This document shows positions 1 to 64,000 of a DNA stretch of 64,000 bases, in pieces (the stretch's first letter is position 1; every line of letters begins with the position of its first letter). A program made the translations under genes and the position numbers. The notes below the pieces were generated by a model that saw nothing but the letters and a program-made list of their open reading frames with translations, made no database searches and was not told the DNA's origin. The DNA is from an uncultured Kordiimonas sp. (GTDB lineage Bacteria > Pseudomonadota > Alphaproteobacteria > Sphingomonadales > Kordiimonadaceae): the NCBI GenBank assembly GCA_947492375.1, contig CANLMI010000004.1:124001-188000 (forward strand). Reading direction: 5' to 3'.

Positions 1-1
1 A

Positions 2-379
2 GGCCGTATCTTATTATTTGAATTTGGTGGGCCGTTAAGCTTTGGTGCGGCAGCGGATCTTGGGCATCAGGTTCGTGAGCGCTCTAAATCAGTGGCGCAA
101 GCAATTGTTTTGGACTTTTCAGGTGTTCCTTTCATGGATGTATCAGCTGCACGCGCTGTTGAGACAATCGCATGTGACGCCGGCAAGAGTAATAAGATTG
201 TATATGTGACAGGGATGAGTGATAAGATTGCCCAAATTCTAAACGGTTTGGATGCTGACCATTGTTTACCATCTGATACAAAATATGATGAACGTTTGGA
301 TGCCCTAAGAGAAGCAATCAGAGTGATTGAAGATGCTGCACCCAAGGCAACGGATGGGTCCATAACTGCTGCTGAATAA
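2..379 (+). CDS. SulP-type anion transporter, C-terminal STAS domain (partial)
   Basis: The frame is open from the window edge to the TAA at 379, so only the last ~125 residues are visible. They look like the cytoplasmic STAS domain that ends SulP-family sulfate/bicarbonate/dicarboxylate transporters: a beta strand ending in LLFEFGGPLSFGAA, then the hallmark VLDFSGVPFMDVSAARAV strand-loop-helix and a VYVTGMSD strand. STAS domains regulate transport through nucleotide or partner binding. The membrane part is off-window, so substrate cannot be told, and a free-standing STAS protein is not excluded. A hairpin with a T-run follows the stop. Confidence 0.75.
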   Translation, partial: GRILLFEFGGPLSFGAAADLGHQVRERSKSVAQAIVLDFSGVPFMDVSAARAVETIACDAGKSNKIVYVTGMSDKIAQILNGLDADHCLPSDTKYDERLDALREAIRVIEDAAPKATDGSITAAE

Positions 380-410
380 GATATCTCGGCAATTGATAAA
401 CTTTGTAGCG

Positions 411-458
411 CCTCGATAATTTATGATCATTTTGATCAATACTTATCGGGGTGTTTTT
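411..458 (+). terminator. Rho-independent terminator after the SulP gene
   Basis: Nine-base arms CCTCGATAA (411-419) and TTATCGGGG (443-451) pair with one G-T wobble. Inside them a second palindromic pair, TGATCA (424-429) and TGATCA (433-438), can extend the stem. GTGTTTTT follows directly. It lies between two convergent genes. Confidence 0.7.
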
Positions 459-3291
459 ACCGGCCTATAGTATTTTGAGTTTCAGGTATCACCCGAACAG
501 TAACCGCTCTTGATTTGTCAAAATATTTATTAGTAACGTCTTTCAGGTCTACGGGCTCGATATCCAACAGGGTTAATTTTTGATCATAGTGCCAGCGGAT
601 ACTTTCTGGTGCACTTTGAAGGCTTTGGATCAATCCGAGCCAATACCCATTGTTTTGTTTGGCACTTTCTATCTGTTCAATGAGAGGTTTACGTGCGCGA
701 AGGAGTTCATCGGCGGTTACTTCATTTTTTTTCAATTCTTCAATAGTTTCATGAAAAATATTAGATATCGATTCTATATCAGCAACCTTTACATCGCTTC
801 CAACGACAAAATAGCCATAGCCATCGTATGTTGACGATGAAGAATTGCCCGCACCAGGAGCGTATGAAGCGCCCAGAGCCTCACGGATAGTGTCACGTAA
901 TCTATTTTGAATGATACGTGACAAAAGATTTAGCCGCATAACATCAATAAAGTTACCTGAGTCGTCTGTTGGCCAATATATTTGTATAACAGCCTGATCT
1001 GAATCACCTTTGTGCGTGATCGTTACGGTCTGGCCTTTGGCGGGAAACGAAACGGCTTTTCTGTCGTAATCTTCAAATGTTTGACGGCGTTCGGGCAGAG
1101 CCCCAAATGTTTTTGACACGGCTTCGATGATGTCTGCTTCGTCGAGGTCTCCAACAAAGGTTAATTCAATCGCACTTTCTTCGCGTGCTGTTTTGATTAG
1201 GGTGGCAAAGTCTTGAACCTTCAAGTTCAGCAGTTCTTCTTTGCTTTGCAGGTAAAACCTTGGGTCATTATCATAAATATATTTGCCAATATTATTTTGC
1301 AAAACTTGCCCCGGTGTAGTGCTTGCATTGGCATATATGCTCTCTATTACACGTTTATACTGTCCATAAGCCTCAGGGCGGTACGCCGGATCAGTCATAT
1401 AGGCTGCCCACAATTGAAGCTGTTGCAAGATATCGCGCGGTATAACGGCACCGCTCATAACATATGAGTCACCTCCGACACCAAGTGAAGGGCTCACAGT
1501 TTTTCCTGCGTGTAGTCTGTTTATTTCTTCGATATCATGCAGGCCCAAGCCGCCGCTTGTAAATGCGAATGGCCCCAGGCTATCTATTCCAGCTAATTCT
1601 TTTGGAATATCGGTAAAGCCCCGGCCAAAACGAAGGAGAATTTGTACGGTGTTATCCTGAAAGTCTGTTTTTTTCAGATTTACCATTAAGTTATTAGAGA
1701 ATCTGATTTTAACAGCGTTTAAATCTTTATCGAGTTCGCGGTGTATAACTTTGCCAGCAGGACCAAAATCTGTGTAGGCAAATGTATTTAAACTAAGCTC
1801 TTCAGGTGGGGTGAGTTGATCTTGTCGAGCGGTTAAAACTAGCTTGGTAATTTGTTCTGAGTTGTCCGCAACCGAATTATTAAGCTGAAGATAATATTTT
1901 GCACTTTTATCTCCCCAGAACTTTAGAAACACATTGTGCACTGTTTCTGGCGTGATGTGGTTTTTAAAGCCTAAATAGCCTTTCAGGTCTTCTGCTGGAT
2001 GAGTTACAACAGCGTTAGCATGAAACCGCGATATAAGCATTTGTGCCAACGCACTTGTTGAGCGCTTACTAGCTGCACTCGCACGATATTCAAAGCTTGT
2101 GGTATAATTTGCGGTCTGCTCGTCAATTTCAGCTTGAGTAAACCCAAAGGCCAGTGCGCGCTGAAACTCGTTTTCTATTAGGGTGATAGCGTCTTTCCAG
2201 TTTTCATCGCTGATACCCAGCGAAATGCTTCCGATATCGGCCTCGCTATAGAACGAACTGGAACCAATGTTTCGGCTGATGAAAGGGGCATCTTCTGCAC
2301 GTGCCAATTTATCAAAACGCCGGGATATAATATTGAGAGCGGTTTGATGTAAGAGGCCTTCATTTCTTGTTGTCAGGCTATCAATAAATGCTTTGTGCTC
2401 ATCTACAATGTTCATGGAAACACTTGATTGAAAATTTTCAAGCGTTGTTATTTTGGCGTCAAGATCGGATGTGGTTTTGATTTTAGGTTTTTGAACGATG
2501 TATCCTAGATCCCGTTTGGGGCCGCATGCTTTCCAGTCACTAAATTTATTCTGGATACGGTCTTTAATGTCATCAATGATTATATCGCCAACAAAAACTA
2601 AAAAGGCATCTTCTGGTCTGTAAAAACTACAATAAAAATCCAGAAATTGATCCCGCGTTACTGCGTTAATTGTTTGGTCAATTCCGATAGGAAGGCGTTC
2701 TGGTACACGGCTGCCGGGAACTAGAAACTCAATCTGTTTCTTGAAGGCATCGGTCGCGCTTGTGTTACTACGGCGTTTTTCTGCTAAGATAACACCGCGT
2801 TCCCGTTCAATTGCTTCTTCATCAAACAAGACATTGCTTGCGATCTCGCGCATGAGGGTAAAGCCGGTATCAATGGTCTCGTCATCGACTTCAGGGAGGG
2901 CCAGAATATAGACCGTTTGATCGGCTGCAGTGAAGGCATTTACGTCCGCACCAAATGCTAAGCCTTTACGTTCCAATAGTTTGGTAAATTCGCCCTCAGG
3001 GATGTTTTGTGTGCCATTGAAAACCATATGTTCGGTGAAATGAGCAATCCCTTGCTCGTTGTCGCGTTCCATAAAGGACCCCACACGGAAATATAGCTGA
3101 ATAACAGCTTCATTTTTGGGGGTACTATTGGCAACAACAGCGTATTTAAGCCCATTTTCCAGTTCGCCGTATGTTACATTTTGGTCCGTTGTAAGGCCTT
3201 CGCCTTCTATGGGCCATTTTTGTTGTTCAGTGGCTGAGGTCGAAAAAGCGAGCGCAAGTAAAAGACATATTGCGGAAAAAGTAAATTTCAC
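457..3291 (-). CDS. Secreted M16 (pitrilysin/insulinase-family) zinc metallopeptidase
   Basis: About 944 residues, the size of full two-lobed M16 peptidases. The inverted zinc motif HFTEH sits near residue 84-88, and the further Glu ligand lies in the ERERGVILAE stretch about 77 residues on, so the N-terminal lobe looks active. The second lobe (KAVSFPAKGQTVTITHKGDSDQAV onward) is the usual inactive clamp half. A signal peptide (KFTFSAICLLLALAFSTSA) predicts export to the periplasm. The longest frame starts at TTG 3309; I prefer GTG 3291 because it gives a compact signal peptide, though neither has a clear ribosome site. It lies about 70 bp behind the acylase gene on the same strand, probably in one operon. 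Substrates are unknown; the family degrades oligopeptides or small proteins. Confidence 0.88.
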   Translation of the reverse strand: MKFTFSAICLLLALAFSTSATEQQKWPIEGEGLTTDQNVTYGELENGLKYAVVANSTPKNEAVIQLYFRVGSFMERDNEQGIAHFTEHMVFNGTQNIPEGEFTKLLERKGLAFGADVNAFTAADQTVYILALPEVDDETIDTGFTLMREIASNVLFDEEAIERERGVILAEKRRSNTSATDAFKKQIEFLVPGSRVPERLPIGIDQTINAVTRDQFLDFYCSFYRPEDAFLVFVGDIIIDDIKDRIQNKFSDWKACGPKRDLGYIVQKPKIKTTSDLDAKITTLENFQSSVSMNIVDEHKAFIDSLTTRNEGLLHQTALNIISRRFDKLARAEDAPFISRNIGSSSFYSEADIGSISLGISDENWKDAITLIENEFQRALAFGFTQAEIDEQTANYTTSFEYRASAASKRSTSALAQMLISRFHANAVVTHPAEDLKGYLGFKNHITPETVHNVFLKFWGDKSAKYYLQLNNSVADNSEQITKLVLTARQDQLTPPEELSLNTFAYTDFGPAGKVIHRELDKDLNAVKIRFSNNLMVNLKKTDFQDNTVQILLRFGRGFTDIPKELAGIDSLGPFAFTSGGLGLHDIEEINRLHAGKTVSPSLGVGGDSYVMSGAVIPRDILQQLQLWAAYMTDPAYRPEAYGQYKRVIESIYANASTTPGQVLQNNIGKYIYDNDPRFYLQSKEELLNLKVQDFATLIKTAREESAIELTFVGDLDEADIIEAVSKTFGALPERRQTFEDYDRKAVSFPAKGQTVTITHKGDSDQAVIQIYWPTDDSGNFIDVMRLNLLSRIIQNRLRDTIREALGASYAPGAGNSSSSTYDGYGYFVVGSDVKVADIESISNIFHETIEELKKNEVTADELLRARKPLIEQIESAKQNNGYWLGLIQSLQSAPESIRWHYDQKLTLLDIEPVDLKDVTNKYFDKSRAVTVRVIPETQNTIGR

Positions 3292-3362
3292 CAAAATGAG
3301 AACTTTCAAACTTTAAAAAGATAGTAATAAGCATCGCTTGATACATCAACTTGTGCTTTTGA

Positions 3363-5546
3363 TCAATCTCCGGGATGATAGGTGCGTTCTGCGTTTTGTT
3401 GAATATCATTTTCATAGAAGAAAACTGGCCGAAGTTCGCCCTTGGCATATAGTTCGGCCTGATCATCAAAATGAGGTGATGCGGCATCACCGCTTTGACC
3501 ACCTGCTGTAATGGCTTTCGCTTTAACTTTATCACCAAACTCTACGACGGCTACAAAACTATTACCTCTTGTGCCGTACGTTTTTTTGGTGCCGTTAAAA
3601 GTTCGTTGACCATATGCGGCAAGCGATCCCCATCTGGCAGAAGGAAATGCGACTGGATAGCTCGGTTCGTTATCGTTGAAAGGTTGGATAATGTCACCGG
3701 TTAGGCGTTGGAACCTGTTTATTTCTCCCCACGGGGTTTCCCATGATCCAAAGTCTGCTTCCAAGGTATCCACTGCTTTTTTAAGTGCAGCGAGCTTTTC
3801 AGCACCAGAAGTGCGGGTCATGATATAGTCATATACTGAGATTTGTGTATTACGTGCTGGCAGTAGGGTATTATCGCGCATTTCCCGTGCCCAATATATC
3901 GCGACCGATGTTGGCACAGAATCATAGTCAAAACGATAATCCCAGGTTTCGAGTAATGTCATGGCATCAGCGACAAAACCTTTTATTGGATCATTTTCGG
4001 GAGTTTTATCGTATGCAGCTTTAAGCGATGGGATTAGGTCTGCGAACGCTGCTAGATAATTATCATAAGCTGCATCACGCAGGCTATCGAGGGTAAAGTC
4101 ATTTTTGTCTTTTAGGACCCTAACGGCATTAATACCACGGTAATTTTCAGGAAATGTTGCCATATAGGCAGGAAAGTTGCCTTTTTTGGGGCTTTGCTCA
4201 CCGATAACAGAATACGGCCAATTATTGGTATTTTGTAACCACCCGGTCGGTGGATTTAGGACACCAACAGTTTCGTCAACTGAATGAAGGCCTTGCCATT
4301 CTGTATCCGGGTTGCTGCCGTCAACAGGGTTGCTCCAATTGAATTTTGGGTCTCGCTTGGGGATAAAATTACCATGAAAATAAGCGATATTGCCTTTGGC
4401 ATCAGCAAAAACGGTGTTGTTAGAACTATTGGTGTGCAATTCCATTGTGTCTTTGAATTCATCGTAATTTTTGGCTTTTGTACGGCCATATGATTGCATC
4501 AAGGCTTTGATCGGTTCCTGCATCAATTTTATCGATACCCATTTACCATCAAGTTCACGAATGATGGGGCCATGATGGCTGTAATAAGTGGTGAATATCT
4601 TATTTTCCATGCCTGCCGGGGTCTTATGAGGGATGGTAATTTGTTTTGAAGTCAGCTTTTTTTCTTCGTTATCGTAGAGGTAATAAAATTCACCATTTTT
4701 CTCATAGATGGTTTCCAGATATTCGTCGATTGCATCTGCCCCTGATGATGTATGCATCCAACCAGCTGTTTCGTTGAAGCCTTGATATATAAAAAACTGA
4801 CCCCAAGTCACAGCACCGTATGCATTCAAACCTTCATCGCTTTTCACATGCATTTCTGCGCGAAAATAGAAAGAAGTGTGAGGGTTTATAAGTAAGAGGG
4901 CGTTCCCTGTTGCACTGTTTGAGGGCGCTATTGCAAATCCATTGGACCCTTGAGGCTCTGCGTATAATTCATGTGTTTCAAGCGCCAGCTTCCGAGCCGG
5001 GGAACCGTAAAAATTTTCTAACTTGTTTAAAGAGATGCGCTCTATATCACCGCCAATACTACCTTCGCTAAACGCAAGAGGCATCCAGGGTTCAAAGCGT
5101 GTGATAACTTTTGGTTTTACGTCAGGGTGGGTTGCCAGATAAAAATTCATGGCATCAGCGAAAGCATCCATCAGTTTTTGTAACCATGCCGGGCTTTCTT
5201 GATATTTTTGTTGCATGTCTGCGGGATCAATAAAGAGTTTCATCCTGAGGTCGCGAAATATTTCTTCTTTGCCTTCACTTTCGGAAAGGCGCCCCAGCGC
5301 ATTGATATAATTTAATTCTACACGATTAAAATCATCTTCTGCTTGCGCGTAAATCATGCCGAAAACGGCATCAGCATCGGTTTTACCATGTACGTGGGGA
5401 ATGCCCCATTTGTCGCGAGTAATCGAAACGTTTTTAGCATATTCTTGCCAGCGTATTTCTTCGTCTGAAAGGGGTATTTCCTGTTTTTCTTCGGCAGAGC
5501 AACCGACTATGAAAAATAGAACTGAAATAAGTAAAAACTGTTTCAT
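3363..5546 (-). CDS. Penicillin acylase-family (Ntn-hydrolase) lipoprotein
   Basis: About 727 residues. The N-terminus MKQFLLISVLFFIVGC is a lipoprotein signal with lipobox IVGC. A precursor of this kind is normally self-cleaved to alpha and beta chains, with the new N-terminal Ser as nucleophile; QGS-NGFAIAPSNS (Ser ~201) is that junction. Other family landmarks are the early RDKWGIPHVHG, and HHGPI in the beta chain. Relatives hydrolyse amide bonds of penicillins, cyclic lipopeptides, acyl-homoserine lactones or pyoverdine precursors; the substrate here cannot be read from sequence. ATG 5546 is chosen over upstream ATGs (5561, 5564, 5573) because AAGGG precedes it and the signal peptide then starts properly. 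The 19-bp palindrome at 5564-5582 would lie just upstream. Confidence 0.85.
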   Translation of the reverse strand: MKQFLLISVLFFIVGCSAEEKQEIPLSDEEIRWQEYAKNVSITRDKWGIPHVHGKTDADAVFGMIYAQAEDDFNRVELNYINALGRLSESEGKEEIFRDLRMKLFIDPADMQQKYQESPAWLQKLMDAFADAMNFYLATHPDVKPKVITRFEPWMPLAFSEGSIGGDIERISLNKLENFYGSPARKLALETHELYAEPQGSNGFAIAPSNSATGNALLLINPHTSFYFRAEMHVKSDEGLNAYGAVTWGQFFIYQGFNETAGWMHTSSGADAIDEYLETIYEKNGEFYYLYDNEEKKLTSKQITIPHKTPAGMENKIFTTYYSHHGPIIRELDGKWVSIKLMQEPIKALMQSYGRTKAKNYDEFKDTMELHTNSSNNTVFADAKGNIAYFHGNFIPKRDPKFNWSNPVDGSNPDTEWQGLHSVDETVGVLNPPTGWLQNTNNWPYSVIGEQSPKKGNFPAYMATFPENYRGINAVRVLKDKNDFTLDSLRDAAYDNYLAAFADLIPSLKAAYDKTPENDPIKGFVADAMTLLETWDYRFDYDSVPTSVAIYWAREMRDNTLLPARNTQISVYDYIMTRTSGAEKLAALKKAVDTLEADFGSWETPWGEINRFQRLTGDIIQPFNDNEPSYPVAFPSARWGSLAAYGQRTFNGTKKTYGTRGNSFVAVVEFGDKVKAKAITAGGQSGDAASPHFDDQAELYAKGELRPVFFYENDIQQNAERTYHPGD

Positions 5547-5563
5547 TACCAAACCCTTCATCA

Positions 5564-5582
5564 TGATTATCATTGATAATCA
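5564..5582. promoter_or_regulatory. Perfect 19-bp Fur-like operator palindrome
   Basis: TGATTATCA-T-TGATAATCA is a perfect 9-1-9 inverted repeat about 18 bp upstream of the chosen acylase start. Geometry and base content resemble Fur-family boxes (core TGATAATCA). It is placed where a repressor could block the acylase-M16 transcript. The identity of the binding protein is inference. Confidence 0.5.
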
Positions 5583-5656
5583 CTGAATGGGTTTTAAAGT
5601 CAATATCCTTCACATGTTTGTATTCTGTTATCATAGAGATATGAACTGTAAAAAAA

Positions 5657-5678
5657 GTGTCACTTAAACGTCATATAC
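5657..5678 (+). promoter_or_regulatory. Pho box (PhoB-binding site) of the pst operon
   Basis: Two near-identical units, TGTCA at 5658-5662 and CGTCA at 5669-5673, are spaced exactly 11 bp with an A/T-rich linker, the structure of PhoB boxes (CTGTCAT direct repeats). It lies about 70 bp upstream of the chosen pstS start. This predicts induction under phosphate limitation by PhoB, whose gene is not in the window. Confidence 0.75.
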
Positions 5679-5746
5679 TAGTCTTGAACATAGCGCATTA
5701 ACGCATGTTTGATACTAAGCTGTCCACTGATGAAACTGGAACCTCG

Positions 5747-6805
5747 ATGCTTTTCAATGCGCTCGTAAAATACAGTTTTGTGGCCATGGCCATTATAATA
5801 GGTTTTTCGGCATCAATGTATGCTGACGAAGGTGATCAAGTACGCGTTGTCGGGTCTTCAACTGTTTATCCGTTTTCTACTGTTGTCGCAGAGCGTTTTG
5901 GTCGGGCCAGTCGTTTTAAAACCCCAATTATCGAAAGTACTGGTACAGGCGGCGGCTTTAAACTGTTTTGTTCTGGTGTTGGTAAGAACACAGTAGACAT
6001 TACCAATGCATCGCGCGCAATACTGCCATCAGAACGAACGATGTGTGTAGAAAATGGCGTTAGAAATATAATAGAAGTTAAGGTGGGTTATGATGGGATT
6101 GTTCTCGTCCATGACCGAAATGCCCAGCATTTTTCAATTACGACACGTGATATTTTTCTGGCGCTTGCTGAAACAATACCTGATGGGCGCGGTGGGTTTG
6201 TCAGCAATGACAATACGATGTGGTCCGATGTTAATCCCGCGTTCCCGAGTGTGACGATTGAGGTTTTAGGCCCGCCTCCAACATCTGGAACAAGAGACGC
6301 TTTTATAGAATTGGCAATGGAAACCGGATGTAAAACATATAGATCTATAATTACTCTGGAGCACAGCAACCCTTCCCGTTTTAAAAAGATATGCCAAACG
6401 ATTCGTGATGATGGCGCTTATATTGAAGCTGGTGAAAATGATAATCTTATCATTCAGAAATTAACCTCGAATGAGAATGCGCTTGGCATTGTTGGTTTTA
6501 GTTTTTTGAATCAGAATATTGACCGTGTAAGAGCCGTAAGCATCAATGGTATTAATCCGAGTTTTGCTGCTATTGCAGAAGGTAGTTATATCATCTCACG
6601 GCCATTATTCTTTTATGTTAAAGGCGAAAAAATTGGATTTACAAAAAGCTTGATGCCGTTCGTAGAAGCATTTCTTGATAAAGCAGCTACAGGTGAAGAT
6701 GGTTATCTGACTTATCGCGGTTTGGTCCCGATGAGTGCTGTCGAACACCAGCGATATAAACATGCTGTTAGAAAAGCGATGAACAGTGTGGGTGAAGTGC
6801 CATGA
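5747..6805 (+). CDS. pstS: Phosphate ABC transporter, periplasmic substrate-binding protein PstS-like
   Basis: About 352 residues of the PBP-like phosphate/sulfate-binding fold. RVVGSSTVYPFSTVVAERF near the mature N-terminus and the STGTGGGFKLFC and PTSGTRDAFIELA loops are the phosphate-contact segments of PstS/SphX proteins. The signal peptide (MLFNALVKYSFVAMAIIIGFSASMYA) sends it to the periplasm. ATG 5747 with GGAA five bases upstream is preferred over ATG 5705, which would leave almost no leader after the Pho box and puts a polar stretch ahead of the signal. It overlaps pstC by 4 bp (ATGA), starting a five-gene operon. Confidence 0.9.
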   Translation: MLFNALVKYSFVAMAIIIGFSASMYADEGDQVRVVGSSTVYPFSTVVAERFGRASRFKTPIIESTGTGGGFKLFCSGVGKNTVDITNASRAILPSERTMCVENGVRNIIEVKVGYDGIVLVHDRNAQHFSITTRDIFLALAETIPDGRGGFVSNDNTMWSDVNPAFPSVTIEVLGPPPTSGTRDAFIELAMETGCKTYRSIITLEHSNPSRFKKICQTIRDDGAYIEAGENDNLIIQKLTSNENALGIVGFSFLNQNIDRVRAVSINGINPSFAAIAEGSYIISRPLFFYVKGEKIGFTKSLMPFVEAFLDKAATGEDGYLTYRGLVPMSAVEHQRYKHAVRKAMNSVGEVP

Positions 6806-7755
6806 CTTTATCGCCGCTCAAAATGAAACGGACGCATAGTGTAAAAAATGTTATCGAAGGGGCAATAAAAGCCTGCCTGATTGCCTCTTCTGCTATCGCT
6901 GTTCTGGTGACTGTTGGTATTATTTTTTCACTTATTATTCAATCTGTCAGATTTTTTTCTGAAGTTAGCTTTTTTGATTTTCTGTTTGGTATTGAATGGA
7001 AACCACAGTCAGTTACAGAAATTGGCGGTGGAAAGGTTTCAGGTGTATTTGGTGCAGTTCCTTTATTTGTTGGAACCTTCCTGATTAGTTTTATCGCTCT
7101 TTTGGTTGCTGGGCCTTTCGGAATATTTTCGGCAATCTATTTATCTGAATATGCTGGGGATAGAAAGCGGGCGCTTATCAAACCAGCTCTCGAAATTTTG
7201 GCTGGTGTCCCAACAGTTGTATATGGTTTTTTTGCAGCGATTGTGATCGCTCCCAATATTCGGGGCCTTGGTTCTGCCCTTGGATTTAATGTTGCTGCGG
7301 AGGCAGCTATATCGGCTGGTATTGTCATGGGTGTGATGATTATACCGCTTGTTTCATCGATTGTGGATGATGTGATTTCGGCGGTACCTATCTCGTTGAA
7401 AGAGGGTGCTATTGGCTTGGGTGCAACGCGCTCTGAGACCGTGCGACATGTTATTTTACCAGCAGCTTTGCCAGGTATTGCAGGGGGAATGCTTCTGGCT
7501 GCGTCCAGAGCTGTAGGGGAAACAATGATTGTTGTTATGGCTGCAGGCCTTGCTGCTCAACTTAGTTTTAACCCTTTGGAGGCGGTGACGACTGTTACCG
7601 TTCAAATTGTACTGGCTTTAACCGGTGATCAGGAGTTTGATAGTGCGAAAACCTTAGTGGCGTTTGCACTTGGTCTGACACTTTTTATTGTAACCCTTAC
7701 ATTTAATCTTTTGGGGAACTGGATCGTAAATCGGTATAAGGAAGCGTATGACTAA
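6802..7755 (+). CDS. pstC: Phosphate ABC transporter permease PstC
   Basis: A 317-residue inner-membrane permease with about six hydrophobic helices and the binding-protein-dependent transport signature (SLKEGAIGLGATRSETVRHVILPAALPGI), the EAA loop that docks on PstB. Length is typical of PstC. With PstA it forms the channel for phosphate handed over by PstS. Both neighbours overlap it, so translation is probably coupled. Confidence 0.95.
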   Translation: MTLSPLKMKRTHSVKNVIEGAIKACLIASSAIAVLVTVGIIFSLIIQSVRFFSEVSFFDFLFGIEWKPQSVTEIGGGKVSGVFGAVPLFVGTFLISFIALLVAGPFGIFSAIYLSEYAGDRKRALIKPALEILAGVPTVVYGFFAAIVIAPNIRGLGSALGFNVAAEAAISAGIVMGVMIIPLVSSIVDDVISAVPISLKEGAIGLGATRSETVRHVILPAALPGIAGGMLLAASRAVGETMIVVMAAGLAAQLSFNPLEAVTTVTVQIVLALTGDQEFDSAKTLVAFALGLTLFIVTLTFNLLGNWIVNRYKEAYD

Positions 7756-8998
7756 TAAGCCGCATCCTTTATCTATGGCGTCGCTCCCCGGGTTGGATAA
7801 GCGCTACAGAGCTGAAAAACGTTTTAAGTTTGCTGGTGTTCTCGCTGTATTTTCCAGCTTGGCGTTTCTAGGCTTTTTGATTGTTGCAATTGCCCTGAAA
7901 AGCGCAGGTGCTTTCCAGACGTATGAAGTAGAAATACTTGTTAAAAAAGAAAAATATTTAGAATTACGTGATCAGCCTTTTATATTTTTACAGAGCACTA
8001 TGCGATATAATTTATCGGGTGTGGTGAACGGCCAAGCAATGCGTGAAGCAGTGAATATGGTTGTTGACGGGGCTGAAATTGACCTTTTAGATCATATCGA
8101 AAACTTACAACAAAATACACGCGCGGATGGCCTTGGCTCATATTCTGTTTGGGTTACTCTTTCAAATCGTGTTGTATCAGCTTTAAGCAAGCAAGATATT
8201 GGTACTAACCTAACAGCAAGGCAGCAGGCTTGGGTTGAGGGTTGGGTCGCTAATAATAAGGTGCGGCAAAGGTTTAATGTTGGGTTTTTAACGAATGGTG
8301 ATTCAAGAGACCCGGAGCGCGCTGGAATTGGGAGTGCTCTCGTCGGTTCGGCCTTTATGTTACTTGTATGTATGGTACTTTCATTTGGGGTTGGCATACT
8401 TGCTGCAATTTATCTTGAGGAATTTGCCCCAAAGAACAAATATACAGTTTTTCTTGAAGTCAATATTAACAACCTTGCAACTGTGCCCTCTATTATATTT
8501 GGTTTGTTAGGGCTCTCGGTTTTCTTAAACCTGTTTGGCTTGCCAAGGTCTGCGGCAATTGTTGGTGGAATGGTTTTAGCGTTGATGACAATGCCCACAA
8601 TTATTATTGCTAGCAGGTTGGCATTGCAATCTGTTCCGTTATCTATTCGTGAAGCTGCATTTAGTGTTGGCGCTTCACCGTTGCAGACTGTTTTTCACCA
8701 TGTATTGCCACTCGCTTTACCCGGTATGCTTACAGGGACAATATTGGGCATGGCACGTGCGATAGGTGAAACTGCGCCGCTTTTAATGATTGGTATGTTA
8801 GCCTTTATTGTTGAAGCACCTGATAATATCTTTGACCCAGCCAGTGTTTTGCCAGTTCAAATATTCCTTTGGGCTGAAAGCCCTGAACGGGGTTTTGAGG
8901 AGAAGACAGCTGCTGCAATCATTGTACTATTGGCGTTTTTACTTGTTATGAATCTGACGGCTATTATCCTGCGGAAAAAGCTGGAAAAGAAATGGTGA
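7748..8998 (+). CDS. pstA: Phosphate ABC transporter permease PstA with long N-terminal periplasmic insert
   Basis: 416 residues, more than 100 longer than E. coli-type PstA. The first helix (about residues 30-50) is followed by about 140 polar residues before the core permease helices begin near residue 195. This insert matches the DUF3333-type extension known from alphaproteobacterial PstA. The EAA loop reads [29 protein letters not shown]. The start overlaps pstC by 8 bp and has AAGGAAG upstream. The insert probably faces the periplasm; its function is not established. Confidence 0.94.
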
Positions 8999-9792
8999 CA
9001 TACACGGTGAACGAAGACAATAACCCTGATACGGTGAAAGCTAAAATCATCGTGGACAAAGTAAGCGTTGCTTACGGTGATCATTTGGCTCTCAATGATA
9101 TTGCTCTCGATATTATAAGTAACAAGGTCACCGCGCTTATCGGGCCGTCCGGTTGTGGGAAAACAACATTTCTACGTTGTATTAACCGAATGAATGACCT
9201 GATTGGTTCTTGTAAAGTAACAGGATCAATTTTACTGGATGGTTACGATATTTATGCCCCTGAAGTTGACGTTGAGGTTTTACGGCGCAAGGTTGGTATG
9301 GTTTTTCAGAAACCAAACCCGTTTCCTAAATCAATCTATGATAATATTGCTTACGGCGTAAAAATTCACGGCCTTGCAAGTGATAAAGAAGAGCTTGATG
9401 CAATCGTTGAGCAAAGCCTTGTGCGTGCGGGCCTCTTTGAGGAAGTAGCTGATCGGTTAGATGTATCAGGTACAAGCTTATCTGGTGGTCAGCAGCAGCG
9501 TCTTTGTATCGCAAGAGCGATTGCAATATCACCTGATGTCATTCTGATGGATGAACCATGCTCTGCGCTTGACCCAATAGCAACCGCAAAAATTGAAGAG
9601 CTTATTCACGAATTGAAAGAACGTTATACAATTGTCATTGTTACACATTCCATGCAGCAGGCTGCACGTGTCTCTGATTATACAGCTTTCTTTCACGAGG
9701 GTGATTTGGTAGAAAAAGGTGAAACAAGCGCGCTATTTACCAATCCGAATGATAAAAGAACCGAAGCATATATTACGGGGCGAATAGGCTGA
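8992..9792 (+). CDS. pstB: Phosphate ABC transporter ATPase PstB
   Basis: 266 residues with every ABC ATPase motif: Walker [11 protein letters not shown]-loop [15 protein letters not shown], signature LSGGQQQR, Walker [14 protein letters not shown] and switch His in [13 protein letters not shown]. The FQKPNPFP and [15 protein letters not shown] segments are specific to PstB. It powers PstCA at the cytoplasmic face. The start overlaps pstA by 7 bp. Confidence 0.97.
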
Positions 9793-9814
9793 TACGAAAG
9801 GCATTTAGATATCT

Positions 9815-10519
9815 ATGGTCAACAATCAGCATATTGTAACCGCGTATGACGACGAGTTGGCTACCCTTGACCGCATGGTCGCTGAAATGGGTGGCAGGGT
9901 GGAACAATTATTATCCGAGGCTGTTTCGGGCTTGGTGCGCAGTGACCCGGAAACAGCGAAGGCTGTTGTCGATGAAGATAAGAATATTGACCAACTTGAG
10001 CTGGATATTAATCAGCAGGCAACCCAGTTGTTGGCCCTAAGGCAGCCGATGGCCGCTGATTTACGTGCTGTTGTAGCGTCATTGAAAATAGCGAACGACC
10101 TTGAACGCATGGGCGACTATTCGAAAAATATCGCTAAGCGTACCATTACACTTTCCAATACATCCTTTATGCCATTTATGTCGCGTTCGATTGAAAGTAT
10201 CAGTCGTATGGTCGAGGAAATGATTGGCGGTGTACTTGATGCCTTTCGCAAGCGTGACAGTGAGGTGGCGTGTGAAATCATAGCAAGGGATGAGAATGTT
10301 GATCAGCTTTATACATCCCTGTTTCGAGAAATTCTCACATATATGATGGAAGACCCGCGCAATATAACGGTTTGCACACATTATCTTTTTATTATTAAAA
10401 ATATCGAGCGTATTGGTGATCATGCCACAAATATCGCTGAGCAAATTTATTATGTTGCTGAAGGCGTTCCTTACGAAGATGGTCATCCTTATGCTGATGA
10501 AACCAGCAATATAACTTGA
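9815..10519 (+). CDS. phoU: Phosphate signalling regulator PhoU
   Basis: 234 residues forming two repeated three-helix bundles. The metal-binding E/DxxxD motifs are visible as ANDLERMGDYSKNIAKR and IKNIERIGDHATNIAEQ. PhoU couples the Pst transporter to the PhoR-PhoB two-component system and damps phosphate uptake. It follows pstB by 22 bp. The usual alphaproteobacterial neighbours phoR and phoB are absent here. Confidence 0.95.
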   Translation: MVNNQHIVTAYDDELATLDRMVAEMGGRVEQLLSEAVSGLVRSDPETAKAVVDEDKNIDQLELDINQQATQLLALRQPMAADLRAVVASLKIANDLERMGDYSKNIAKRTITLSNTSFMPFMSRSIESISRMVEEMIGGVLDAFRKRDSEVACEIIARDENVDQLYTSLFREILTYMMEDPRNITVCTHYLFIIKNIERIGDHATNIAEQIYYVAEGVPYEDGHPYADETSNIT

Positions 10520-10607
10520 AAAACAGCCCCGTTTTAATGGGCATTAGGTAGTGCTATAAACTTCAAATGATTGCTGTTGGCTGGGGCAAAATAAAGTTGA
10601 TATCAAG

Positions 10608-11843
10608 GTGAAAATAGCAGTAATAGGCGCTGGTCCGTCCGGGTTAATGGCGGCAGAGGTTTTGGGGGCACATGGGTATGCTGTGGATATATTTGACCGC
10701 ATGCCAACCCCTGCACGTAAGTTTCTGATGGCAGGAAAATCCGGTTTAAATATTACTCATAGTGAAGAACTTGATATGTTTGTGACGCGCTATGATGAAA
10801 AACAGCCTAAACTGGAATCTTCAATTCGTGCCTTTTCTGCTGGTGATATTCAGGCCTGGATGGATTCTCTGGGCTGCCCATCGTTTATTGGCAGTTCAGG
10901 GCGTGTTTTCCCAAAAGCAATGAAAGCTTCTCCTTTATTACGGTCATGGATCAACAGATTAGAGCAATATGGTGCCCGTTTGTTCATGCGGCATGATTGG
11001 CGCGGTTGGAATAATGATGGCGCCCTTGTTTTTGATACGCCTGATGGGCAAAAAATGGAGCAATACACAGCTACTATCCTGGCGCTTGGCGGCGCAAGTT
11101 GGCAAAGGCTGGGAAGTGATGGGCGTTGGGTAAAATATTTGGATCAAGGGGATGTTCAGGTTACGCCGTTTAAACCAGCGAATTGCGGGCTAAATGTGGA
11201 TTGGACAGACCATATGAAAAAGAATTTTGCTGGTTCTCCCATTAAAAATATATGTTTATCAACATGTGATAGCAGCAACCGTATTCAGAAAACGCAGGGT
11301 GATTTGATGCTAACGGAATACGGCGTTGAAGGCGGCCCTGTTTATACATTATCCCGTTTCGTGCGTGAGAGGCTGTTGACCCATACTGGGGCTATATTAT
11401 CAGTTGATTTGATGCCGGATCGCTCGCTTCATGACTTACAACAGGCATTGAATAAACCGCGCGGTAAAAAATCACTTTCTACCTTCCTGAAACGAGTGAT
11501 TGGTATCGATAAAGCCAAAACAGCCCTGTTGCATGAATGTTGGCCTAAAAGCCTGTTTCTTACTGATGATATGGACGCACTTGCAAAGGCTATGAAATCA
11601 ACACCAATATCTGTAAAATCTGTTCGTCCTATTGAAGAAGCGATTAGCAGTGCGGGTGGCTTGTGTTTTTCGAACTTGGACGAAAATTTGATGATAACAA
11701 AGAAACCGGGTTTATTTTGTGCAGGTGAAATGATCGATTGGGAAGCACCAACAGGTGGGTATTTGATAACCGCGTGTTTTGCTCAAGGCAGGCAGGCTGC
11801 TATGGGAGTTATCAATTGGGTTAATGATCAGATGAATGTTTAA
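10608..11843 (+). CDS. BaiN/HI0933-family FAD-dependent oxidoreductase (TIGR03862-like)
   Basis: 411 residues starting at GTG. The N-terminus VIGAGPSGLMAAEVLGAHG is a Rossmann FAD-binding motif, followed by the family marker ARKFLMAGKSGLNITHSE. The C-terminal GLFCAGEMIDWEAPTGGYLITACFAQGRQAA closes the FAD site. The family (YhiN, BaiN) is a widespread set of soluble flavoproteins whose reaction is unsettled in most bacteria; BaiN is implicated in bile-acid reduction in gut clostridia, which says nothing for this organism. It stands alone, with no operon partner. Confidence 0.85.
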   Translation: MKIAVIGAGPSGLMAAEVLGAHGYAVDIFDRMPTPARKFLMAGKSGLNITHSEELDMFVTRYDEKQPKLESSIRAFSAGDIQAWMDSLGCPSFIGSSGRVFPKAMKASPLLRSWINRLEQYGARLFMRHDWRGWNNDGALVFDTPDGQKMEQYTATILALGGASWQRLGSDGRWVKYLDQGDVQVTPFKPANCGLNVDWTDHMKKNFAGSPIKNICLSTCDSSNRIQKTQGDLMLTEYGVEGGPVYTLSRFVRERLLTHTGAILSVDLMPDRSLHDLQQALNKPRGKKSLSTFLKRVIGIDKAKTALLHECWPKSLFLTDDMDALAKAMKSTPISVKSVRPIEEAISSAGGLCFSNLDENLMITKKPGLFCAGEMIDWEAPTGGYLITACFAQGRQAAMGVINWVNDQMNV

Positions 11844-12201
11844 AACTGTGTTTATGTTGGTCTGTATTAGTCATTTGGGATATTAAAGCGTTATCAGTTA
11901 GGGGCGTTCATTCAATATTCCCTCTCAATTTTGATTCGAATAATGTTAATTTATATTGCTTAATATTTGAGCAGGCCTTTGTGCTGCGTGCATTCTTTTT
12001 CATCATAAATGAAATTTATGACTAAATAATGTACACATTAAGTAATATTATTGCTTATACATTTAAAATGTGGTGATTCTCTGTAAATTTAGTCTGGCAC
12101 CATAAGGGTTCTAATATGGTTGGCCCAATATCCAAAGTGATCCAGATATAATTTGAGTATTGTATAGCGCTGAAATTCGTTTCGATATCTTGGAGTATCT
12201 A
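11844..12201. other. 358-bp AT-rich intergenic region upstream of the ammonium transporter
   Basis: No coding frame seen. It holds a 7-3-7 inverted repeat (CATAAAT 12004-12010, ATTTATG 12014-12020) and a near-palindrome TAAGTAATA-T-TATTGCTTA at 12039-12057 with one wobble. The motif TATTGCTTA also occurs at 11954-11962, 95 bp earlier. A TGGCAC element at 12095-12100 recalls the -24 half of a sigma-54 promoter, but the -12 half is poor. This is likely the amt control region. Confidence 0.45.
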
Positions 12202-13527
12202 ATGTTAAATATGTTACGCCGTTTCTCTGTTTGGCTCATTTTGTCGGTAATGCTGATATCCAGTCCTTCAATGGCGAGTGTTCCAGGTGAAAGTGCCTAC
12301 ATTTTTAACTCTCTTCTTTTTCTGATCGGCGGGTTTTTGGTAATGTGGATGGCTGCTGGTTTTTGCATGCTTGAAGTTGGTTTGGTTCGTACCAAAAATG
12401 CTGCGGATATCTGTTTAAAAAATATACTGCTCTATGCTGTGGCATGCTGCATGTATTTTCTTGTTGGCTATAATCTCATGTATGACGGTGTTGACGCTGG
12501 TTTTATAGGGTCTTTCACTTTGTGGGGGGCTGATGATAGCGCCGTTTTAAGTGAAAATGCTGAAATTAACGGCGGTTATGCCGCGTCTTCGGACTTTTTT
12601 TTCCAAATGGTTTTTGTGGCTACAACGGCATCGATTGTTTCAGGAACGGTTGCTGAACGCGTTAAGCTCATACCGTTTTTAATATTTACGGTTGTTCTTT
12701 CGGGATTAATTTACCCGGTTCAAGGCGCGTGGAAATGGGGCGGTGGCTGGCTGGATGCCATGGGGTTTGCGGATTTTGCGGGCTCGACATTAGTTCATTC
12801 CGCAGGTGGCTGGGCGGCGCTTACTGGCGCAATTATTTTAGGTCCAAGGTTTGGGCGTTATAATACAGAGGGTAAGATTCAGTTTATGCCTGGCTCAAAT
12901 TTACCGCTGGCTACGTTGGGTACATTTATTTTGTGGTTTGGGTGGTTTGGGTTTAACGGTGCATCACAGCTTGCTTTGGGTTCCGCTGCTGACGCTATTA
13001 CAATTTCGAATGTTTTTGTAAATACTAATATGGCTGCCTCGGCCGGTGCTATTGCTGCTGCAATAGTCACGCGGTTTCGTTTCGGCAAAGTAGACCTCAC
13101 TATGACATTAAACGGTGCATTAGCAGGCTTGGTTTCGATAACGGCGGGGCCTGATACTCCTTCGATTGCAATTGCTATTGGGATCGGCGCTGTTGGTGCT
13201 GTGTTAGCCGTTTTTGCGGTGCCTTTGCTGGATAAGTTGAAAATAGATGATGTGGTGGGGGCCATTTCAGTTCACCTTGTCGGTGGTATATGGGGAACGC
13301 TGGCAGTTCCACTTACAAATGGGGACGCTAGTTTTGGTACGCAGATTATTGGAATCGGTGCAATTGGCGGATTTGTCGTTCTAGCAAGTACAGTTGTTTG
13401 GCTTGTTCTTAAAGCAACAGTTGGGATTAGACTAAGTGATGCCGAACAGAAAACAGGTGCTGATCTTTCAGAATTGGGATTGGAAGCATATCCGGAATTT
13501 GGCCGAGGCGGCAGTATATTATCGTGA
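12202..13527 (+). CDS. amtB: Ammonium transporter (Amt family)
   Basis: About 441 residues with a signal peptide (MLNMLRRFSVWLILSVMLISSPSMA) and eleven predicted membrane helices. The conserved pore histidines sit in DFAGSTLVHSAGG and AISVHLVGGIWG; the WFGWFGFNGAS segment and the tail DLSELGLEAYPEF are typical of Amt. It conducts ammonium/ammonia into the cytoplasm. ATG 12202 is chosen over TTG 12160 because TTGGAG lies 8 bp upstream and the signal peptide then begins correctly. The P-II gene glnK, which usually accompanies amtB, is not adjacent. Confidence 0.95.
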   Translation: MLNMLRRFSVWLILSVMLISSPSMASVPGESAYIFNSLLFLIGGFLVMWMAAGFCMLEVGLVRTKNAADICLKNILLYAVACCMYFLVGYNLMYDGVDAGFIGSFTLWGADDSAVLSENAEINGGYAASSDFFFQMVFVATTASIVSGTVAERVKLIPFLIFTVVLSGLIYPVQGAWKWGGGWLDAMGFADFAGSTLVHSAGGWAALTGAIILGPRFGRYNTEGKIQFMPGSNLPLATLGTFILWFGWFGFNGASQLALGSAADAITISNVFVNTNMAASAGAIAAAIVTRFRFGKVDLTMTLNGALAGLVSITAGPDTPSIAIAIGIGAVGAVLAVFAVPLLDKLKIDDVVGAISVHLVGGIWGTLAVPLTNGDASFGTQIIGIGAIGGFVVLASTVVWLVLKATVGIRLSDAEQKTGADLSELGLEAYPEFGRGGSILS

Positions 13528-13656
13528 TGGCTGCTCACCTCATGCTGAAGTGAAAGTGTAAAATGTTATGTTCTGTTGTCTAATGTGATGGTATAATTGC
13601 CAAAGTTAATTTAAGAGATATTCACGATGAAGTATCGTGAGGTAATTAGCTAAAAC

Positions 13657-14016
13657 ATGCTCATTCTAGAAAATGTCATTTCAGATCGTGGTTCTACGTA
13701 TGCGGTTAGCGGAGGAACATGTTCAAGTGCTGGCGCTGCTAAAGCGTTTATTAAGGAACTTAAGCGAAATAAAAAATTTGCAAAGGCAACCCATAATACA
13801 TGGGGCTTAATATGTGCTGATGGGAAAATCAAAAATGATGACGGTGAAAGCGGTGCTGGATTAATTATTTTACAAATGCTTGAGCGCGAAGGTTTGGAAA
13901 ATCATATTGTTGTTGTAACGCGCTGGTATGGAGGAAAACATTTAGGCGGAGCCCGATTTCGCCATGTTAAAAATGCATTCCAATTGTACATGAATGCTTT
14001 ACATACAAAAACTTAA
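13657..14016 (+). CDS. Short IMPACT/YigZ-family protein
   Basis: 119 residues matching the N-terminal IMPACT (UPF0029) domain. Visible are the ATHNTWGLICADG strand, the NDDGESGAG motif and the very characteristic VVVTRWYGGKHLGGARFRHVKNAF. Standard YigZ proteins are ~200 residues with a second C-terminal domain that is missing here, so this is a single-domain version. In eukaryotes IMPACT modulates Gcn2; the bacterial role is unknown. Confidence 0.8.
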   Translation: MLILENVISDRGSTYAVSGGTCSSAGAAKAFIKELKRNKKFAKATHNTWGLICADGKIKNDDGESGAGLIILQMLEREGLENHIVVVTRWYGGKHLGGARFRHVKNAFQLYMNALHTKT

Positions 14017-14145
14017 TTTCATCAAAGGAATATGACTTTAAGAATATAATAATGGTGCGGATAATTATTGATTAGCAAACTTATGTAATCAAACTTGATA
14101 AAGAGTTTGATGAAATTTCTATTTTTCTCAAATCTTATAAGAAAA

Positions 14146-14221
14146 TGGTGGAGCCGATCGGGATCGAACCGACGACCTCTTCGCTGCCAGCGAAGCGCTC
14201 TCCCAGCTGAGCTACGGCCCC
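14146..14221 (-). tRNA. tRNA-Ala (anticodon GGC)
   Basis: Read on the minus strand, 76 bases fold as a cloverleaf. The acceptor GGGGCCG pairs with CGGCTCC plus discriminator A and an encoded CCA. The D-arm contains AGCTCAGCTGGGAGAGC. The anticodon stem CTTCG/CGAAG encloses the loop CTGGCAG, anticodon GGC. The T-arm contains GGTTCGATCC. It decodes alanine GCC/GCU codons. No other tRNA lies nearby. Confidence 0.97.
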
Positions 14222-14304
14222 GTAGTGTGTGATGCTTATAATAGCACTACACGGTTGCGCGAAATATAATAGTTTTATCTATTTCGCGCAAAACATTCTA
14301 TATT

Positions 14305-14622
14305 TTATTCGTCAGGGGTTGTTAGCTTAGTATCAACAATGCCGGCAACTTCTTCATCGTCGTCATCATCAAGGCTAACATCACCAAGAACATCATCTTC
14401 ATCGATATCGAGATCGTCGCTAGTTTCAGCTTCAGTTGTATCTTCAGCTTTTTCTTCAACTTTTTCTTCAATAACAATCGGTTGTTTTGTTTTTAGAATT
14501 GGTTCCGGTTTCCACTCGTTACCGCATTCTATGCATGTCACTGGATCATCATTTTGAAGATCGTAAAAGCGTGCACCACATTTTGGGCAGGTTTGTTTTG
14601 TGCCCCATTCTTCTTTTGCCAT
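14305..14622 (-). CDS. FYDLN-acid (TIGR02300) family protein
   Basis: 105 residues beginning MAKEEWGTKQTCPKCGARFYDL. A zinc-ribbon-like CPKC ... CIEC pair with the FYDL signature is followed by a strongly acidic tail (DDLDIDEDD and DDDDDEE runs). This small family is almost confined to alphaproteobacteria and is usually found beside aroA, as here. Function unknown. ATG 14622 is chosen over the longer frame (14688) because GGAGAG precedes it and the family begins at MAKEEWG. Confidence 0.85.
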   Translation of the reverse strand: MAKEEWGTKQTCPKCGARFYDLQNDDPVTCIECGNEWKPEPILKTKQPIVIEEKVEEKAEDTTEAETSDDLDIDEDDVLGDVSLDDDDDEEVAGIVDTKLTTPDE

Positions 14623-14761
14623 TTTTCTCTCCTTGCCCATTTCACCTAAATCGCTATCACTATAGCGATTGCAAAGAATTCGGCGCATGGCTTGCCATGA
14701 TCCCGCGCGTCTGTCAAAGCATTAGTGACTTAATAGCCCATTTATTAAACGGATTTATATT

Positions 14762-16084
14762 GTGCCCAAACTTATTTCATCATCATGTTCGCCTTTGAAG
14801 GGCAAAATCAAGGTTCCTGGTGATAAGTCAATTTCCCATAGGGCGTTGATGTTATCCAGCCTTGCTGTCGGCAGAAGCGAGGTATTTGGCCTTCTTGAGG
14901 GCGAAGATGTGCTAGCCACAGCTAATGCTATGCGGGCAATGGGCGCTACGATTACCCGTCTTGGTGAAGGGCACTGGGAAATATACGGTGTCGGTGTTGG
15001 TGGTTTAACATCGCCAGACAATATTATTGATATGGGAAACTCAGGCACCTCCACACGGCTTTTGATGGGTTTAATGGCGACACATGATATCCATGCGGTG
15101 ATAACTGGTGATGATTCGCTTCGCGGCAGGCCGATGGCCCGTGTTATCAATCCCCTTCAGGAGTTTGGTGCTACATTTGATGCGCGCGGTGGCACTTACC
15201 TTCCTCTTACTCTCAAAGGGACTGATATACCGATGCCGGTTGACTATACGAGCCCAGTTGCAAGTGCACAGGTGAAATCGGCTGTAATTCTGGCTGGTCT
15301 TAATACGCCTGGTATTACAACCCTGCGAGAATCGGTCGCTACTCGCGATCATACAGAACGTATGTTAAGCGCCATGGGTGCAGAGATCACAGTTAGCGAG
15401 GAAGGAGAGGGCCGTATTGTTACAATCAAAGGTGAAGCTGAACTAAAGCCTATTACGTTTGAGGTTCCGGGTGATATTTCATCAAGCGCGTTTCCTTTGG
15501 TGGCGGCCTCACTAGTAGGAAACTCGGATATTTGTATCGAAAATGTTGGCCTTAACCCGTTGAGAACGGGTGTGATTCCTGTTCTCCAGTCGATGGGGGC
15601 CGATATTCAGATTGAGAATGAGCGCATGCTGGGGGGCGAAATTGTTGGCGATATTCGCGTGAGATCAGCAAACCTAAAGGCGATTACAGAAATTCCTGTT
15701 GATCCATCAACTATGATTGATGAATTTCCCGTGGTGTTCTGCGCAGCAGCAACTGCGGACGGCACAAGTCATTTTACTGGCCTTGAAGAATTGCGTGTTA
15801 AAGAATCAGATCGCTTGGGTGTGATGGCTGCTGGCTTGAAGGCCAACGGCGTGGCACTGGAAGAGCTTGCAGATGGTCTTATTATTCACGGCAATGGCGG
15901 TAAAGTACAAGGTGGGGGTATGGTTGAAACCCACCTTGATCACCGGATCGCCATGAGTTTCTCTGTGCTTGGCATGGCGTCTGAAAAGCCGATTACAATT
16001 GATGATGCGGCGCCTATTCAAACCAGCTTCCCAAGCTTCATTGATTTAATGAATGGTATGGGTGCTGATTTGAAAACTTTATAG
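14762..16084 (+). CDS. aroA: 3-phosphoshikimate 1-carboxyvinyltransferase (EPSP synthase)
   Basis: 440 residues from a GTG start. It joins phosphoenolpyruvate to shikimate-3-phosphate in the shikimate pathway, in the cytoplasm. Motifs are GDKSISHR, NSGTSTRLLMG, GDDSLRGRPM, SAQVKSA, RDHTERM, DEFPVVFCAAA and KESDRL. The GDKS, SAQVK and RDHTE forms are those of class II enzymes. Order FYDLN-protein, aroA, cmk, rpsA is conserved in alphaproteobacteria, here interrupted by one antisense gene. Confidence 0.96.
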   Translation: MPKLISSSCSPLKGKIKVPGDKSISHRALMLSSLAVGRSEVFGLLEGEDVLATANAMRAMGATITRLGEGHWEIYGVGVGGLTSPDNIIDMGNSGTSTRLLMGLMATHDIHAVITGDDSLRGRPMARVINPLQEFGATFDARGGTYLPLTLKGTDIPMPVDYTSPVASAQVKSAVILAGLNTPGITTLRESVATRDHTERMLSAMGAEITVSEEGEGRIVTIKGEAELKPITFEVPGDISSSAFPLVAASLVGNSDICIENVGLNPLRTGVIPVLQSMGADIQIENERMLGGEIVGDIRVRSANLKAITEIPVDPSTMIDEFPVVFCAAATADGTSHFTGLEELRVKESDRLGVMAAGLKANGVALEELADGLIIHGNGGKVQGGGMVETHLDHRIAMSFSVLGMASEKPITIDDAAPIQTSFPSFIDLMNGMGADLKTL

Positions 16085-16094
16085 TCAGATATTA

Positions 16095-16571
16095 TTAGCT
16101 AGAAAATTCAGCGAATGTAATCAGATGGCCACCGGGTTCGCGGTACCCGATCTCTTCAGCGCCGTAAAATGTTGTGCGGTGTGGTATTGTAATATCATAG
16201 CCAGACAAGGCTGCTTCGATGGTATTGATGTTGTTTACAACTATGTAAATGTTGCTTGGTGCGCCTTTTTGAATATCGCCCAAACTTCCTACGTCCTCTT
16301 CAATACTGCTATATGTTTGATACATAAGTTGGGTTTCGCCGTGTTTTACGATGACAAATCCCAAATGGTCACCTTCAGGTACAGCTTGATCGGTTGTGAA
16401 GCCAATTTTTGTGAAAAATTCGATTGAAGGTTCGATTCGCTCAACAGGTAAAACAGCAGTTATGGATAGGGTTTGCATTTTAGGTTCCTCCGCGTTGATT
16501 GATAGCCCTAGCACCGCGAAGGCCAATAGTAGAAAGGTGCATGAGTTGATCATATGCTTTGATTTAAACAT
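16095..16571 (-). CDS. Exported VOC (glyoxalase/bleomycin-resistance fold) protein
   Basis: 158 residues. The N-terminal hydrophobic segment INSCTFLLLAFAVLGLSINA ahead of EEP looks like a cleavable signal peptide. The remainder is one VOC module: SITAVLPVERIEPSIEFFTKIGF, then LGFVIVKHGETQLMYQ, then NIYIVVNNINTIEAAL, and ending REPGGHLITFAEF. VOC members are metal-dependent lyases, dioxygenases or binding proteins; no catalytic assignment is possible. It lies antisense between aroA and cmk, ending 11 bp from aroA, so it interrupts a usually contiguous set. A palindrome AACATATATGTT (16566-16577) straddles its start codon. Confidence 0.75.
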   Translation of the reverse strand: MFKSKHMINSCTFLLLAFAVLGLSINAEEPKMQTLSITAVLPVERIEPSIEFFTKIGFTTDQAVPEGDHLGFVIVKHGETQLMYQTYSSIEEDVGSLGDIQKGAPSNIYIVVNNINTIEAALSGYDITIPHRTTFYGAEEIGYREPGGHLITFAEFSS

Positions 16572-16705
16572 ATATGTTCATTTTTTGTTCTATCATGATG
16601 ATGTGGTATGAAAGAGTCAAGATTGAATGCTTGAAAACTTTTGGTTTGCGTATGCTCGAAGCGCTCATTATCAAAGCATTATATATATTTAACAGGTGAT
16701 TCGCA

Positions 16706-17347
16706 GTGATTATTGCTATCGATGGCCCTGCGGCAGCAGGAAAAGGCACGCTTGCACGCAGGCTCGCTGAAAAATTTAATTTCGCATATCTTGATACAGG
16801 GGCGCTTTACCGCGCTGTTGCGCTTAGTCTTATAAAAGATGGCTATGAGCCATTAAATGAGGAGGCAGCAAGGCACGCCGCTAGAACTTTAAACCTTGAT
16901 TTACTGAATGACCCAGACCTTCGTTTGGAGGCCACAGGAAGTGCTGCCTCTTATGTAGCAGCTATGCCTGATGTTCGGCGTAACCTTATGGAATTTCAAA
17001 GGAAATTTAGCGAAAGTCCGCCCGAAAATAAAGCGGGTGCTGTTCTCGATGGCCGTGATATTGGTACAGTTATCTGCCCGAATGCAGACCTCAAGTTTTA
17101 TGTAACAGCAAGTGCGGAAGAGCGGGCGAAACGACGTGTTGCTGAGATGAAAAGCCGTGGTGTTGAGGCTGATTATGCTGAAATATTAGAGGATGTTACG
17201 GCCCGCGATGCCCGTGATATGGACCGAAAAGATGCGCCACTTACAAAAGCTGAAGATGCCCACTTGCTTGACACGACAGATTTAGCTATAGACGCCGTGT
17301 TTTTAAGGGCTGCGGCAATCATAGAGAATTGCATAAAGCCTCAATAG
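16706..17347 (+). CDS. cmk: Cytidylate kinase
   Basis: 213 residues from GTG. P-loop IAIDGPAAAGKGTLARRLA, then DTGALYRAVAL (CMP site) and LDGRDIGTVICPNADLKFYVTAS, are diagnostic. It phosphorylates CMP and dCMP for nucleotide synthesis in the cytoplasm. A terminator-like hairpin separates it from rpsA. Confidence 0.96.
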   Translation: MIIAIDGPAAAGKGTLARRLAEKFNFAYLDTGALYRAVALSLIKDGYEPLNEEAARHAARTLNLDLLNDPDLRLEATGSAASYVAAMPDVRRNLMEFQRKFSESPPENKAGAVLDGRDIGTVICPNADLKFYVTASAEERAKRRVAEMKSRGVEADYAEILEDVTARDARDMDRKDAPLTKAEDAHLLDTTDLAIDAVFLRAAAIIENCIKPQ

Positions 17348-17374
17348 AGCCGAAGACGCTTATTATCAGTTAGT

Positions 17375-17410
17375 CCCAAAGAATATAGTCATTCTTTGTA
17401 GGGTTTTTTT
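17375..17410 (+). terminator. Terminator after cmk
   Basis: Arms AAAGAAT (17378-17384) and ATTCTTT (17391-17397) are flanked by CCC and GGG, with seven T from 17404. It may end cmk transcription or attenuate read-through into rpsA. Confidence 0.55.
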
Positions 17411-17459
17411 GTGTTGGTGTTAGAGGCTTCCGGACCACAAGAAGAAATAGGGATGGGCC

Positions 17460-17537
17460 CTTTTTCAGGAAGACCGGAAGAAGACCACCGGAGCCAACCG
17501 GTTGGCAAAGAAATTATATAGTTTGAAAGGACGATCT
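17460..17537 (+). promoter_or_regulatory. Structured rpsA leader
   Basis: Just upstream of rpsA are a perfect 14-bp palindrome GCCAACCGGTTGGC (17493-17506) and a CCGG...CCGG pair around GAAGAAGACCA (17474-17491). The palindrome lies 31 bp before the start codon. S1 is autoregulated in other bacteria, so a translational control element is plausible but unproven. Confidence 0.4.
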
Positions 17538-19235
17538 ATGTCTGAAACGGCACAAATGCCGAGCCTCGACGATTTTGAGGCACTCTTGAATGAAACAATG
17601 CCTGCTGATACTGGTTTTGAAGGTCAGGTTGTAACAGGTACAGTTGTTTCTGTTGAAAGTGATTTCGCGATTATTGATATTGGGCTTAAAGCCGAAGGTC
17701 GCGTTCCGCTTAAAGAATTCACAATGCCGGGCCAAACACCTGAAATTAACGTTGGTGACAATGTTGAGGTGTTTGTTGACCGCGTTGAAAACGCTCTTGG
17801 TGAAGCTATTCTCTCACGCGATAAAGCGCGCCGTGAAGAAGCTTGGACTGACCTTGAGAAAGCGTTTGAAGGTGATGCACGTGTAAACGGTGTAATCTTT
17901 GGCCGTGTTAAAGGTGGCTTTACAGTAGACCTTAACGGTGCTGTTGCCTTCCTTCCTGGCTCACAGGTTGATATCCGTCCGATCCGCGACGTTACACCAT
18001 TGATGAACATTGAGCAGCCATTCCAGATTCTTAAAATGGACCGTCGCCGTGGAAATATCGTTGTTTCACGCCGTGCCATCCTTGAAGAAGATCGTGCTGG
18101 CCAACGTGCTGAACTTATGGGCAAACTCAAAGAAGGCGATTCTGTTGAGGGTGTTGTTAAGAACATCACTGATTACGGTGCATTCGTTGATCTTGGCGGT
18201 ATTGACGGCCTTCTCCATGTTACTGATATTTCATGGCGCCGTGTTAACCACCCATCTGAAGCGCTCACAATTGGTGAGAGCATCAAAGTTCAGGTTGTTC
18301 GTATCAACCCTGAAACACAGCGTATCAGCCTAGGCATGAAACAGCTTGCTGAAGATCCATGGGCTGGTATCGAAGCGAAATACCCTGTTGGTGCTAAATT
18401 CAACGGTAAGGTTTCTAACATCACTGATTATGGTGCATTCGTAGAGCTTGAAGCTGGTGTTGAAGGCCTTGTTCACGTAAGTGAAATGAGCTGGGTTAAG
18501 AAAAACGTTCATCCTGGTAAAATCGTTTCAACTAGCCAAGATGTTGAAGTTATGGTGCTTGAAGTTGATCAGGCAAAACGCCGTATCTCTCTCGGCCTTA
18601 AGCAGTGCAGCGAAAACCCATGGGAAGCGTTTGAAGACAAATTCCCACAAGGCGCTGAGATCGAAGGTGAAGTTAAGAACATCACTGAATTTGGTCTCTT
18701 CATTGGTCTTGATGGTGACGTTGACGGTATGGTTCACCTTTCTGATCTTGATTGGGAGCGTTCTGGTGAAGACGCGATCCAAGATTACAAAAAAGGCGAC
18801 ATGGTTAAAGCTGTTGTTCTTGATGTCGATACAGACAAAGAGCGTATCAGCCTTGGCGTGAAGCAGCTTTCTGGTGATCCGTTCTCTAACGTATCTACTA
18901 AGAAGAAAGGCGAAACTGTTACTTGTATCGTTAAAGAAGTAACAGAAAACGGCCTTGAGGTTGAAGTTGGTGAAACTGGCGTTGCAGCCTTTATCCGCCG
19001 TGTTGACCTTGCGAAAGACCGCGCTGATCAACGCCCTGAGCGTTTTGCAGTTGGTGATAAAGTTGATGCCATGGTTACTAACATGGACAAAGGCAGCCGC
19101 AAGGTTAACCTTTCAATCAAAGCCCTTGAAGTTGCAGAAGAAAAAGCAGCTGTTGAGCAGTATGGTTCAACAGATGCTGGTGCAAGCCTTGGTGATATCC
19201 TTGGTGCTGCGCTTGAGAAAGCAAAAGGCGAATAA
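17538..19235 (+). CDS. rpsA: 30S ribosomal protein S1
   Basis: 565 residues with six S1 (OB-fold) repeats. The strongest are repeats 3-5, each with the D/E-YGAFV or EFGLFI core and a HVSEMSW/HVTDISW/HLSDLDW strand. It binds mRNA at the small subunit and helps initiation. ATG 17538 (AAAGGA upstream, MSETAQMPSLDDFEALL) is preferred to the TTG at 17502. Codons are visibly more biased than in neighbours, as expected for a highly expressed gene. Confidence 0.97.
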   Translation: MSETAQMPSLDDFEALLNETMPADTGFEGQVVTGTVVSVESDFAIIDIGLKAEGRVPLKEFTMPGQTPEINVGDNVEVFVDRVENALGEAILSRDKARREEAWTDLEKAFEGDARVNGVIFGRVKGGFTVDLNGAVAFLPGSQVDIRPIRDVTPLMNIEQPFQILKMDRRRGNIVVSRRAILEEDRAGQRAELMGKLKEGDSVEGVVKNITDYGAFVDLGGIDGLLHVTDISWRRVNHPSEALTIGESIKVQVVRINPETQRISLGMKQLAEDPWAGIEAKYPVGAKFNGKVSNITDYGAFVELEAGVEGLVHVSEMSWVKKNVHPGKIVSTSQDVEVMVLEVDQAKRRISLGLKQCSENPWEAFEDKFPQGAEIEGEVKNITEFGLFIGLDGDVDGMVHLSDLDWERSGEDAIQDYKKGDMVKAVVLDVDTDKERISLGVKQLSGDPFSNVSTKKKGETVTCIVKEVTENGLEVEVGETGVAAFIRRVDLAKDRADQRPERFAVGDKVDAMVTNMDKGSRKVNLSIKALEVAEEKAAVEQYGSTDAGASLGDILGAALEKAKGE

Positions 19236-19268
19236 GACTAATCTCTTAGTATCTTATATTCGTAAAGA

Positions 19269-19299
19269 AAGCCGTCTGAGAAATCAGGCGGCTTTTTTT
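19269..19299 (+). terminator. Strong terminator after rpsA
   Basis: Arms AAGCCGTCTGA (19269-19279) and TCAGGCGGCTT (19284-19294) with a GAAA tetraloop and one G-T wobble, continuing into seven T. A textbook intrinsic terminator. Confidence 0.9.
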
Positions 19300-19376
19300 C
19301 TGGACAGATGCATCCGAAGCGTTATGTCTTATACGCAAATATATCTGTCCCCTAATTTCTTGAAAGACATTTATCG

Positions 19377-19697
19377 ATGGTAAAAATTTCTGTAACTGAT
19401 CTGAGCGGCGCAAAGCGCGATATTGATGCAGAGGCTGGCCTCACATTAATGGAAAATATTCGTAACAATGATTTTGATGATATGGCAGCAATTTGTGGCG
19501 GATGCTGTAGCTGTTGTACATGCCATGTTTATGTAGAAGGTGATGGTTTTGCCCGTTTGCCAGCGATGCAGGATGACGAATCATACCTTATTGAAGAGAG
19601 CGAATATTATAAAGCAAACAGCTCGCGTCTTTCTTGTCAGGTAGAAGTGTCTGACGATATGAACGGCTTGAACGTAACGATCGCTCCAGAATCATAA
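19377..19697 (+). CDS. [2Fe-2S] ferredoxin with three extra cysteines
   Basis: 106 residues of the adrenodoxin/putidaredoxin type. Cluster ligands are C40, C46, C49 and C87, in CGGCCSCCTCHVYV and RLSCQVEV. Relatives usually read CGGxxSCATCHV; here residues 43, 44 and 47 are also Cys, giving six Cys in ten residues. It should carry single electrons to a P450, dioxygenase or Fe-S assembly partner, but no partner gene is adjacent. A hairpin follows it. No strong ribosome site is seen before ATG 19377. Confidence 0.92.
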   Translation: MVKISVTDLSGAKRDIDAEAGLTLMENIRNNDFDDMAAICGGCCSCCTCHVYVEGDGFARLPAMQDDESYLIEESEYYKANSSRLSCQVEVSDDMNGLNVTIAPES

Positions 19698-19739
19698 GCC
19701 TTAATATAGTCGATAGCTGGACCACCCAAAGAATTTATT

Positions 19740-19780
19740 TATGGCCATGAAGGTGCTGTTTGCATGTATGGCCATATTTT
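19740..19780 (+). terminator. Probable terminator after the ferredoxin gene
   Basis: Perfect 9-bp arms TATGGCCAT (19740-19748) and ATGGCCATA (19768-19776), followed by TTTTATAAAA. The T-run is short. Confidence 0.5.
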
Positions 19781-19791
19781 ATAAAAGATGA

Positions 19792-21216
19792 ATGAAAGAC
19801 ATTGCCGTGCCAAAGCCCAGCTTGACGATTATATCATTTGATGAATCCCTGAATGCTATCCCGCTTATTCCTGTCTTAAAACAAGATTTTGATGAAGAAA
19901 AGCTGAGCAATAAAAATGATCTTGCTTGGTTACAGACATGTGGTTTTGATGCGAGTGCAGGCTCTGTTGGCTTTATCAGGTCTGATAATAATCAGTTTGC
20001 TTATATATATATTGGGGTTGGTACTGATGTTTCAAACCCATGGTGGTTGGCTGCTGCTGTAAAGAATTTGCCTGAAGGTAGATATATTTTAAAGGATGTT
20101 GCGCCTGACACTGAAATTCAACTCGCACTGGGTTGGGCCCTCGAACAATATCAATTTGATCGTTATAAATCCGGTATGAATTCTAAAGTTCGTACATTAA
20201 TGCTTTCTTCTGAGTTAAAGAGCACAAGAACTATAGCACAAGCAGAAGCTGCTTTCTTTATTCGTGATCTTGTCAATACACCGGCTGAAGATATGGGCCC
20301 ATCTGAGTTGCAGGATTGTGCCGAGGCTTTAGCGGAAGAATTCAATGCACAGGTTAATACGATAGTCGATGAAGACTTATTGGATGAGAATTTTCCGATG
20401 ATTCATGCAGTTGGGCGTGCTGCATCCGAGAAGAATGCCCCTCGTCTCATCGACCTCACATGGGGCCGAGACGGTGCCCCCAAGCTGTGCCTTGTAGGCA
20501 AAGGTGTTTGTTTTGATTCTGGCGGGTTAGATATAAAACCGCCTGCTGGTATGCTTTTGATGAAAAAGGATATGGGCGGCGCAGCACATGCACTTGGCCT
20601 TGCAAAACTTATTATGACGCTTGGTCTTGATGTTGATTTGCGTGTTTTAATTCCGGCAGTTGAGAATTCTGTTAGTGCAAACAGTTTCCGTCCGGGGGAT
20701 GTGTTTAATACGCGCAAAGGTATAAGCGTAGAAATTGGTAATACTGATGCTGAGGGCAGGCTGGTGCTTTGTGATGCCCTTGCATTGGCGTCTGAGGATA
20801 CTCCGGATCTGCTGATAGATTTTGCCACACTTACTGGAGCTGCTCGTGTGGCCCTTGGCCCAGACCTGCCTGCTACCTATACTAATACCGATCCAATGTG
20901 GGCTGCATTGGAGAGGGCAGGAGCCGATAATCATGACCCTCTATGGCGTATGCCACTTTGGGCGGGGTATGATGAAAACTTATCGAGTGATATTGCGGAT
21001 ATGAACAATATCAGTGACGGGCCCTTTGCAGGGTCAATCACGGCAGCATTATATCTCCAGCGATTTGTTGGTGATGATATTTCATGGGTGCATTTTGATG
21101 TTTTTGCATGGAATCCAAAACCTCGCGTTGGACGACCAAAAGGTGGGGCAGCGCAGGGTATATTTGCTACATATGATGCAATTATAGCGCAACTGGGCCT
21201 TGACCAGAAAAGCTGA
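19792..21216 (+). CDS. M17 leucyl aminopeptidase family protein
   Basis: 474 residues. The catalytic C-terminal domain shows GKGVCFDSGGLDIKP with the following KKDMGGAAHALG, and the family signature NTDAEGRLVL, which supply the two-metal site and catalytic Arg/Lys. The N-terminal ~150 residues are the less conserved alpha/beta domain. It removes N-terminal residues from peptides in the cytoplasm. It precedes a MarR-type and an NlpC/P60 gene on the same strand, suggesting peptide recycling. The sequence is nearer the alphaproteobacterial PepB-like branch than PepA; no symbol is given for that reason. Confidence 0.9.
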   Translation: MKDIAVPKPSLTIISFDESLNAIPLIPVLKQDFDEEKLSNKNDLAWLQTCGFDASAGSVGFIRSDNNQFAYIYIGVGTDVSNPWWLAAAVKNLPEGRYILKDVAPDTEIQLALGWALEQYQFDRYKSGMNSKVRTLMLSSELKSTRTIAQAEAAFFIRDLVNTPAEDMGPSELQDCAEALAEEFNAQVNTIVDEDLLDENFPMIHAVGRAASEKNAPRLIDLTWGRDGAPKLCLVGKGVCFDSGGLDIKPPAGMLLMKKDMGGAAHALGLAKLIMTLGLDVDLRVLIPAVENSVSANSFRPGDVFNTRKGISVEIGNTDAEGRLVLCDALALASEDTPDLLIDFATLTGAARVALGPDLPATYTNTDPMWAALERAGADNHDPLWRMPLWAGYDENLSSDIADMNNISDGPFAGSITAALYLQRFVGDDISWVHFDVFAWNPKPRVGRPKGGAAQGIFATYDAIIAQLGLDQKS

Positions 21217-21280
21217 TTAGTTCACCTTTTCAATATGGTTACTTGCATTCAAGGTAACATGTATCTGAAAGGTGGGGTTT

Positions 21281-21649
21281 ATGAGCGAGAAGTTTAACCA
21301 TAAACTACTTAGAATGTGGCGGCTCTCAACGCTTGAAAGCGTGCGATCAAATGAAGCAGATCTCACGATGCGGCAAATGTCAGTTTTGCTGGAAGTTTAT
21401 ATGACTGAACCGCCTCATACTGTACGAGGCCTAGCTGCCAAATTGAATGTAACCAAACCTGTGATTACCCGTGCGCTCGATACGATGACCAGATATGGAT
21501 TTATCAAACGTAAGCCAGATGAAAATGATAAGCGTAGTATTTTCATACAGCGTACCGTGAAAGGTGCGGTATATTTGAGCGAACTATCTGACCGTATTGT
21601 CGAATCAGAAAAAATCATCGATGCAGAAGATAGTGACACTGCTGCATGA
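21281..21649 (+). CDS. MarR-family transcriptional regulator
   Basis: 122 residues with a central winged helix-turn-helix (LTMRQMSVLLEVYM ... TVRGLAAKLNVTKPVITRALDTMTRYGFIKRKPDENDKRSIF), the wing containing the DxRS-like DKRS. It is shorter than most MarR proteins, with a reduced C-terminal dimer helix. ATG 21281 has AAAGGTGGGG upstream and is preferred to GTG 21272. It overlaps the NlpC/P60 gene by 4 bp (ATGA), so the two are translationally coupled. Confidence 0.82.
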   Translation: MSEKFNHKLLRMWRLSTLESVRSNEADLTMRQMSVLLEVYMTEPPHTVRGLAAKLNVTKPVITRALDTMTRYGFIKRKPDENDKRSIFIQRTVKGAVYLSELSDRIVESEKIIDAEDSDTAA

Positions 21650-22476
21650 CTATTGAGTTGCTCAACCCGGAAAGTTACTCGAAAGCTACTTTCGACTTTA
21701 TAACTGGCTTACAAGTTACGCACCAATGCATTGTACCCAAATTATTAATGAAGGCGACTTCTGACGTTCAGGCGCAAACAGTTAGTGAGATACTGCTTGG
21801 TGAGCGTGTTGCAATTTTGGAAACATTGAATGATTGGGTTCGGATTGCGTGTGAGCGTGATGGATATACTGGCTGGGTGTTAATGAAACACCTTTGTCTT
21901 ATTAATCATCAAGCGTCACCTTATTATATTTGTGTTCCCGTGTCTCATATCTATGAAGAAGCCTCTTTGAAATCCCGGCCTTTACAATCTGTATATATGA
22001 CGTCAGAAATTGATGTCGTGGGTAATGAAATGAATGGCTTTCTTCCAATTGATGGCGGTGGGTGGATATATGCCAAGCATGTTCTTGCTGTAAATGGCTT
22101 GGATTTTGATCCTGTGAATATAGCAGAGAAATTTATAGGGTCAGCGTATCTTTGGGGGGGGCGGTCTTATGAAGGTTTGGATTGTAGTGCTCTTGTACAA
22201 TTATCAATATTTATGGCCGGGTATCGTGTTTTAAGAGATAGTAGCATGCAAGCCCAATCAGTTGGCCGATGTTTGGTAAACGATGAGCAAGCTGAGCGTG
22301 GTGATATTGCTTTTTTTCAGGGGCATGTAGGCTTTATGCTTGATCAGGATAACCTTTTACACGCGAATGCAACGCATATGGCTGTTACGATTGACCCTGT
22401 AGTTGATGTTATTGAATGGGTCGCCAGAGATACTGATAAAGAACCATTTCTTGGTTATCGCCGATTAACGATATAA
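21646..22476 (+). CDS. NlpC/P60 cysteine peptidase with bacterial SH3 domains, no signal peptide
   Basis: 276 residues. Residues ~30-150 form two SH3-like modules, and the C-terminal part is NlpC/P60 with catalytic Cys180 (GLDCSALVQ), His227 (GHVGFML) and a third-site His239 (LLHANATH). Such enzymes cut the D-Glu-gamma-diaminopimelate bond in cell-wall peptides. No signal peptide or membrane helix is visible, so it should act in the cytosol on imported muropeptides, like Bacillus YkfC. The M17 aminopeptidase just upstream fits that role. Confidence 0.87.
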   Translation: MTIELLNPESYSKATFDFITGLQVTHQCIVPKLLMKATSDVQAQTVSEILLGERVAILETLNDWVRIACERDGYTGWVLMKHLCLINHQASPYYICVPVSHIYEEASLKSRPLQSVYMTSEIDVVGNEMNGFLPIDGGGWIYAKHVLAVNGLDFDPVNIAEKFIGSAYLWGGRSYEGLDCSALVQLSIFMAGYRVLRDSSMQAQSVGRCLVNDEQAERGDIAFFQGHVGFMLDQDNLLHANATHMAVTIDPVVDVIEWVARDTDKEPFLGYRRLTI

Positions 22477-22481
22477 AAAAA

Positions 22482-22512
22482 CCGACAAGAAAACCCTTGT
22501 CGGCTATTTTTT
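22482..22512. terminator. Bidirectional terminator between the NlpC/P60 and cytochrome c genes
   Basis: Arms CCGACAAG (22482-22489) and CTTGTCGG (22496-22503) with a run of A before and T after, so it can act on both converging transcripts. Confidence 0.85.
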
Positions 22513-22532
22513 ATTTCAAATGTAAAATAAAG

Positions 22533-23433
<901 letters not shown>

Positions 23434-24297
23434 TTGCAAACCAGTATGCATAAAGATGTGGATACCCTGATTGCGTTTCAGGGTGAGCTTGGGGCATATT
23501 CGCATATGGCTTGCCACGCCAAGTTTCCTGATATGGATGTTTTGCCGTGCCCTAGTTTTGATGATGCTTTGGCTGCTGTTGTTAAGGGTGCTGCGAAATA
23601 CGCAATGATTCCTATCGAGAATTCAACAGCGGGGAGGGTTGCAGACATTCATATGTTATTGCCCGGTAGTGGCCTGTTCATTATTGGAGAACATTTTGAA
23701 GTGATTCGCCATTGTTTGCTCGCTCGCAAAAACGCAGAAGAAAAAGACCTGACATCAGTTAAAAGCCATGTGCAGGCATTGGGGCAGTGTCGGAAAACCC
23801 TACGGGGTATGAATTTAACGCCGTTACCGTTTGCCGACACGGCTGGCGCGGCTAAGCACTTGTCTGAAAGTGGTTATAATAATGTTGCCGCCATTGCGAG
23901 TGAACTGGCAGCAGACGTGTATGATTTAAAGGTTATTCGTAAAGACCTACAGGATGAAGGCCACAATACGACAAGGTTTGTTGTTCTTTCTAAGCAGCAG
24001 TTGGATGCGAACACACTCACTGGCCGAACAATGACAAGTTTTACCTTTGAGGTTCGTAATATTCCTGCGGCGCTTTATAAAGCGCTCGGCGGCTTTGCAA
24101 CAAACGGTGTTAATATGACAAAGCTAGAAAGCTATTATGAATCTGATAGCTTTATGGCCTCTGAATTTTATGTTGATATTGAAGGCCACGAAGGCGAAGC
24201 ACATGTAGCGCGTGCAATGGAAGAATTAAGGTTTCATGCAAAGCGAGTCCGTATTCTTGGGACTTATGTGCAAGAGCGCGCCAGAAATATCAGATAA
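23434..24297 (+). CDS. pheA: Prephenate dehydratase
   Basis: About 287 residues. It converts prephenate to phenylpyruvate for phenylalanine synthesis. The catalytic domain shows IAFQGELGAYSHMA, the IENSTAGRV motif and NTTRFVVLSKQ (the TRF loop). A C-terminal ACT domain follows (SFTFEVRNIPAALYKALGGFATNGVNMTKLESYY), giving Phe feedback with the GVN and ESR-like motifs. TTG 23434 is chosen because GGAGG lies five bases upstream; ATG 23446 is 17 bases away and TTG 23401 has no ribosome site. Confidence 0.93.
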   Translation: MQTSMHKDVDTLIAFQGELGAYSHMACHAKFPDMDVLPCPSFDDALAAVVKGAAKYAMIPIENSTAGRVADIHMLLPGSGLFIIGEHFEVIRHCLLARKNAEEKDLTSVKSHVQALGQCRKTLRGMNLTPLPFADTAGAAKHLSESGYNNVAAIASELAADVYDLKVIRKDLQDEGHNTTRFVVLSKQQLDANTLTGRTMTSFTFEVRNIPAALYKALGGFATNGVNMTKLESYYESDSFMASEFYVDIEGHEGEAHVARAMEELRFHAKRVRILGTYVQERARNIR

Positions 24298-24362
24298 TGT
24301 CTTAGATAAACGGTTGCAGCTAATATTGATCGGAATGGCAAGGTTTGAAATATTCTCAAGCC

Positions 24363-24773
24363 TTAAAATGTTAGCCAATCACCACCAGTGCCTCTTTCAA
24401 TTAGATCTGCTAGGCCGCTAATCTCTACTTTGGGGCGGGTGATCAGGTCTTCTATGTCGATACCGTGTTCCTGCAATGCGGTTTCACAAACTATAAAGGC
24501 CACGTCAAGAGCTGCAAGAGCATCCAGCAATAGCTTCGTATCCGCAATACCTTTCGAATTCAAGGCAGCGTCCATTTCTACAGCGCTTTCTTCGCCGTAG
24601 GGCATTTTCGCCCAACCAGCATTTGTAAGCGCCTTTGCTGCTGATTTGGAGAAGAAATAGGTTACAGGCCTGCCCATTGCGGCGGCTGTTGCCCCTGTCA
24701 TCAAGGCCATATGAATACGCTCGGCCAATTCGTCGATCACCATGATAGTCATTGGTTTTTGGCGTACACTCAT
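24363..24773 (-). CDS. DsrE-family sulfur-relay-like protein
   Basis: 136 residues with the DsrE/DsrF fold: TIMVIDELAERIHMALMTGATAAAMGRPVTYFFS at the N-terminus and a conserved Cys in VAFIVCETALQEHGID near the C-terminus, the position of the sulfur-carrying Cys in TusD/DsrE. It is translationally coupled to the moeB-like gene (ATGA overlap), so a role in sulfur handling with an E1-type activator is a fair inference. The longer frame start (24806) lies inside moeB and is rejected. Confidence 0.75.
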   Translation of the reverse strand: MSVRQKPMTIMVIDELAERIHMALMTGATAAAMGRPVTYFFSKSAAKALTNAGWAKMPYGEESAVEMDAALNSKGIADTKLLLDALAALDVAFIVCETALQEHGIDIEDLITRPKVEISGLADLIERGTGGDWLTF

Positions 24774-25543
24774 GCCTTTTGCCTTATCTGTCCGCAGGTT
24801 ATGCATTTGGGCTCACGTGGTAAGCCAATAAGTCTTGATTTCATTGTTAATGCGTCAAAGAGCATGATTTTGCCAGCCAAGGTTTCACCAATATCTAATA
24901 TTTCTTTTAAAACTTCCAAAGCTTGCATACTGCCAATAATACCAGCGACAGCCCCTAATATACCAGCGTCAGCACAGGTACGTTGTTGATTCTCATCAGG
25001 CGTTTCAGGAAGAAAGCAGCGATAGCATGGGTACTTAGCACCTGCATGGGGTTTGAAAGTTGAAATTTGCCCTTCAAAAGGGCCGAGTGCAGCAGAGACT
25101 AATGTTTTTCCCAATTTTACACATGTATCATTCACAAGGTGGCGGGTTTCAAAATTATCGCAGCCATCTGCTATAATATCAAAACTACCAATCAGGTTTT
25201 CGGCATTGTCGCTGGTCAATCTAGTTTGGTACAGTTCAAGCGTAACATCTTGGTTTAAGGCGGTAATGGTTTTGGCGGCACTCACGGTTTTTCTGGTGCC
25301 GACATCAGGGTAGGCATGGATGATTTGGCGTTGAAGGTTTGAGAGCTCAACTAAATCATCATCAATAATACCGATGGTACCAACACCAGCGGCTGCCAAA
25401 TACATTAAAAGCGGTGCCCCTAGCCCTCCTGCGCCGATAACTAAAACGCGGGCATTTAATAGCGCCATTTGGCCTGCGCCGCCGACTTCACGAAGGATGA
25501 GGTGTCGTGAATATCGCTCTAATTGTTCGTCAGTGAATTCCAT
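24770..25543 (-). CDS. moeB: MoeB/ThiF/HesA-type adenylyltransferase
   Basis: 257 residues. The ATP-binding VLVIGAGGLGAPLLMYLAAAGVGTIGIIDDD, the SNLQRQ motif and GCDNFETRHLVND are those of E1-like activators of MoaD/ThiS. Two zinc CxxC pairs are visible (CYRC and CITC). It adenylates the C-terminal Gly of a sulfur carrier for molybdopterin or thiamine synthesis. The partner (moaD/thiS) is not in the window. The rhodanese domain found in some MoeB proteins is absent. Confidence 0.87.
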   Translation of the reverse strand: MEFTDEQLERYSRHLILREVGGAGQMALLNARVLVIGAGGLGAPLLMYLAAAGVGTIGIIDDDLVELSNLQRQIIHAYPDVGTRKTVSAAKTITALNQDVTLELYQTRLTSDNAENLIGSFDIIADGCDNFETRHLVNDTCVKLGKTLVSAALGPFEGQISTFKPHAGAKYPCYRCFLPETPDENQQRTCADAGILGAVAGIIGSMQALEVLKEILDIGETLAGKIMLFDALTMKSRLIGLPREPKCITCGQIRQKA

Positions 25544-25552
25544 ATTATTATG

Positions 25553-26017
25553 CTAATGCGTGCCTGTGGAGCCGAAACCGCCTGTACCGCGTGCCGTTTC
25601 ATCAAGGTCAGTGACCACATTCCAGCTACCTTGTGTTACAGGTGCGATAACCATCTGGGCAACCCGCATGCCGCGTTCGATCGTAAAGGGCTCGTTCGAT
25701 AGGTTAATCAGGATAACTTTCACCTCGCCGCGGTAATCGGCGTCAATCGTACCCGGTGAATTTGCTACAGTAACGCCGTTTTTTGCAGCTAAGCCAGAGC
25801 GCGGTCGAACCTGAGCTTCAAAGCGGCTGGGAAGTGCCATTGCAAGTCCGGTTGGGATGAGAGTGCGTTCCAGAGGCCCAAGTGTGATTTTTTCTTCTGC
25901 GTCAAGCGCTGCATATAAGTCCATGCCCGCGCTATCGCTTGTTTCATATTTTGGGAGCGGCAAGCCTTCACCGTGCTCAAGAATTTTTACATTTACGGCG
26001 ACTGTTTCAGTAGTCAT
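25553..26017 (-). CDS. dut: dUTP diphosphatase
   Basis: 154 residues with the five trimeric dUTPase motifs, including [36 protein letters not shown] (catalytic Asp) and the C-terminal GTGGFGSTG arm. It hydrolyses dUTP to dUMP, keeping uracil out of DNA. It follows coaBC closely, an arrangement conserved in alphaproteobacteria. Confidence 0.97.
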
Positions 26018-26027
26018 AGTTTAGCTT

Positions 26028-27236
26028 TCATGAAAGGGCTATTGCGATACGTTCTGCAAGTTTATTTGCGACTTCTTGTTTTGAGATACGAGGCCATTCT
26101 TCGGCGCCAGCATTTGTAATCAGGTGAATTTGGTTTTCGCTGCCACCCATGACACCGCTTTCAGGCGAAACATCATTTGCAACAATCCAATCACACCCTT
26201 TACGGTCGCGTTTTGCTGAAGCAAATTCAGTAATTTTTTCTGTTTCGGCAGCGAAACCAACAACAAGGCCTGGCCTTCCATTTTTCATTTTAGATACGGT
26301 TGCCAGTATATCAGGGTTCTCAACTAATTCTAACGTAGGAACACCAGCGACTGTTTTTTTCATTTTCTGCTCGCCTTCATTAGCGATGTGCCAGTCGGCA
26401 ACTGCCGCTACGAATATTGCGGCATCAGCGGGCAGGGACGTTTGAACAGCGGCATTCATTTCCCGCGCGGTTTCAACATCGATGCGTTTCACCCCGGCTG
26501 GAGTAGCGCAGTCTGTTGGTCCGGCAATCAAGCTTACTTTTGCTCCTAAACCTGCGAGGGCACCTGCCAGCTCAAATCCTTGTTTGCCTGACGAACGGTT
26601 TGCAATATAGCGAACGGGGTCTATCGGCTCGTGCGTTGGGCCGGCGGTTAAAATAATGTGTTTACCTGTAAGTGGCTTGTTTTGCTCCTGAGCGAAAAAT
26701 GTTTCAATTGCCTCTACAATATCAAGCACTTCTGCTAATCGGCCAGCGCCTACTTCGCCGCATGCAAGTATACCTGCATCTGGCCCTACAAAATGAATAC
26801 CGTCACCCTTAAGGGTTTTGATATTTCGCTGGGTTGCGGGATGATCCCACATCTGCGCGTTCATTGCTGGTGCCGCCATTACAGGCTTATCGGTCGCGAG
26901 TAATACGGTGGACGCAAGATCATTTGCAAGGCCACCAGCCATTTTAGCCATCAGGTCCGCCGTAGCGGGTGCAACAACAACCAAATCTGCTTCGCGGGAC
27001 AAACGAATATGACCCATCTCGGCTTCATCTTTCAGAGAAAACAAATCAGTAAAACATTGGTCACCAGTGAGGCTTGCAACACTTAAAGGGGTTATAAATT
27101 CAGCACCGCCCCCAGTTAGGATACCGCGAACAGATGCCCCGCGTTCGATCAAACGACGTGCAAGGTCAAGTGCCTTGTATGCAGCTATACCGCCGCCGAT
27201 GATTAATAGAATACGTTTGCCAATAAGTGTCGTCAC
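26028..27236 (-). CDS. coaBC: Bifunctional phosphopantothenoylcysteine decarboxylase/synthetase
   Basis: About 402 residues. The N-terminal flavoprotein CoaC (ILLIIGGGIAAYKALDLARRL, VMAAPAMNAQMWDHPAT, ILACGEVGAGRLAE with the active Cys) decarboxylates. The C-terminal CoaB (IILTAGPTHEPIDPVRYIANRSSGKQG, AVADWH) couples cysteine to phosphopantothenate. Both are steps of coenzyme A synthesis. GTG 27236 is preferred to TTG 27245, which lies only two bases after the AAAGG; the choice is uncertain by three residues. Confidence 0.95.
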   Translation of the reverse strand: MTTLIGKRILLIIGGGIAAYKALDLARRLIERGASVRGILTGGGAEFITPLSVASLTGDQCFTDLFSLKDEAEMGHIRLSREADLVVVAPATADLMAKMAGGLANDLASTVLLATDKPVMAAPAMNAQMWDHPATQRNIKTLKGDGIHFVGPDAGILACGEVGAGRLAEVLDIVEAIETFFAQEQNKPLTGKHIILTAGPTHEPIDPVRYIANRSSGKQGFELAGALAGLGAKVSLIAGPTDCATPAGVKRIDVETAREMNAAVQTSLPADAAIFVAAVADWHIANEGEQKMKKTVAGVPTLELVENPDILATVSKMKNGRPGLVVGFAAETEKITEFASAKRDRKGCDWIVANDVSPESGVMGGSENQIHLITNAGAEEWPRISKQEVANKLAERIAIALS

Positions 27237-27321
27237 GCCTCGCAATACCTTTCAACTGCAATAGTCATTAGACGTATAGTCTGTTTCACCCGAAGTCGCA
27301 AACCAGCATATTTATACCGCG

Positions 27322-28842
27322 TTATAGAATTAATATTTTCATGATGATTGCGCCAATCACAAGCCCGAACGCAAATGGCGGCAAACCAGATTTCTGTGGC
27401 TGAGTATAGGTGTGTTCCTGACCGTCTAGTTCTTTATTCAAGAGCTGATCCAGTTTCATAGGTAAACGTTCAAGCGCTCTTGGAATTTGTACAATAGCGT
27501 CTGCCAGCCTGATTTCAGGTGACAGATTATCATACATCCATGCTTCGATAACAGGGCGTGATATTTCCCACATATTTGTCTGCGGATTCAGGTGAAGTGC
27601 CAATCCTTCTGCCATGACCATTGATCGCTGTAATAACAATAATTGGGGTTGTGTCCGCATTGAAAACCGTTCGGTTGTAGCAAATAGTTGTGCCAATAAT
27701 TTACCTGCTGATATCTTCTCTACTGGTAAATCCATAATGGGGTCAGCAATGACCCGCATGGCTTGGGCAAATTCTTCAACAGATTGCCCGTAAGGAACAT
27801 ACCCGGCATCAAAATGCACTTCGGCAACGCGTTTGTAGTCGCGGGAGATAAAACCAAAGAGTATTTCTGCGAGAAAGCGGCGGTCATTTTTGCTAAGGCG
27901 GCCCATGATGCCAAAATCAATGGCGACAATTGTACCATCTTCCTCAACCAGTAAGTTGCCTTGATGCAGGTCGGCGTGGAAATACCCGTCCCGCATCGCC
28001 TGCTTTAGGAAAATCTGTACAATTCTATGGCCAAGCTCAGTCAGGTCATGGCCGGCTTTAATAAGTGTTTCTTTATCATTCAGGCGAACACCCGATACCC
28101 ATTCTAAGGTCAGAACACGGCGCGCTGTCAGGTCCCAATTGATCGAAGGAACCCGGTATCCTGCCTCACCTTCCATATTTTGCTCTAGCTCGGCGGCTGC
28201 GGAAGCTTCTAGCCTTAGGTCCATTTCCTTAAGAGATGTTTCTTTGATCTTTGCAACAACTTCAATCAAACGCAGGCGACGTGCTTCCCGAATATGTTTA
28301 TTGGCTAGTTCTGCGAGCCATTCAAATAGCGCGAGGTCGCGTGTGAAGCGTTTTTCCACATCCGGCCTTAAAACTTTAACAGCAACCTGAGTGCCATCTT
28401 TTAGTTTGGCCTTGTGTACTTGCGCTATCGAAGCCGCTGCGACTGGCGTTTCTTCAAACTCGCTGAAAAACTCGCTTATTTCGCCTTCTAGCTCACGTTT
28501 GATTGTAGCTTCGACCTTATCAAACCCAAAGGCGGGCAAGCGATCTTGCAGGGTGGTTAAGCCCTCTGCGAGCGCGCGGCCAACAAGGTCTGGCCGGGTT
28601 GCGAGGGTTTGACCAAGCTTGATATAGGCAGGGCCCATACCAGCAAGCGCTGCTGCTAAGCGTTCACCATCGTCGTCCGGTATATCCTTCTTGCGTGGTA
28701 CGAAAAACGTGCATAAACGCAAAAACTTAGGTGCCCAATCGGGTACAAGCTCAATCGATGCGAGCGAGCGGATGGCACCGAAACGGCGAAGGCCGACAGC
28801 AAGATTGATTAAACTAAAAAAATGAAAGACAGTACGGATCAT
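27322..28842 (-). CDS. ubiB: UbiB, ABC1/ADCK-family kinase-like protein for ubiquinone synthesis
   Basis: 506 residues. The family KxGQ region reads AYIKLGQTLATRPDLVG, the Ala-rich loop region AAASIAQVHKA, then VAVKVLRPDV, catalytic FHADLHQGNLLV and metal-binding VAIDFGIMGRL. C-terminal hydrophobic stretches (FAFGLVIGAIIMKILIL) anchor it in the membrane. UbiB supports aerobic ubiquinone synthesis through ATPase activity. The gene follows ubiE on the same strand. Confidence 0.95.
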   Translation of the reverse strand: MIRTVFHFFSLINLAVGLRRFGAIRSLASIELVPDWAPKFLRLCTFFVPRKKDIPDDDGERLAAALAGMGPAYIKLGQTLATRPDLVGRALAEGLTTLQDRLPAFGFDKVEATIKRELEGEISEFFSEFEETPVAAASIAQVHKAKLKDGTQVAVKVLRPDVEKRFTRDLALFEWLAELANKHIREARRLRLIEVVAKIKETSLKEMDLRLEASAAAELEQNMEGEAGYRVPSINWDLTARRVLTLEWVSGVRLNDKETLIKAGHDLTELGHRIVQIFLKQAMRDGYFHADLHQGNLLVEEDGTIVAIDFGIMGRLSKNDRRFLAEILFGFISRDYKRVAEVHFDAGYVPYGQSVEEFAQAMRVIADPIMDLPVEKISAGKLLAQLFATTERFSMRTQPQLLLLQRSMVMAEGLALHLNPQTNMWEISRPVIEAWMYDNLSPEIRLADAIVQIPRALERLPMKLDQLLNKELDGQEHTYTQPQKSGLPPFAFGLVIGAIIMKILIL

Positions 28843-28878
28843 AATGTTGGATGATTTTCCCTAAGGTCGTGCCCTAAA

Positions 28879-29652
28879 TTATATACGCCAACCGCTATGA
28901 AGCGCCACCACTCCGACTGACATAGTGCGATAGCTTGTGCGCTCAAAGCCTGCGGTTTTGATCATGCTTTCAAATTTACCAGGTGTTGGAAAACGGCGGA
29001 TCGATTCGACCAGATACTCATAGCTGTCATAGTCGCCCGCAACGATTTCTCCCATTTTGGGAATGACATTGAAACTATAGGTGTCATAGGCCTTCTTAAA
29101 AAGCGGCAGAATTTCATGACTGAATTCGAGACATAAAAAGCGCCCACCCGGTTTCAAAACCCGGAATGCCTCACTTAAGGCTTCTTCAACGCGTGTTACG
29201 TTTCTGATGCCAAAGGCAATTGTGTAGGCGTCCATGCTACAATCAGGAAAAGGTAATTTCTGTGCGTCAGCGCATACAAATTCTGCGCGGTCACGGTATC
29301 CGTTTTCTTCTGCGCGTTTGGCACCAACACGGAGCATTTCTGCGTTAATATCCGAGACAGTAACAGTGCCGCCTTCACAAGCATTTAAAAACCGAAAGGC
29401 AATATCGCCAGTGCCGCCCGCCACATCAAGCAAATGCATACCGCGGCGCGGACTGAGGCTGTTAATCATCGAGTTTTTCCAAAGGCGATGAACGCCAGCG
29501 CTCATAACATCATTCATACGGTCATAATCATCAGCGACAGAATCAAAAACTTCGCGGACCATGCCAGCCTTTGATTCTTCATCGACGGTTTTGAAACCAA
29601 AATGTGTTGTTGCCTCTTCACGGGGAGACATATTTTCGTTATTGCTTGCCAT
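28879..29652 (-). CDS. ubiE: Ubiquinone/menaquinone methyltransferase UbiE
   Basis: 257 residues, class I SAM-dependent methyltransferase. SAM motif I is LLDVAGGTGDIAFR, and UbiE-specific blocks are FDSVADDYDRMNDVMSAGVHRLWK, AFGIRNV and KPGGRFLCLEFS. It performs C-methylation in ubiquinone synthesis. It is divergent from mutM across a 123-bp gap; ubiE-ubiB-coaBC-dut form one run. Confidence 0.96.
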   Translation of the reverse strand: MASNNENMSPREEATTHFGFKTVDEESKAGMVREVFDSVADDYDRMNDVMSAGVHRLWKNSMINSLSPRRGMHLLDVAGGTGDIAFRFLNACEGGTVTVSDINAEMLRVGAKRAEENGYRDRAEFVCADAQKLPFPDCSMDAYTIAFGIRNVTRVEEALSEAFRVLKPGGRFLCLEFSHEILPLFKKAYDTYSFNVIPKMGEIVAGDYDSYEYLVESIRRFPTPGKFESMIKTAGFERTSYRTMSVGVVALHSGWRI

Positions 29653-29775
29653 ATTGAATCACTATTTGAATAGAGTATGCGCGGACCATAGACCACCTGT
29701 GCAATACATACCAGAAAGCATTTTATAACACTGCTTTTTCAAAATACGACGTGAAAACAAGGATAACGTGACAAT

Positions 29776-30612
29776 ATGCCCGAGCTGCCCGAAGTTGAAA
29801 CCGTGATGCGCGGCCTAAAGCCTGTTTTGGAAGGGGTTAAGATTAAAACAGCGCGTGCTTATGCTCCTAAATTACGGGTTCCAATCCCTGATGATTTTGA
29901 TCAACGGCTATCAGATAACCGAATTGAGCGACTTGACCGTCGTTCCAAATATGTGTTGATGACTTTCGAAGATGGATTGGTTGCGATTATGCATCTTGGT
30001 ATGTCGGGCCGCATGACTATTCATAAAAGTGGGAATGATGTGCCTGTACGCGGCAAGCACGATCATATTGTTATTGAGACCGAACGCGGCGATATAATCA
30101 TGTATAATGATACGCGCCGATTTGGCATGTGGGTGTTTTCTGATACCAAGTCGATTAATGATCATGCACTGATTAAGGATATTGGGCCTGAGCCGCTTGG
30201 TAATGCGTTTCATGACGGTATTTTGCAGGCGGGCCTTGAAAACCGAAAATCCCCTATCAAAGCAGCTTTGTTAGATCAGAAATTGGTTGCTGGTCTTGGG
30301 AATATTTATGTGTGTGAGGCGCTTTGGCGCACTGGTATTCATCCGGCAAGGTTATCAAATGCGGTGACGCAAGATGAGATTGAGGCGCTGGTACCAACTA
30401 TCCGTGATGTGTTGTCAAAGGCGATTGAAGCGGGTGGCTCAACGTTGAAAGATTATGCCCAAGTTGATGGGGAACTGGGGTATTTCCAGCATAGCTTTAA
30501 GGCATATGGCCGAGAGGGTGAAGCGTGCCTTAAAGAGGACTGCGATGGCACGATTGAGCGGATTGTACAATCCAACAGGTCCAGCTTTTTCTGTAGCACA
30601 TGTCAGCGCTAG
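29776..30612 (+). CDS. mutM: Formamidopyrimidine-DNA glycosylase
   Basis: 278 residues. After Met, the catalytic N-terminal Pro and PELPEVETVMRGL are present, with HLGMSGR, the helix-two-turn-helix containing LLDQKLVAGLGNIYVCEALW, and the C-terminal zinc finger (C-x4-C, then C-x2-C in FFCSTCQR). It removes 8-oxoguanine and ring-opened purines. Confidence 0.97.
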   Translation: MPELPEVETVMRGLKPVLEGVKIKTARAYAPKLRVPIPDDFDQRLSDNRIERLDRRSKYVLMTFEDGLVAIMHLGMSGRMTIHKSGNDVPVRGKHDHIVIETERGDIIMYNDTRRFGMWVFSDTKSINDHALIKDIGPEPLGNAFHDGILQAGLENRKSPIKAALLDQKLVAGLGNIYVCEALWRTGIHPARLSNAVTQDEIEALVPTIRDVLSKAIEAGGSTLKDYAQVDGELGYFQHSFKAYGREGEACLKEDCDGTIERIVQSNRSSFFCSTCQR

Positions 30613-30640
30613 TTGATTGTTAAAGGCATATATTGAGACG

Positions 30641-31594
30641 ATGGAAATCGATGACTTAAAAACTATTTTTGCAGACGCTTGGTTTATCCGTGCGTTTGAA
30701 GACTGTGTAGCCGCACTTTCAGATGCTGGTAAGATACCGGGGTTGGTTCATCTTTCGCACGGTTCTGAAGTAGCGGATGTTATGCTGCGTAGGCACTTGC
30801 AGCCAGCAATAGATAAAATCACTGGGTCGCATCGTAGCCATAGTCTCGCGTTGATCGGTAACATTGACCCTATTGCATTAGCCGCAGAGGTCATGGGACT
30901 TTCTGGTGGAACTGGTAATGGCCTTGGAGGGACACAGCATATTGTCTCAAAGGACACTTTGTTTTTGTCCAGTAACGGCATTGTGGGGGCACAGGTGCCT
31001 ATTGCGCTCGGCGCGGCACTTAGTGCGAGGCGGTTAGAGAATAGTGGTATTGCCGTTGCAGTTTTCGGGGAAGGTGCCTCTAATCAAGGGGGGGTGTTTG
31101 AAAGCTTTAATATGGCAACTGCTCTGCATCTACCGATACTGTTTTTAATGCAAAATAATCAGATGGCGCAGTCAACGCATGTGAAAGATGTTGCTGTTGT
31201 TAATTTAACAGCGCGAGCACGTAGTTTTGGGATGGTGGCAGAGCAGGTTGACGGCGCGGATATTGTATCGCTTGAAAATACTTTTGAGCGCTTAATTCAG
31301 TATATTAGGGAAACAAGCTCGCCAGTGTTTGTCGAAGTATCAGTCCCGCGCCTTGGAGGGCATTATCATGGTGACCAAAGCTGTGATGGCCAATCAAAGG
31401 TAGACCCGTTAGTCAATCTTCAAAAACTATTGCAGGCGCAGGATATGCATGATGAAGAAATTCAAACGATAATTGATGACGCCAAAGCACGAGCAAAAAA
31501 TGCTGTTGATGAAGCGCAAAAGCAAAGAGATCAAAGTGGTGAATCCTTGAAACGCTATATCAACGACCACCCCCAATTAATGGGGAACCTATAA
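30641..31594 (+). CDS. Thiamine-diphosphate-dependent 2-oxoacid dehydrogenase E1, alpha subunit
   Basis: About 317 residues. The ThDP/Mg motif reads FGEGASNQGGVFESFNMA ... MQNN, in the GEG form seen in branched-chain-type E1 alpha rather than GDG. HRSHSLAL and SSNGIVGAQVPIALGAALSA are further family blocks. It should decarboxylate a 2-oxoacid with the beta subunit encoded next. ATG 30641 is preferred to TTG 30617. No E2 or E3 gene lies nearby, so the substrate and acceptor are open (acetoin-, pyruvate- or branched-chain-type all possible). Confidence 0.85.
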   Translation: MEIDDLKTIFADAWFIRAFEDCVAALSDAGKIPGLVHLSHGSEVADVMLRRHLQPAIDKITGSHRSHSLALIGNIDPIALAAEVMGLSGGTGNGLGGTQHIVSKDTLFLSSNGIVGAQVPIALGAALSARRLENSGIAVAVFGEGASNQGGVFESFNMATALHLPILFLMQNNQMAQSTHVKDVAVVNLTARARSFGMVAEQVDGADIVSLENTFERLIQYIRETSSPVFVEVSVPRLGGHYHGDQSCDGQSKVDPLVNLQKLLQAQDMHDEEIQTIIDDAKARAKNAVDEAQKQRDQSGESLKRYINDHPQLMGNL

Positions 31595-32574
31595 TGCCCA
31601 TTATGACGATCTCAGAGGCACTGCGTAGCACGCTAATTCAATTAATGCAGAATGATGATCACATTACATTATTAGGGGAGGACCTCTCAATGGGGGTGTT
31701 TGGTGTTACATCAGGCCTTGACCGTGAGTTTGGAAATGACCGTGTGATCAACACCCCAATTTCGGAAACAGCGTTTGTGGGAATGGGTATTGGCGCTGCT
31801 ATGACAGGACTGAAGCCAATCATAGAAGTGATGTTTTGCGACTTTATGGGAGTTTGCTTTGATCAAATCCTCAATCAGGCTGCCAAAACGCATTTTCTAT
31901 CAGGCGGCAATATCGATATCCCGCTTGTGATCAGAACAACAATGGGGGCAGGCGATGGTAGTGGTGCCATGCATAGCCAGTCTTTACATGGCTTATTAAT
32001 GCAGATACCCGGGCTTATTATCGCATGCCCGGCCACACCGGCTGATGCCTCGGGCCTTTTAAAAACGGCAGCACAGTCTAATACGCCGGTCATTTTTATG
32101 GAGCATAAAGGCCTTTATGCTATGACAGGAGAGGTTGATCTGGAAATACCGCCTATTCCTTTTGGGAAAGGACGTGTTGTTAAGGAAGGGGCTGATGTCA
32201 CTATTGTTGCCGTTTCAAAGATGAACCATGTGTCACTTGAAGCAGCGCAGGTGCTGGCGAGTGATGGCATTTCTGTTGAAATTATTGACCCGCGCACGAT
32301 ATCGCCGCTGGATACGAGGATAATTGCAGATAGTATTCGAAAAACAGGCCGTTTGATTGTTGTTGATGAAGGCGCGGCGATCGCTGGTTTCGCAGATCAT
32401 GTGATTTCAAATGTAGTTGAAAATAGTTTCGATGTCTTGAGGAATGCACCGCGTAAAATAGCGCCGCCCCATACGCCGATTCCATATGGTAGAAGTGCTG
32501 AAGCGGTATGGTTGCCAAATACTAATATTATAGTCGATGCGGTTCGGGATTTAATGAGGTCAGATAATGAATGA
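31594..32574 (+). CDS. Thiamine-diphosphate-dependent 2-oxoacid dehydrogenase E1, beta subunit
   Basis: 326 residues. LLGEDLSMGVFGVTSGLDREFGNDRVINTPISE, GLKPIIEVMFCDF, SLHGLLMQIPGLIIACPATPADASGLLKTA and the C-terminal VIDPRTISPLD-like segment match E1 beta subunits. The ATG shares one base with the alpha stop (TAATG), so they are co-translated and should assemble as alpha2-beta2. Confidence 0.88.
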   Translation: MPIMTISEALRSTLIQLMQNDDHITLLGEDLSMGVFGVTSGLDREFGNDRVINTPISETAFVGMGIGAAMTGLKPIIEVMFCDFMGVCFDQILNQAAKTHFLSGGNIDIPLVIRTTMGAGDGSGAMHSQSLHGLLMQIPGLIIACPATPADASGLLKTAAQSNTPVIFMEHKGLYAMTGEVDLEIPPIPFGKGRVVKEGADVTIVAVSKMNHVSLEAAQVLASDGISVEIIDPRTISPLDTRIIADSIRKTGRLIVVDEGAAIAGFADHVISNVVENSFDVLRNAPRKIAPPHTPIPYGRSAEAVWLPNTNIIVDAVRDLMRSDNE

Positions 32575-33247
32575 CAGTGCGGAAGATGCTGTAGGTCGGT
32601 CAAAAAAAGCGCTAAAAATTTGGGATATTCCAACACAACTGTTCCATTGGGTTTTGGTTGTCGTCTTTGGCATGTCAGCCTACTCTGCCTTTGAGCCAAA
32701 GTTCGGTTTTTATGCTGATATGCATTTATACTCAGGTGTTGCGATTATTGCTTTGATCCTGTGGCGTATTGTTTGGGGAATATTCGGTAGTGAAACTGCA
32801 CGCTTTTCGTCTTTTGTGAAAACGCCTGTTGCAGTAATTAAATATCTTAAAAATTCTTCGAGTCACAAAATTGGTCATAATCCAATCGGTGGGTATTCTG
32901 TTTTGTTGATGCTCATATTGATTTTAGCGCAGGCTCTATTGGGCCTTTTTGCAACGGATGGTATGTTGTTTTCAGGGCCATTATCAAATGAAGCGGGCAG
33001 TTATGGTGACTTGATCACCGAAATTCACGAAATACTTGGTTTGACACTTTTGTATATTACGGGCGGTCATATTCTTGCGGTTTTGTTTTACTTGGGTATT
33101 AAGAAAACAAATTTGATTTGGCCGATGCTAACAGGGAAAGCATTTTCACCTACAGATATGAAGGCGCCATATTTTCGGTCATCACTATTGGCGCTTTTTT
33201 TCGCGGTAACCATAGCTGCTGTGACCTATTGGTATATTTTGGGCTGA
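32567..33247 (+). CDS. Cytochrome b561-domain membrane protein
   Basis: 226 residues with four hydrophobic helices plus a C-terminal fifth. IWDIPTQLFHWVLVVVFGMSAYSAF begins with the haem-ligand His context (RxxHW-like), and later histidines (HLYSGVAIIALILWRIVWGIFGS, EIHEILGLTLLYITGGHILAVLFY) complete di-haem ligation as in Ni/Fe-hydrogenase-type b561 proteins. It passes electrons across the inner membrane. It overlaps the E1 beta gene by 8 bp and converges on cytochrome c', its usual partner. Confidence 0.86.
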   Translation: MNDSAEDAVGRSKKALKIWDIPTQLFHWVLVVVFGMSAYSAFEPKFGFYADMHLYSGVAIIALILWRIVWGIFGSETARFSSFVKTPVAVIKYLKNSSSHKIGHNPIGGYSVLLMLILILAQALLGLFATDGMLFSGPLSNEAGSYGDLITEIHEILGLTLLYITGGHILAVLFYLGIKKTNLIWPMLTGKAFSPTDMKAPYFRSSLLALFFAVTIAAVTYWYILG

Positions 33248-33253
33248 ATAACA

Positions 33254-33294
33254 GCCGCTGGTGTTAGGGCCTGTATCGGTAATTCACCAGCGGC
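33254..33294. terminator. Hairpin between convergent cytochrome b561 and c' genes
   Basis: Perfect 10-bp arms GCCGCTGGTG (33254-33263) and CACCAGCGGC (33285-33294) around a 21-base loop. Neither side has a strong T-run; it is probably a shared terminator or RNA 3' end stabiliser. Confidence 0.55.
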
Positions 33295-33308
33295 ATATTG
33301 ATTATATC

Positions 33309-33782
33309 TTAATCTTTATATTTATCGTGGCAGCTTTTGCAGTTTTTGAAAACTTCACCAACTGTTGCGCCGATTTTTGCTTGATCGCCGCTTTTGGCTG
33401 CGTCCGCGAATGCACGTGTGTCGCCAGCGAACTTATCCATACGAACCGCAAAATCTTCCCAGTTTGCCCACACATCATCTTTGGCTTCGGTAAAACCTTC
33501 CTGTCCACGTGTATCGGCTTTAAAAGCATCTTTTGAGAGTGCCGCAGCGTTTGCAAGGATTTCTGCGTGCCCAGCTAATTGCCCAGCTTCTGGTGTAACC
33601 TTTCTTTGAAGGATTGCACCGATATTTGCCGCAGAATATTTAACCAATTCCATTACATCGTGACGATACTGCGATGCTGGAGAGCGCTCTTTTTTATCGT
33701 CAGCAATAACATTGCCAGTAGCTGATAGCCCAAACCCAAGTAGGCATGCTGCGCTAACTATCTTCATTTTGCGTGAATTCAT
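33309..33782 (-). CDS. Cytochrome c' (class II cytochrome c)
   Basis: 157 residues. A signal peptide (MNSRKMKIVSAACLLGFGLSATGNVIA) exports it to the periplasm. The mature part is helical, and the haem site CKSCH lies at 148-152 near the C-terminus, the hallmark of four-helix-bundle class II cytochromes. These bind NO and may give protection against nitrosative stress. ATG 33782 with GAGGGAAA upstream is preferred to 33800. Confidence 0.92.
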   Translation of the reverse strand: MNSRKMKIVSAACLLGFGLSATGNVIADDKKERSPASQYRHDVMELVKYSAANIGAILQRKVTPEAGQLAGHAEILANAAALSKDAFKADTRGQEGFTEAKDDVWANWEDFAVRMDKFAGDTRAFADAAKSGDQAKIGATVGEVFKNCKSCHDKYKD

Positions 33783-33848
33783 AATTTCCCTCGCTTCCAT
33801 TCCATTTGAAGAGATTGGGAGAGCTTACAAACAATATACAAATACGCA

Positions 33849-33881
33849 AGAGCCATCGCCTCTTTTTTGAGAGATGGCTCT
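33849..33881 (-). terminator. Strong hairpin between the cytochrome c' and gcrA genes
   Basis: Perfect 9-bp arms AGAGCCATC (33849-33857) and GATGGCTCT (33873-33881) with an inner CTC/GAG stem around six T. It follows gcrA on the minus strand. No T-run follows, so termination is likely but not certain. Confidence 0.55.
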
Positions 33882-33911
33882 AATAACATGGTATTAAAAC
33901 TGTAAAGATAT

Positions 33912-34328
33912 TTACATGATTGGTGGTTTTTGCGCTTGCCTACGGTCACGTCGCGGGGGTTGTGCCTGATAAGCCTCTGCGCAGTGGCCAGCACAATATG
34001 GCATGCCGGGTTCTGATGGTTTGCCGCAGAAATGGAAATCCGCGTCACCAGGGTGCCCAATAGGCCATTTGCACATACGATCTGTTAGATCGAGAAGGGT
34101 GACAAATTTCTTAGCCTCTTTTTTTACAGCCTTTTTGGCCGGTGCTTTCTTTTTGTCTTTATCTGTTTTAACCGGTGATGGACGAGATTTCAGTCCCAGT
34201 CTGTGCGCTTTGCCGATAACCGCATTTCTGGTTACACCTTCTCCAAGTTCCTTTGCGATCTGGCTTGCGCTTAGGCCATCATCCCATAATTTACGCAAAA
34301 TTTCGATACGATCGTCCGTCCAGGCCAT
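33912..34328 (-). CDS. gcrA: GcrA cell-cycle regulator
   Basis: 138 residues. The N-terminal MAWTDDRIEILRKLWDDGLSASQIAKELGEGVTRNAVIGKAHRLGL is the GcrA DNA-binding helix-turn-helix. A Lys/Ala-rich linker precedes the C-terminal sigma-interacting part (MCKWPIGHPGDADFHFCG and YCAGHC, with paired Cys/His). GcrA works with sigma-70 at promoters carrying methylated GANTC in alphaproteobacteria and controls cell-cycle genes. Confidence 0.96.
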   Translation of the reverse strand: MAWTDDRIEILRKLWDDGLSASQIAKELGEGVTRNAVIGKAHRLGLKSRPSPVKTDKDKKKAPAKKAVKKEAKKFVTLLDLTDRMCKWPIGHPGDADFHFCGKPSEPGMPYCAGHCAEAYQAQPPRRDRRQAQKPPIM

Positions 34329-34512
34329 TATTATTCCTTTTGTTTTTTCATACGCCGCAAATTAAATAACTCGATTCCAATTTACGATTCGGATAATGCG
34401 AGTCTTACTGAGGGCTTTTGCCTACAGCTTATATCTGTTAAAAGGCAGCTTTGCCAATAGATATTACAAAAATACCTATGAATATTTGATCCTTCGAGTG
34501 GAGAAGAAAGCA

Positions 34513-35361
34513 GTGTCAGAGCCAAATTCAGCGATAAATTTGACGGATACAAAAAATGATTATGCCGCCCATGGTGCACGCACTATTGGTGCAGTTAATT
34601 GGTTGGGGCTTCAAACACTCTATGTACGCGAGTCGCGGCGTTTCATGAAAGTATGGTCACAGACGCTTGCAGCGCCGGCTGTTACAACAATTTTATTTAT
34701 GGTAATTTTTTCGCTCGCGCTTGGGGGCCGAGGCCGTGAAGTCGCAGGTATGTCATTTGCTAATTTTCTCGCGCCGGGCTTGATTGTGATGGCAATGTTA
34801 CAAAATGCGTTTGCAAATACTTCATCATCAATTCTAATTTCCAAGGTTCAGGGTAATATTGTTGATACCTTGATGCCGCCATTATCGGCAACAGAATTGA
34901 CACTTGGCTTCCTGGCTGGCGGCATGACCCGTGGCTTGTTTGTTGGTTTGTTTGTATGCGGTGCATTTTTTATTATGCCAGGTGTATCACTCTCAATTAG
35001 TCATTTATGGGCCGTTGTTTATTTTTCTTTGTCAGCTTGTGCAATGCTTGCAATGCTTGGAATTTTAACAGGTGTATGGGCTGATAAATTTGACCATTCA
35101 GCCGCAGTAACAAATTTTATCGTTGCACCACTTAGTTTACTCTCTGGAACGTTTTATTCCATTGAAAGGCTTGATCCATCGTGGCAAATTTTTTCTAAAG
35201 TCAATCCGTTTTTCTATATGATTGATGGCTTTCGGTATGGTTTTATTGACCGGGCTGATAGCGATTTATTTGTTGGTGTAATCTACATACTTGCTATCAA
35301 CTCCCTTTTAGTATTTCTAGTTCACCGTGTCTTTAAAACAGGTTATCGTCTAAAGCCCTGA
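34513..35361 (+). CDS. ABC-2-type transporter permease without an adjacent ATPase
   Basis: About 282 residues, six hydrophobic helices in the ABC-2 arrangement of YadH-type permeases; APLSLLSGTFYSIERLDPSWQIFSKVNPFFYMIDGFRYGF is the conserved ABC-2 C-terminal block. It probably exports a lipid, polysaccharide or drug-like substrate. GTG 34513 (GGAGAAG upstream, no N-terminal oddity) is preferred to the 321-residue frame from 34396. The matching ATP-binding gene is not in the window on either side. Confidence 0.82.
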   Translation: MSEPNSAINLTDTKNDYAAHGARTIGAVNWLGLQTLYVRESRRFMKVWSQTLAAPAVTTILFMVIFSLALGGRGREVAGMSFANFLAPGLIVMAMLQNAFANTSSSILISKVQGNIVDTLMPPLSATELTLGFLAGGMTRGLFVGLFVCGAFFIMPGVSLSISHLWAVVYFSLSACAMLAMLGILTGVWADKFDHSAAVTNFIVAPLSLLSGTFYSIERLDPSWQIFSKVNPFFYMIDGFRYGFIDRADSDLFVGVIYILAINSLLVFLVHRVFKTGYRLKP

Positions 35362-35515
35362 GAGTGAATTTCACTTGTATAAAACCCCCTTGAACGGGAG
35401 TGAAAAATTCGTGAAGAATGATTGACTTCTGGTCGCCATAGGCGCAGGATGCTCGCGAATTAGCCGGTGCGATGACGTGCCGGCTCATTACGTTTAACGT
35501 TACGAAATTAAAGAA

Positions 35516-35553
35516 ATATTCCTGCAATTTCCCTTTGATGAAATCGGAATATT
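35516..35553 (+). promoter_or_regulatory. Hairpin in the argD leader
   Basis: Arms AATATTCC (35516-35523, ending CC at 35521-35522) and GGAATATT (35546-35553) enclose a second pair ATTTC (35527-35531) and GAAAT (35540-35544). The ribosome site GGGAGAG lies just downstream. It could modulate argD expression; a weaker AGCCGG/CCGGCT pair lies further up (about 35461-35484). Confidence 0.4.
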
Positions 35554-35572
35554 CGGAAATGGGAGAGCTCTT

Positions 35573-36766
35573 ATGATCACACCTCTTTTACCAACATATG
35601 CGAGAATGCCTGTCGCTTTTGAGCGCGCGGAAGGTATGTACATGTTTGACACGAACGGTAAAAAATACCTCGACTTTTATTCGGGTATTGGTGTGATGTG
35701 TTTGGGGCATGGCCATCCAACACTTGTGAATGCGCTTAAGGATCAAGCTGACAAGCTGTGGCATACCTCGAATATTTACCAGATCCCTGAAGGTGAACGT
35801 TTGGCTCAACGCCTGATTGATGCGAGTTTTGCTGACACTGTCTTCTTCACCAATTCAGGTGCAGAATCGATTGAGTGTGCGATTAAGATGGTTCGTAAAT
35901 ATCATCATGATAAGGGTAATAAAGGCCGCTATCGTATGATTACGATGGCATCGGCGTTCCACGGTCGTACGCTCGCAGGGATTGCTGCTGCCGGGCAGGA
36001 GAAAATGATCACCGGGTTTGAGCCAGTACCAGACGGCTTTGATGTTGTTCCATTTGGTGATCTGGAAGCTGTAAAGGCAGCTATTACACCTGAAACCGGT
36101 GGTATTATGGTAGAACCTGTTCAAGGCGAGGGTGGAATTCGGCCATTACCGTTAGAGACGCTTCGTGGTTTGCGGGAAATAGCGGACGAAAATAACCTTC
36201 TTTTGGTTTTTGATGAAATTCAGTGTGGTATGGGCCGTACAGGTAAACTGTGGGCGCATGAATGGGCTGGAATTAATGCAGATATCGTAACAGCAGCCAA
36301 AGGCATTGGCGGCGGTTTCCCAATGGGTGCATGCCTTGCAACAGAGGAAGCGGCCTCCGGTATGGTTGTTGGTACACATGGAACAACATATGGTGGTAAC
36401 CCGCTCGCGATGGCGGTTGGTAATGCCGTGCTTGATGAAATGCTGAAACCAGCGTTTTTTGAGCATGTGATTAAAATGGGTGAAATGTTGTTTGCCCGCT
36501 TGCAAGGGTTGCAGCAACGTCACAGTAATCTGATCAGTGAAGTTCGTGGAAGCGGTCTGATGGCAGGCCTTCGTCTACCTGATGTTCCAACACGCCCTGC
36601 GGTAACGGATTTGATCGCGCGCGGGTTCTGTCCGGCACCAGCTGGCGATAGTGTGATTAGAATGTTGCCGCCGCTTATTTTAAATGAGAGCCATATTGAT
36701 GAGGCCGTTACTATTTTCGATGAGGCATTCACTGATTGGACGAAGAACGGTGTGCCGGGTACTTGA
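35573..36766 (+). CDS. argD: Acetylornithine aminotransferase (class III, PLP)
   Basis: 397 residues. GAESIECAIKMVRKYH, FDEIQCGMGRTGKLWAHE and the PLP-lysine segment AAKGIGGGFPMGACLA, with GTHGTTYGGNPLAMAVG, mark the ArgD/RocD group. It transaminates N-acetylglutamate semialdehyde in arginine synthesis and may also serve in lysine synthesis. It leads argD-argF-hslO, a conserved alphaproteobacterial order. Confidence 0.95.
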   Translation: MITPLLPTYARMPVAFERAEGMYMFDTNGKKYLDFYSGIGVMCLGHGHPTLVNALKDQADKLWHTSNIYQIPEGERLAQRLIDASFADTVFFTNSGAESIECAIKMVRKYHHDKGNKGRYRMITMASAFHGRTLAGIAAAGQEKMITGFEPVPDGFDVVPFGDLEAVKAAITPETGGIMVEPVQGEGGIRPLPLETLRGLREIADENNLLLVFDEIQCGMGRTGKLWAHEWAGINADIVTAAKGIGGGFPMGACLATEEAASGMVVGTHGTTYGGNPLAMAVGNAVLDEMLKPAFFEHVIKMGEMLFARLQGLQQRHSNLISEVRGSGLMAGLRLPDVPTRPAVTDLIARGFCPAPAGDSVIRMLPPLILNESHIDEAVTIFDEAFTDWTKNGVPGT

Positions 36767-36805
36767 TGTGCCCAGCTGTTAAAATAGATGAAAAGACATA
36801 TGTAG

Positions 36806-37750
36806 ATGAGTACCGCTGTATCAAAGTATAATCATTTTCTGGACCTGAAGGATATTCCCTCAGAAACACTCCGACAAATTCTTGATACAGCACGGCGCTG
36901 GAAAGAGGCGCGTAAAGGCCTACCTAAAGGCGCAGTTGATGAAGGCGCGCCCCTTGCTGGTCGTACGCTTGCAATGGTGTTTGAAAAATCATCTACACGT
37001 ACCCGCATCAGTTTTGAAATGGCCATGCATCAACTTGGCGGGTCTTCAATTATCCTGCAAGGTTCAAGCATGCAGCTTGGCCGCGGTGAAACAATTGCCG
37101 ATACCGCGCGTGTTATGAGCCGTTATGTTGATGCTATCATGCTACGTGCTAATACCCATGCTGCTATTGAAGAACTTGCAAATGAAGGATCTGTGCCTGT
37201 TATTAACGCGCTTACCGATCGTTCACACCCATGCCAATTGATGGCTGATATTTTAACAATTGAGGAACATCTGGGGTCAATTAAAGGCAAAAAGATCGCT
37301 TGGGTTGGTGATGGTAATAACGTCGCTACTTCGCTTATTGAAGCGGCGGTGAAATTTGATTTCTCCCTGACACTTGGTTGCCCGGATGGCTTGAGGCCTG
37401 ATGTAGACGTGCTGAATTGGGCCGAAGGTTTAGGCGGTGATATTACTGTAACTGGTGACCCTGATGCTGCTGTGCGTAGTGCAAACGCTGTTTTCACAGA
37501 TACATGGATATCAATGGGAGATGACCGCACTGGCACGAAGCTAAAAGCATTAGAACCTTTTCAGGTTAATGATGTTTTGATGGCGAAGGCGGCTGATGAC
37601 GCGCTCTTTTTACATTGCTTGCCTGCGCACCGCGGTGAAGAAGTAACCAATAGTGTGATCGATGGCCCACAATCTGTTGTGTGGGATGAGGCGGAAAATA
37701 GGCTTCATGCACAAAAAGCAGTCCTTGCGTGGTGCCTTGGTGTGATATAA
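36806..37750 (+). CDS. argF: Ornithine carbamoyltransferase
   Basis: 314 residues. Carbamoyl-phosphate site EKSSTRTRISFE, then HPCQLMADILT and ornithine-site FLHCLPAHRGEEVT are present. It makes citrulline in arginine synthesis. It lies 39 bp downstream of argD. Confidence 0.97.
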   Translation: MSTAVSKYNHFLDLKDIPSETLRQILDTARRWKEARKGLPKGAVDEGAPLAGRTLAMVFEKSSTRTRISFEMAMHQLGGSSIILQGSSMQLGRGETIADTARVMSRYVDAIMLRANTHAAIEELANEGSVPVINALTDRSHPCQLMADILTIEEHLGSIKGKKIAWVGDGNNVATSLIEAAVKFDFSLTLGCPDGLRPDVDVLNWAEGLGGDITVTGDPDAAVRSANAVFTDTWISMGDDRTGTKLKALEPFQVNDVLMAKAADDALFLHCLPAHRGEEVTNSVIDGPQSVVWDEAENRLHAQKAVLAWCLGVI

Positions 37751-37788
37751 AAGCACGCGCTTAAAAGCAAATAAAGTGACCTAATGCC

Positions 37789-38733
37789 ATGACCGATACG
37801 CCGATTATTATTAATGACCCTTCAGGTAGCCGTGATAATGAAGTTCGCCCTTTCCAGATTGAAGGAATGGACGTGAGAGGTCGTGCGGTACGTTTGGGCA
37901 CTGTTGTCGATCAAATATTATCAGCGCATAATTATCCTGATCCCGTTGCGCGCATTCTCGGCGAATTTTTAACGCTTACGGCGCTTTTGGGTTCGATCAT
38001 GAAATATAATGGTATTGTTACCCTTCAGGCAAAAACTGGCGGGCCTGTGCCGATGGTTGTTGCTGATTATGAGATCAAGGACGGTGGTGTTGGGCACCTC
38101 CGCGGGTATGCCCAAATCGATGAAGCAAAATACGCAACATATGGGAAAAATCCAAGTTTTCACGGATTGATTGGGTCCAAAAGTGGGTATCTTGCCCTGA
38201 CGATTGATCAAGGTGCTGATATGGAACGCTATCAGGGGATCGTTGAGATTAACGGCGAAAGCCTAAGCGATGTTGCGCGTTCATATTTTATGAATTCAGA
38301 GCAAACGCCTACTGAAATGAGCATGATCTGTGACCGTGATGCAGTTACTGGTAATTGGCGTGCTGGCGGTTTGATGGTGCAGCATTTATCTAGGGGTGAA
38401 GAAGGTCAGGAACGTTTGCTTGACCGTGAAACCGAAGAGCAATGGAATCGTGCCTCTGTATTGATGCATAGTGTTAAAAGCGAAGAGTTATTGGACGCTA
38501 AGCTTGACCTTGATCAGATACTGTATCGTCTTTTTAATGAGGACGGCGTTCGGGTTTTTGACGCACTTCATTTGGATGCCAGTTGCCGTTGTTCGCGTGA
38601 GAAACTTTTGGGAGTTTTGAGCCAGTTCGGTGAGAGCGATATTAATGAGATGTGCGTTGATGGCAGCATTACGGTGGATTGCCAGTTTTGTAGCAGGGCT
38701 TATAATTTTGATCCTTCTGAACTCAAAAGTTAA
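37789..38733 (+). CDS. hslO: Redox-regulated chaperone Hsp33
   Basis: 314 residues. The C-terminal zinc/redox switch has CRCSREK and CQFCSRAY (C-x-C then C-x2-C); oxidative stress releases zinc and activates holdase function. The N-terminal domain reads RGRAVRLGTVVDQIL and LTALLGSIMKYNGIVTLQ. It is co-directional with argF across 38 bp. Confidence 0.95.
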   Translation: MTDTPIIINDPSGSRDNEVRPFQIEGMDVRGRAVRLGTVVDQILSAHNYPDPVARILGEFLTLTALLGSIMKYNGIVTLQAKTGGPVPMVVADYEIKDGGVGHLRGYAQIDEAKYATYGKNPSFHGLIGSKSGYLALTIDQGADMERYQGIVEINGESLSDVARSYFMNSEQTPTEMSMICDRDAVTGNWRAGGLMVQHLSRGEEGQERLLDRETEEQWNRASVLMHSVKSEELLDAKLDLDQILYRLFNEDGVRVFDALHLDASCRCSREKLLGVLSQFGESDINEMCVDGSITVDCQFCSRAYNFDPSELKS

Positions 38734-38755
38734 TCTATATTGATGGGAAATATTC

Positions 38756-39064
38756 ATGGCTGTTAAGCGTATTTGGCATGGTTGGACAACACCTGAGAAC
38801 GCACTCAGTTATGAAAAACTAGCCAAAGAATCGGTTTTTCCTGAAATTGAAGCCAAAAATATACCGGGATATCATGGTATCGAACTGATGCGGCGCGAAC
38901 TTGATGGCGGCGACGTAGAGTTTATGACTATCATGACATTTGATAATATAGAAAATGTCATCGAATTTTTAGGCGAAGATTATACGCGGTGTTACGTGCC
39001 TGATGCTGTGAAAAAGGTTTTAACTCGCTGGGATACTGTTGCAGTACATTATGCTGTCCAATAA
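38756..39064 (+). CDS. Small dimeric alpha/beta-barrel (ABM-like) protein
   Basis: 102 residues. MAVKRIWHGWTTPENALSYEKLAKESVFPEI, then IELMRRELDGGDVEFMTIMTFDNIENVIEFL, has the beta-alpha-beta pattern of antibiotic-biosynthesis-monooxygenase-like and related ferredoxin-fold dimers. No catalytic residues can be assigned. It lies 22 bp after hslO and ends at the gyrB terminator. Confidence 0.65.
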   Translation: MAVKRIWHGWTTPENALSYEKLAKESVFPEIEAKNIPGYHGIELMRRELDGGDVEFMTIMTFDNIENVIEFLGEDYTRCYVPDAVKKVLTRWDTVAVHYAVQ

Positions 39065-39088
39065 AAAAGCCCAGCGTTAACCGGGCTT
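39065..39088 (-). terminator. Terminator of the gyrB transcript
   Basis: Arms AAGCCC (39067-39072) and GGGCTT (39083-39088). On the minus strand the stem is followed by TTTTTT, so it best serves gyrB, though it may also stop the opposing small gene. Confidence 0.75.
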
Positions 39089-39116
39089 CCTTAATTCTAT
39101 TAAAAAGCGTGTTTAA

Positions 39117-41549
<2,433 letters not shown>

Positions 41550-41614
41550 CTACCTTGATCCCTTCCTTGTTCTTATCCAAAAACAACCGACTTAATGTGT
41601 GGTTTGTTTTGCCC

Positions 41615-42808
41615 CTAGGCCGATGGCTGGATCTTGCCATCTTGAATACTGTAAAATTCAGTTTGTTTTTCTATTCCGTCAAAAATACTGCGGTCTGTTC
41701 CAGTTAGCCAGCATTGGCTTCCTAAACTTGTCAGGATTTCAAAAAGCCCCAGTCTTCGATCATTATCTAAATGCGCTGCAATTTCATCCAATAGCATAAT
41801 AGGTGCCTGACCGCGTAGTGTTGCCTGTAATTTTGCATTTGCTATAATAAGCGCAATCAAGAGCGCTTTTTGTTCCCCAGTGGAGCATAGCTCAGCAGGC
41901 ATATTTTTAGTTTGATGTGTCACGATAAGGTCAGTCTTATGAACACCTACGCTGGCGCTGCGACCCAAAGCTATTTCCTGTAACCGTGACGCTTTTAATC
42001 TCTCTTTAAAAAGGCTTTCTGCCTCAACCGCTGAATGGCCATCTGCTAAAAGGCCTTCTACCCAACCGTCAATTGCAAGAGTTGCCGCTGGAAATGGCCC
42101 GGTTGTCTGGGCCATAAGTTGTCCGGCAAGTTGCTCTGTGAAATCGAGGCGCCTCATGGCAACAGCAACCCCGTGTTCTGCCATTCGTGCTTCTAGCGCA
42201 GATAGCCATGCACTATCCGCATTTCCTTTTTGTTCATGGATCAGCTTATTCCGTTCACGTATGGTACGTTCATAGGCAGATGTTTCACGACTGTGGTCTG
42301 GATATAACCCCAGAACCAACCGGTCAAGAAACCGCCGCCTGCTCGATGGGCCCTCAATAAAGATACGATCCATCTGTGGTGTCAGCCATAAAATGCTCCA
42401 CAGGTCGCCAAGCTGGTTACTGGTTTTCAGGTATTCACCGTCTTGTTTTACAATACGTTTGCAATTTGTGTCTGTTTGCCCAAATGTCATTGGGTCTAAG
42501 CCTGTTCCAATCTTTATATTGTCATTTTCTGTCGAAATAGATGCGGATATTGCCCACGGTGAATTTACATTTTTTTGTGTTATTTCACCAAGATTTGCAC
42601 GCCGCATACCACGCCCTGGCGAAAGAAAACTGATCGCTTCTAAAAGGTTGGTTTTCCCAGTACCATTGGGGCCAGTCAATACTTTTAGAGGGCTTGAAAC
42701 ATCTGTCTCAAGCTTGGCGTGACGGTATGAACGAAAATTAGTGACCGTTATGGATGATACGGCCACTTTTTTTTCATTCACCTGTTGAACAGTACTAGAG
42801 GTAATCAT
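41615..42808 (-). CDS. recF: RecF, DNA repair and replication protein
   Basis: 397 residues. SITVTNFRSYRHAKLE, Walker A GPNGTGKTNLLEAISFLSPGRGMR, signature-like SCSTGEQKALLIALI (read in LCSTGEQKALLIALI) and Walker B PIMLLDEIAAHLD are SMC-like ATPase motifs. RecF loads RecA at gaps. The start codon has no clear ribosome site. Confidence 0.95.
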   Translation of the reverse strand: MITSSTVQQVNEKKVAVSSITVTNFRSYRHAKLETDVSSPLKVLTGPNGTGKTNLLEAISFLSPGRGMRRANLGEITQKNVNSPWAISASISTENDNIKIGTGLDPMTFGQTDTNCKRIVKQDGEYLKTSNQLGDLWSILWLTPQMDRIFIEGPSSRRRFLDRLVLGLYPDHSRETSAYERTIRERNKLIHEQKGNADSAWLSALEARMAEHGVAVAMRRLDFTEQLAGQLMAQTTGPFPAATLAIDGWVEGLLADGHSAVEAESLFKERLKASRLQEIALGRSASVGVHKTDLIVTHQTKNMPAELCSTGEQKALLIALIIANAKLQATLRGQAPIMLLDEIAAHLDNDRRLGLFEILTSLGSQCWLTGTDRSIFDGIEKQTEFYSIQDGKIQPSA

Positions 42809-42876
42809 TCTAACGGTTACTTCCAGAACAGAGGCAAAGTATTTTTATTAAAGTCAGACTGCAAAACCAGTCCAAT

Positions 42877-43992
42877 TTATACACGCATCGGCATCAATAC
42901 ATATAAAACGGCTTCATCCATCAAATCTTTCAAAACCGTTGGGGCAGAAGGGTCTGCCAACAAAATCTGTACTGATTCACTTTCAATTTGAGCGAGAATG
43001 TCGAGCAAATAACGGCTGTTGAATCCAATATCAAATTCGTCAGCACCGTAACTGGCGCTCAGTTCTTCGCGGGCAGTGCCACTATCAGGGCTATTGACAG
43101 ACAGGGTCAAAATGTCAGCACCAAGTGATATTTTGACGGATCGGGTTTTATCTGAACTGATTGTCGATACACGGTCAACAGATTCGGCAAATAACCGACA
43201 ATCCATCTCGAGCATTTTATCGTTACCTTGTGGGATAACCCGACTGTAATCAGGGAAAGTTCCATCAATCAGCTTAGAAATGATGGTAGCGCCTTCAAAA
43301 CTGAAACGGATTTTAGTGTCTGATAGAGCTATGTTCACATTACCTTCGATTTCATCAAGAAGCTTTCGTACTTCACCCACGGTTTTACGTGGAATAATAA
43401 TCCCTGGCATGCTGCTTGCCCCGCCAGGTAACTCTTGTTCAACTTGCGCTAATCTGTGCCCGTCAGTTGCAACAGCGCGCAGAGAAGAGTTACCATCGTG
43501 TTCTGCAACATGTAGGTAAATACCATTGAGATAGTAGCGAGTTTCCTCGGTAGAGATCGCGAAACGCGCTTTATCGATTAGACGCTTCAATTCTTCGCTT
43601 GCCAAAGCAAATCTGTGGGGAAGGTCTCCTTCGCTCATGATGGGGAAATCTTCACGGTCAAGACAAGCAAGGGTAAAGCGGGAGCGTCCGGCGGTTACTA
43701 CCAAGCGGTCACCGTCTTCAAGTGTCAGATTAACCTCTGACCCGTCAGGCAATTTACGGACGATATCAAAAAGTGTGTGTGCTGATACTGTTGTTGAACC
43801 AGCTTGGCTAACACTTGCTGATGTATTTTCCACAATTGATATATCTAGATCAGTAGCCGTCAGTGCAACACGGTCACCTTCGGCCTCTATCATCACATTG
43901 GAAAGAATTGGGATTGTGTTACGCCGCTCTACAACTGATTGGACATGACCAAGAGTTTTTAAAAGAGCATTGCGTTCAATGGTAACTTGCAT
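42877..43992 (-). CDS. dnaN: DNA polymerase III beta sliding clamp
   Basis: 371 residues in three similar clamp domains. It begins MQVTIERNALLKTLGHVQSVVERRNTIPILSNV and ends VLYVLMPMRV, the typical tail of DnaN. The protein encircles DNA as a dimer and tethers the polymerase. It lies 247 bp downstream of dnaA. Confidence 0.98.
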   Translation of the reverse strand: MQVTIERNALLKTLGHVQSVVERRNTIPILSNVMIEAEGDRVALTATDLDISIVENTSASVSQAGSTTVSAHTLFDIVRKLPDGSEVNLTLEDGDRLVVTAGRSRFTLACLDREDFPIMSEGDLPHRFALASEELKRLIDKARFAISTEETRYYLNGIYLHVAEHDGNSSLRAVATDGHRLAQVEQELPGGASSMPGIIIPRKTVGEVRKLLDEIEGNVNIALSDTKIRFSFEGATIISKLIDGTFPDYSRVIPQGNDKMLEMDCRLFAESVDRVSTISSDKTRSVKISLGADILTLSVNSPDSGTAREELSASYGADEFDIGFNSRYLLDILAQIESESVQILLADPSAPTVLKDLMDEAVLYVLMPMRV

Positions 43993-44239
43993 GTGATTAT
44001 TCTTCTTTTCATCAGGCTTTTTGTATCAATAAACCAAGTATTTTAAAGGTATATACTGCTGAAGAAAGCCGATCTTTAATACAGTGAATAACCTTAAAAT
44101 ATTTCTGAAAACACAATAGCGAATTTACCCATGAAACCAAATTAAAAAGAGCGATTCTTGGGTTTTTTTCTCAAATAATTACGTGCAACTGTTTCCGAGT
44201 CGCAAGAAATGGTTTTTGATATGGTAGAAAGGGCTGTTT
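43993..44239. other. dnaA-dnaN intergenic region
   Basis: 247 bp, AT-rich. A single DnaA-box-like TTATTCACT (minus sense, near 44082-44090) deviates from the consensus TTATCCACA. No cluster of boxes and no strong hairpin were seen. Confidence 0.3.
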
Positions 44240-45661
44240 CTATGCCTCGAACAACCGTTTCAACCGTGTTACGTCGTCTTCAATTTGATGATCATCGAGC
44301 ATCAATTCTTCAACTTTGCGAATTCCGTGCATAACAGTTGTATGGTCGCGGCCACCGAAACGTCTGCCAATCTCGGGCAAGGAGTTTTTAGTCATTTCCT
44401 TAGAAAGGAACATAGCGATTTGGCGTGGGCGAACAATACTGCGTGCTCTTCGGTCCGAGAGCATTTCTGCAAGCCGGATATTATAATACTCAGCTACTTT
44501 GCGTTGGATTTCGTCGATCGTAACTTGCCGATTATTTGCACGAATAAGGTCTTGCAGAACTTCACGTGTCATTTCCATAGTGATATGTCGGCCGACAAGG
44601 GTTGCGTATGCGATCACTCGGTTAAGCGCCCCTTCAAGCTCACGTACATTTGACGTAATCTTGCCTGCAAGGAACTCAAGAACCTCGATTGGAACAATCA
44701 ATTTTTCTGATGCGCCGCCGGGATGTGCAATTGATTTTTTATGTGAAGCTGCATCTGCTTTGGACTGGAGAATGCCAAGGCGCAGTTCATAGTCTGTTGG
44801 GTGGATATCCGCAACAAGCCCCCAGCCTAATCGAGAAATGATTCTATCTTGAATGCCTTCCAAGTCTGTTGGTGAACGATCCGCAGTGATAATCACCTGA
44901 CATCGATTATCAATCAGTGTGTTAAAGGTGTGAAAAAACTCTTCTTGTGTGCTGTCTTTATTTGCAATGAACTGCACATCATCGATCATTAGAAGGTCTA
45001 CGTTTCTAAATTTTTGCTTAAACGCATGGGTGTCTTTAAACCTGAGAGCGGCAATAAATTCAAACATGAATTTTTCAGCTGATACATATACCACTTTCTT
45101 GTTTGGTTGGTTTTTAAATACCTCCCAGGCTATCGCGTGCATAAGATGGGTTTTACCCAGCCCTACTCCTCCATGGAGGAATAAAGGGTTAAAGGTTACG
45201 TCATTCGCTTCTGTAATCCGTTTAGCGGCGGCATAGGCCAACTCGTTGGACTTGCCTACTACGAAACTATCAAAAGTATATCTTTCATCAAGCGGTGAGC
45301 CCTCAAAGCTTGCTTCATGTTTATTCTCTACAGCAATAGTGGGAGTCATCACCACTTCTGCTGTTTGGGCGGCGGTATCAGTGTTTTTTGACGAGTCAGG
45401 TAAATATATAGCCAGGTCCTGTATGCTCGGATTGTCCGCTATGAAATAATCTTTCAGGCGTGGGGCATAATGGCTTTTGATCCAGTCCCGTACAAAACGT
45501 GTTGGTGCAATCAGGGACACAATATTATTTTTGACCCCGTTATATCCCACTTGTTTTAGCCAGTTTGTATAGGCTTGTTGACCAAATTCACGTAGAAATT
45601 TCGTACAGACCCTATCCCATTGTTCAGAAGAATTCATAACTGCTACAGTATCCGATGGCAT
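44240..45661 (-). CDS. dnaA: Chromosomal replication initiator DnaA
   Basis: 473 residues. Domain III AAA+ has Walker A LHGGVGLGKTHLMHA, Walker B DLLMIDDVQFI and sensor segments. The C-terminal domain IV has the DnaA signature GRRFGGRDHTTVMHGIRKVEEL, which reads the DnaA box. Domain I is QWDRVCTKFLREFGQQAYTNWL. ATG 45661 (AAGGGG six bases upstream) is preferred to GTG 45667. A hairpin lies in the immediate 5' leader. Confidence 0.97.
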   Translation of the reverse strand: MPSDTVAVMNSSEQWDRVCTKFLREFGQQAYTNWLKQVGYNGVKNNIVSLIAPTRFVRDWIKSHYAPRLKDYFIADNPSIQDLAIYLPDSSKNTDTAAQTAEVVMTPTIAVENKHEASFEGSPLDERYTFDSFVVGKSNELAYAAAKRITEANDVTFNPLFLHGGVGLGKTHLMHAIAWEVFKNQPNKKVVYVSAEKFMFEFIAALRFKDTHAFKQKFRNVDLLMIDDVQFIANKDSTQEEFFHTFNTLIDNRCQVIITADRSPTDLEGIQDRIISRLGWGLVADIHPTDYELRLGILQSKADAASHKKSIAHPGGASEKLIVPIEVLEFLAGKITSNVRELEGALNRVIAYATLVGRHITMEMTREVLQDLIRANNRQVTIDEIQRKVAEYYNIRLAEMLSDRRARSIVRPRQIAMFLSKEMTKNSLPEIGRRFGGRDHTTVMHGIRKVEELMLDDHQIEDDVTRLKRLFEA

Positions 45662-45679
45662 TGTCACCCCTTACACGCA

Positions 45680-45702
45680 GGCACTCTAAATAGCAGAGTG
45701 CC
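45680..45702 (-). promoter_or_regulatory. Hairpin in the dnaA 5' leader
   Basis: Perfect 8-bp arms GGCACTCT (45680-45687) and AGAGTGCC (45695-45702) with a 7-base loop, 18-41 bases upstream of the dnaA ATG. If transcribed it forms a stem just ahead of the ribosome site. Confidence 0.5.
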
Positions 45703-46118
45703 TATGCTCCCATATTATTCTAGTCCAACTATTGTGCCTGGTGCTTATATAGCGCCGCAACATATCGTCCCTTATATGTTAGGCGACAATAGTCATTCCC
45801 TGATCCGACTCTTATAAAAGTCGAATTAAACCCGTGTTTTTTTTATAATCGATAGGAATTTTGCGATTGTTAAACAATCAAATCAAAAAAATCTCCGAGT
45901 GCTCCCACGAAGGGCAGGCTGGATACCCGGATCACCTATCGCCATATGTTCAAGATACATATCATTGAAAACGCCAGCAACAGATTCTGCTAGTCAATAG
46001 TAAAGTTTTATCATTTTGTATGGGGTAATTGCTCGAGATATACAACATATTGTGTTGGGTGATCGGGCAGTTTTACGCGTGCTCTTTTTGTTCCAGAAGG
46101 CGGGACTGGTAGAATCGA

Positions 46119-46145
46119 AAAAGCCGCATAGAATCTATACGGCTT
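46119..46145 (-). terminator. Terminator of rpsT
   Basis: Arms AAGCCG (46121-46126) and CGGCTT (46140-46145) with an inner ATAG/CTAT pair. On the minus strand the stem is followed by TTTTT. Confidence 0.75.
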
Positions 46146-46177
46146 ATTACATTAGTTTAATTTTTTAGCGAATCGTA

Positions 46178-46441
46178 TTAAGCGAGAGCTTTAACACGAG
46201 CAGCTAAACGAGAAACTTTGCGAGAGGCTGTTTTCTTGTGCAAAATACCTTTTGTTGCACCGCGCATGATTTCTGGCTGAGCATTTTTAAGAGCTTCAGC
46301 AGCAGCTGCTTTGTCGCCACCTTCAATCGCTTCTTCCACTTTGCGAATAAACGTACGGATACGGCTAACGCGTGATTTGTTAATCGCTGCACGACGCTCG
46401 TTACGGCGGATACGTTTTTTGGCTTGAAGTGTATTTGCCAT
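46178..46441 (-). CDS. rpsT: 30S ribosomal protein S20
   Basis: 87 residues, very basic: [39 protein letters not shown], then [29 protein letters not shown]20 binds 16S rRNA early in assembly. The position between an enoyl-CoA hydratase and dnaA is conserved in alphaproteobacteria. Confidence 0.98.
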
Positions 46442-46634
46442 TTTTTTTACCTTCTTAACCCAATCGATCAGTCAGCATTTATTGGTCTGCTTATCGTGGT
46501 TTCATAATCTGTTTGTTACGGTATCGCGGCGCTGTCGCGCAAAACCTATAATTCGAGGTCGCGTTCCTATACTAGTTCCTGTGTTTCGTCAACTCTTTAA
46601 GTTTCTATATGTTTCGGAGTTTTGAAAAGCAAGG

Positions 46635-47411
46635 TTATCTATTTTTAAATTGAGGCTGCCTTTTTTCAATAAAGGCGTTCATTCCTTCTTTCTGATCTTC
46701 AGTGGCGAAGAGGGAATGGAACACTCTGCGCTCAAAAAGTAAACCTTCAGACAAGGTGGTTTCTAGTGCACGGTTTGTGGCTTCTTTTGCGAGAGCAACA
46801 GATGGCCTCGATAGTTCTGCAATGGATGTTGCAACCTCAGTTATGATGTCAAGTAGGTCATCGGTTGGAACGATTCGGCTAACAAGGCCGGCTCTCTCGG
46901 CTTCGGTTGCATCCATCATGCGGCCTGTTAACATCATATCCATTGCCTTGGATTTGCCGATAAGGCGCGTAAGGCGCTGTGTGCCACCAATGCCGGGAAT
47001 AACGCCTAGCTTGATTTCAGGTTGGCCAAATTTGGCGTTCTCGGCTGCGATTATAAAATCACAGCACATAGCAAGCTCACATCCACCACCAAGGGCGTAA
47101 CCGGCAACGCCAGCAATGATTGGCTTGCGAATGCTTGCAAAAACAGAATTTGTTTCGCCGAACATATCGTCCATCAAAACATCAGCAAAGCCTTTGTCAG
47201 CCATTTCTTTTATATCTGCACCGGCTGCGAAAGCCTTTTCGCTACCAGTGATAACAATAGCACCTGTTTCGTCATCAGCTTCAAGCGATAAGAGTGCTTC
47301 TTTCACCTCAGTGAGTAACTGACTATTAAGGGCGTTTAATGCTTCGCTTCTATTTAAGGTAATTATACCAATACCATCTTGTTTATCGAGCAAGATTGTC
47401 TGAAAAGTCAT
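46635..47411 (-). CDS. Enoyl-CoA hydratase/isomerase
   Basis: About 258 residues of the crotonase fold. The oxyanion-hole segments [19 protein letters not shown] and [52 protein letters not shown] carry the two catalytic Glu positions (GCELA ... QPEI/GVIPG). It hydrates 2-enoyl-CoA in beta-oxidation. ATG 47411 is chosen because TAGG lies seven bases before it; ATG 47417 would crowd that site. Confidence 0.93.
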
Positions 47412-47513
47412 GTTCATGCCTAAATATAATTTCTAGAATTCAAGGCGATTCCTACTTCGGAAGAAGCATTTTGGAAAGCTTTTTATCAATATTGCCGTGT
47501 TTGGGTAAGTATT

Positions 47514-47882
47514 TTACTTTCGAACAGGCTCAACGCGGAGCTTAACGATGGTTTTCTTTTCGATCGATTTTTGAAATGTCAGGGCTAATTTGTGCTTTTC
47601 TCGTAAGCACATTAGTGCATCTGATTGGGGTATGCATTCCCAGCCTAGCGCAAGTAAATTAATATTATAGCGTTTGATTACCTCATTAATAGATAGGTCT
47701 GTTGTAAGAACGGTTTCTGCTACTGTTCCTGTGGGGGTATCAAAGACGAATCGACTTGTTGGATGAATTTCAAACATCTCTTTTAAGAGGGGTACATCAG
47801 GAAAGCCCTCTAAAAAAGGCTCTTGAGTTAGCACTGGCTTTGCGAGGCTTAAAGAAACAAGGATAGACAAAGTAAGTATCAT
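47514..47882 (-). CDS. Small exported protein of unknown function
   Basis: 122 residues. It begins with a hydrophobic segment MILTLSILVSLSLAKPVLTQ that looks like a signal peptide. The mature part has two Cys (WECIPQSDALMCL) that could form a disulfide, and ends with basic strands (KKTIVKLRVEPVRK). I do not recognise the family. It is divergent from the suf regulator across 255 bp. Confidence 0.6.
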   Translation of the reverse strand: MILTLSILVSLSLAKPVLTQEPFLEGFPDVPLLKEMFEIHPTSRFVFDTPTGTVAETVLTTDLSINEVIKRYNINLLALGWECIPQSDALMCLREKHKLALTFQKSIEKKTIVKLRVEPVRK

Positions 47883-48030
47883 GAGGCGATATATTCGAAT
47901 TGGTTATACAAGTTAATTGTTTTAAGAGTTGCAATGTCGCCTCCAATTTTTAAGGCGGTGCATTCAGTACAAGTATATACCTGATTATTGTTGAATTGGC
48001 TATGATCACCAGAAAACAAGTTTTATTCAT

Positions 48031-48060
48031 TTGACTTTTAAGGTTGAAACTATCATATGA
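48031..48060 (+). promoter_or_regulatory. Candidate sigma-70 promoter of the suf operon
   Basis: TTGACT at 48031-48036 and CATATG at 48054-48059 are spaced 17 bp. The predicted start of transcription would fall inside the palindrome that follows. Confidence 0.4.
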
Positions 48061-48085
48061 AATCATGACAAAAATGGTCATGATT
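48061..48085 (+). promoter_or_regulatory. Inverted repeat operator upstream of the Rrf2/IscR-like gene
   Basis: Perfect 9-bp arms AATCATGAC (48061-48069) and GTCATGATT (48077-48085) with a 7-base spacer, 52 bp upstream of the regulator ATG and over the predicted transcription start. Size and spacing suit a dimeric winged-helix repressor such as the Rrf2 protein encoded next. The binding protein is inferred. Confidence 0.6.
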
Positions 48086-48137
48086 AAAAAATACGAATAT
48101 ATTAATTGTTTATAGCATCGTTTTATAAGGTTTTTTG

Positions 48138-48593
48138 ATGATTCGATTAACGAATTTGGCAGACTATGCGGTTGTTTTGATGTGCGAAATGGTGCGCATT
48201 GATACAAAAGTTAATGCGCAGAGCTTATCTGATGCTACCAGGGTGCCGAATACAACAGTTGCGAAAATATTGAATTTATTAACGCGGGCTGGTTTGTTGA
48301 CCTCCCACCGCGGCCTTCATGGAGGGTTTGCTCTTGCGGAAGAGCCGAAAAATGTATCGGTGGCGGATATTATTGAAGCAATCGATGGCCCAATTGCTAT
48401 GACACATTGTTCGGAAGAACAAAATTCTGACTGTTCTTTCGATGAGATATGCGTTATGCGGCCGCATTGGCAATCCATAAACGGTGCAGTACGCAGTGCA
48501 CTTGCTGGTGTTAAACTAAATGATCTTGTAGCGGGTCCGCCTGCGGTAAATTTTTTACCTGCTGATCAAAAAGAAAATATCACAGCAAGTTAA
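48138..48593 (+). CDS. Rrf2/IscR-family SUF system regulator
   Basis: 151 residues. The winged helix-turn-helix starts MIRLTNLADYAVVLMCEM and continues SLSDATRVPNTTVAKILNLLTRAGLLTSHRGLHGGFALAE. Three Cys in CSEEQNSDCSFDEIC are the Fe-S ligands of IscR-like sensors. ATG 48138 has AAGG eight bases upstream and is preferred to the TTG one codon earlier. It leads the suf genes and probably represses them when its cluster is loaded. Confidence 0.9.
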   Translation: MIRLTNLADYAVVLMCEMVRIDTKVNAQSLSDATRVPNTTVAKILNLLTRAGLLTSHRGLHGGFALAEEPKNVSVADIIEAIDGPIAMTHCSEEQNSDCSFDEICVMRPHWQSINGAVRSALAGVKLNDLVAGPPAVNFLPADQKENITAS

Positions 48594-48628
48594 CAGAATT
48601 ATATAACCAAGAATAAGGAGCCGCCATT

Positions 48629-50098
48629 ATGGCTGGAACCGCTGAAGCCCGGCAGCAAGTTGAAGATGCAACGGGTGAATATAAATACGGCTTTGTAAGC
48701 GATGTCGATATGGACATGGCTCCTAAAGGCCTGAATGAAGATGTTATTCGGTTTATTTCTGCTAAGAAAAATGAGCCGGAATGGCTCTTGGAATGGCGCC
48801 TGAAAGCATATTATCAATGGCTTAAAATGGAAGAACCCGATTGGGCCAAGGTGAATTATCCGAAAATAGATTATAATGATATCTATTATTATGCGGCACC
48901 TAAAACGCAGGATAAACCCAAAAGCCTTGATGAAGTGGATCCTGAACTTATCCGTACTTACGAAAAGTTAGGCATTCCTCTTGAAGAGCAAAAGGTTCTG
49001 GCGGGTGTTGAGGGCGCGCGTAAGGTTGCTGTTGATGCGGTATTTGATTCTGTTTCTGTCGCAACGACATTCCGCGATGAGCTAAAGAAAGCCGGTGTGA
49101 TTTTCATGTCAATTTCTGAGGCTGTTCACGAGTATCCAGAGCTTGTGAAAAAATACCTGGCAACGGTTGTGCCAGTTCGTGATAACTATTTCGCTGCTCT
49201 TAACTGCGCAGTGTTTACAGACGGCACATTTGTTTACATTCCAAAAGGCGTTCGTTGCCCGATGGAGCTTTCTACATATTTCCGTATCAATACTGAAAAT
49301 ACAGGTCAGTTTGAGCGCACTCTTATTATTGCTGATGAAGGTTCTTATGTTTCCTATCTTGAGGGTTGTACGGCACCGATGCGTGATGAAAATCAGCTAC
49401 ATGCGGCTGTTGTTGAACTTGTAGCCCTTGATGACGCTGAGATTAAATACTCTACGGTTCAGAATTGGTATCCGGGCGATAAAGACGGCAAAGGTGGTAT
49501 CTATAATTTTGTTACCAAACGTGCGCTTTGTAAGGGTAAGAACTCCAAAGTATCATGGACGCAGGTGGAAACAGGCTCTGCGGTAACGTGGAAGTATCCT
49601 AGCTGTGTCCTGGCGGGCGAAAATTCGGTTGGTGAGTTTTATTCTGTTGCGGTTACAAACAACTATCAGCAGGCCGATACAGGTACAAAAATGATCCACC
49701 AAGGTGTTGGTTCACGCTCGACTATTATTTCCAAAGGTATTTCTGCGGGCAAATCGGAAAATACCTATAGGGGACTTGTCAAGGTACTCGCTGGTGCCGA
49801 GGGTGTCAGAAATTACACGCAGTGTGATTCGCTTCTGGTTTCAAGCGAATGCGGTGCGCACACGGTGCCTTACATAGAAGTTAAAAACCCATCTGCGCAA
49901 ATCGAGCATGAAGCAACGACATCAAAAATTTCTGATGATCAGTTGTTCTACTGCCGTTCACGTGGATTGGATGAAGAAGAAGCGGTTGCAATGATTGTTA
50001 ACGGTTTCTGTAAAGAAGTAATGCAGCATTTACCGATGGAGTTCGCTGTGGAGGCGCAGAAACTGCTTGGTATCAGCCTTGAAGGTAGCGTTGGATAA
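48629..50098 (+). CDS. sufB: Fe-S cluster assembly scaffold SufB
   Basis: 489 residues. [72 protein letters not shown] and SLEGSVG match SufB. It forms the SufBC2D scaffold in the cytoplasm. An ideal AAGGAG lies before the start. Confidence 0.98.
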
Positions 50099-50105
50099 AC
50101 GGATT

Positions 50106-50849
50106 ATGACAATGTTAAAAATTGAAAATCTACATGTACAAGTTGGTACAACTGAAATTATTAAAGGCTTAAACTTGGAAGTTAAAGCCGGTGAAGTTCA
50201 TGCAATCATGGGGCCGAACGGTGCTGGAAAATCAACACTTGCAAGCACAATCGCTGGCCGTGATGATTATGAAGTAACAAGTGGGTCAGTGACATTTCAA
50301 GGCAAAGACTTACTTGACCTGGAAAGTCACGAGCGTGCAGGTGAAGGCATTTTTCTTGGCTTCCAGTATCCGGTTGAAATCCCCGGTGTTTCAAACTTGA
50401 ATTTTCTAAGAACCGCCCTGAACGGTGTTAGAAAATATAAGGGCGAAGATGAGATGTCTGCTGGTGAATTTATGAAGCTTGTGCGTGCTAAAGCATCTGA
50501 TCTTAAGATGGATGTTGATATGCTAAAACGTTTCGTAAATGTTGGCTTTTCCGGCGGCGAGAAGAAACGGAACGAGATGGTTCAGATGGCTGTTCTTGAT
50601 CCTAAATTTGCTGTTCTTGATGAAACTGATTCTGGTCTCGATATTGACGCTTTAAGAATTGTATCTGAAGGCATTAACGCACAGCGCCGCGACGATACGG
50701 CTATTCTGTTGATTACACACTATCAGCGACTTCTGGATTATGTACAGCCTGATGTGGTGCATGTTTTGGCAGACGGCCAGATTGTAAAATCTGGTGGTAA
50801 AGAACTGGCTCTTGAACTCGAAGAAAAAGGCTATGCTGACGTTGCCTGA
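50106..50849 (+). CDS. sufC: Fe-S cluster assembly ATPase SufC
   Basis: 247 residues. ABC ATPase motifs: GPNGAGKSTLA, FSGGEKKRNEMVQ, AVLDETDSGLDIDALRIV and LLITHYQRLLDY. SufC drives the conformational change of the SufBCD scaffold. The frame extends upstream into sufB (50067); ATG 50106 gives the normal N-terminus MTMLKIENLHV. Confidence 0.97.
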   Translation: MTMLKIENLHVQVGTTEIIKGLNLEVKAGEVHAIMGPNGAGKSTLASTIAGRDDYEVTSGSVTFQGKDLLDLESHERAGEGIFLGFQYPVEIPGVSNLNFLRTALNGVRKYKGEDEMSAGEFMKLVRAKASDLKMDVDMLKRFVNVGFSGGEKKRNEMVQMAVLDPKFAVLDETDSGLDIDALRIVSEGINAQRRDDTAILLITHYQRLLDYVQPDVVHVLADGQIVKSGGKELALELEEKGYADVA

Positions 50850-50881
50850 GTTAAAGGGTAGCAAGCAGTATTGAAAACGCC

Positions 50882-52162
50882 ATGCAAGAAGCATTATTTG
50901 AAAATTATGAAAAGCAAGTTTGGGAATTGGCTGGAATTGTACCGGGTTCTGAGGGTGTTCGCATGCGTGCCTTCAAGCAAGCAGTTAAACTTGGGCTACC
51001 AACTAAGCGTGATGAAGACTGGCGCTATAGCGATGTGAAGTTTTTGAATGATATTTCATTCAGTATTTCAAAAAAACCAAAAGCCATTGAAGTTAAACAA
51101 GCTCCTTTGTCGCAAAATTACGCGGCGCGTCTGGTTTTTGTGAATGGGTATTTTGACGAAGATTTAAGCGATTATGCTGAGCTGTTGGAGGCCGTTAATG
51201 TACGCCCGCTTGCCAATCATTTTACCAGTAACCCTGACCGGGTTGATGAGTTGGTTGAAGGCGGTGACGGCGTTGCTCTTTTAAACACAGCGCTCATGAT
51301 TGGTGGTATGGTTATCTCCGTGCCGGCAAATACTGTGATTGAAAAACCGGTTGAGATTTTAAATTACTCAACAGGTACAGAGCAATCAGCAAGCCATATC
51401 AGGCATGTACTTGAAATTGGCGAGGCTGCATCGCTTAATATTATTGAGCATTTTGTAGGCGATGCTATTTCCGGAAACTACTGGAATAATTCAGTAATTC
51501 AGGCACGTGTATCTGAAGGCGGTAGCCTGACGCACCATAGGGTGCAAGAAGAAGGTGCGCATGCGTTCCATACGGCGAAAGCTCATGTTTCTCTGGATGC
51601 TGGTGCAAATTATAGCTGTAGCAATTTAATGTTAGGTGCCAAAGTTTCACGGTTTGAAGGCCATGTGAAAGTAATGGGTGAAGATGCAAGGGCAACAATT
51701 GATGGTGTTGCACTTGCTGGTAAAGACCAAAGCCATGACATTTTGACAAATGTTCGCCATATGGTGCCAGGGTCAACAAGTGACCAGGTAGTGCGCACAA
51801 TCGCCGATGCTTTTGGCAAAACAGCATTTCAGGGTAAAGTAATTGTCGATAAGGATGCGCAAGAGACTGAAGCTGATCAGTCATTTAAGGCGCTATTGTT
51901 TGACCGCCGCGGTGAAGCAAATGCTAAGCCTGAGCTAGAGATTTTAGCAGACGATGTAAAATGTAGCCACGGCGCCACTGTTGGTGAATTGGATGAAAAG
52001 GCAATTTTTTACCTGACATCCCGCGGCGTTGATCCGGTTACGGCACGACAAATCCTTGTTTCTGCGTTTACAGCAGATGCCTTTGAGCGTGTGGACGATG
52101 AACTTAAAACGGTTATTGCTGAAAAAGTTGCACAGTGGATGACTGAGCGCAATATCGGATAG
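50882..52162 (+). CDS. sufD: Fe-S cluster assembly protein SufD
   Basis: 426 residues. KRDEDWRYSDVKFL near the N-terminus, and C-terminal KCSHGATVGELDEKAIFYLTSRGVD with ARQILVSAFTADAF, are SufD landmarks (the CSHG His). It pairs with SufB in the scaffold. Confidence 0.97.
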   Translation: MQEALFENYEKQVWELAGIVPGSEGVRMRAFKQAVKLGLPTKRDEDWRYSDVKFLNDISFSISKKPKAIEVKQAPLSQNYAARLVFVNGYFDEDLSDYAELLEAVNVRPLANHFTSNPDRVDELVEGGDGVALLNTALMIGGMVISVPANTVIEKPVEILNYSTGTEQSASHIRHVLEIGEAASLNIIEHFVGDAISGNYWNNSVIQARVSEGGSLTHHRVQEEGAHAFHTAKAHVSLDAGANYSCSNLMLGAKVSRFEGHVKVMGEDARATIDGVALAGKDQSHDILTNVRHMVPGSTSDQVVRTIADAFGKTAFQGKVIVDKDAQETEADQSFKALLFDRRGEANAKPELEILADDVKCSHGATVGELDEKAIFYLTSRGVDPVTARQILVSAFTADAFERVDDELKTVIAEKVAQWMTERNIG

Positions 52163-52165
52163 ATA

Positions 52166-53443
52166 GTGAATGGTGTAATGGAAACAGCAGCAAGAAAAAT
52201 TGATCAATCTGCCTCTGGTGCTTCTGGACTTGATGTTGAGTCTATTCGTGCGGATTTCCCAATTCTGTCGCAAGAGGTATATGGCAAGCCCTTTACCTTT
52301 CTTGACTCGGCGGCTAGCGCACAAAAACCCAAGTGTGTAATTGATGCTGAAACAGGCCTTTATGAAGGCTACTATGCCAATATCCATAGAGGTATTTATA
52401 AATTCAGTCAGGATGCGACAGAAGCATATGAAAACACGCGGGAGCGCGTTCGTTCTTTCATAAATGCGAAGTCTACGAAAGAATGTATCTTTGTCCGCGG
52501 AGCTACAGAAGGCATTAATCTCGTTGCTCAAACGTGGGGCCGTCAAAATATTCAAGCCGGTGATGAAATTATCCTGAGTTGGATGGAGCATCATTCGAAT
52601 ATTGTGCCTTGGCAAATGTTGGCAGAAGAAAAAGGTGCAACCATTAAAGTGATACCAGTTCTTGAAGATGGTTCGCTTGATATGGATGTGTATCAAGATT
52701 TATTGTCTGAGAAAACCAAGCTTGTCGCTGTGGCGCATATTTCCAATTCGATCGGAACCATTAATCCAATTGGCCCTATTACTTCAATGGCGCACAGTGC
52801 GGGTGCGCTTGTGCTGATTGATGGGTGCCAGGCTGCTCCTCATATGAAAATTGATGTTCAGGATTTGGATGCTGACTTTTATGCATTTTCTGCTCATAAG
52901 GCATATGGCCCGACAGGTATTGGTGTCATTTATGGCAAAGAGCATTTGTTGGATGCTATGCCACCGTGGCACGGCGGCGGTGATATGATTGCAACTGTCT
53001 CTTTTGATGGTACTACATATAATGATTTGCCATATAAATTTGAAGCAGGGACGCCGAATATTGCTGGCGGTATTGCGATGGCAACAGCGCTCGACTATAT
53101 TGAAAACATAGGTTTTGATAAAATAGCGGCTCATGAAGCTGATATTCTACACTATGCAACGCAGCGCCTGAGTGAGTTCAATAGCTTGCGCATCATTGGC
53201 ACAGCGCCAGAAAAAACAGCTTTGGTCAGCTTTGTTATGAATGATGCCCACCCTCATGATGTTGGTACTATTCTTGATCGCCAAGGTGTCGCGGTGCGTG
53301 TGGGGCATCACTGTGCACAGCCCATAATGGACCGGTTTGATATTTCGGGCACTGTTCGTGCTAGTTTCGGTATTTATAATGACCATAATGATGTTGACCG
53401 TCTTGTTGACGGTTTGAAAAAAGTAATGGATATCTTTGGATGA
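52166..53443 (+). CDS. sufS: Cysteine desulfurase SufS
   Basis: 425 residues from GTG (an ATG lies four codons on). PLP lysine in FSAHKAYGPTGIGV, substrate-activating Cys in VRVGHHCAQPIMDRF, and the HSNIVPWQ segment define group II desulfurases. It supplies persulfide sulfur. SufE, the usual acceptor, is not in the operon. Confidence 0.96.
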   Translation: MNGVMETAARKIDQSASGASGLDVESIRADFPILSQEVYGKPFTFLDSAASAQKPKCVIDAETGLYEGYYANIHRGIYKFSQDATEAYENTRERVRSFINAKSTKECIFVRGATEGINLVAQTWGRQNIQAGDEIILSWMEHHSNIVPWQMLAEEKGATIKVIPVLEDGSLDMDVYQDLLSEKTKLVAVAHISNSIGTINPIGPITSMAHSAGALVLIDGCQAAPHMKIDVQDLDADFYAFSAHKAYGPTGIGVIYGKEHLLDAMPPWHGGGDMIATVSFDGTTYNDLPYKFEAGTPNIAGGIAMATALDYIENIGFDKIAAHEADILHYATQRLSEFNSLRIIGTAPEKTALVSFVMNDAHPHDVGTILDRQGVAVRVGHHCAQPIMDRFDISGTVRASFGIYNDHNDVDRLVDGLKKVMDIFG

Positions 53444-54012
53444 GCGAAGACAATAAAAATCGGGATATTCTTGATACAAGTAACGGTGTATCAAGTGGTA
53501 TGATGGCTGACCATGAAGCGTTTCCTGTGGATAATATGCCGAAAACAGATGTTGAACGCCCTGTTTATGGTCAGATGCAGAATAGTTATTTTTTGAATAA
53601 ATTTCTTGATAAAAAAACAGCAGAACATGAAGCCAACTCTGACGCTGATAGTCAGAGCACTGGTCAATCTGTTGATCAGGCAGGCGGTCAAGATATCGAT
53701 ATTTCTCCAGAAGATTTACAAGCCCGGGTTATTGACGCTTTAAAAGAAATATATGACCCTGAAATACTGGTTAATATCTATGAACTTGGCCTGATTTACG
53801 ATGTTGAGGTTGCAAACGATAAAAGCGTTTTGGTTACTATGACGCTTACAACGCCGCATTGCCCAGTTGCAGAGTCGATGCCCGGTGAAGTGGAACTGCG
53901 TGTTAATTCTGTTGTCGGCACAAACGGTGCCGAAGTTCGCCTTGTTTGGGAGCCACCGTGGGATATGGCCCGCATGTCTGATGAAGCGCGCCTTGAACTT
54001 GGTCTTTTGTAG
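53440..54012 (+). CDS. sufT: SUF-associated DUF59/MIP18-family protein (SufT-like)
   Basis: 190 residues. The last ~100 form the DUF59 domain: VIDALKEIYDPEILVNIYELGLIYDV, LTTPHCPVAESMP with the conserved Cys, and VWEPPWDMARMSDEARLELGLL. The first ~90 residues are polar and low-complexity, an extension of unknown role. MIP18 proteins help deliver or mature Fe-S clusters. The start overlaps sufS (ATGA). Confidence 0.9.
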   Translation: MSEDNKNRDILDTSNGVSSGMMADHEAFPVDNMPKTDVERPVYGQMQNSYFLNKFLDKKTAEHEANSDADSQSTGQSVDQAGGQDIDISPEDLQARVIDALKEIYDPEILVNIYELGLIYDVEVANDKSVLVTMTLTTPHCPVAESMPGEVELRVNSVVGTNGAEVRLVWEPPWDMARMSDEARLELGLL

Positions 54013-54023
54013 GAGTGTATGTA

Positions 54024-54350
54024 ATGAAAGCTATTCAAATTACAGATAAAGCCGCTGAGCATATTAAAGCCTTGCTCGCAAAAGACCCAGAGGCTGTTGG
54101 TATCAAGCTCGGAACAGAAACACATGGTTGCTCGGGCCTTGGGTATACGGTTGATTATGTCAAAGAAGCTTCCAATGATGACGAACTTGTCGAAGATAAA
54201 GGCGTAAAACTGTTCATTGACCGTAAGTCACTTTTGTTTCTTTTGGGTACTCAGATGGACTGGGAAGACACAATGTTTTCAACGGGCTTCAAATTTACCA
54301 ATCCAAATGAAAAAGGCCGCTGCGGTTGTGGTGAAAGCTTCCACGTATAG
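54024..54350 (+). CDS. sufA: A-type Fe-S carrier SufA/IscA
   Basis: 108 residues. The three ligand Cys lie in THGCSGLGY and the terminal GRCGCGESFHV. It carries clusters to apo-proteins. ATG 54024 has AGGAG eight bases upstream; the GTG at 54015 lies within that site and is rejected. A short palindrome (54348-54363) covers its stop codon and that of the opposing gene. Confidence 0.95.
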   Translation: MKAIQITDKAAEHIKALLAKDPEAVGIKLGTETHGCSGLGYTVDYVKEASNDDELVEDKGVKLFIDRKSLLFLLGTQMDWEDTMFSTGFKFTNPNEKGRCGCGESFHV

Positions 54351-54352
54351 CG

Positions 54353-54934
54353 TCAGGACGCTAAGGCGATCAGGTCGTCACGCATTTTAAAATATTTAAA
54401 TGTTTCTGGTTTGACATCATTTCGATTGATTTGGTCGGGTGAAGCTATAATGGATATGCGGGTCTCGACAAATGAGAAGGACCCTGTCGGCATTTCTGTA
54501 TAACCTTTGATATTATTTTGCGAAGGCCAGATACCTCCGATAAGTTGTAGGTTTTTTGTTTCTGACCAAAAGGGCAGAAAGGCACCGGACACCGTATCAA
54601 AGAATGTGCCATTTGCCATAACTGTTGCTTCAAAGGTGACGCCAGCTCTTTTGTTTCTGAGTAAACTGGTTAATAAGTCACGCCATGCCGACAATTGATT
54701 AAGCTCAAGTGGCAAGTTGATTATGTTAGCATTGTTAACGTTATACGATGCCAGGAAACTATCAATGAAGCTACCTGATAGTCGTTTCTGTAACGTGCCA
54801 GACTGCGAGCTTTCTAATACCAACATAAAAGGGAGGAGTTTTTTCAAACACATTGGATTGAAATTCACCCTGTTTGGTATGCTTATCCCCGTACGTAATT
54901 CGTGCCAATAATCTATGTATTTCTTTGCGTCCAT
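54353..54934 (-). CDS. PAS_5-type PAS-domain protein
   Basis: 193 residues. WHELRTGISIPNRVNFNPMCLKKLLPFMLVLE followed by KRLSGSFIDSFLASYN matches the PAS_5 family common in alphaproteobacteria. No output domain is present. Function is unknown; some relatives act in stress or c-di-GMP-linked signalling, but nothing here proves it. Confidence 0.72.
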   Translation of the reverse strand: MDAKKYIDYWHELRTGISIPNRVNFNPMCLKKLLPFMLVLESSQSGTLQKRLSGSFIDSFLASYNVNNANIINLPLELNQLSAWRDLLTSLLRNKRAGVTFEATVMANGTFFDTVSGAFLPFWSETKNLQLIGGIWPSQNNIKGYTEMPTGSFSFVETRISIIASPDQINRNDVKPETFKYFKMRDDLIALAS

Positions 54935-55209
54935 TTTGACCCCACAGTTGACGCTAATGAATATCGAAAAGCAAATTTAATACGGAAGGCAGCACTCAAT
55001 TAAAGTGCTTAGGTTACCACGAGCTAAAAATTAACACGCAGGTAAACCCCACCAATATCTTATTTACTTGTTGTAAGTTCTTCTTTGTGGAACTTGTAAT
55101 GAATATAGATTTATCTTCCCGGAAGTCAGGAACATAAATGTCACTGATTTATAGATCAAGAGAATTATTCATTATCTCTATAGTCTCGCTGCAATTTTAT
55201 AGTCAGCTA

Positions 55210-56550
55210 CTATAAATCACTGATTAGAGCGATAGCCCTATCTTCATTCTTGATAGGGTAAACAGGATTGCCTTTGGCGGTGTCCTGCCAAATAAATGTA
55301 TCAAATCCGTTGCATGAATTACAAAGAATTGACCATGTCTCCTCTGTATTATTACAATCTTCGCATCGCCATGTGGACACAGGTGTTGCCAAAGCCAGTT
55401 CTTTTTCTAATTCGGTTAAGGTTTCACCTTGAGCGCGCCAAATGTTTAATGCCAATCGAACGGTGTCGGATGATCGTTTGCCTTTTATGGTTTTATCGAT
55501 CAATTCGCGTGCTTCAGACACTTGACCTGCGTCAAATGAAGCACCGGCAGTTGCCTGGATGGATAATTCATTATTTGGGTTACGGGCACTTAGTTTTTGA
55601 ACCCGAATTCGCCAATCATCTTTGCTTTCATGAGGGTCAATATCTTTAAATAATGTGAGCAGTGATGGGCGCGGTGCAATCTCCCATGCTTTTAGAATCA
55701 ATTTTTCTGCTTTTGTTTTTTGTCCATTTTTTAATTCTATATTTGCAAGGCCTACTGCTGCAGGTGCGAATTCTGGGCGTAGCTTCAAGGCTTGTTTAAA
55801 TTCTTTCTGGGCATTGGAGCTATCGCCTTGCAGGCTGCTCTCCATTGCTCTTGCATAGATGATAGCGCCTTTATGGCGATCAACCGTTGATTTATCCAAG
55901 AGTTTTTCTTTGGCAACTTTATCGAGGGCAATTTCAGCTTCGGCCCAGTTACCAGCGCTAATCTCTAATGCAAATAGGGTCTTGAGCACCCAGGGGCTTT
56001 TCCGATTTTCTTGAAAAGCAATTCGGGCCAACCTAAGGGCTTCGCTGTGCTGACCATTTGTTCTGGCTTCTCCGAGTAGCCCGCGAATACCAATTAATTT
56101 ACCGTCTTCTGTTTTTTCCAGCTCTTTATATCTCGATTTTGCTTCATTGCGGTTCCCTGATCTGCTTGCTGCTTCTGCGGCAATTAAATGCACCATAGGC
56201 TGAGGGGGTAATAATACTTCGGCTTGAGATATTAATTTTGTTGCAAGTCGGTGATCCCCTGCGGATAGGGCAACAAGGGATTGGTTCAATAGTTTCAGCC
56301 CTCTTGTTTGTCTTTTGACAGCACTGTTTGATCCCAAAATTGGTGTTTCTCTACGTAAGTAGCCTATCAACCATACGAGGCCACCAGATAGGGCTATTAA
56401 GAGAGTTGTAAAACCTGTGAGCACCGCAAAGCTGGTGTCGATTTTATATGATTTAAAGTCGATCGAAACTACACCCGGGTTATCTGCTAACCATACGGTA
56501 AGAAATGCCAAAATAAATATAGTGAGGAAAAATACAATAATGCGTGTCAC
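55210..56550 (-). CDS. hemY: HemY-type tetratricopeptide membrane protein
   Basis: 446 residues. Two N-terminal membrane helices (IIVFFLTIFILAFLTVWLA and FAVLTGFTTLLIALSGGLVWLIGYL) precede TPR repeats over residues ~90-390. A C-terminal zinc ribbon (WRCEDC ... LCNSCNGFDTFIW) closes the protein. HemY-N proteins sit beside haem synthesis genes; the name is historical and this is not protoporphyrinogen oxidase. Its GTG start overlaps the mitofilin stop. Confidence 0.88.
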   Translation of the reverse strand: MTRIIVFFLTIFILAFLTVWLADNPGVVSIDFKSYKIDTSFAVLTGFTTLLIALSGGLVWLIGYLRRETPILGSNSAVKRQTRGLKLLNQSLVALSAGDHRLATKLISQAEVLLPPQPMVHLIAAEAASRSGNRNEAKSRYKELEKTEDGKLIGIRGLLGEARTNGQHSEALRLARIAFQENRKSPWVLKTLFALEISAGNWAEAEIALDKVAKEKLLDKSTVDRHKGAIIYARAMESSLQGDSSNAQKEFKQALKLRPEFAPAAVGLANIELKNGQKTKAEKLILKAWEIAPRPSLLTLFKDIDPHESKDDWRIRVQKLSARNPNNELSIQATAGASFDAGQVSEARELIDKTIKGKRSSDTVRLALNIWRAQGETLTELEKELALATPVSTWRCEDCNNTEETWSILCNSCNGFDTFIWQDTAKGNPVYPIKNEDRAIALISDL

Positions 56551-57737
56551 TGATTTGTCCCTGCCGCGTTGGATTGGCTGGTTGATATCCGCAGGAGGAT
56601 AGCATCAAGTGCTTCCACCACACTAACATGTTGCTGTGCATTGGTTATCCAGATAGAAGCAGCATTTTTTTCTTGTGTATCTATGGTATTTAATAAGGAA
56701 ACTGCCCCTTTAATATCGTGCGCGATTAGGCGTTTTTCCGCATTATATAATAACCCTTCAATTCCTTGTGCTCCGGGGCCCCTTTTGCGAACAGTGAATA
56801 AACTCGCTAAAAATGATCCCTCGTTTTTTTCCTGAGCGTGGATAATGTTGCGGGCAGCTTCGTCAAAGGTGGTTAATAGTGTGTTGTAAGGTGTAATTAA
56901 GCCACTTGTTTGCTCGATTTTGCCAAGTTCACTACCAATAGCTTGTTGATCCAGAGCAGGGAGGTTTACAAGATCTATTCGCAGAGCATTGATATCATTT
57001 GCGAAAGAAAGGCCATTGATGGCTTTTTCTTTCATGCGTGTAATCAGCAATACCAAGCGGCCCTGAGGGGATGCCTCTATGGCATTTGATGCCATACTAT
57101 TCAAAGCGGCTTCCAGATTAGTTATTTTCTGTTTTACGGCGGTTGCTTCAGCGTTTGTAACGGCTATTGCACTTTCTAGTCGGGCGAGATCAGGATTGCT
57201 TTCAGCCTTGATGCTGGCAAGTCTGGTAAGGTCTTTGGATATTTCCTCAATATCCCGGCGGATCGTTTCCAACGCAGATGTATCAGATGAAAGTGGCCGC
57301 GCAATGTTTACATCGGACAAGGCGCTTAAATTGGTTTCAATATCGTTTTGTTTTGATATCAGATTTGCAATGATAGTTTCTTGTTGACCAGAAAATGCCT
57401 CAAGGCGTTCTGTATTTGTCATTAACTCTGATACGCGCGATTGTAGATCAGCTAATGCTGTGTCGTTAATAGTTGCGCTTGGCTCAGGTTTTTTGTCAAT
57501 TAAACCAAGAGTTCTTAGGCCTTCTTTAGCATACTCTGCCGAAAATAAACCGCCAATAAATGCCATTAGGATGCAAGCAATAATCCAGCCCCAGGGTTTT
57601 GGCTTTTGGGGTGAACTGGGCGTACTGGTCTCATTATGGGTGATAGTTTCCACAACCTCGACGTCAATAATATCGTCATTCTCGTCAGGCTTGTTTTCTT
57701 GTGATTCAGGCTCTTTGTTCGTTGTTTTATCTGTCAC
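56547..57737 (-). CDS. Mitofilin (Mic60-type) inner-membrane protein
   Basis: 396 residues. An acidic, Pro-rich cytoplasmic N-terminus, one membrane helix (PWGWIIACILMAFIGGLF), a long coiled coil (~residues 85-220) and a C-terminal mitofilin-like domain (NAEKRLIAHDIKGAVSLLNTIDTQEKNAASIWITNAQQHVSVVEALDAIL). Alphaproteobacterial Mic60 next to hem genes is the ancestor of the mitochondrial crista protein. It probably shapes membrane contacts. Start is GTG. It is in the hemC-hemD-mitofilin-hemY operon. Confidence 0.87.
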   Translation of the reverse strand: MTDKTTNKEPESQENKPDENDDIIDVEVVETITHNETSTPSSPQKPKPWGWIIACILMAFIGGLFSAEYAKEGLRTLGLIDKKPEPSATINDTALADLQSRVSELMTNTERLEAFSGQQETIIANLISKQNDIETNLSALSDVNIARPLSSDTSALETIRRDIEEISKDLTRLASIKAESNPDLARLESAIAVTNAEATAVKQKITNLEAALNSMASNAIEASPQGRLVLLITRMKEKAINGLSFANDINALRIDLVNLPALDQQAIGSELGKIEQTSGLITPYNTLLTTFDEAARNIIHAQEKNEGSFLASLFTVRKRGPGAQGIEGLLYNAEKRLIAHDIKGAVSLLNTIDTQEKNAASIWITNAQQHVSVVEALDAILLRISTSQSNAAGTNQ

Positions 57738-57741
57738 ATCA

Positions 57742-58443
57742 TCACCATTTTAGCGCGTCAAATAGGCTATTTTCATTTGGTTCTTTAGCTATTTTTTTGT
57801 TCAGCCATACCTCTTTGAGGTAGCTATCAATTCGATTTGACAAACTTATAGCAGTAATATGCTGCAAAGCATCAGTTTGTTGGTTTTTCCGCATTATGTC
57901 TTCGAAGATGGTAGCTCCTTGCGCAGAATAAAAGAGGGCAGCATCAATTTCTCTGCTTTTTATAGAAGTTGTAATATTTTCCTTAAAATTATCTATGGCA
58001 ACAGTTTTATAAACAGTTATTTTTTCAGCTATAATACCTGCCTTGTTTAACGCGGTGCTGATATCAAAGGCTATTTCTGTACCAGCAAGATGGCAGTAGC
58101 GGTTATTGGATGTCTGTTTATTATCTTGGTTTATAATAGTTTCTACCAAGCTTTCACCATTACCGTTGCTAGTCGTAATTTTTTGAAAGCCCAGTGCTCT
58201 TGCTTTTGAGGCTGTTTTCTCACCGACAGCAAAAATATGTTGGTTGTTATTTTTAATAGACCTTAAACCGTGTTCAACACCATTTTGACTTGTTACAATT
58301 AAGTTTGAAATATCTGGAGCAGTAAATGGAATGCTGATTGTTTTAAACACAGAACAATTAAGCGCTTTATAACCAAGATCAAATAGCCGAGCGATAGATT
58401 GCTCGGCGTTTTGTTCTGGTCGTGTTAACAGCACTGTTTTCAT
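57742..58443 (-). CDS. hemD: Uroporphyrinogen-III synthase
   Basis: 233 residues. It begins VLLTRPEQNAEQSIARLFDLGYKALNCSVF, and contains NLIVTSQNGVEH, FAVGEKTASKARALGF and AALFYSAQGATIFEDIM, the weakly conserved landmarks of HemD. It closes and inverts hydroxymethylbilane. It overlaps hemC by 4 bp. Confidence 0.9.
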   Translation of the reverse strand: MKTVLLTRPEQNAEQSIARLFDLGYKALNCSVFKTISIPFTAPDISNLIVTSQNGVEHGLRSIKNNNQHIFAVGEKTASKARALGFQKITTSNGNGESLVETIINQDNKQTSNNRYCHLAGTEIAFDISTALNKAGIIAEKITVYKTVAIDNFKENITTSIKSREIDAALFYSAQGATIFEDIMRKNQQTDALQHITAISLSNRIDSYLKEVWLNKKIAKEPNENSLFDALKW

Positions 58444-59402
58444 TCAAACTCCGCGGCAATCTGTTCCTTTAGAGTTTTGAAAAAATCTTCACCGGCACTT
58501 GCTCTAATTTTTTGCCCTAATTCTTCACCCAATGTTTCTGCGGCTTCTAATGTGGCGATCGTTTTATCTTTTGCTTCGTATACTTCTTGCCCGTTGAGGG
58601 ATAGTAAACAGGCATATAATTCAAGCTTGTCGCCGTCTAATCTGGCATAACCAGCAATTGGTGTACGGCATGACCCATCCAGTGTTTTTAGAAAAGACCT
58701 TTCTGCTGCCACTTCCATCGCTGTTTTCGTGCAGTGTAAAGGGGTAAGGCGGTCTCTTATAGACTGATCATTGTCGCGAATTTCAATTGTAACAGCCCCT
58801 TGTGCTGGCGCGGGTGGGAAAGTGTCTAATGGTAGATATTCTGTAACGGTTTCAGCCATCCCCAATCTGTTTAATCCTGCAACGGCAAGGAATGTTCCCT
58901 GAGCTTCACCAGCATTCAGCTTTTTCAATCTGGTTTGGACATTACCTCTGAATGTTACAACCTTTAAATCAGGGCGCATTTTTAACGCAAGCGCACGGCG
59001 GCGCAGTGAAGCGGTACCAAGTACGGCATTTTGCGGTAAACCATTCAGAGTTTCTGATTGAACACTGATAAATGCATCCCGAATATCTTCACGGGGTAAG
59101 AATGTTGATAAAACTAGCCCGGGGGGTAGGGTTGTTGGCATATCCTTGCTGGAATGGACGGCGCAATCAATATCGCCTTTAATTAGCGCCTCTTCAATTT
59201 CTTTTGTGAAAAGCCCTTTGCCACCTGCGGTCATGAGATGACGGTCGAGGATGCGATCACCAGAGGTTTTGATCACAATTATCTCGATATTATCATCACC
59301 CAAATCCTGATGTGATTTGAGAAGGCGTGCTTTGACATCATTGGCTTGTGCAAGTGCAAGTGGGCTGCCCCGTGTTCCAATTTTTATTTTTGTATTATTC
59401 AT
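58440..59402 (-). CDS. hemC: Hydroxymethylbilane synthase (porphobilinogen deaminase)
   Basis: 320 residues. IGTRGSPLALAQANDVKARL, KDMPTTLPPGL, GTASLRRRALAL and the cofactor-attachment Cys in LDGSCRTPIAGYA are all present. It condenses four porphobilinogens in haem synthesis. It is divergent from tsaD over 152 bp. Confidence 0.97.
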   Translation of the reverse strand: MNNTKIKIGTRGSPLALAQANDVKARLLKSHQDLGDDNIEIIVIKTSGDRILDRHLMTAGGKGLFTKEIEEALIKGDIDCAVHSSKDMPTTLPPGLVLSTFLPREDIRDAFISVQSETLNGLPQNAVLGTASLRRRALALKMRPDLKVVTFRGNVQTRLKKLNAGEAQGTFLAVAGLNRLGMAETVTEYLPLDTFPPAPAQGAVTIEIRDNDQSIRDRLTPLHCTKTAMEVAAERSFLKTLDGSCRTPIAGYARLDGDKLELYACLLSLNGQEVYEAKDKTIATLEAAETLGEELGQKIRASAGEDFFKTLKEQIAAEFE

Positions 59403-59554
59403 ATCTGCCCGAGTTATTTGAGTTTTCGTAGGTTTTGATTAAAACAACTACCAATAAATTCATGAGGACACTATATATATTTCATGTTTGCTAAAAGCTT
59501 GTTTATGCATATCACCTAACTTTTTTCAAATGCGATAAAAGCGACTTTACTCAT

Positions 59555-60670
59555 ATGAATGAAAATTCGAATAAAAACTACATTCGCACCCGCCGGGTTT
59601 TGGGAATTGAAACTAGTTGCGATGAGACTGCGGTAGCAATCGTTTCCTCTGACAAGGAGATTTTGGCGCACCGAATTCTTAGTCAGATTGATGACCATTC
59701 GGAGTATGGCGGTGTAGTACCTGAAATTGCAGCACGGCAACATATTCAACATCTCGATAAACTAATTTCAGGAGCATTAGATGATGCTCGCTTACTCGTG
59801 AATGACCTAGATGCGATCGCTGCGACTACAGGGCCGGGTTTAGTTGGTGGATTAATGGTTGGTGTAATGACTGCCAAGGCAATGGCGCTGGCGTCTGGTA
59901 AACCGTTTATAGCAGTGAATCACTTAGAAGGGCATGCCCTTACAGCACGGCTTGTAGAGGATATCGAGTTTCCTTATTTGCTACTTCTTGTATCAGGGGG
60001 GCATTGTCAGGTTCTAATGGTTAAAGGCATTGGAAAGTATGAACGCTTAGGCAGTACAATCGATGATGCAGCGGGAGAAGCTTTCGATAAAACGGCTAAA
60101 CTTCTGAATCTTGGATATCCCGGGGGCCCGGCTATCGAACAACTTGCTGAGGAAGGTGATGATACTCGCTTTAAATTACCGAAGCCCCTCATTAATAAAC
60201 CGGGCTGTGATTTTTCTTTTTCCGGGTTAAAAACTGCAGTGCGGCGTGCTGCGGAAGGTTGTGTTCGGGAAAAGGGGGCACTTAGTGCGCAGGATCAGGC
60301 TGATCTGAGCGCATCCTTTCAGAAAACGGTTGGTGATTGCCTGATTGCCCGGTTAAAGAATGCTATTACCATGTTTAAGGATCGTGTGCCAACAGGGTCA
60401 TACCCTTTTGTTGTTGCAGGTGGTGTAGCGGCAAATAAATATTTGCGCCAGCGTCTTGAGGAATTGGTTGAAAAAGAAGGCCTTACTTTCCACGCGGCAC
60501 CCCTTGAACTGTGTACAGACAATGGTGCGATGATTGCCTGGGCTGGAATGGAACGGTTTTTATTGGATGACCAAATCAATGATATTGATGTTTCGCCGCG
60601 ACCGCGGTGGCCATTGGATAATTCGGCTGTTCCCATGGGTGGAAGCGGCAAAAAAGGCGCGAAAGCGTAA
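59555..60670 (+). CDS. tsaD: tRNA N6-threonylcarbamoyladenosine transferase TsaD
   Basis: 371 residues. LGIETSCDETAVAIV, the metal site NHLEGHALTARL, LLLVSGGHCQVL and a C-terminal DNGAMIAWAG are diagnostic of the Kae1/YgjD family. It makes t6A37 on ANN-decoding tRNAs. Confidence 0.97.
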   Translation: MNENSNKNYIRTRRVLGIETSCDETAVAIVSSDKEILAHRILSQIDDHSEYGGVVPEIAARQHIQHLDKLISGALDDARLLVNDLDAIAATTGPGLVGGLMVGVMTAKAMALASGKPFIAVNHLEGHALTARLVEDIEFPYLLLLVSGGHCQVLMVKGIGKYERLGSTIDDAAGEAFDKTAKLLNLGYPGGPAIEQLAEEGDDTRFKLPKPLINKPGCDFSFSGLKTAVRRAAEGCVREKGALSAQDQADLSASFQKTVGDCLIARLKNAITMFKDRVPTGSYPFVVAGGVAANKYLRQRLEELVEKEGLTFHAAPLELCTDNGAMIAWAGMERFLLDDQINDIDVSPRPRWPLDNSAVPMGGSGKKGAKA

Positions 60671-60731
60671 ACAGTTTGTTTTCTGATGATATAAGCATAG
60701 GCTTAGAGTTGCAGGCAAAGAGGAGAGGTTG

Positions 60732-61715
60732 GTGAAACTTGGTGTTTTAGGTGCTGGGGCTTGGGGAACCGCTCTTGCGTGCGCGTCGGTTAGGGCTGGT
60801 GTGGAAACTATTTTATGGGCTCGTGAGAGCGAGGTAGTTGACACCATAAATAATGATAATGAAAACACGCTGTTTTTATCGGGGGTAAAGTTACCTGTAG
60901 GTATAACGGCAACTACGAATCTCGCAGACTTTAGCGATGCGGATATTATCTTGCTGGTAACACCTGCTCAGCATATGAGGGCAATGGTTGCGGCATTGAA
61001 ACAATATATTTCAAGCACTGCGAAACTTGTTATTTGTTCAAAAGGGATAGAAATTGCAACAGGCAAGCTATTAAGCCAGGTTTTGACAGAGGTTCTGCCT
61101 TCTAACCCTGTTGCTGTTTTATCCGGTCCAACGTTCGCAATTGAGGTGGCGCGCGGGCAACCATGCGCTTTAACATTAGCTTGTGAAAACGATAATATTG
61201 CCTCTGAAGTTGCTGCAATGATAGCAACTCCGATGTTTCGCCCGTATCAAAGCTCTGACATTGTTGGTGCTCAGATTGGTGGAGCGGTGAAGAATGTATT
61301 AGCTATTGCAACTGGTATTGTCTCAGGCCTGGAATTAGGGGAAAATGCGCGTGCGGCTGTAATTACACGCGGGTTGGCGGAAATGGCTCGTTTTGGTGAA
61401 GTTTTTGGATCTGACAGTGAAACAATGATGGGTTTGTCGGGGCTGGGTGATCTTATCTTGACATGTTCCAGTACGCAGTCACGAAATATGTCGCTCGGGA
61501 AGGCCATCGGAGAAGGTCAAAGCTTTACAGACATTATGAGAGATCGGCGATCGGTGGCCGAGGGTGCTCATACAGTGGAAATTGTGCATAAGATTGCTGA
61601 AGATAAGAATATTGATATGCCGATTACGGCTGCTGTATATAAAATTTTAAAAGAAGATATGGACGTGAATACTGTTATGAATGATCTGTTATCACGACCA
61701 ATTACACTTGAGTAG
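60732..61715 (+). CDS. gpsA: Glycerol-3-phosphate dehydrogenase [NAD(P)+]
   Basis: 327 residues. NAD-binding GVLGAGAWGTALACA, then SGPTFAIEVARGQPCALTLA and catalytic GGAVKNVLAIATGIVSGLELGENARAAVITRGLAEM are typical. It makes glycerol-3-phosphate for lipids. GTG 60732 is chosen since AGGAG lies six bases upstream. Confidence 0.97.
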   Translation: MKLGVLGAGAWGTALACASVRAGVETILWARESEVVDTINNDNENTLFLSGVKLPVGITATTNLADFSDADIILLVTPAQHMRAMVAALKQYISSTAKLVICSKGIEIATGKLLSQVLTEVLPSNPVAVLSGPTFAIEVARGQPCALTLACENDNIASEVAAMIATPMFRPYQSSDIVGAQIGGAVKNVLAIATGIVSGLELGENARAAVITRGLAEMARFGEVFGSDSETMMGLSGLGDLILTCSSTQSRNMSLGKAIGEGQSFTDIMRDRRSVAEGAHTVEIVHKIAEDKNIDMPITAAVYKILKEDMDVNTVMNDLLSRPITLE

Positions 61716-61730
61716 CAGAAGGGAAAACAC

Positions 61731-62027
61731 ATGCTCTTTATGGTTCTTTGTTATGATAAGCCAGATTCTGTTACCCTCAGAATGGAAACTCGGGCAGCCC
61801 ATTTATCTTATTTAAAGGATGCAGGCGAGCGCGTAAAGCTGGCGGGTCCACTGATGAGTTCAGGTGAAAAGCCTGAACCTATCGGAAGCCTAATATTAAT
61901 TGATGGCGCGAGTGAAATGGCTGTTAAACTTTTTGCTGAGAATGACCCTTATCATACTGCTGGTCTTTTTGCTGAAGTTGAAATCAGGGAATGGAAAGCG
62001 GGATTGGGGCACTGGATACCTGAATAG
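61731..62027 (+). CDS. YciI-family protein
   Basis: 98 residues with the YciI fold: MLFMVLCYDKPDSVTLRMETRAAHLSYL (His24), VKLAGPLMSSGEKPEPIGSLILIDG and a C-terminal EVEIREWKAGLG. The family may have hydrolase or lyase activity; role unknown. It lies between gpsA and the EVE gene, a common alphaproteobacterial order. Confidence 0.85.
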   Translation: MLFMVLCYDKPDSVTLRMETRAAHLSYLKDAGERVKLAGPLMSSGEKPEPIGSLILIDGASEMAVKLFAENDPYHTAGLFAEVEIREWKAGLGHWIPE

Positions 62028-62057
62028 AATAACAGGTAATGATGTGTGGAGCGAACA

Positions 62058-62465
62058 GTGGCATATTGGCTAGTAAAATCTGAACCTGGTGATTGGTCGT
62101 GGGATAACCAGCTTGCGGTAGAGTATGAGCCTTGGGATGGTGTTAGAAACTTTCAAGCTCAGAAAAATATGCGCGCAATGAAAAACGGCGATAAGGTGTT
62201 TTTCTATCATTCGGGTAAAGCAAAGGAAATCGTTGGTATATGTGAAGTGGTTCGTGAAGGGTATCCTGACCCAGATGATGAAACCAATAGATTTTGCTTG
62301 GTCGACCTGAAAGCTATTCAATCTGTGACACCTATTTCCCTAGCGTCTATTAAGTCTGAAGCACAGCTTCAGGATATTGCCTTAGTGCGTCAACCCAGAT
62401 TGTCGGTGATGCCAATTGATGAAGAAGCCTGGCACATAATTTTGAACATACAGCCCATTCAGTGA
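62058..62465 (+). CDS. EVE-domain protein
   Basis: 135 residues. MAYWLVKSEPGDWSWDNQ, then WDGVRNFQAQKNMRAMKNGDKVFFYHSG and IVGICEVVREGYPDPDD, are standard EVE domain blocks; EVE is a PUA-like fold that reads modified bases. GTG 62058 (GGAG six bases upstream) is preferred to GTG 62046. Stand-alone housekeeping version, no defence neighbours. Confidence 0.9.
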   Translation: MAYWLVKSEPGDWSWDNQLAVEYEPWDGVRNFQAQKNMRAMKNGDKVFFYHSGKAKEIVGICEVVREGYPDPDDETNRFCLVDLKAIQSVTPISLASIKSEAQLQDIALVRQPRLSVMPIDEEAWHIILNIQPIQ

Positions 62466-62469
62466 AATT

Positions 62470-62859
62470 ATGGCAGTATCACCTGACTTAATGTTCTTGA
62501 GTGATCATGTAGGCGGGCCGAAACCAGGCACTGTTTTGGCTTTGATTGATGATCTGCCGGATCATGGTGGTAAGTCATTGGATTTCAGGGTGGAAGAAGG
62601 CCATTTAGTCAGTATATTTATCCAGAAAAAGGGTGACTGTGTTCAGGTATATCACAATCGATGCCCTCATGCAGGAACACCGCTTAATTTATTCAATGAT
62701 AGATTTATGGACATAGAAAATGAAAGTTTGCTGTGCAGAACGCATGGAGCGAAGTTTGATTTTGAGACTGGTCAGTGTTTGTCTGGGCCATGCCGACAAG
62801 AGTTTTTGAGGAAAGTTGCCTTTGAGGTTGATGCAAGTGGGCGCATTTTAAGTAAATAG
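62470..62859 (+). CDS. Rieske-type [2Fe-2S] protein
   Basis: 129 residues. The ligand boxes are NRCPHAGTPL (C-x-H) and LLCRTHGAKFDFETGQCLSGPC (C-x2-H), with a spacer longer than usual. It resembles the small soluble Rieske domains of ferredoxin type. No oxygenase is adjacent. It starts only 4 bp after the EVE stop. Confidence 0.85.
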   Translation: MAVSPDLMFLSDHVGGPKPGTVLALIDDLPDHGGKSLDFRVEEGHLVSIFIQKKGDCVQVYHNRCPHAGTPLNLFNDRFMDIENESLLCRTHGAKFDFETGQCLSGPCRQEFLRKVAFEVDASGRILSK

Positions 62860-62865
62860 CCTTCT

Positions 62866-63549
62866 TTAGATCATCACTGTTCCTGATCGTCTTTGTTGCA
62901 AGCGCGATGGCCGAGCAGGGTTATCCCCGGGGAATTCTAATGATGTAATACGCCAGTATACTTCTTTTCCATTAGAGTAGGAAACGCGCTTTAATACCAT
63001 TGAAATTTCAGGGGAGTAATAGACAGTTTCTGTTCGGCTACGTACACCCTCTGAGGTTTCAAACTCTTCTAATACGTTGATCACGAACACATTATAGCTT
63101 CGGTCGTCAATATTTAATGTTTGCTCGCTGACAACTTGCGCATTGATCCACAGGTTGAAACTGGTATTGGCTTCCAAAACGCGGGCTCTACCACGGAAAG
63201 TCGTCTTTTTTCCCACATCTAAAGGAAATATTTTTTCCATTTCAGCTGTATCAATATCAACTTCATAATTGAAAACCTGCCCGCCGCGATCATATTCCTG
63301 ACCGCTCAGTCTGAACAGCCCTCTATAATCTGTCTGACTAGAGCGAATTTGGTTATTAGAATATAATTCTTTTGTGACAAGCGTTTCATTAACCTCAACG
63401 ATTTTCATGACAATTTCTTCATTGTCACGCTTGATTATTGCATGTGTACCGCTGAGTGCGTTTGCTGTTAAAGGGGCTTTTGGAGCAAAGTCGCATGCCG
63501 TAATTAGCAACATTATGCTAAAAATTATTAAATACTGCATCGATCGCAT
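62866..63549 (-). CDS. Lipoprotein of unknown function
   Basis: About 227 residues. MRSMQYLIIFSIMLLITAC is a lipoprotein signal with lipobox LITAC. The mature part is beta-rich (VNETLVTKELYSNN, FRLSGQEYDRGGQVFNYEVDIDT, ETVYYSPEISMVLKRVSYSNG). I do not recognise the family. ATG 63549 has GGAG upstream; ATG 63573 also has a ribosome site and cannot be excluded. Converges on the Rieske gene with 6 bp between stops. Confidence 0.65.
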   Translation of the reverse strand: MRSMQYLIIFSIMLLITACDFAPKAPLTANALSGTHAIIKRDNEEIVMKIVEVNETLVTKELYSNNQIRSSQTDYRGLFRLSGQEYDRGGQVFNYEVDIDTAEMEKIFPLDVGKKTTFRGRARVLEANTSFNLWINAQVVSEQTLNIDDRSYNVFVINVLEEFETSEGVRSRTETVYYSPEISMVLKRVSYSNGKEVYWRITSLEFPGDNPARPSRLQQRRSGTVMI

Positions 63550-63660
63550 GCAATGTGCTCCAGGGTGATTCATCTTATCCTTATCACCCTATAAGCGATT
63601 TAAAAAGAGTTGGTTGGCCGTAATCACCTTAACTTTAGTTCAGCTATAATGTGTAAGGTA

Positions 63661-64000
63661 TTAGATATTTGTTGTGCCTTTCTTCTTTCCAGCATTATTT
63701 TTTTCTGAATGACTGTTGAGGCGCGCCTGGGCCAAGCTGAGGTTGTTTTTGATAATATCAGATTTAGGTGAAAACTTTAGGCCCTTTTCATATTCAGAAA
63801 TTGCTTCTTTCAGCATGCCTGTCTCGAGGAAAATATTACCGCGATTGTTATAAAATCGCCAGTTCTGTGGGTAAATACGAATGGCTTTGTTGCAGTGGTT
63901 TAACGCTGTTTGCCAGATTTCTTCCATGATAAAGGCAACGCATAATCCATTATGGGCACGTGCTGTTTGCAGCCCGGTCAGGTCAGTTTTAAGGGCCCGT
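63661..64000 (-). CDS. Tetratricopeptide-repeat protein (partial)
   Basis: The frame is open to the window edge, so its 5' end is missing. The visible ~112 residues hold two TPR units: WQTALNHCNKAIRIYPQNWRFYNNRGNIFL and GMLKEAISEYEKGLKFSPKSDIIKNNLSLAQ. It ends in a basic tail (NNAGKKKGTTNI). Function unknown; an internal ATG at 63927 is not needed as a start. Confidence 0.75.
   Translation of the reverse strand, partial: RALKTDLTGLQTARAHNGLCVAFIMEEIWQTALNHCNKAIRIYPQNWRFYNNRGNIFLETGMLKEAISEYEKGLKFSPKSDIIKNNLSLAQARLNSHSEKNNAGKKKGTTNI

Follow-up and report, generated by a model that had tools for sequence, protein, structure and literature searches.

A conserved type-1-like candidate operator at the suf promoter of a Kordiimonas sp. 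and a small predicted Fe–S regulon

Introduction

The window analysed here, a stretch of 64,000 nucleotides from an uncultured Kordiimonas sp., carries a suf operon for iron–sulphur (Fe–S) cluster assembly that begins with the gene for an Rrf2-type regulator, and a perfect palindrome lies in front of that gene. The question raised by this locus is whether the palindrome is the operator through which the regulator controls its own operon and, if it is, whether the site is peculiar to this regulator or belongs to a kind that is already known. An earlier note made from the DNA letters had proposed an autoregulatory operator for an IscR-like protein, and had added that the regulator may have a recognition sequence of its own. 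Judged by the comparison of sequences, the palindrome is genuine and its conservation extends widely through related bacteria, although it belongs to a known type, and the added result is a small predicted Fe–S regulon. A full-text literature search which covers few subscription journals turned up nothing published about this operator in Kordiimonadaceae, nor about a suf–nfu–grxD regulon of TIGR02944 regulators, and this should be read as weak evidence of absence.

Results and discussion

The regulator and the suf operon

The regulator gene does head a suf operon, as had been claimed, and is followed by genes for SufB, SufC-like, SufD, SufS-like, SufT-like and SufA-like proteins, the last two of which score just below their equivalog cut-offs (Table 1). 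The next gene past sufA (54353–54934 on the minus strand) encodes a PAS_5 domain and has a weak match to MopJ which is below the cut-off.

Table 1. Coordinates of the operator, the predicted promoter elements and the suf operon in the window.
Feature	Position	Strand	Basis
Predicted -35 element, TTGACT	48031..48036	+	Sequence; spacing to operator conserved in 49/57
Predicted -10 element, CATATG (weak TATAAT match)	48054..48059	+	Sequence; CATAT kept in same-genus genome
Candidate operator, type-1-like 25-bp dyad with GAC-N7-GTC core, AATCATGAC-N7-GTCATGATT	48061..48085	.	Sequence, search, palindrome, conservation, matrix
Likely ribosome-binding site, AAGG	48127..48130	+	Sequence
SUF regulator, Rrf2 superfamily, TIGR02944; C91, C99, C105, D9	48138..48593	+	Profile and domain searches, alignment
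sufB	48629..50098	+	Profile search
sufC-like ABC ATPase; start is inner ATG of 50067 frame	50112..50849	+	ORF list, domain search
sufD	50882..52162	+	ORF list, domain search
sufS-like cysteine desulfurase, class V aminotransferase; inner start of 52166 frame	52178..53443	+	ORF list, domain search
sufT-like, TIGR02945; 143.3 bits, just below equivalog cut-off of 143.4	53440..54012	+	Profile search
sufA-like A-type carrier; above TIGR00049 cut-off; 125.7 bits vs equivalog cut-off of 136.2	54027..54350	+	Profile search

The regulator passes the cut-off of TIGR02944 (126.2 vs 110.65 bits, covering positions 1–130 of 130), and its place as the first gene of the suf operon is the one that this family is expected to have. 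It misses the cut-offs for RirA (the equivalog; 59.5 vs 193 bits) and NsrR (39.9 vs 182 bits), and, although IscR-like as the earlier note has it, it also falls below the IscR equivalog cut-off (TIGR02010; 64.2 vs 207.55 bits). Among the 57 orthologs that we compared, the three cluster cysteines expected of an IscR (C91, C99 and C105) as well as D9, K43 and R58 are identical in every one. The fourth cluster ligand of IscR, His107, is not kept and is replaced by Arg108 here (R in 42, K in 10, A in 3, P in 1 and Q in 1 of the 57). The IscR recognition residues S40, Y41, E43 and Q44 correspond to T39, T40, A42 and K43, and the wing Arg59 is kept as R58. Going by these residues, the regulator is not IscR proper, having no His107 and an invariant Asp (D9) that aligns with the cluster-binding D8 of Streptomyces coelicolor NsrR (ScNsrR).

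The cluster cysteines of RirA are numbered C91, C99 and C105, which is the same spacing as in our regulator, but RirA has Asn8 where Asp9 is found here. In ScNsrR, D8 reaches across the dimer to act as a ligand of the [4Fe-4S] cluster (as stated in an excerpt of PMC5411485), and an Asp placed at this position in RirA (N8D) stabilised the cluster and abolished iron sensing (excerpt of PMC10510648), so the regulator may not be a direct sensor of low iron. By analogy, it might instead carry a sturdy [4Fe-4S] cluster and respond not to iron as such but to the supply of clusters, to oxygen or to nitric oxide.

The palindrome and the promoter

Read directly from the DNA, the palindrome is a perfect 9–7–9 arrangement, AATCATGAC-aaaaatg-GTCATGATT, with 9-nt arms that are 100% complementary and 7 nt between them. 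It is the sole match in the 64-kb window when up to three mismatches are allowed, which is well beyond chance as 0.04 matches would be expected, and it is the single exact match among the five places found at the same tolerance in the 3.94-Mb genome. The place with two mismatches (C1:308790) was rejected as an operator on account of its position close to the end of a coding sequence (3' side), and the one inspected of the three places with three mismatches (L004) is inside a long open frame.

The promoter was read by eye as TTGACT, 17 nt and CATATG, with the -10 element matching TATAAT in 3/6 positions, and these positions put the predicted start of transcription near 48066, inside the palindrome, which itself ends 52 nt before the ATG of the regulator gene at 48138. 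A consensus promoter scan of the window did not report this TTGACT/CATATG pair, whose -10 element is weak. In 49/57 orthologous regions, 28–31 nt separate the start of the site from a preceding TTGAC-like element with 4 or 5 matching letters out of 5, which supports the earlier view of an operator-like site at the suf promoter and over the predicted start.

Conservation of the candidate operator among relatives

A search of 59 genomes recovered the regulator ortholog in 57, including the window's own genome, with no match in G056 and a distant Rrf2 protein only in G026. We trained a 25-position matrix on the 300-nt regions that precede the regulator gene in all 57 genomes and scored it leave-one-out. 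A matching 25-bp site was found in 57/57, with scores from 9.2 to 34.6, and in no case did any of 100 dinucleotide shuffles of the region score as high as the site. It should be noted that these 57 are relatives and not independent of one another, and that palindromy itself varies from 4 to 9 of the 9 pairs. The conservation upstream of orthologous regulators on which the earlier note had made its operator depend was therefore present in every genome with the regulator. Positions A8 and T18 occur in all 57 sites, G17 in 54, G7 in 48, C19 in 45 and C9 in 44.

Within the family (Kordiimonadaceae), AAACCTGACTnATTTAGTCATATTT is commoner than the perfect palindrome of the window. The operator differs by 1 base in a genome of the same genus (G001), where it sits in a conserved block with CATAT and the -35 region and where most of the other flanking DNA has diverged. 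Of 80 named records, which partly overlap the 57 genomes, 79 have a best site within 200 nt that scores above the 99th percentile for random sequence, and 10 of the 11 loci that were scored from a set of 30 across the phylum beat all 50 shuffles, with the remaining locus (L107) beaten by 1. Loci from sphingomonads (L253, L257, L278 and others) have arms that shift to CAATCGGA-centred sequences (CAATCGGATCATATCGGTCCGATTG) with the central spacing kept, and this suggests that the outer half-sites drift. Three relatives (L008, L010 and L014) have a second, weaker site of 14–17 bits which lies 81–90 nt from the suf operator on the upstream side, and this recalls the paired sites of E. coli iscR.

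The site at nfu and grxD

The earlier note had suggested a search for the same site upstream of other Fe–S genes, and we found it at nfu and grxD. A pattern search of 29 family genomes gave nfu as the second recurrent site besides suf. In the window's own genome it is located at C3:99418–99442 (L063), where it covers the ribosome-binding site and the two initial codons of the gene, whose product has Nfu_N and NifU domains, and the same register over the Shine–Dalgarno sequence and first two codons is seen in 25/29 family genomes. We then used protein searches to gather the regions upstream of nfu in 58 genomes, which removes the bias of genomes picked by site, and scored them with the suf-only matrix using a threshold of 12 bits. 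Sites of at least 12 bits were present in 40/58 genomes (by family, f1 26/29, f2 3/6, f3 0/1, f4 3/3, f5 0/6, f6 4/6, f7 1/2 and f8 3/5), and none reached 12 bits in 18/58, including all 6/6 genomes of family f5. The site overlaps the start codon in 26 cases and is upstream in 14, often touching the -35 element. Part of the score of the family nfu site comes from the Shine–Dalgarno sequence and start codon that it overlaps; the change in the place of the site between families argues that it is not merely a Shine–Dalgarno sequence plus ATG.

A site of at least 12 bits, again by the suf-only matrix, lies upstream of grxD, between it and the adjoining bolA, in 18/28 family genomes (L182, L188, L191–L220); this count was made on 28 family genomes plus two others, and 28 further grxD genes were left out. 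No grxD site was found in the window's own genus or in 2/2 of the non-family genomes examined. As a control, 238 other ORF starts from the window and these loci gave 13 at 12 bits or more, 12 of which were the nfu or grxD site scored from untagged, overlapping or divergent frames, and with those 12 ORFs set aside 1/226 reached at least 12 bits and the next score was 6.2. An earlier upstream control (39/175 over 12 bits) was discarded because the loci had been chosen for carrying the site. A sequence-only model of 36 suf sites, with 150 of 2701 candidates in the window's own genome scored, placed suf at the top (E 0.058, a training sequence) and nfu second (E 0.69, not in the training set), both with poor E-values, followed by a partial match (E 7.9). 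Applied to 12 other genomes, the model found the suf site in 11, and 8/11 of the non-suf places at E of 1 or less were nfu or grxD. Sites recognised at nfu and grxD by a matrix trained on suf make the predicted regulon seem small and dedicated to Fe–S genes, namely suf, nfu and grxD.

In two genomes, a strong site covers the start of a gene that by eye resembles a globin gene (L179 in G011 and L180 in G009; no Pfam/NCBIfam match), and the nfu site is degraded in both. One of them, G011, also has sites in front of two genes for BLUF-domain proteins, which are blue-light sensors (L184 and L185). We kept the BLUF and globin-looking genes out of the regulon as these are pattern matches in single genomes or pairs only.

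The distribution of the site bears on which protein might bind it. It is unlikely that the binder is a different member of the Rrf2 superfamily, such as an NsrR- or RirA-like protein, or several such proteins together: the genome does encode two more Rrf2 proteins of weak similarity, TGA-N9-TCA, the operator of RirA (known as the IRO box; excerpt of PMC6386902), is likewise compatible with the site, and the globin-like gene in G009 and G011 is preceded by a site, but the site adjoins the TIGR02944 gene in 57/57 genomes and in 79/80 of the partly overlapping named records, a tight neighbourhood that another binder would not explain, and the further targets are Fe–S assembly genes.

The placement of the site bears equally on whether it acts as DNA at all. 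We find it barely credible that the palindrome is a hairpin in the 5'-leader RNA, serving as an attenuator or stability element, rather than a site for a protein. The arms can pair as RNA and the predicted fold forms a hairpin, but many shuffled sequences fold just as well (19/200, z -1.47) and the palindrome region has no Rfam family match. Pairing over 36 suf sites is greater than in nearly all column shuffles (2/500 reach it), although the same is seen for a dyad that binds a protein, and pairs 4–22 and 5–21 are unpaired in 23/36 and 20/36 sites, respectively. At nfu and grxD, the site is at or upstream of the -35 element in several families, and at suf the predicted start is within the left arm, so a hairpin would not be transcribed whole.

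Proposed function of the operator

We consider it highly probable that the palindrome is the operator at which the cluster-loaded TIGR02944 regulator represses its own suf operon, a proposal in which we infer protein binding, repression rather than activation, activity of the holo-form and the type of cluster. A homodimer carrying an Fe–S cluster would bind the 25-bp dyad over the predicted start of transcription and block RNA polymerase, and would thereby repress the suf operon, the gene for the regulator included, while clusters are plentiful; blocking of the polymerase is favoured by the placement of the site over the predicted start. Where clusters are lacking or damaged, repression of suf would be released, completing a negative feedback. 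The same regulator may act at nfu and, in many relatives other than the window's genus, at grxD. The cluster is probably [4Fe-4S], and its ligands would be Cys91, Cys99 and Cys105 together with, in the manner of NsrR, an Asp9 contributed by the partner subunit.

Rrf2 regulators can also activate, and E. coli IscR activates suf (excerpt of PMC9973013), so that the palindrome might be used in the manner of apo-IscR at the E. coli suf promoter. We regard this as very unlikely, as the activation site in E. coli is of type 2, whereas the window site resembles type 1 and its position over the predicted start is suited to repression.

Beyond repression of suf by the TIGR02944 regulator, we raise the tentative possibility that TIGR02944 is a hybrid class, which might combine an NsrR-like [4Fe-4S] cluster with an Asp from the partner subunit, type-1-like recognition without the IscR specificity residues, and a minimal regulon of suf, nfu and grxD, and which might sense cluster supply, oxygen or nitric oxide but not low iron directly. 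It presents a checkable oddity in the Asp found here in place of the Arg of IscR and the Asn of RirA, at a position known to decide the iron lability of Rrf2 clusters. The operator offers a DNA signature for a large and little-studied Rrf2 subfamily, along with a short list of predicted targets (suf, nfu and grxD) in SUF-reliant bacteria, and this allows Fe–S homeostasis circuits to be predicted and tested in Kordiimonadaceae and sphingomonads.

Comparison with known Rrf2 operators

The window site has the same 25-bp length and GAC-N7-GTC core as the IscR type 1 consensus, ATASYYGACTRWWWYAGTCRRSTAT (as given in an excerpt of PMC6599224). A plain count against the whole consensus gives 17/25 letters, a value attained by 12.7% of random 200-nt stretches and not significant taken alone. 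In the 200 nt that precede iscR in E. coli K-12, the suf-only matrix placed the two type-1-like sites first and second with 19.1 and 18.0 bits (the next score was -10.0), and we take these two places to be the footprinted sites A and B. The four published P. aeruginosa type 1 sites scored 13.1, 13.3, 3.5 (tpx) and -19.5 (nfuA) with the suf-trained matrix. By eye, the GC-rich half-sites of the IscR type 2 site (AWARCCCYTSnGTTTGMnGKKKTKWA) are absent from the window site.

The earlier statement that the site differs from E. coli IscR type 1 is correct for the outer half-site bases but not for the length and core, which are the same, and the matrix picks out the E. coli iscR sites; a recognition sequence particular to this regulator is not borne out. 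The core and length shared with type 1, the core shared with RisR, the fit to the RirA operator and the E. coli matrix scores together indicate a variant of a common type-1-like Rrf2 site, akin to those of type 1 and of RisR.

TIGR02944 takes its name, suf_reg_Xantho, from Xanthomonas, and the SUF regulator of Xanthomonas campestris, which is called IscR, belongs to a SUF-only system with a reported type 1 site (excerpt of PMC6599224), a likeness that is drawn by description and not by site sequence. In Myxococcus xanthus, holo-RisR represses isc and suf at GAC-N7-GTC, and as in the window this core is found in A/T-rich DNA and overlaps promoter elements (excerpt of PMC9973013); however, the RisR consensus given there is T(t/g)GAC-N7-GTCC(t/a) rather than TGAC-N7-GTCA, and RisR also controls isc. 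The IRO box of RirA is matched literally by the window site (going by the same excerpt of PMC6386902), but the targets here are Fe–S assembly genes and not those of iron uptake. IscR of P. aeruginosa represses isc and nfuA via type 1 sites (excerpt of PMC6599224), making nfuA a target there as well, and A/T-rich outer arms are a further feature that the type 1 sites of P. aeruginosa and E. coli have in common with ours. Unlike these, the window has AATCAT or AAACCT as the outer half-site in place of ATASYY, and a single site over the predicted start of transcription which is presumably recognised by a different Rrf2 subfamily.
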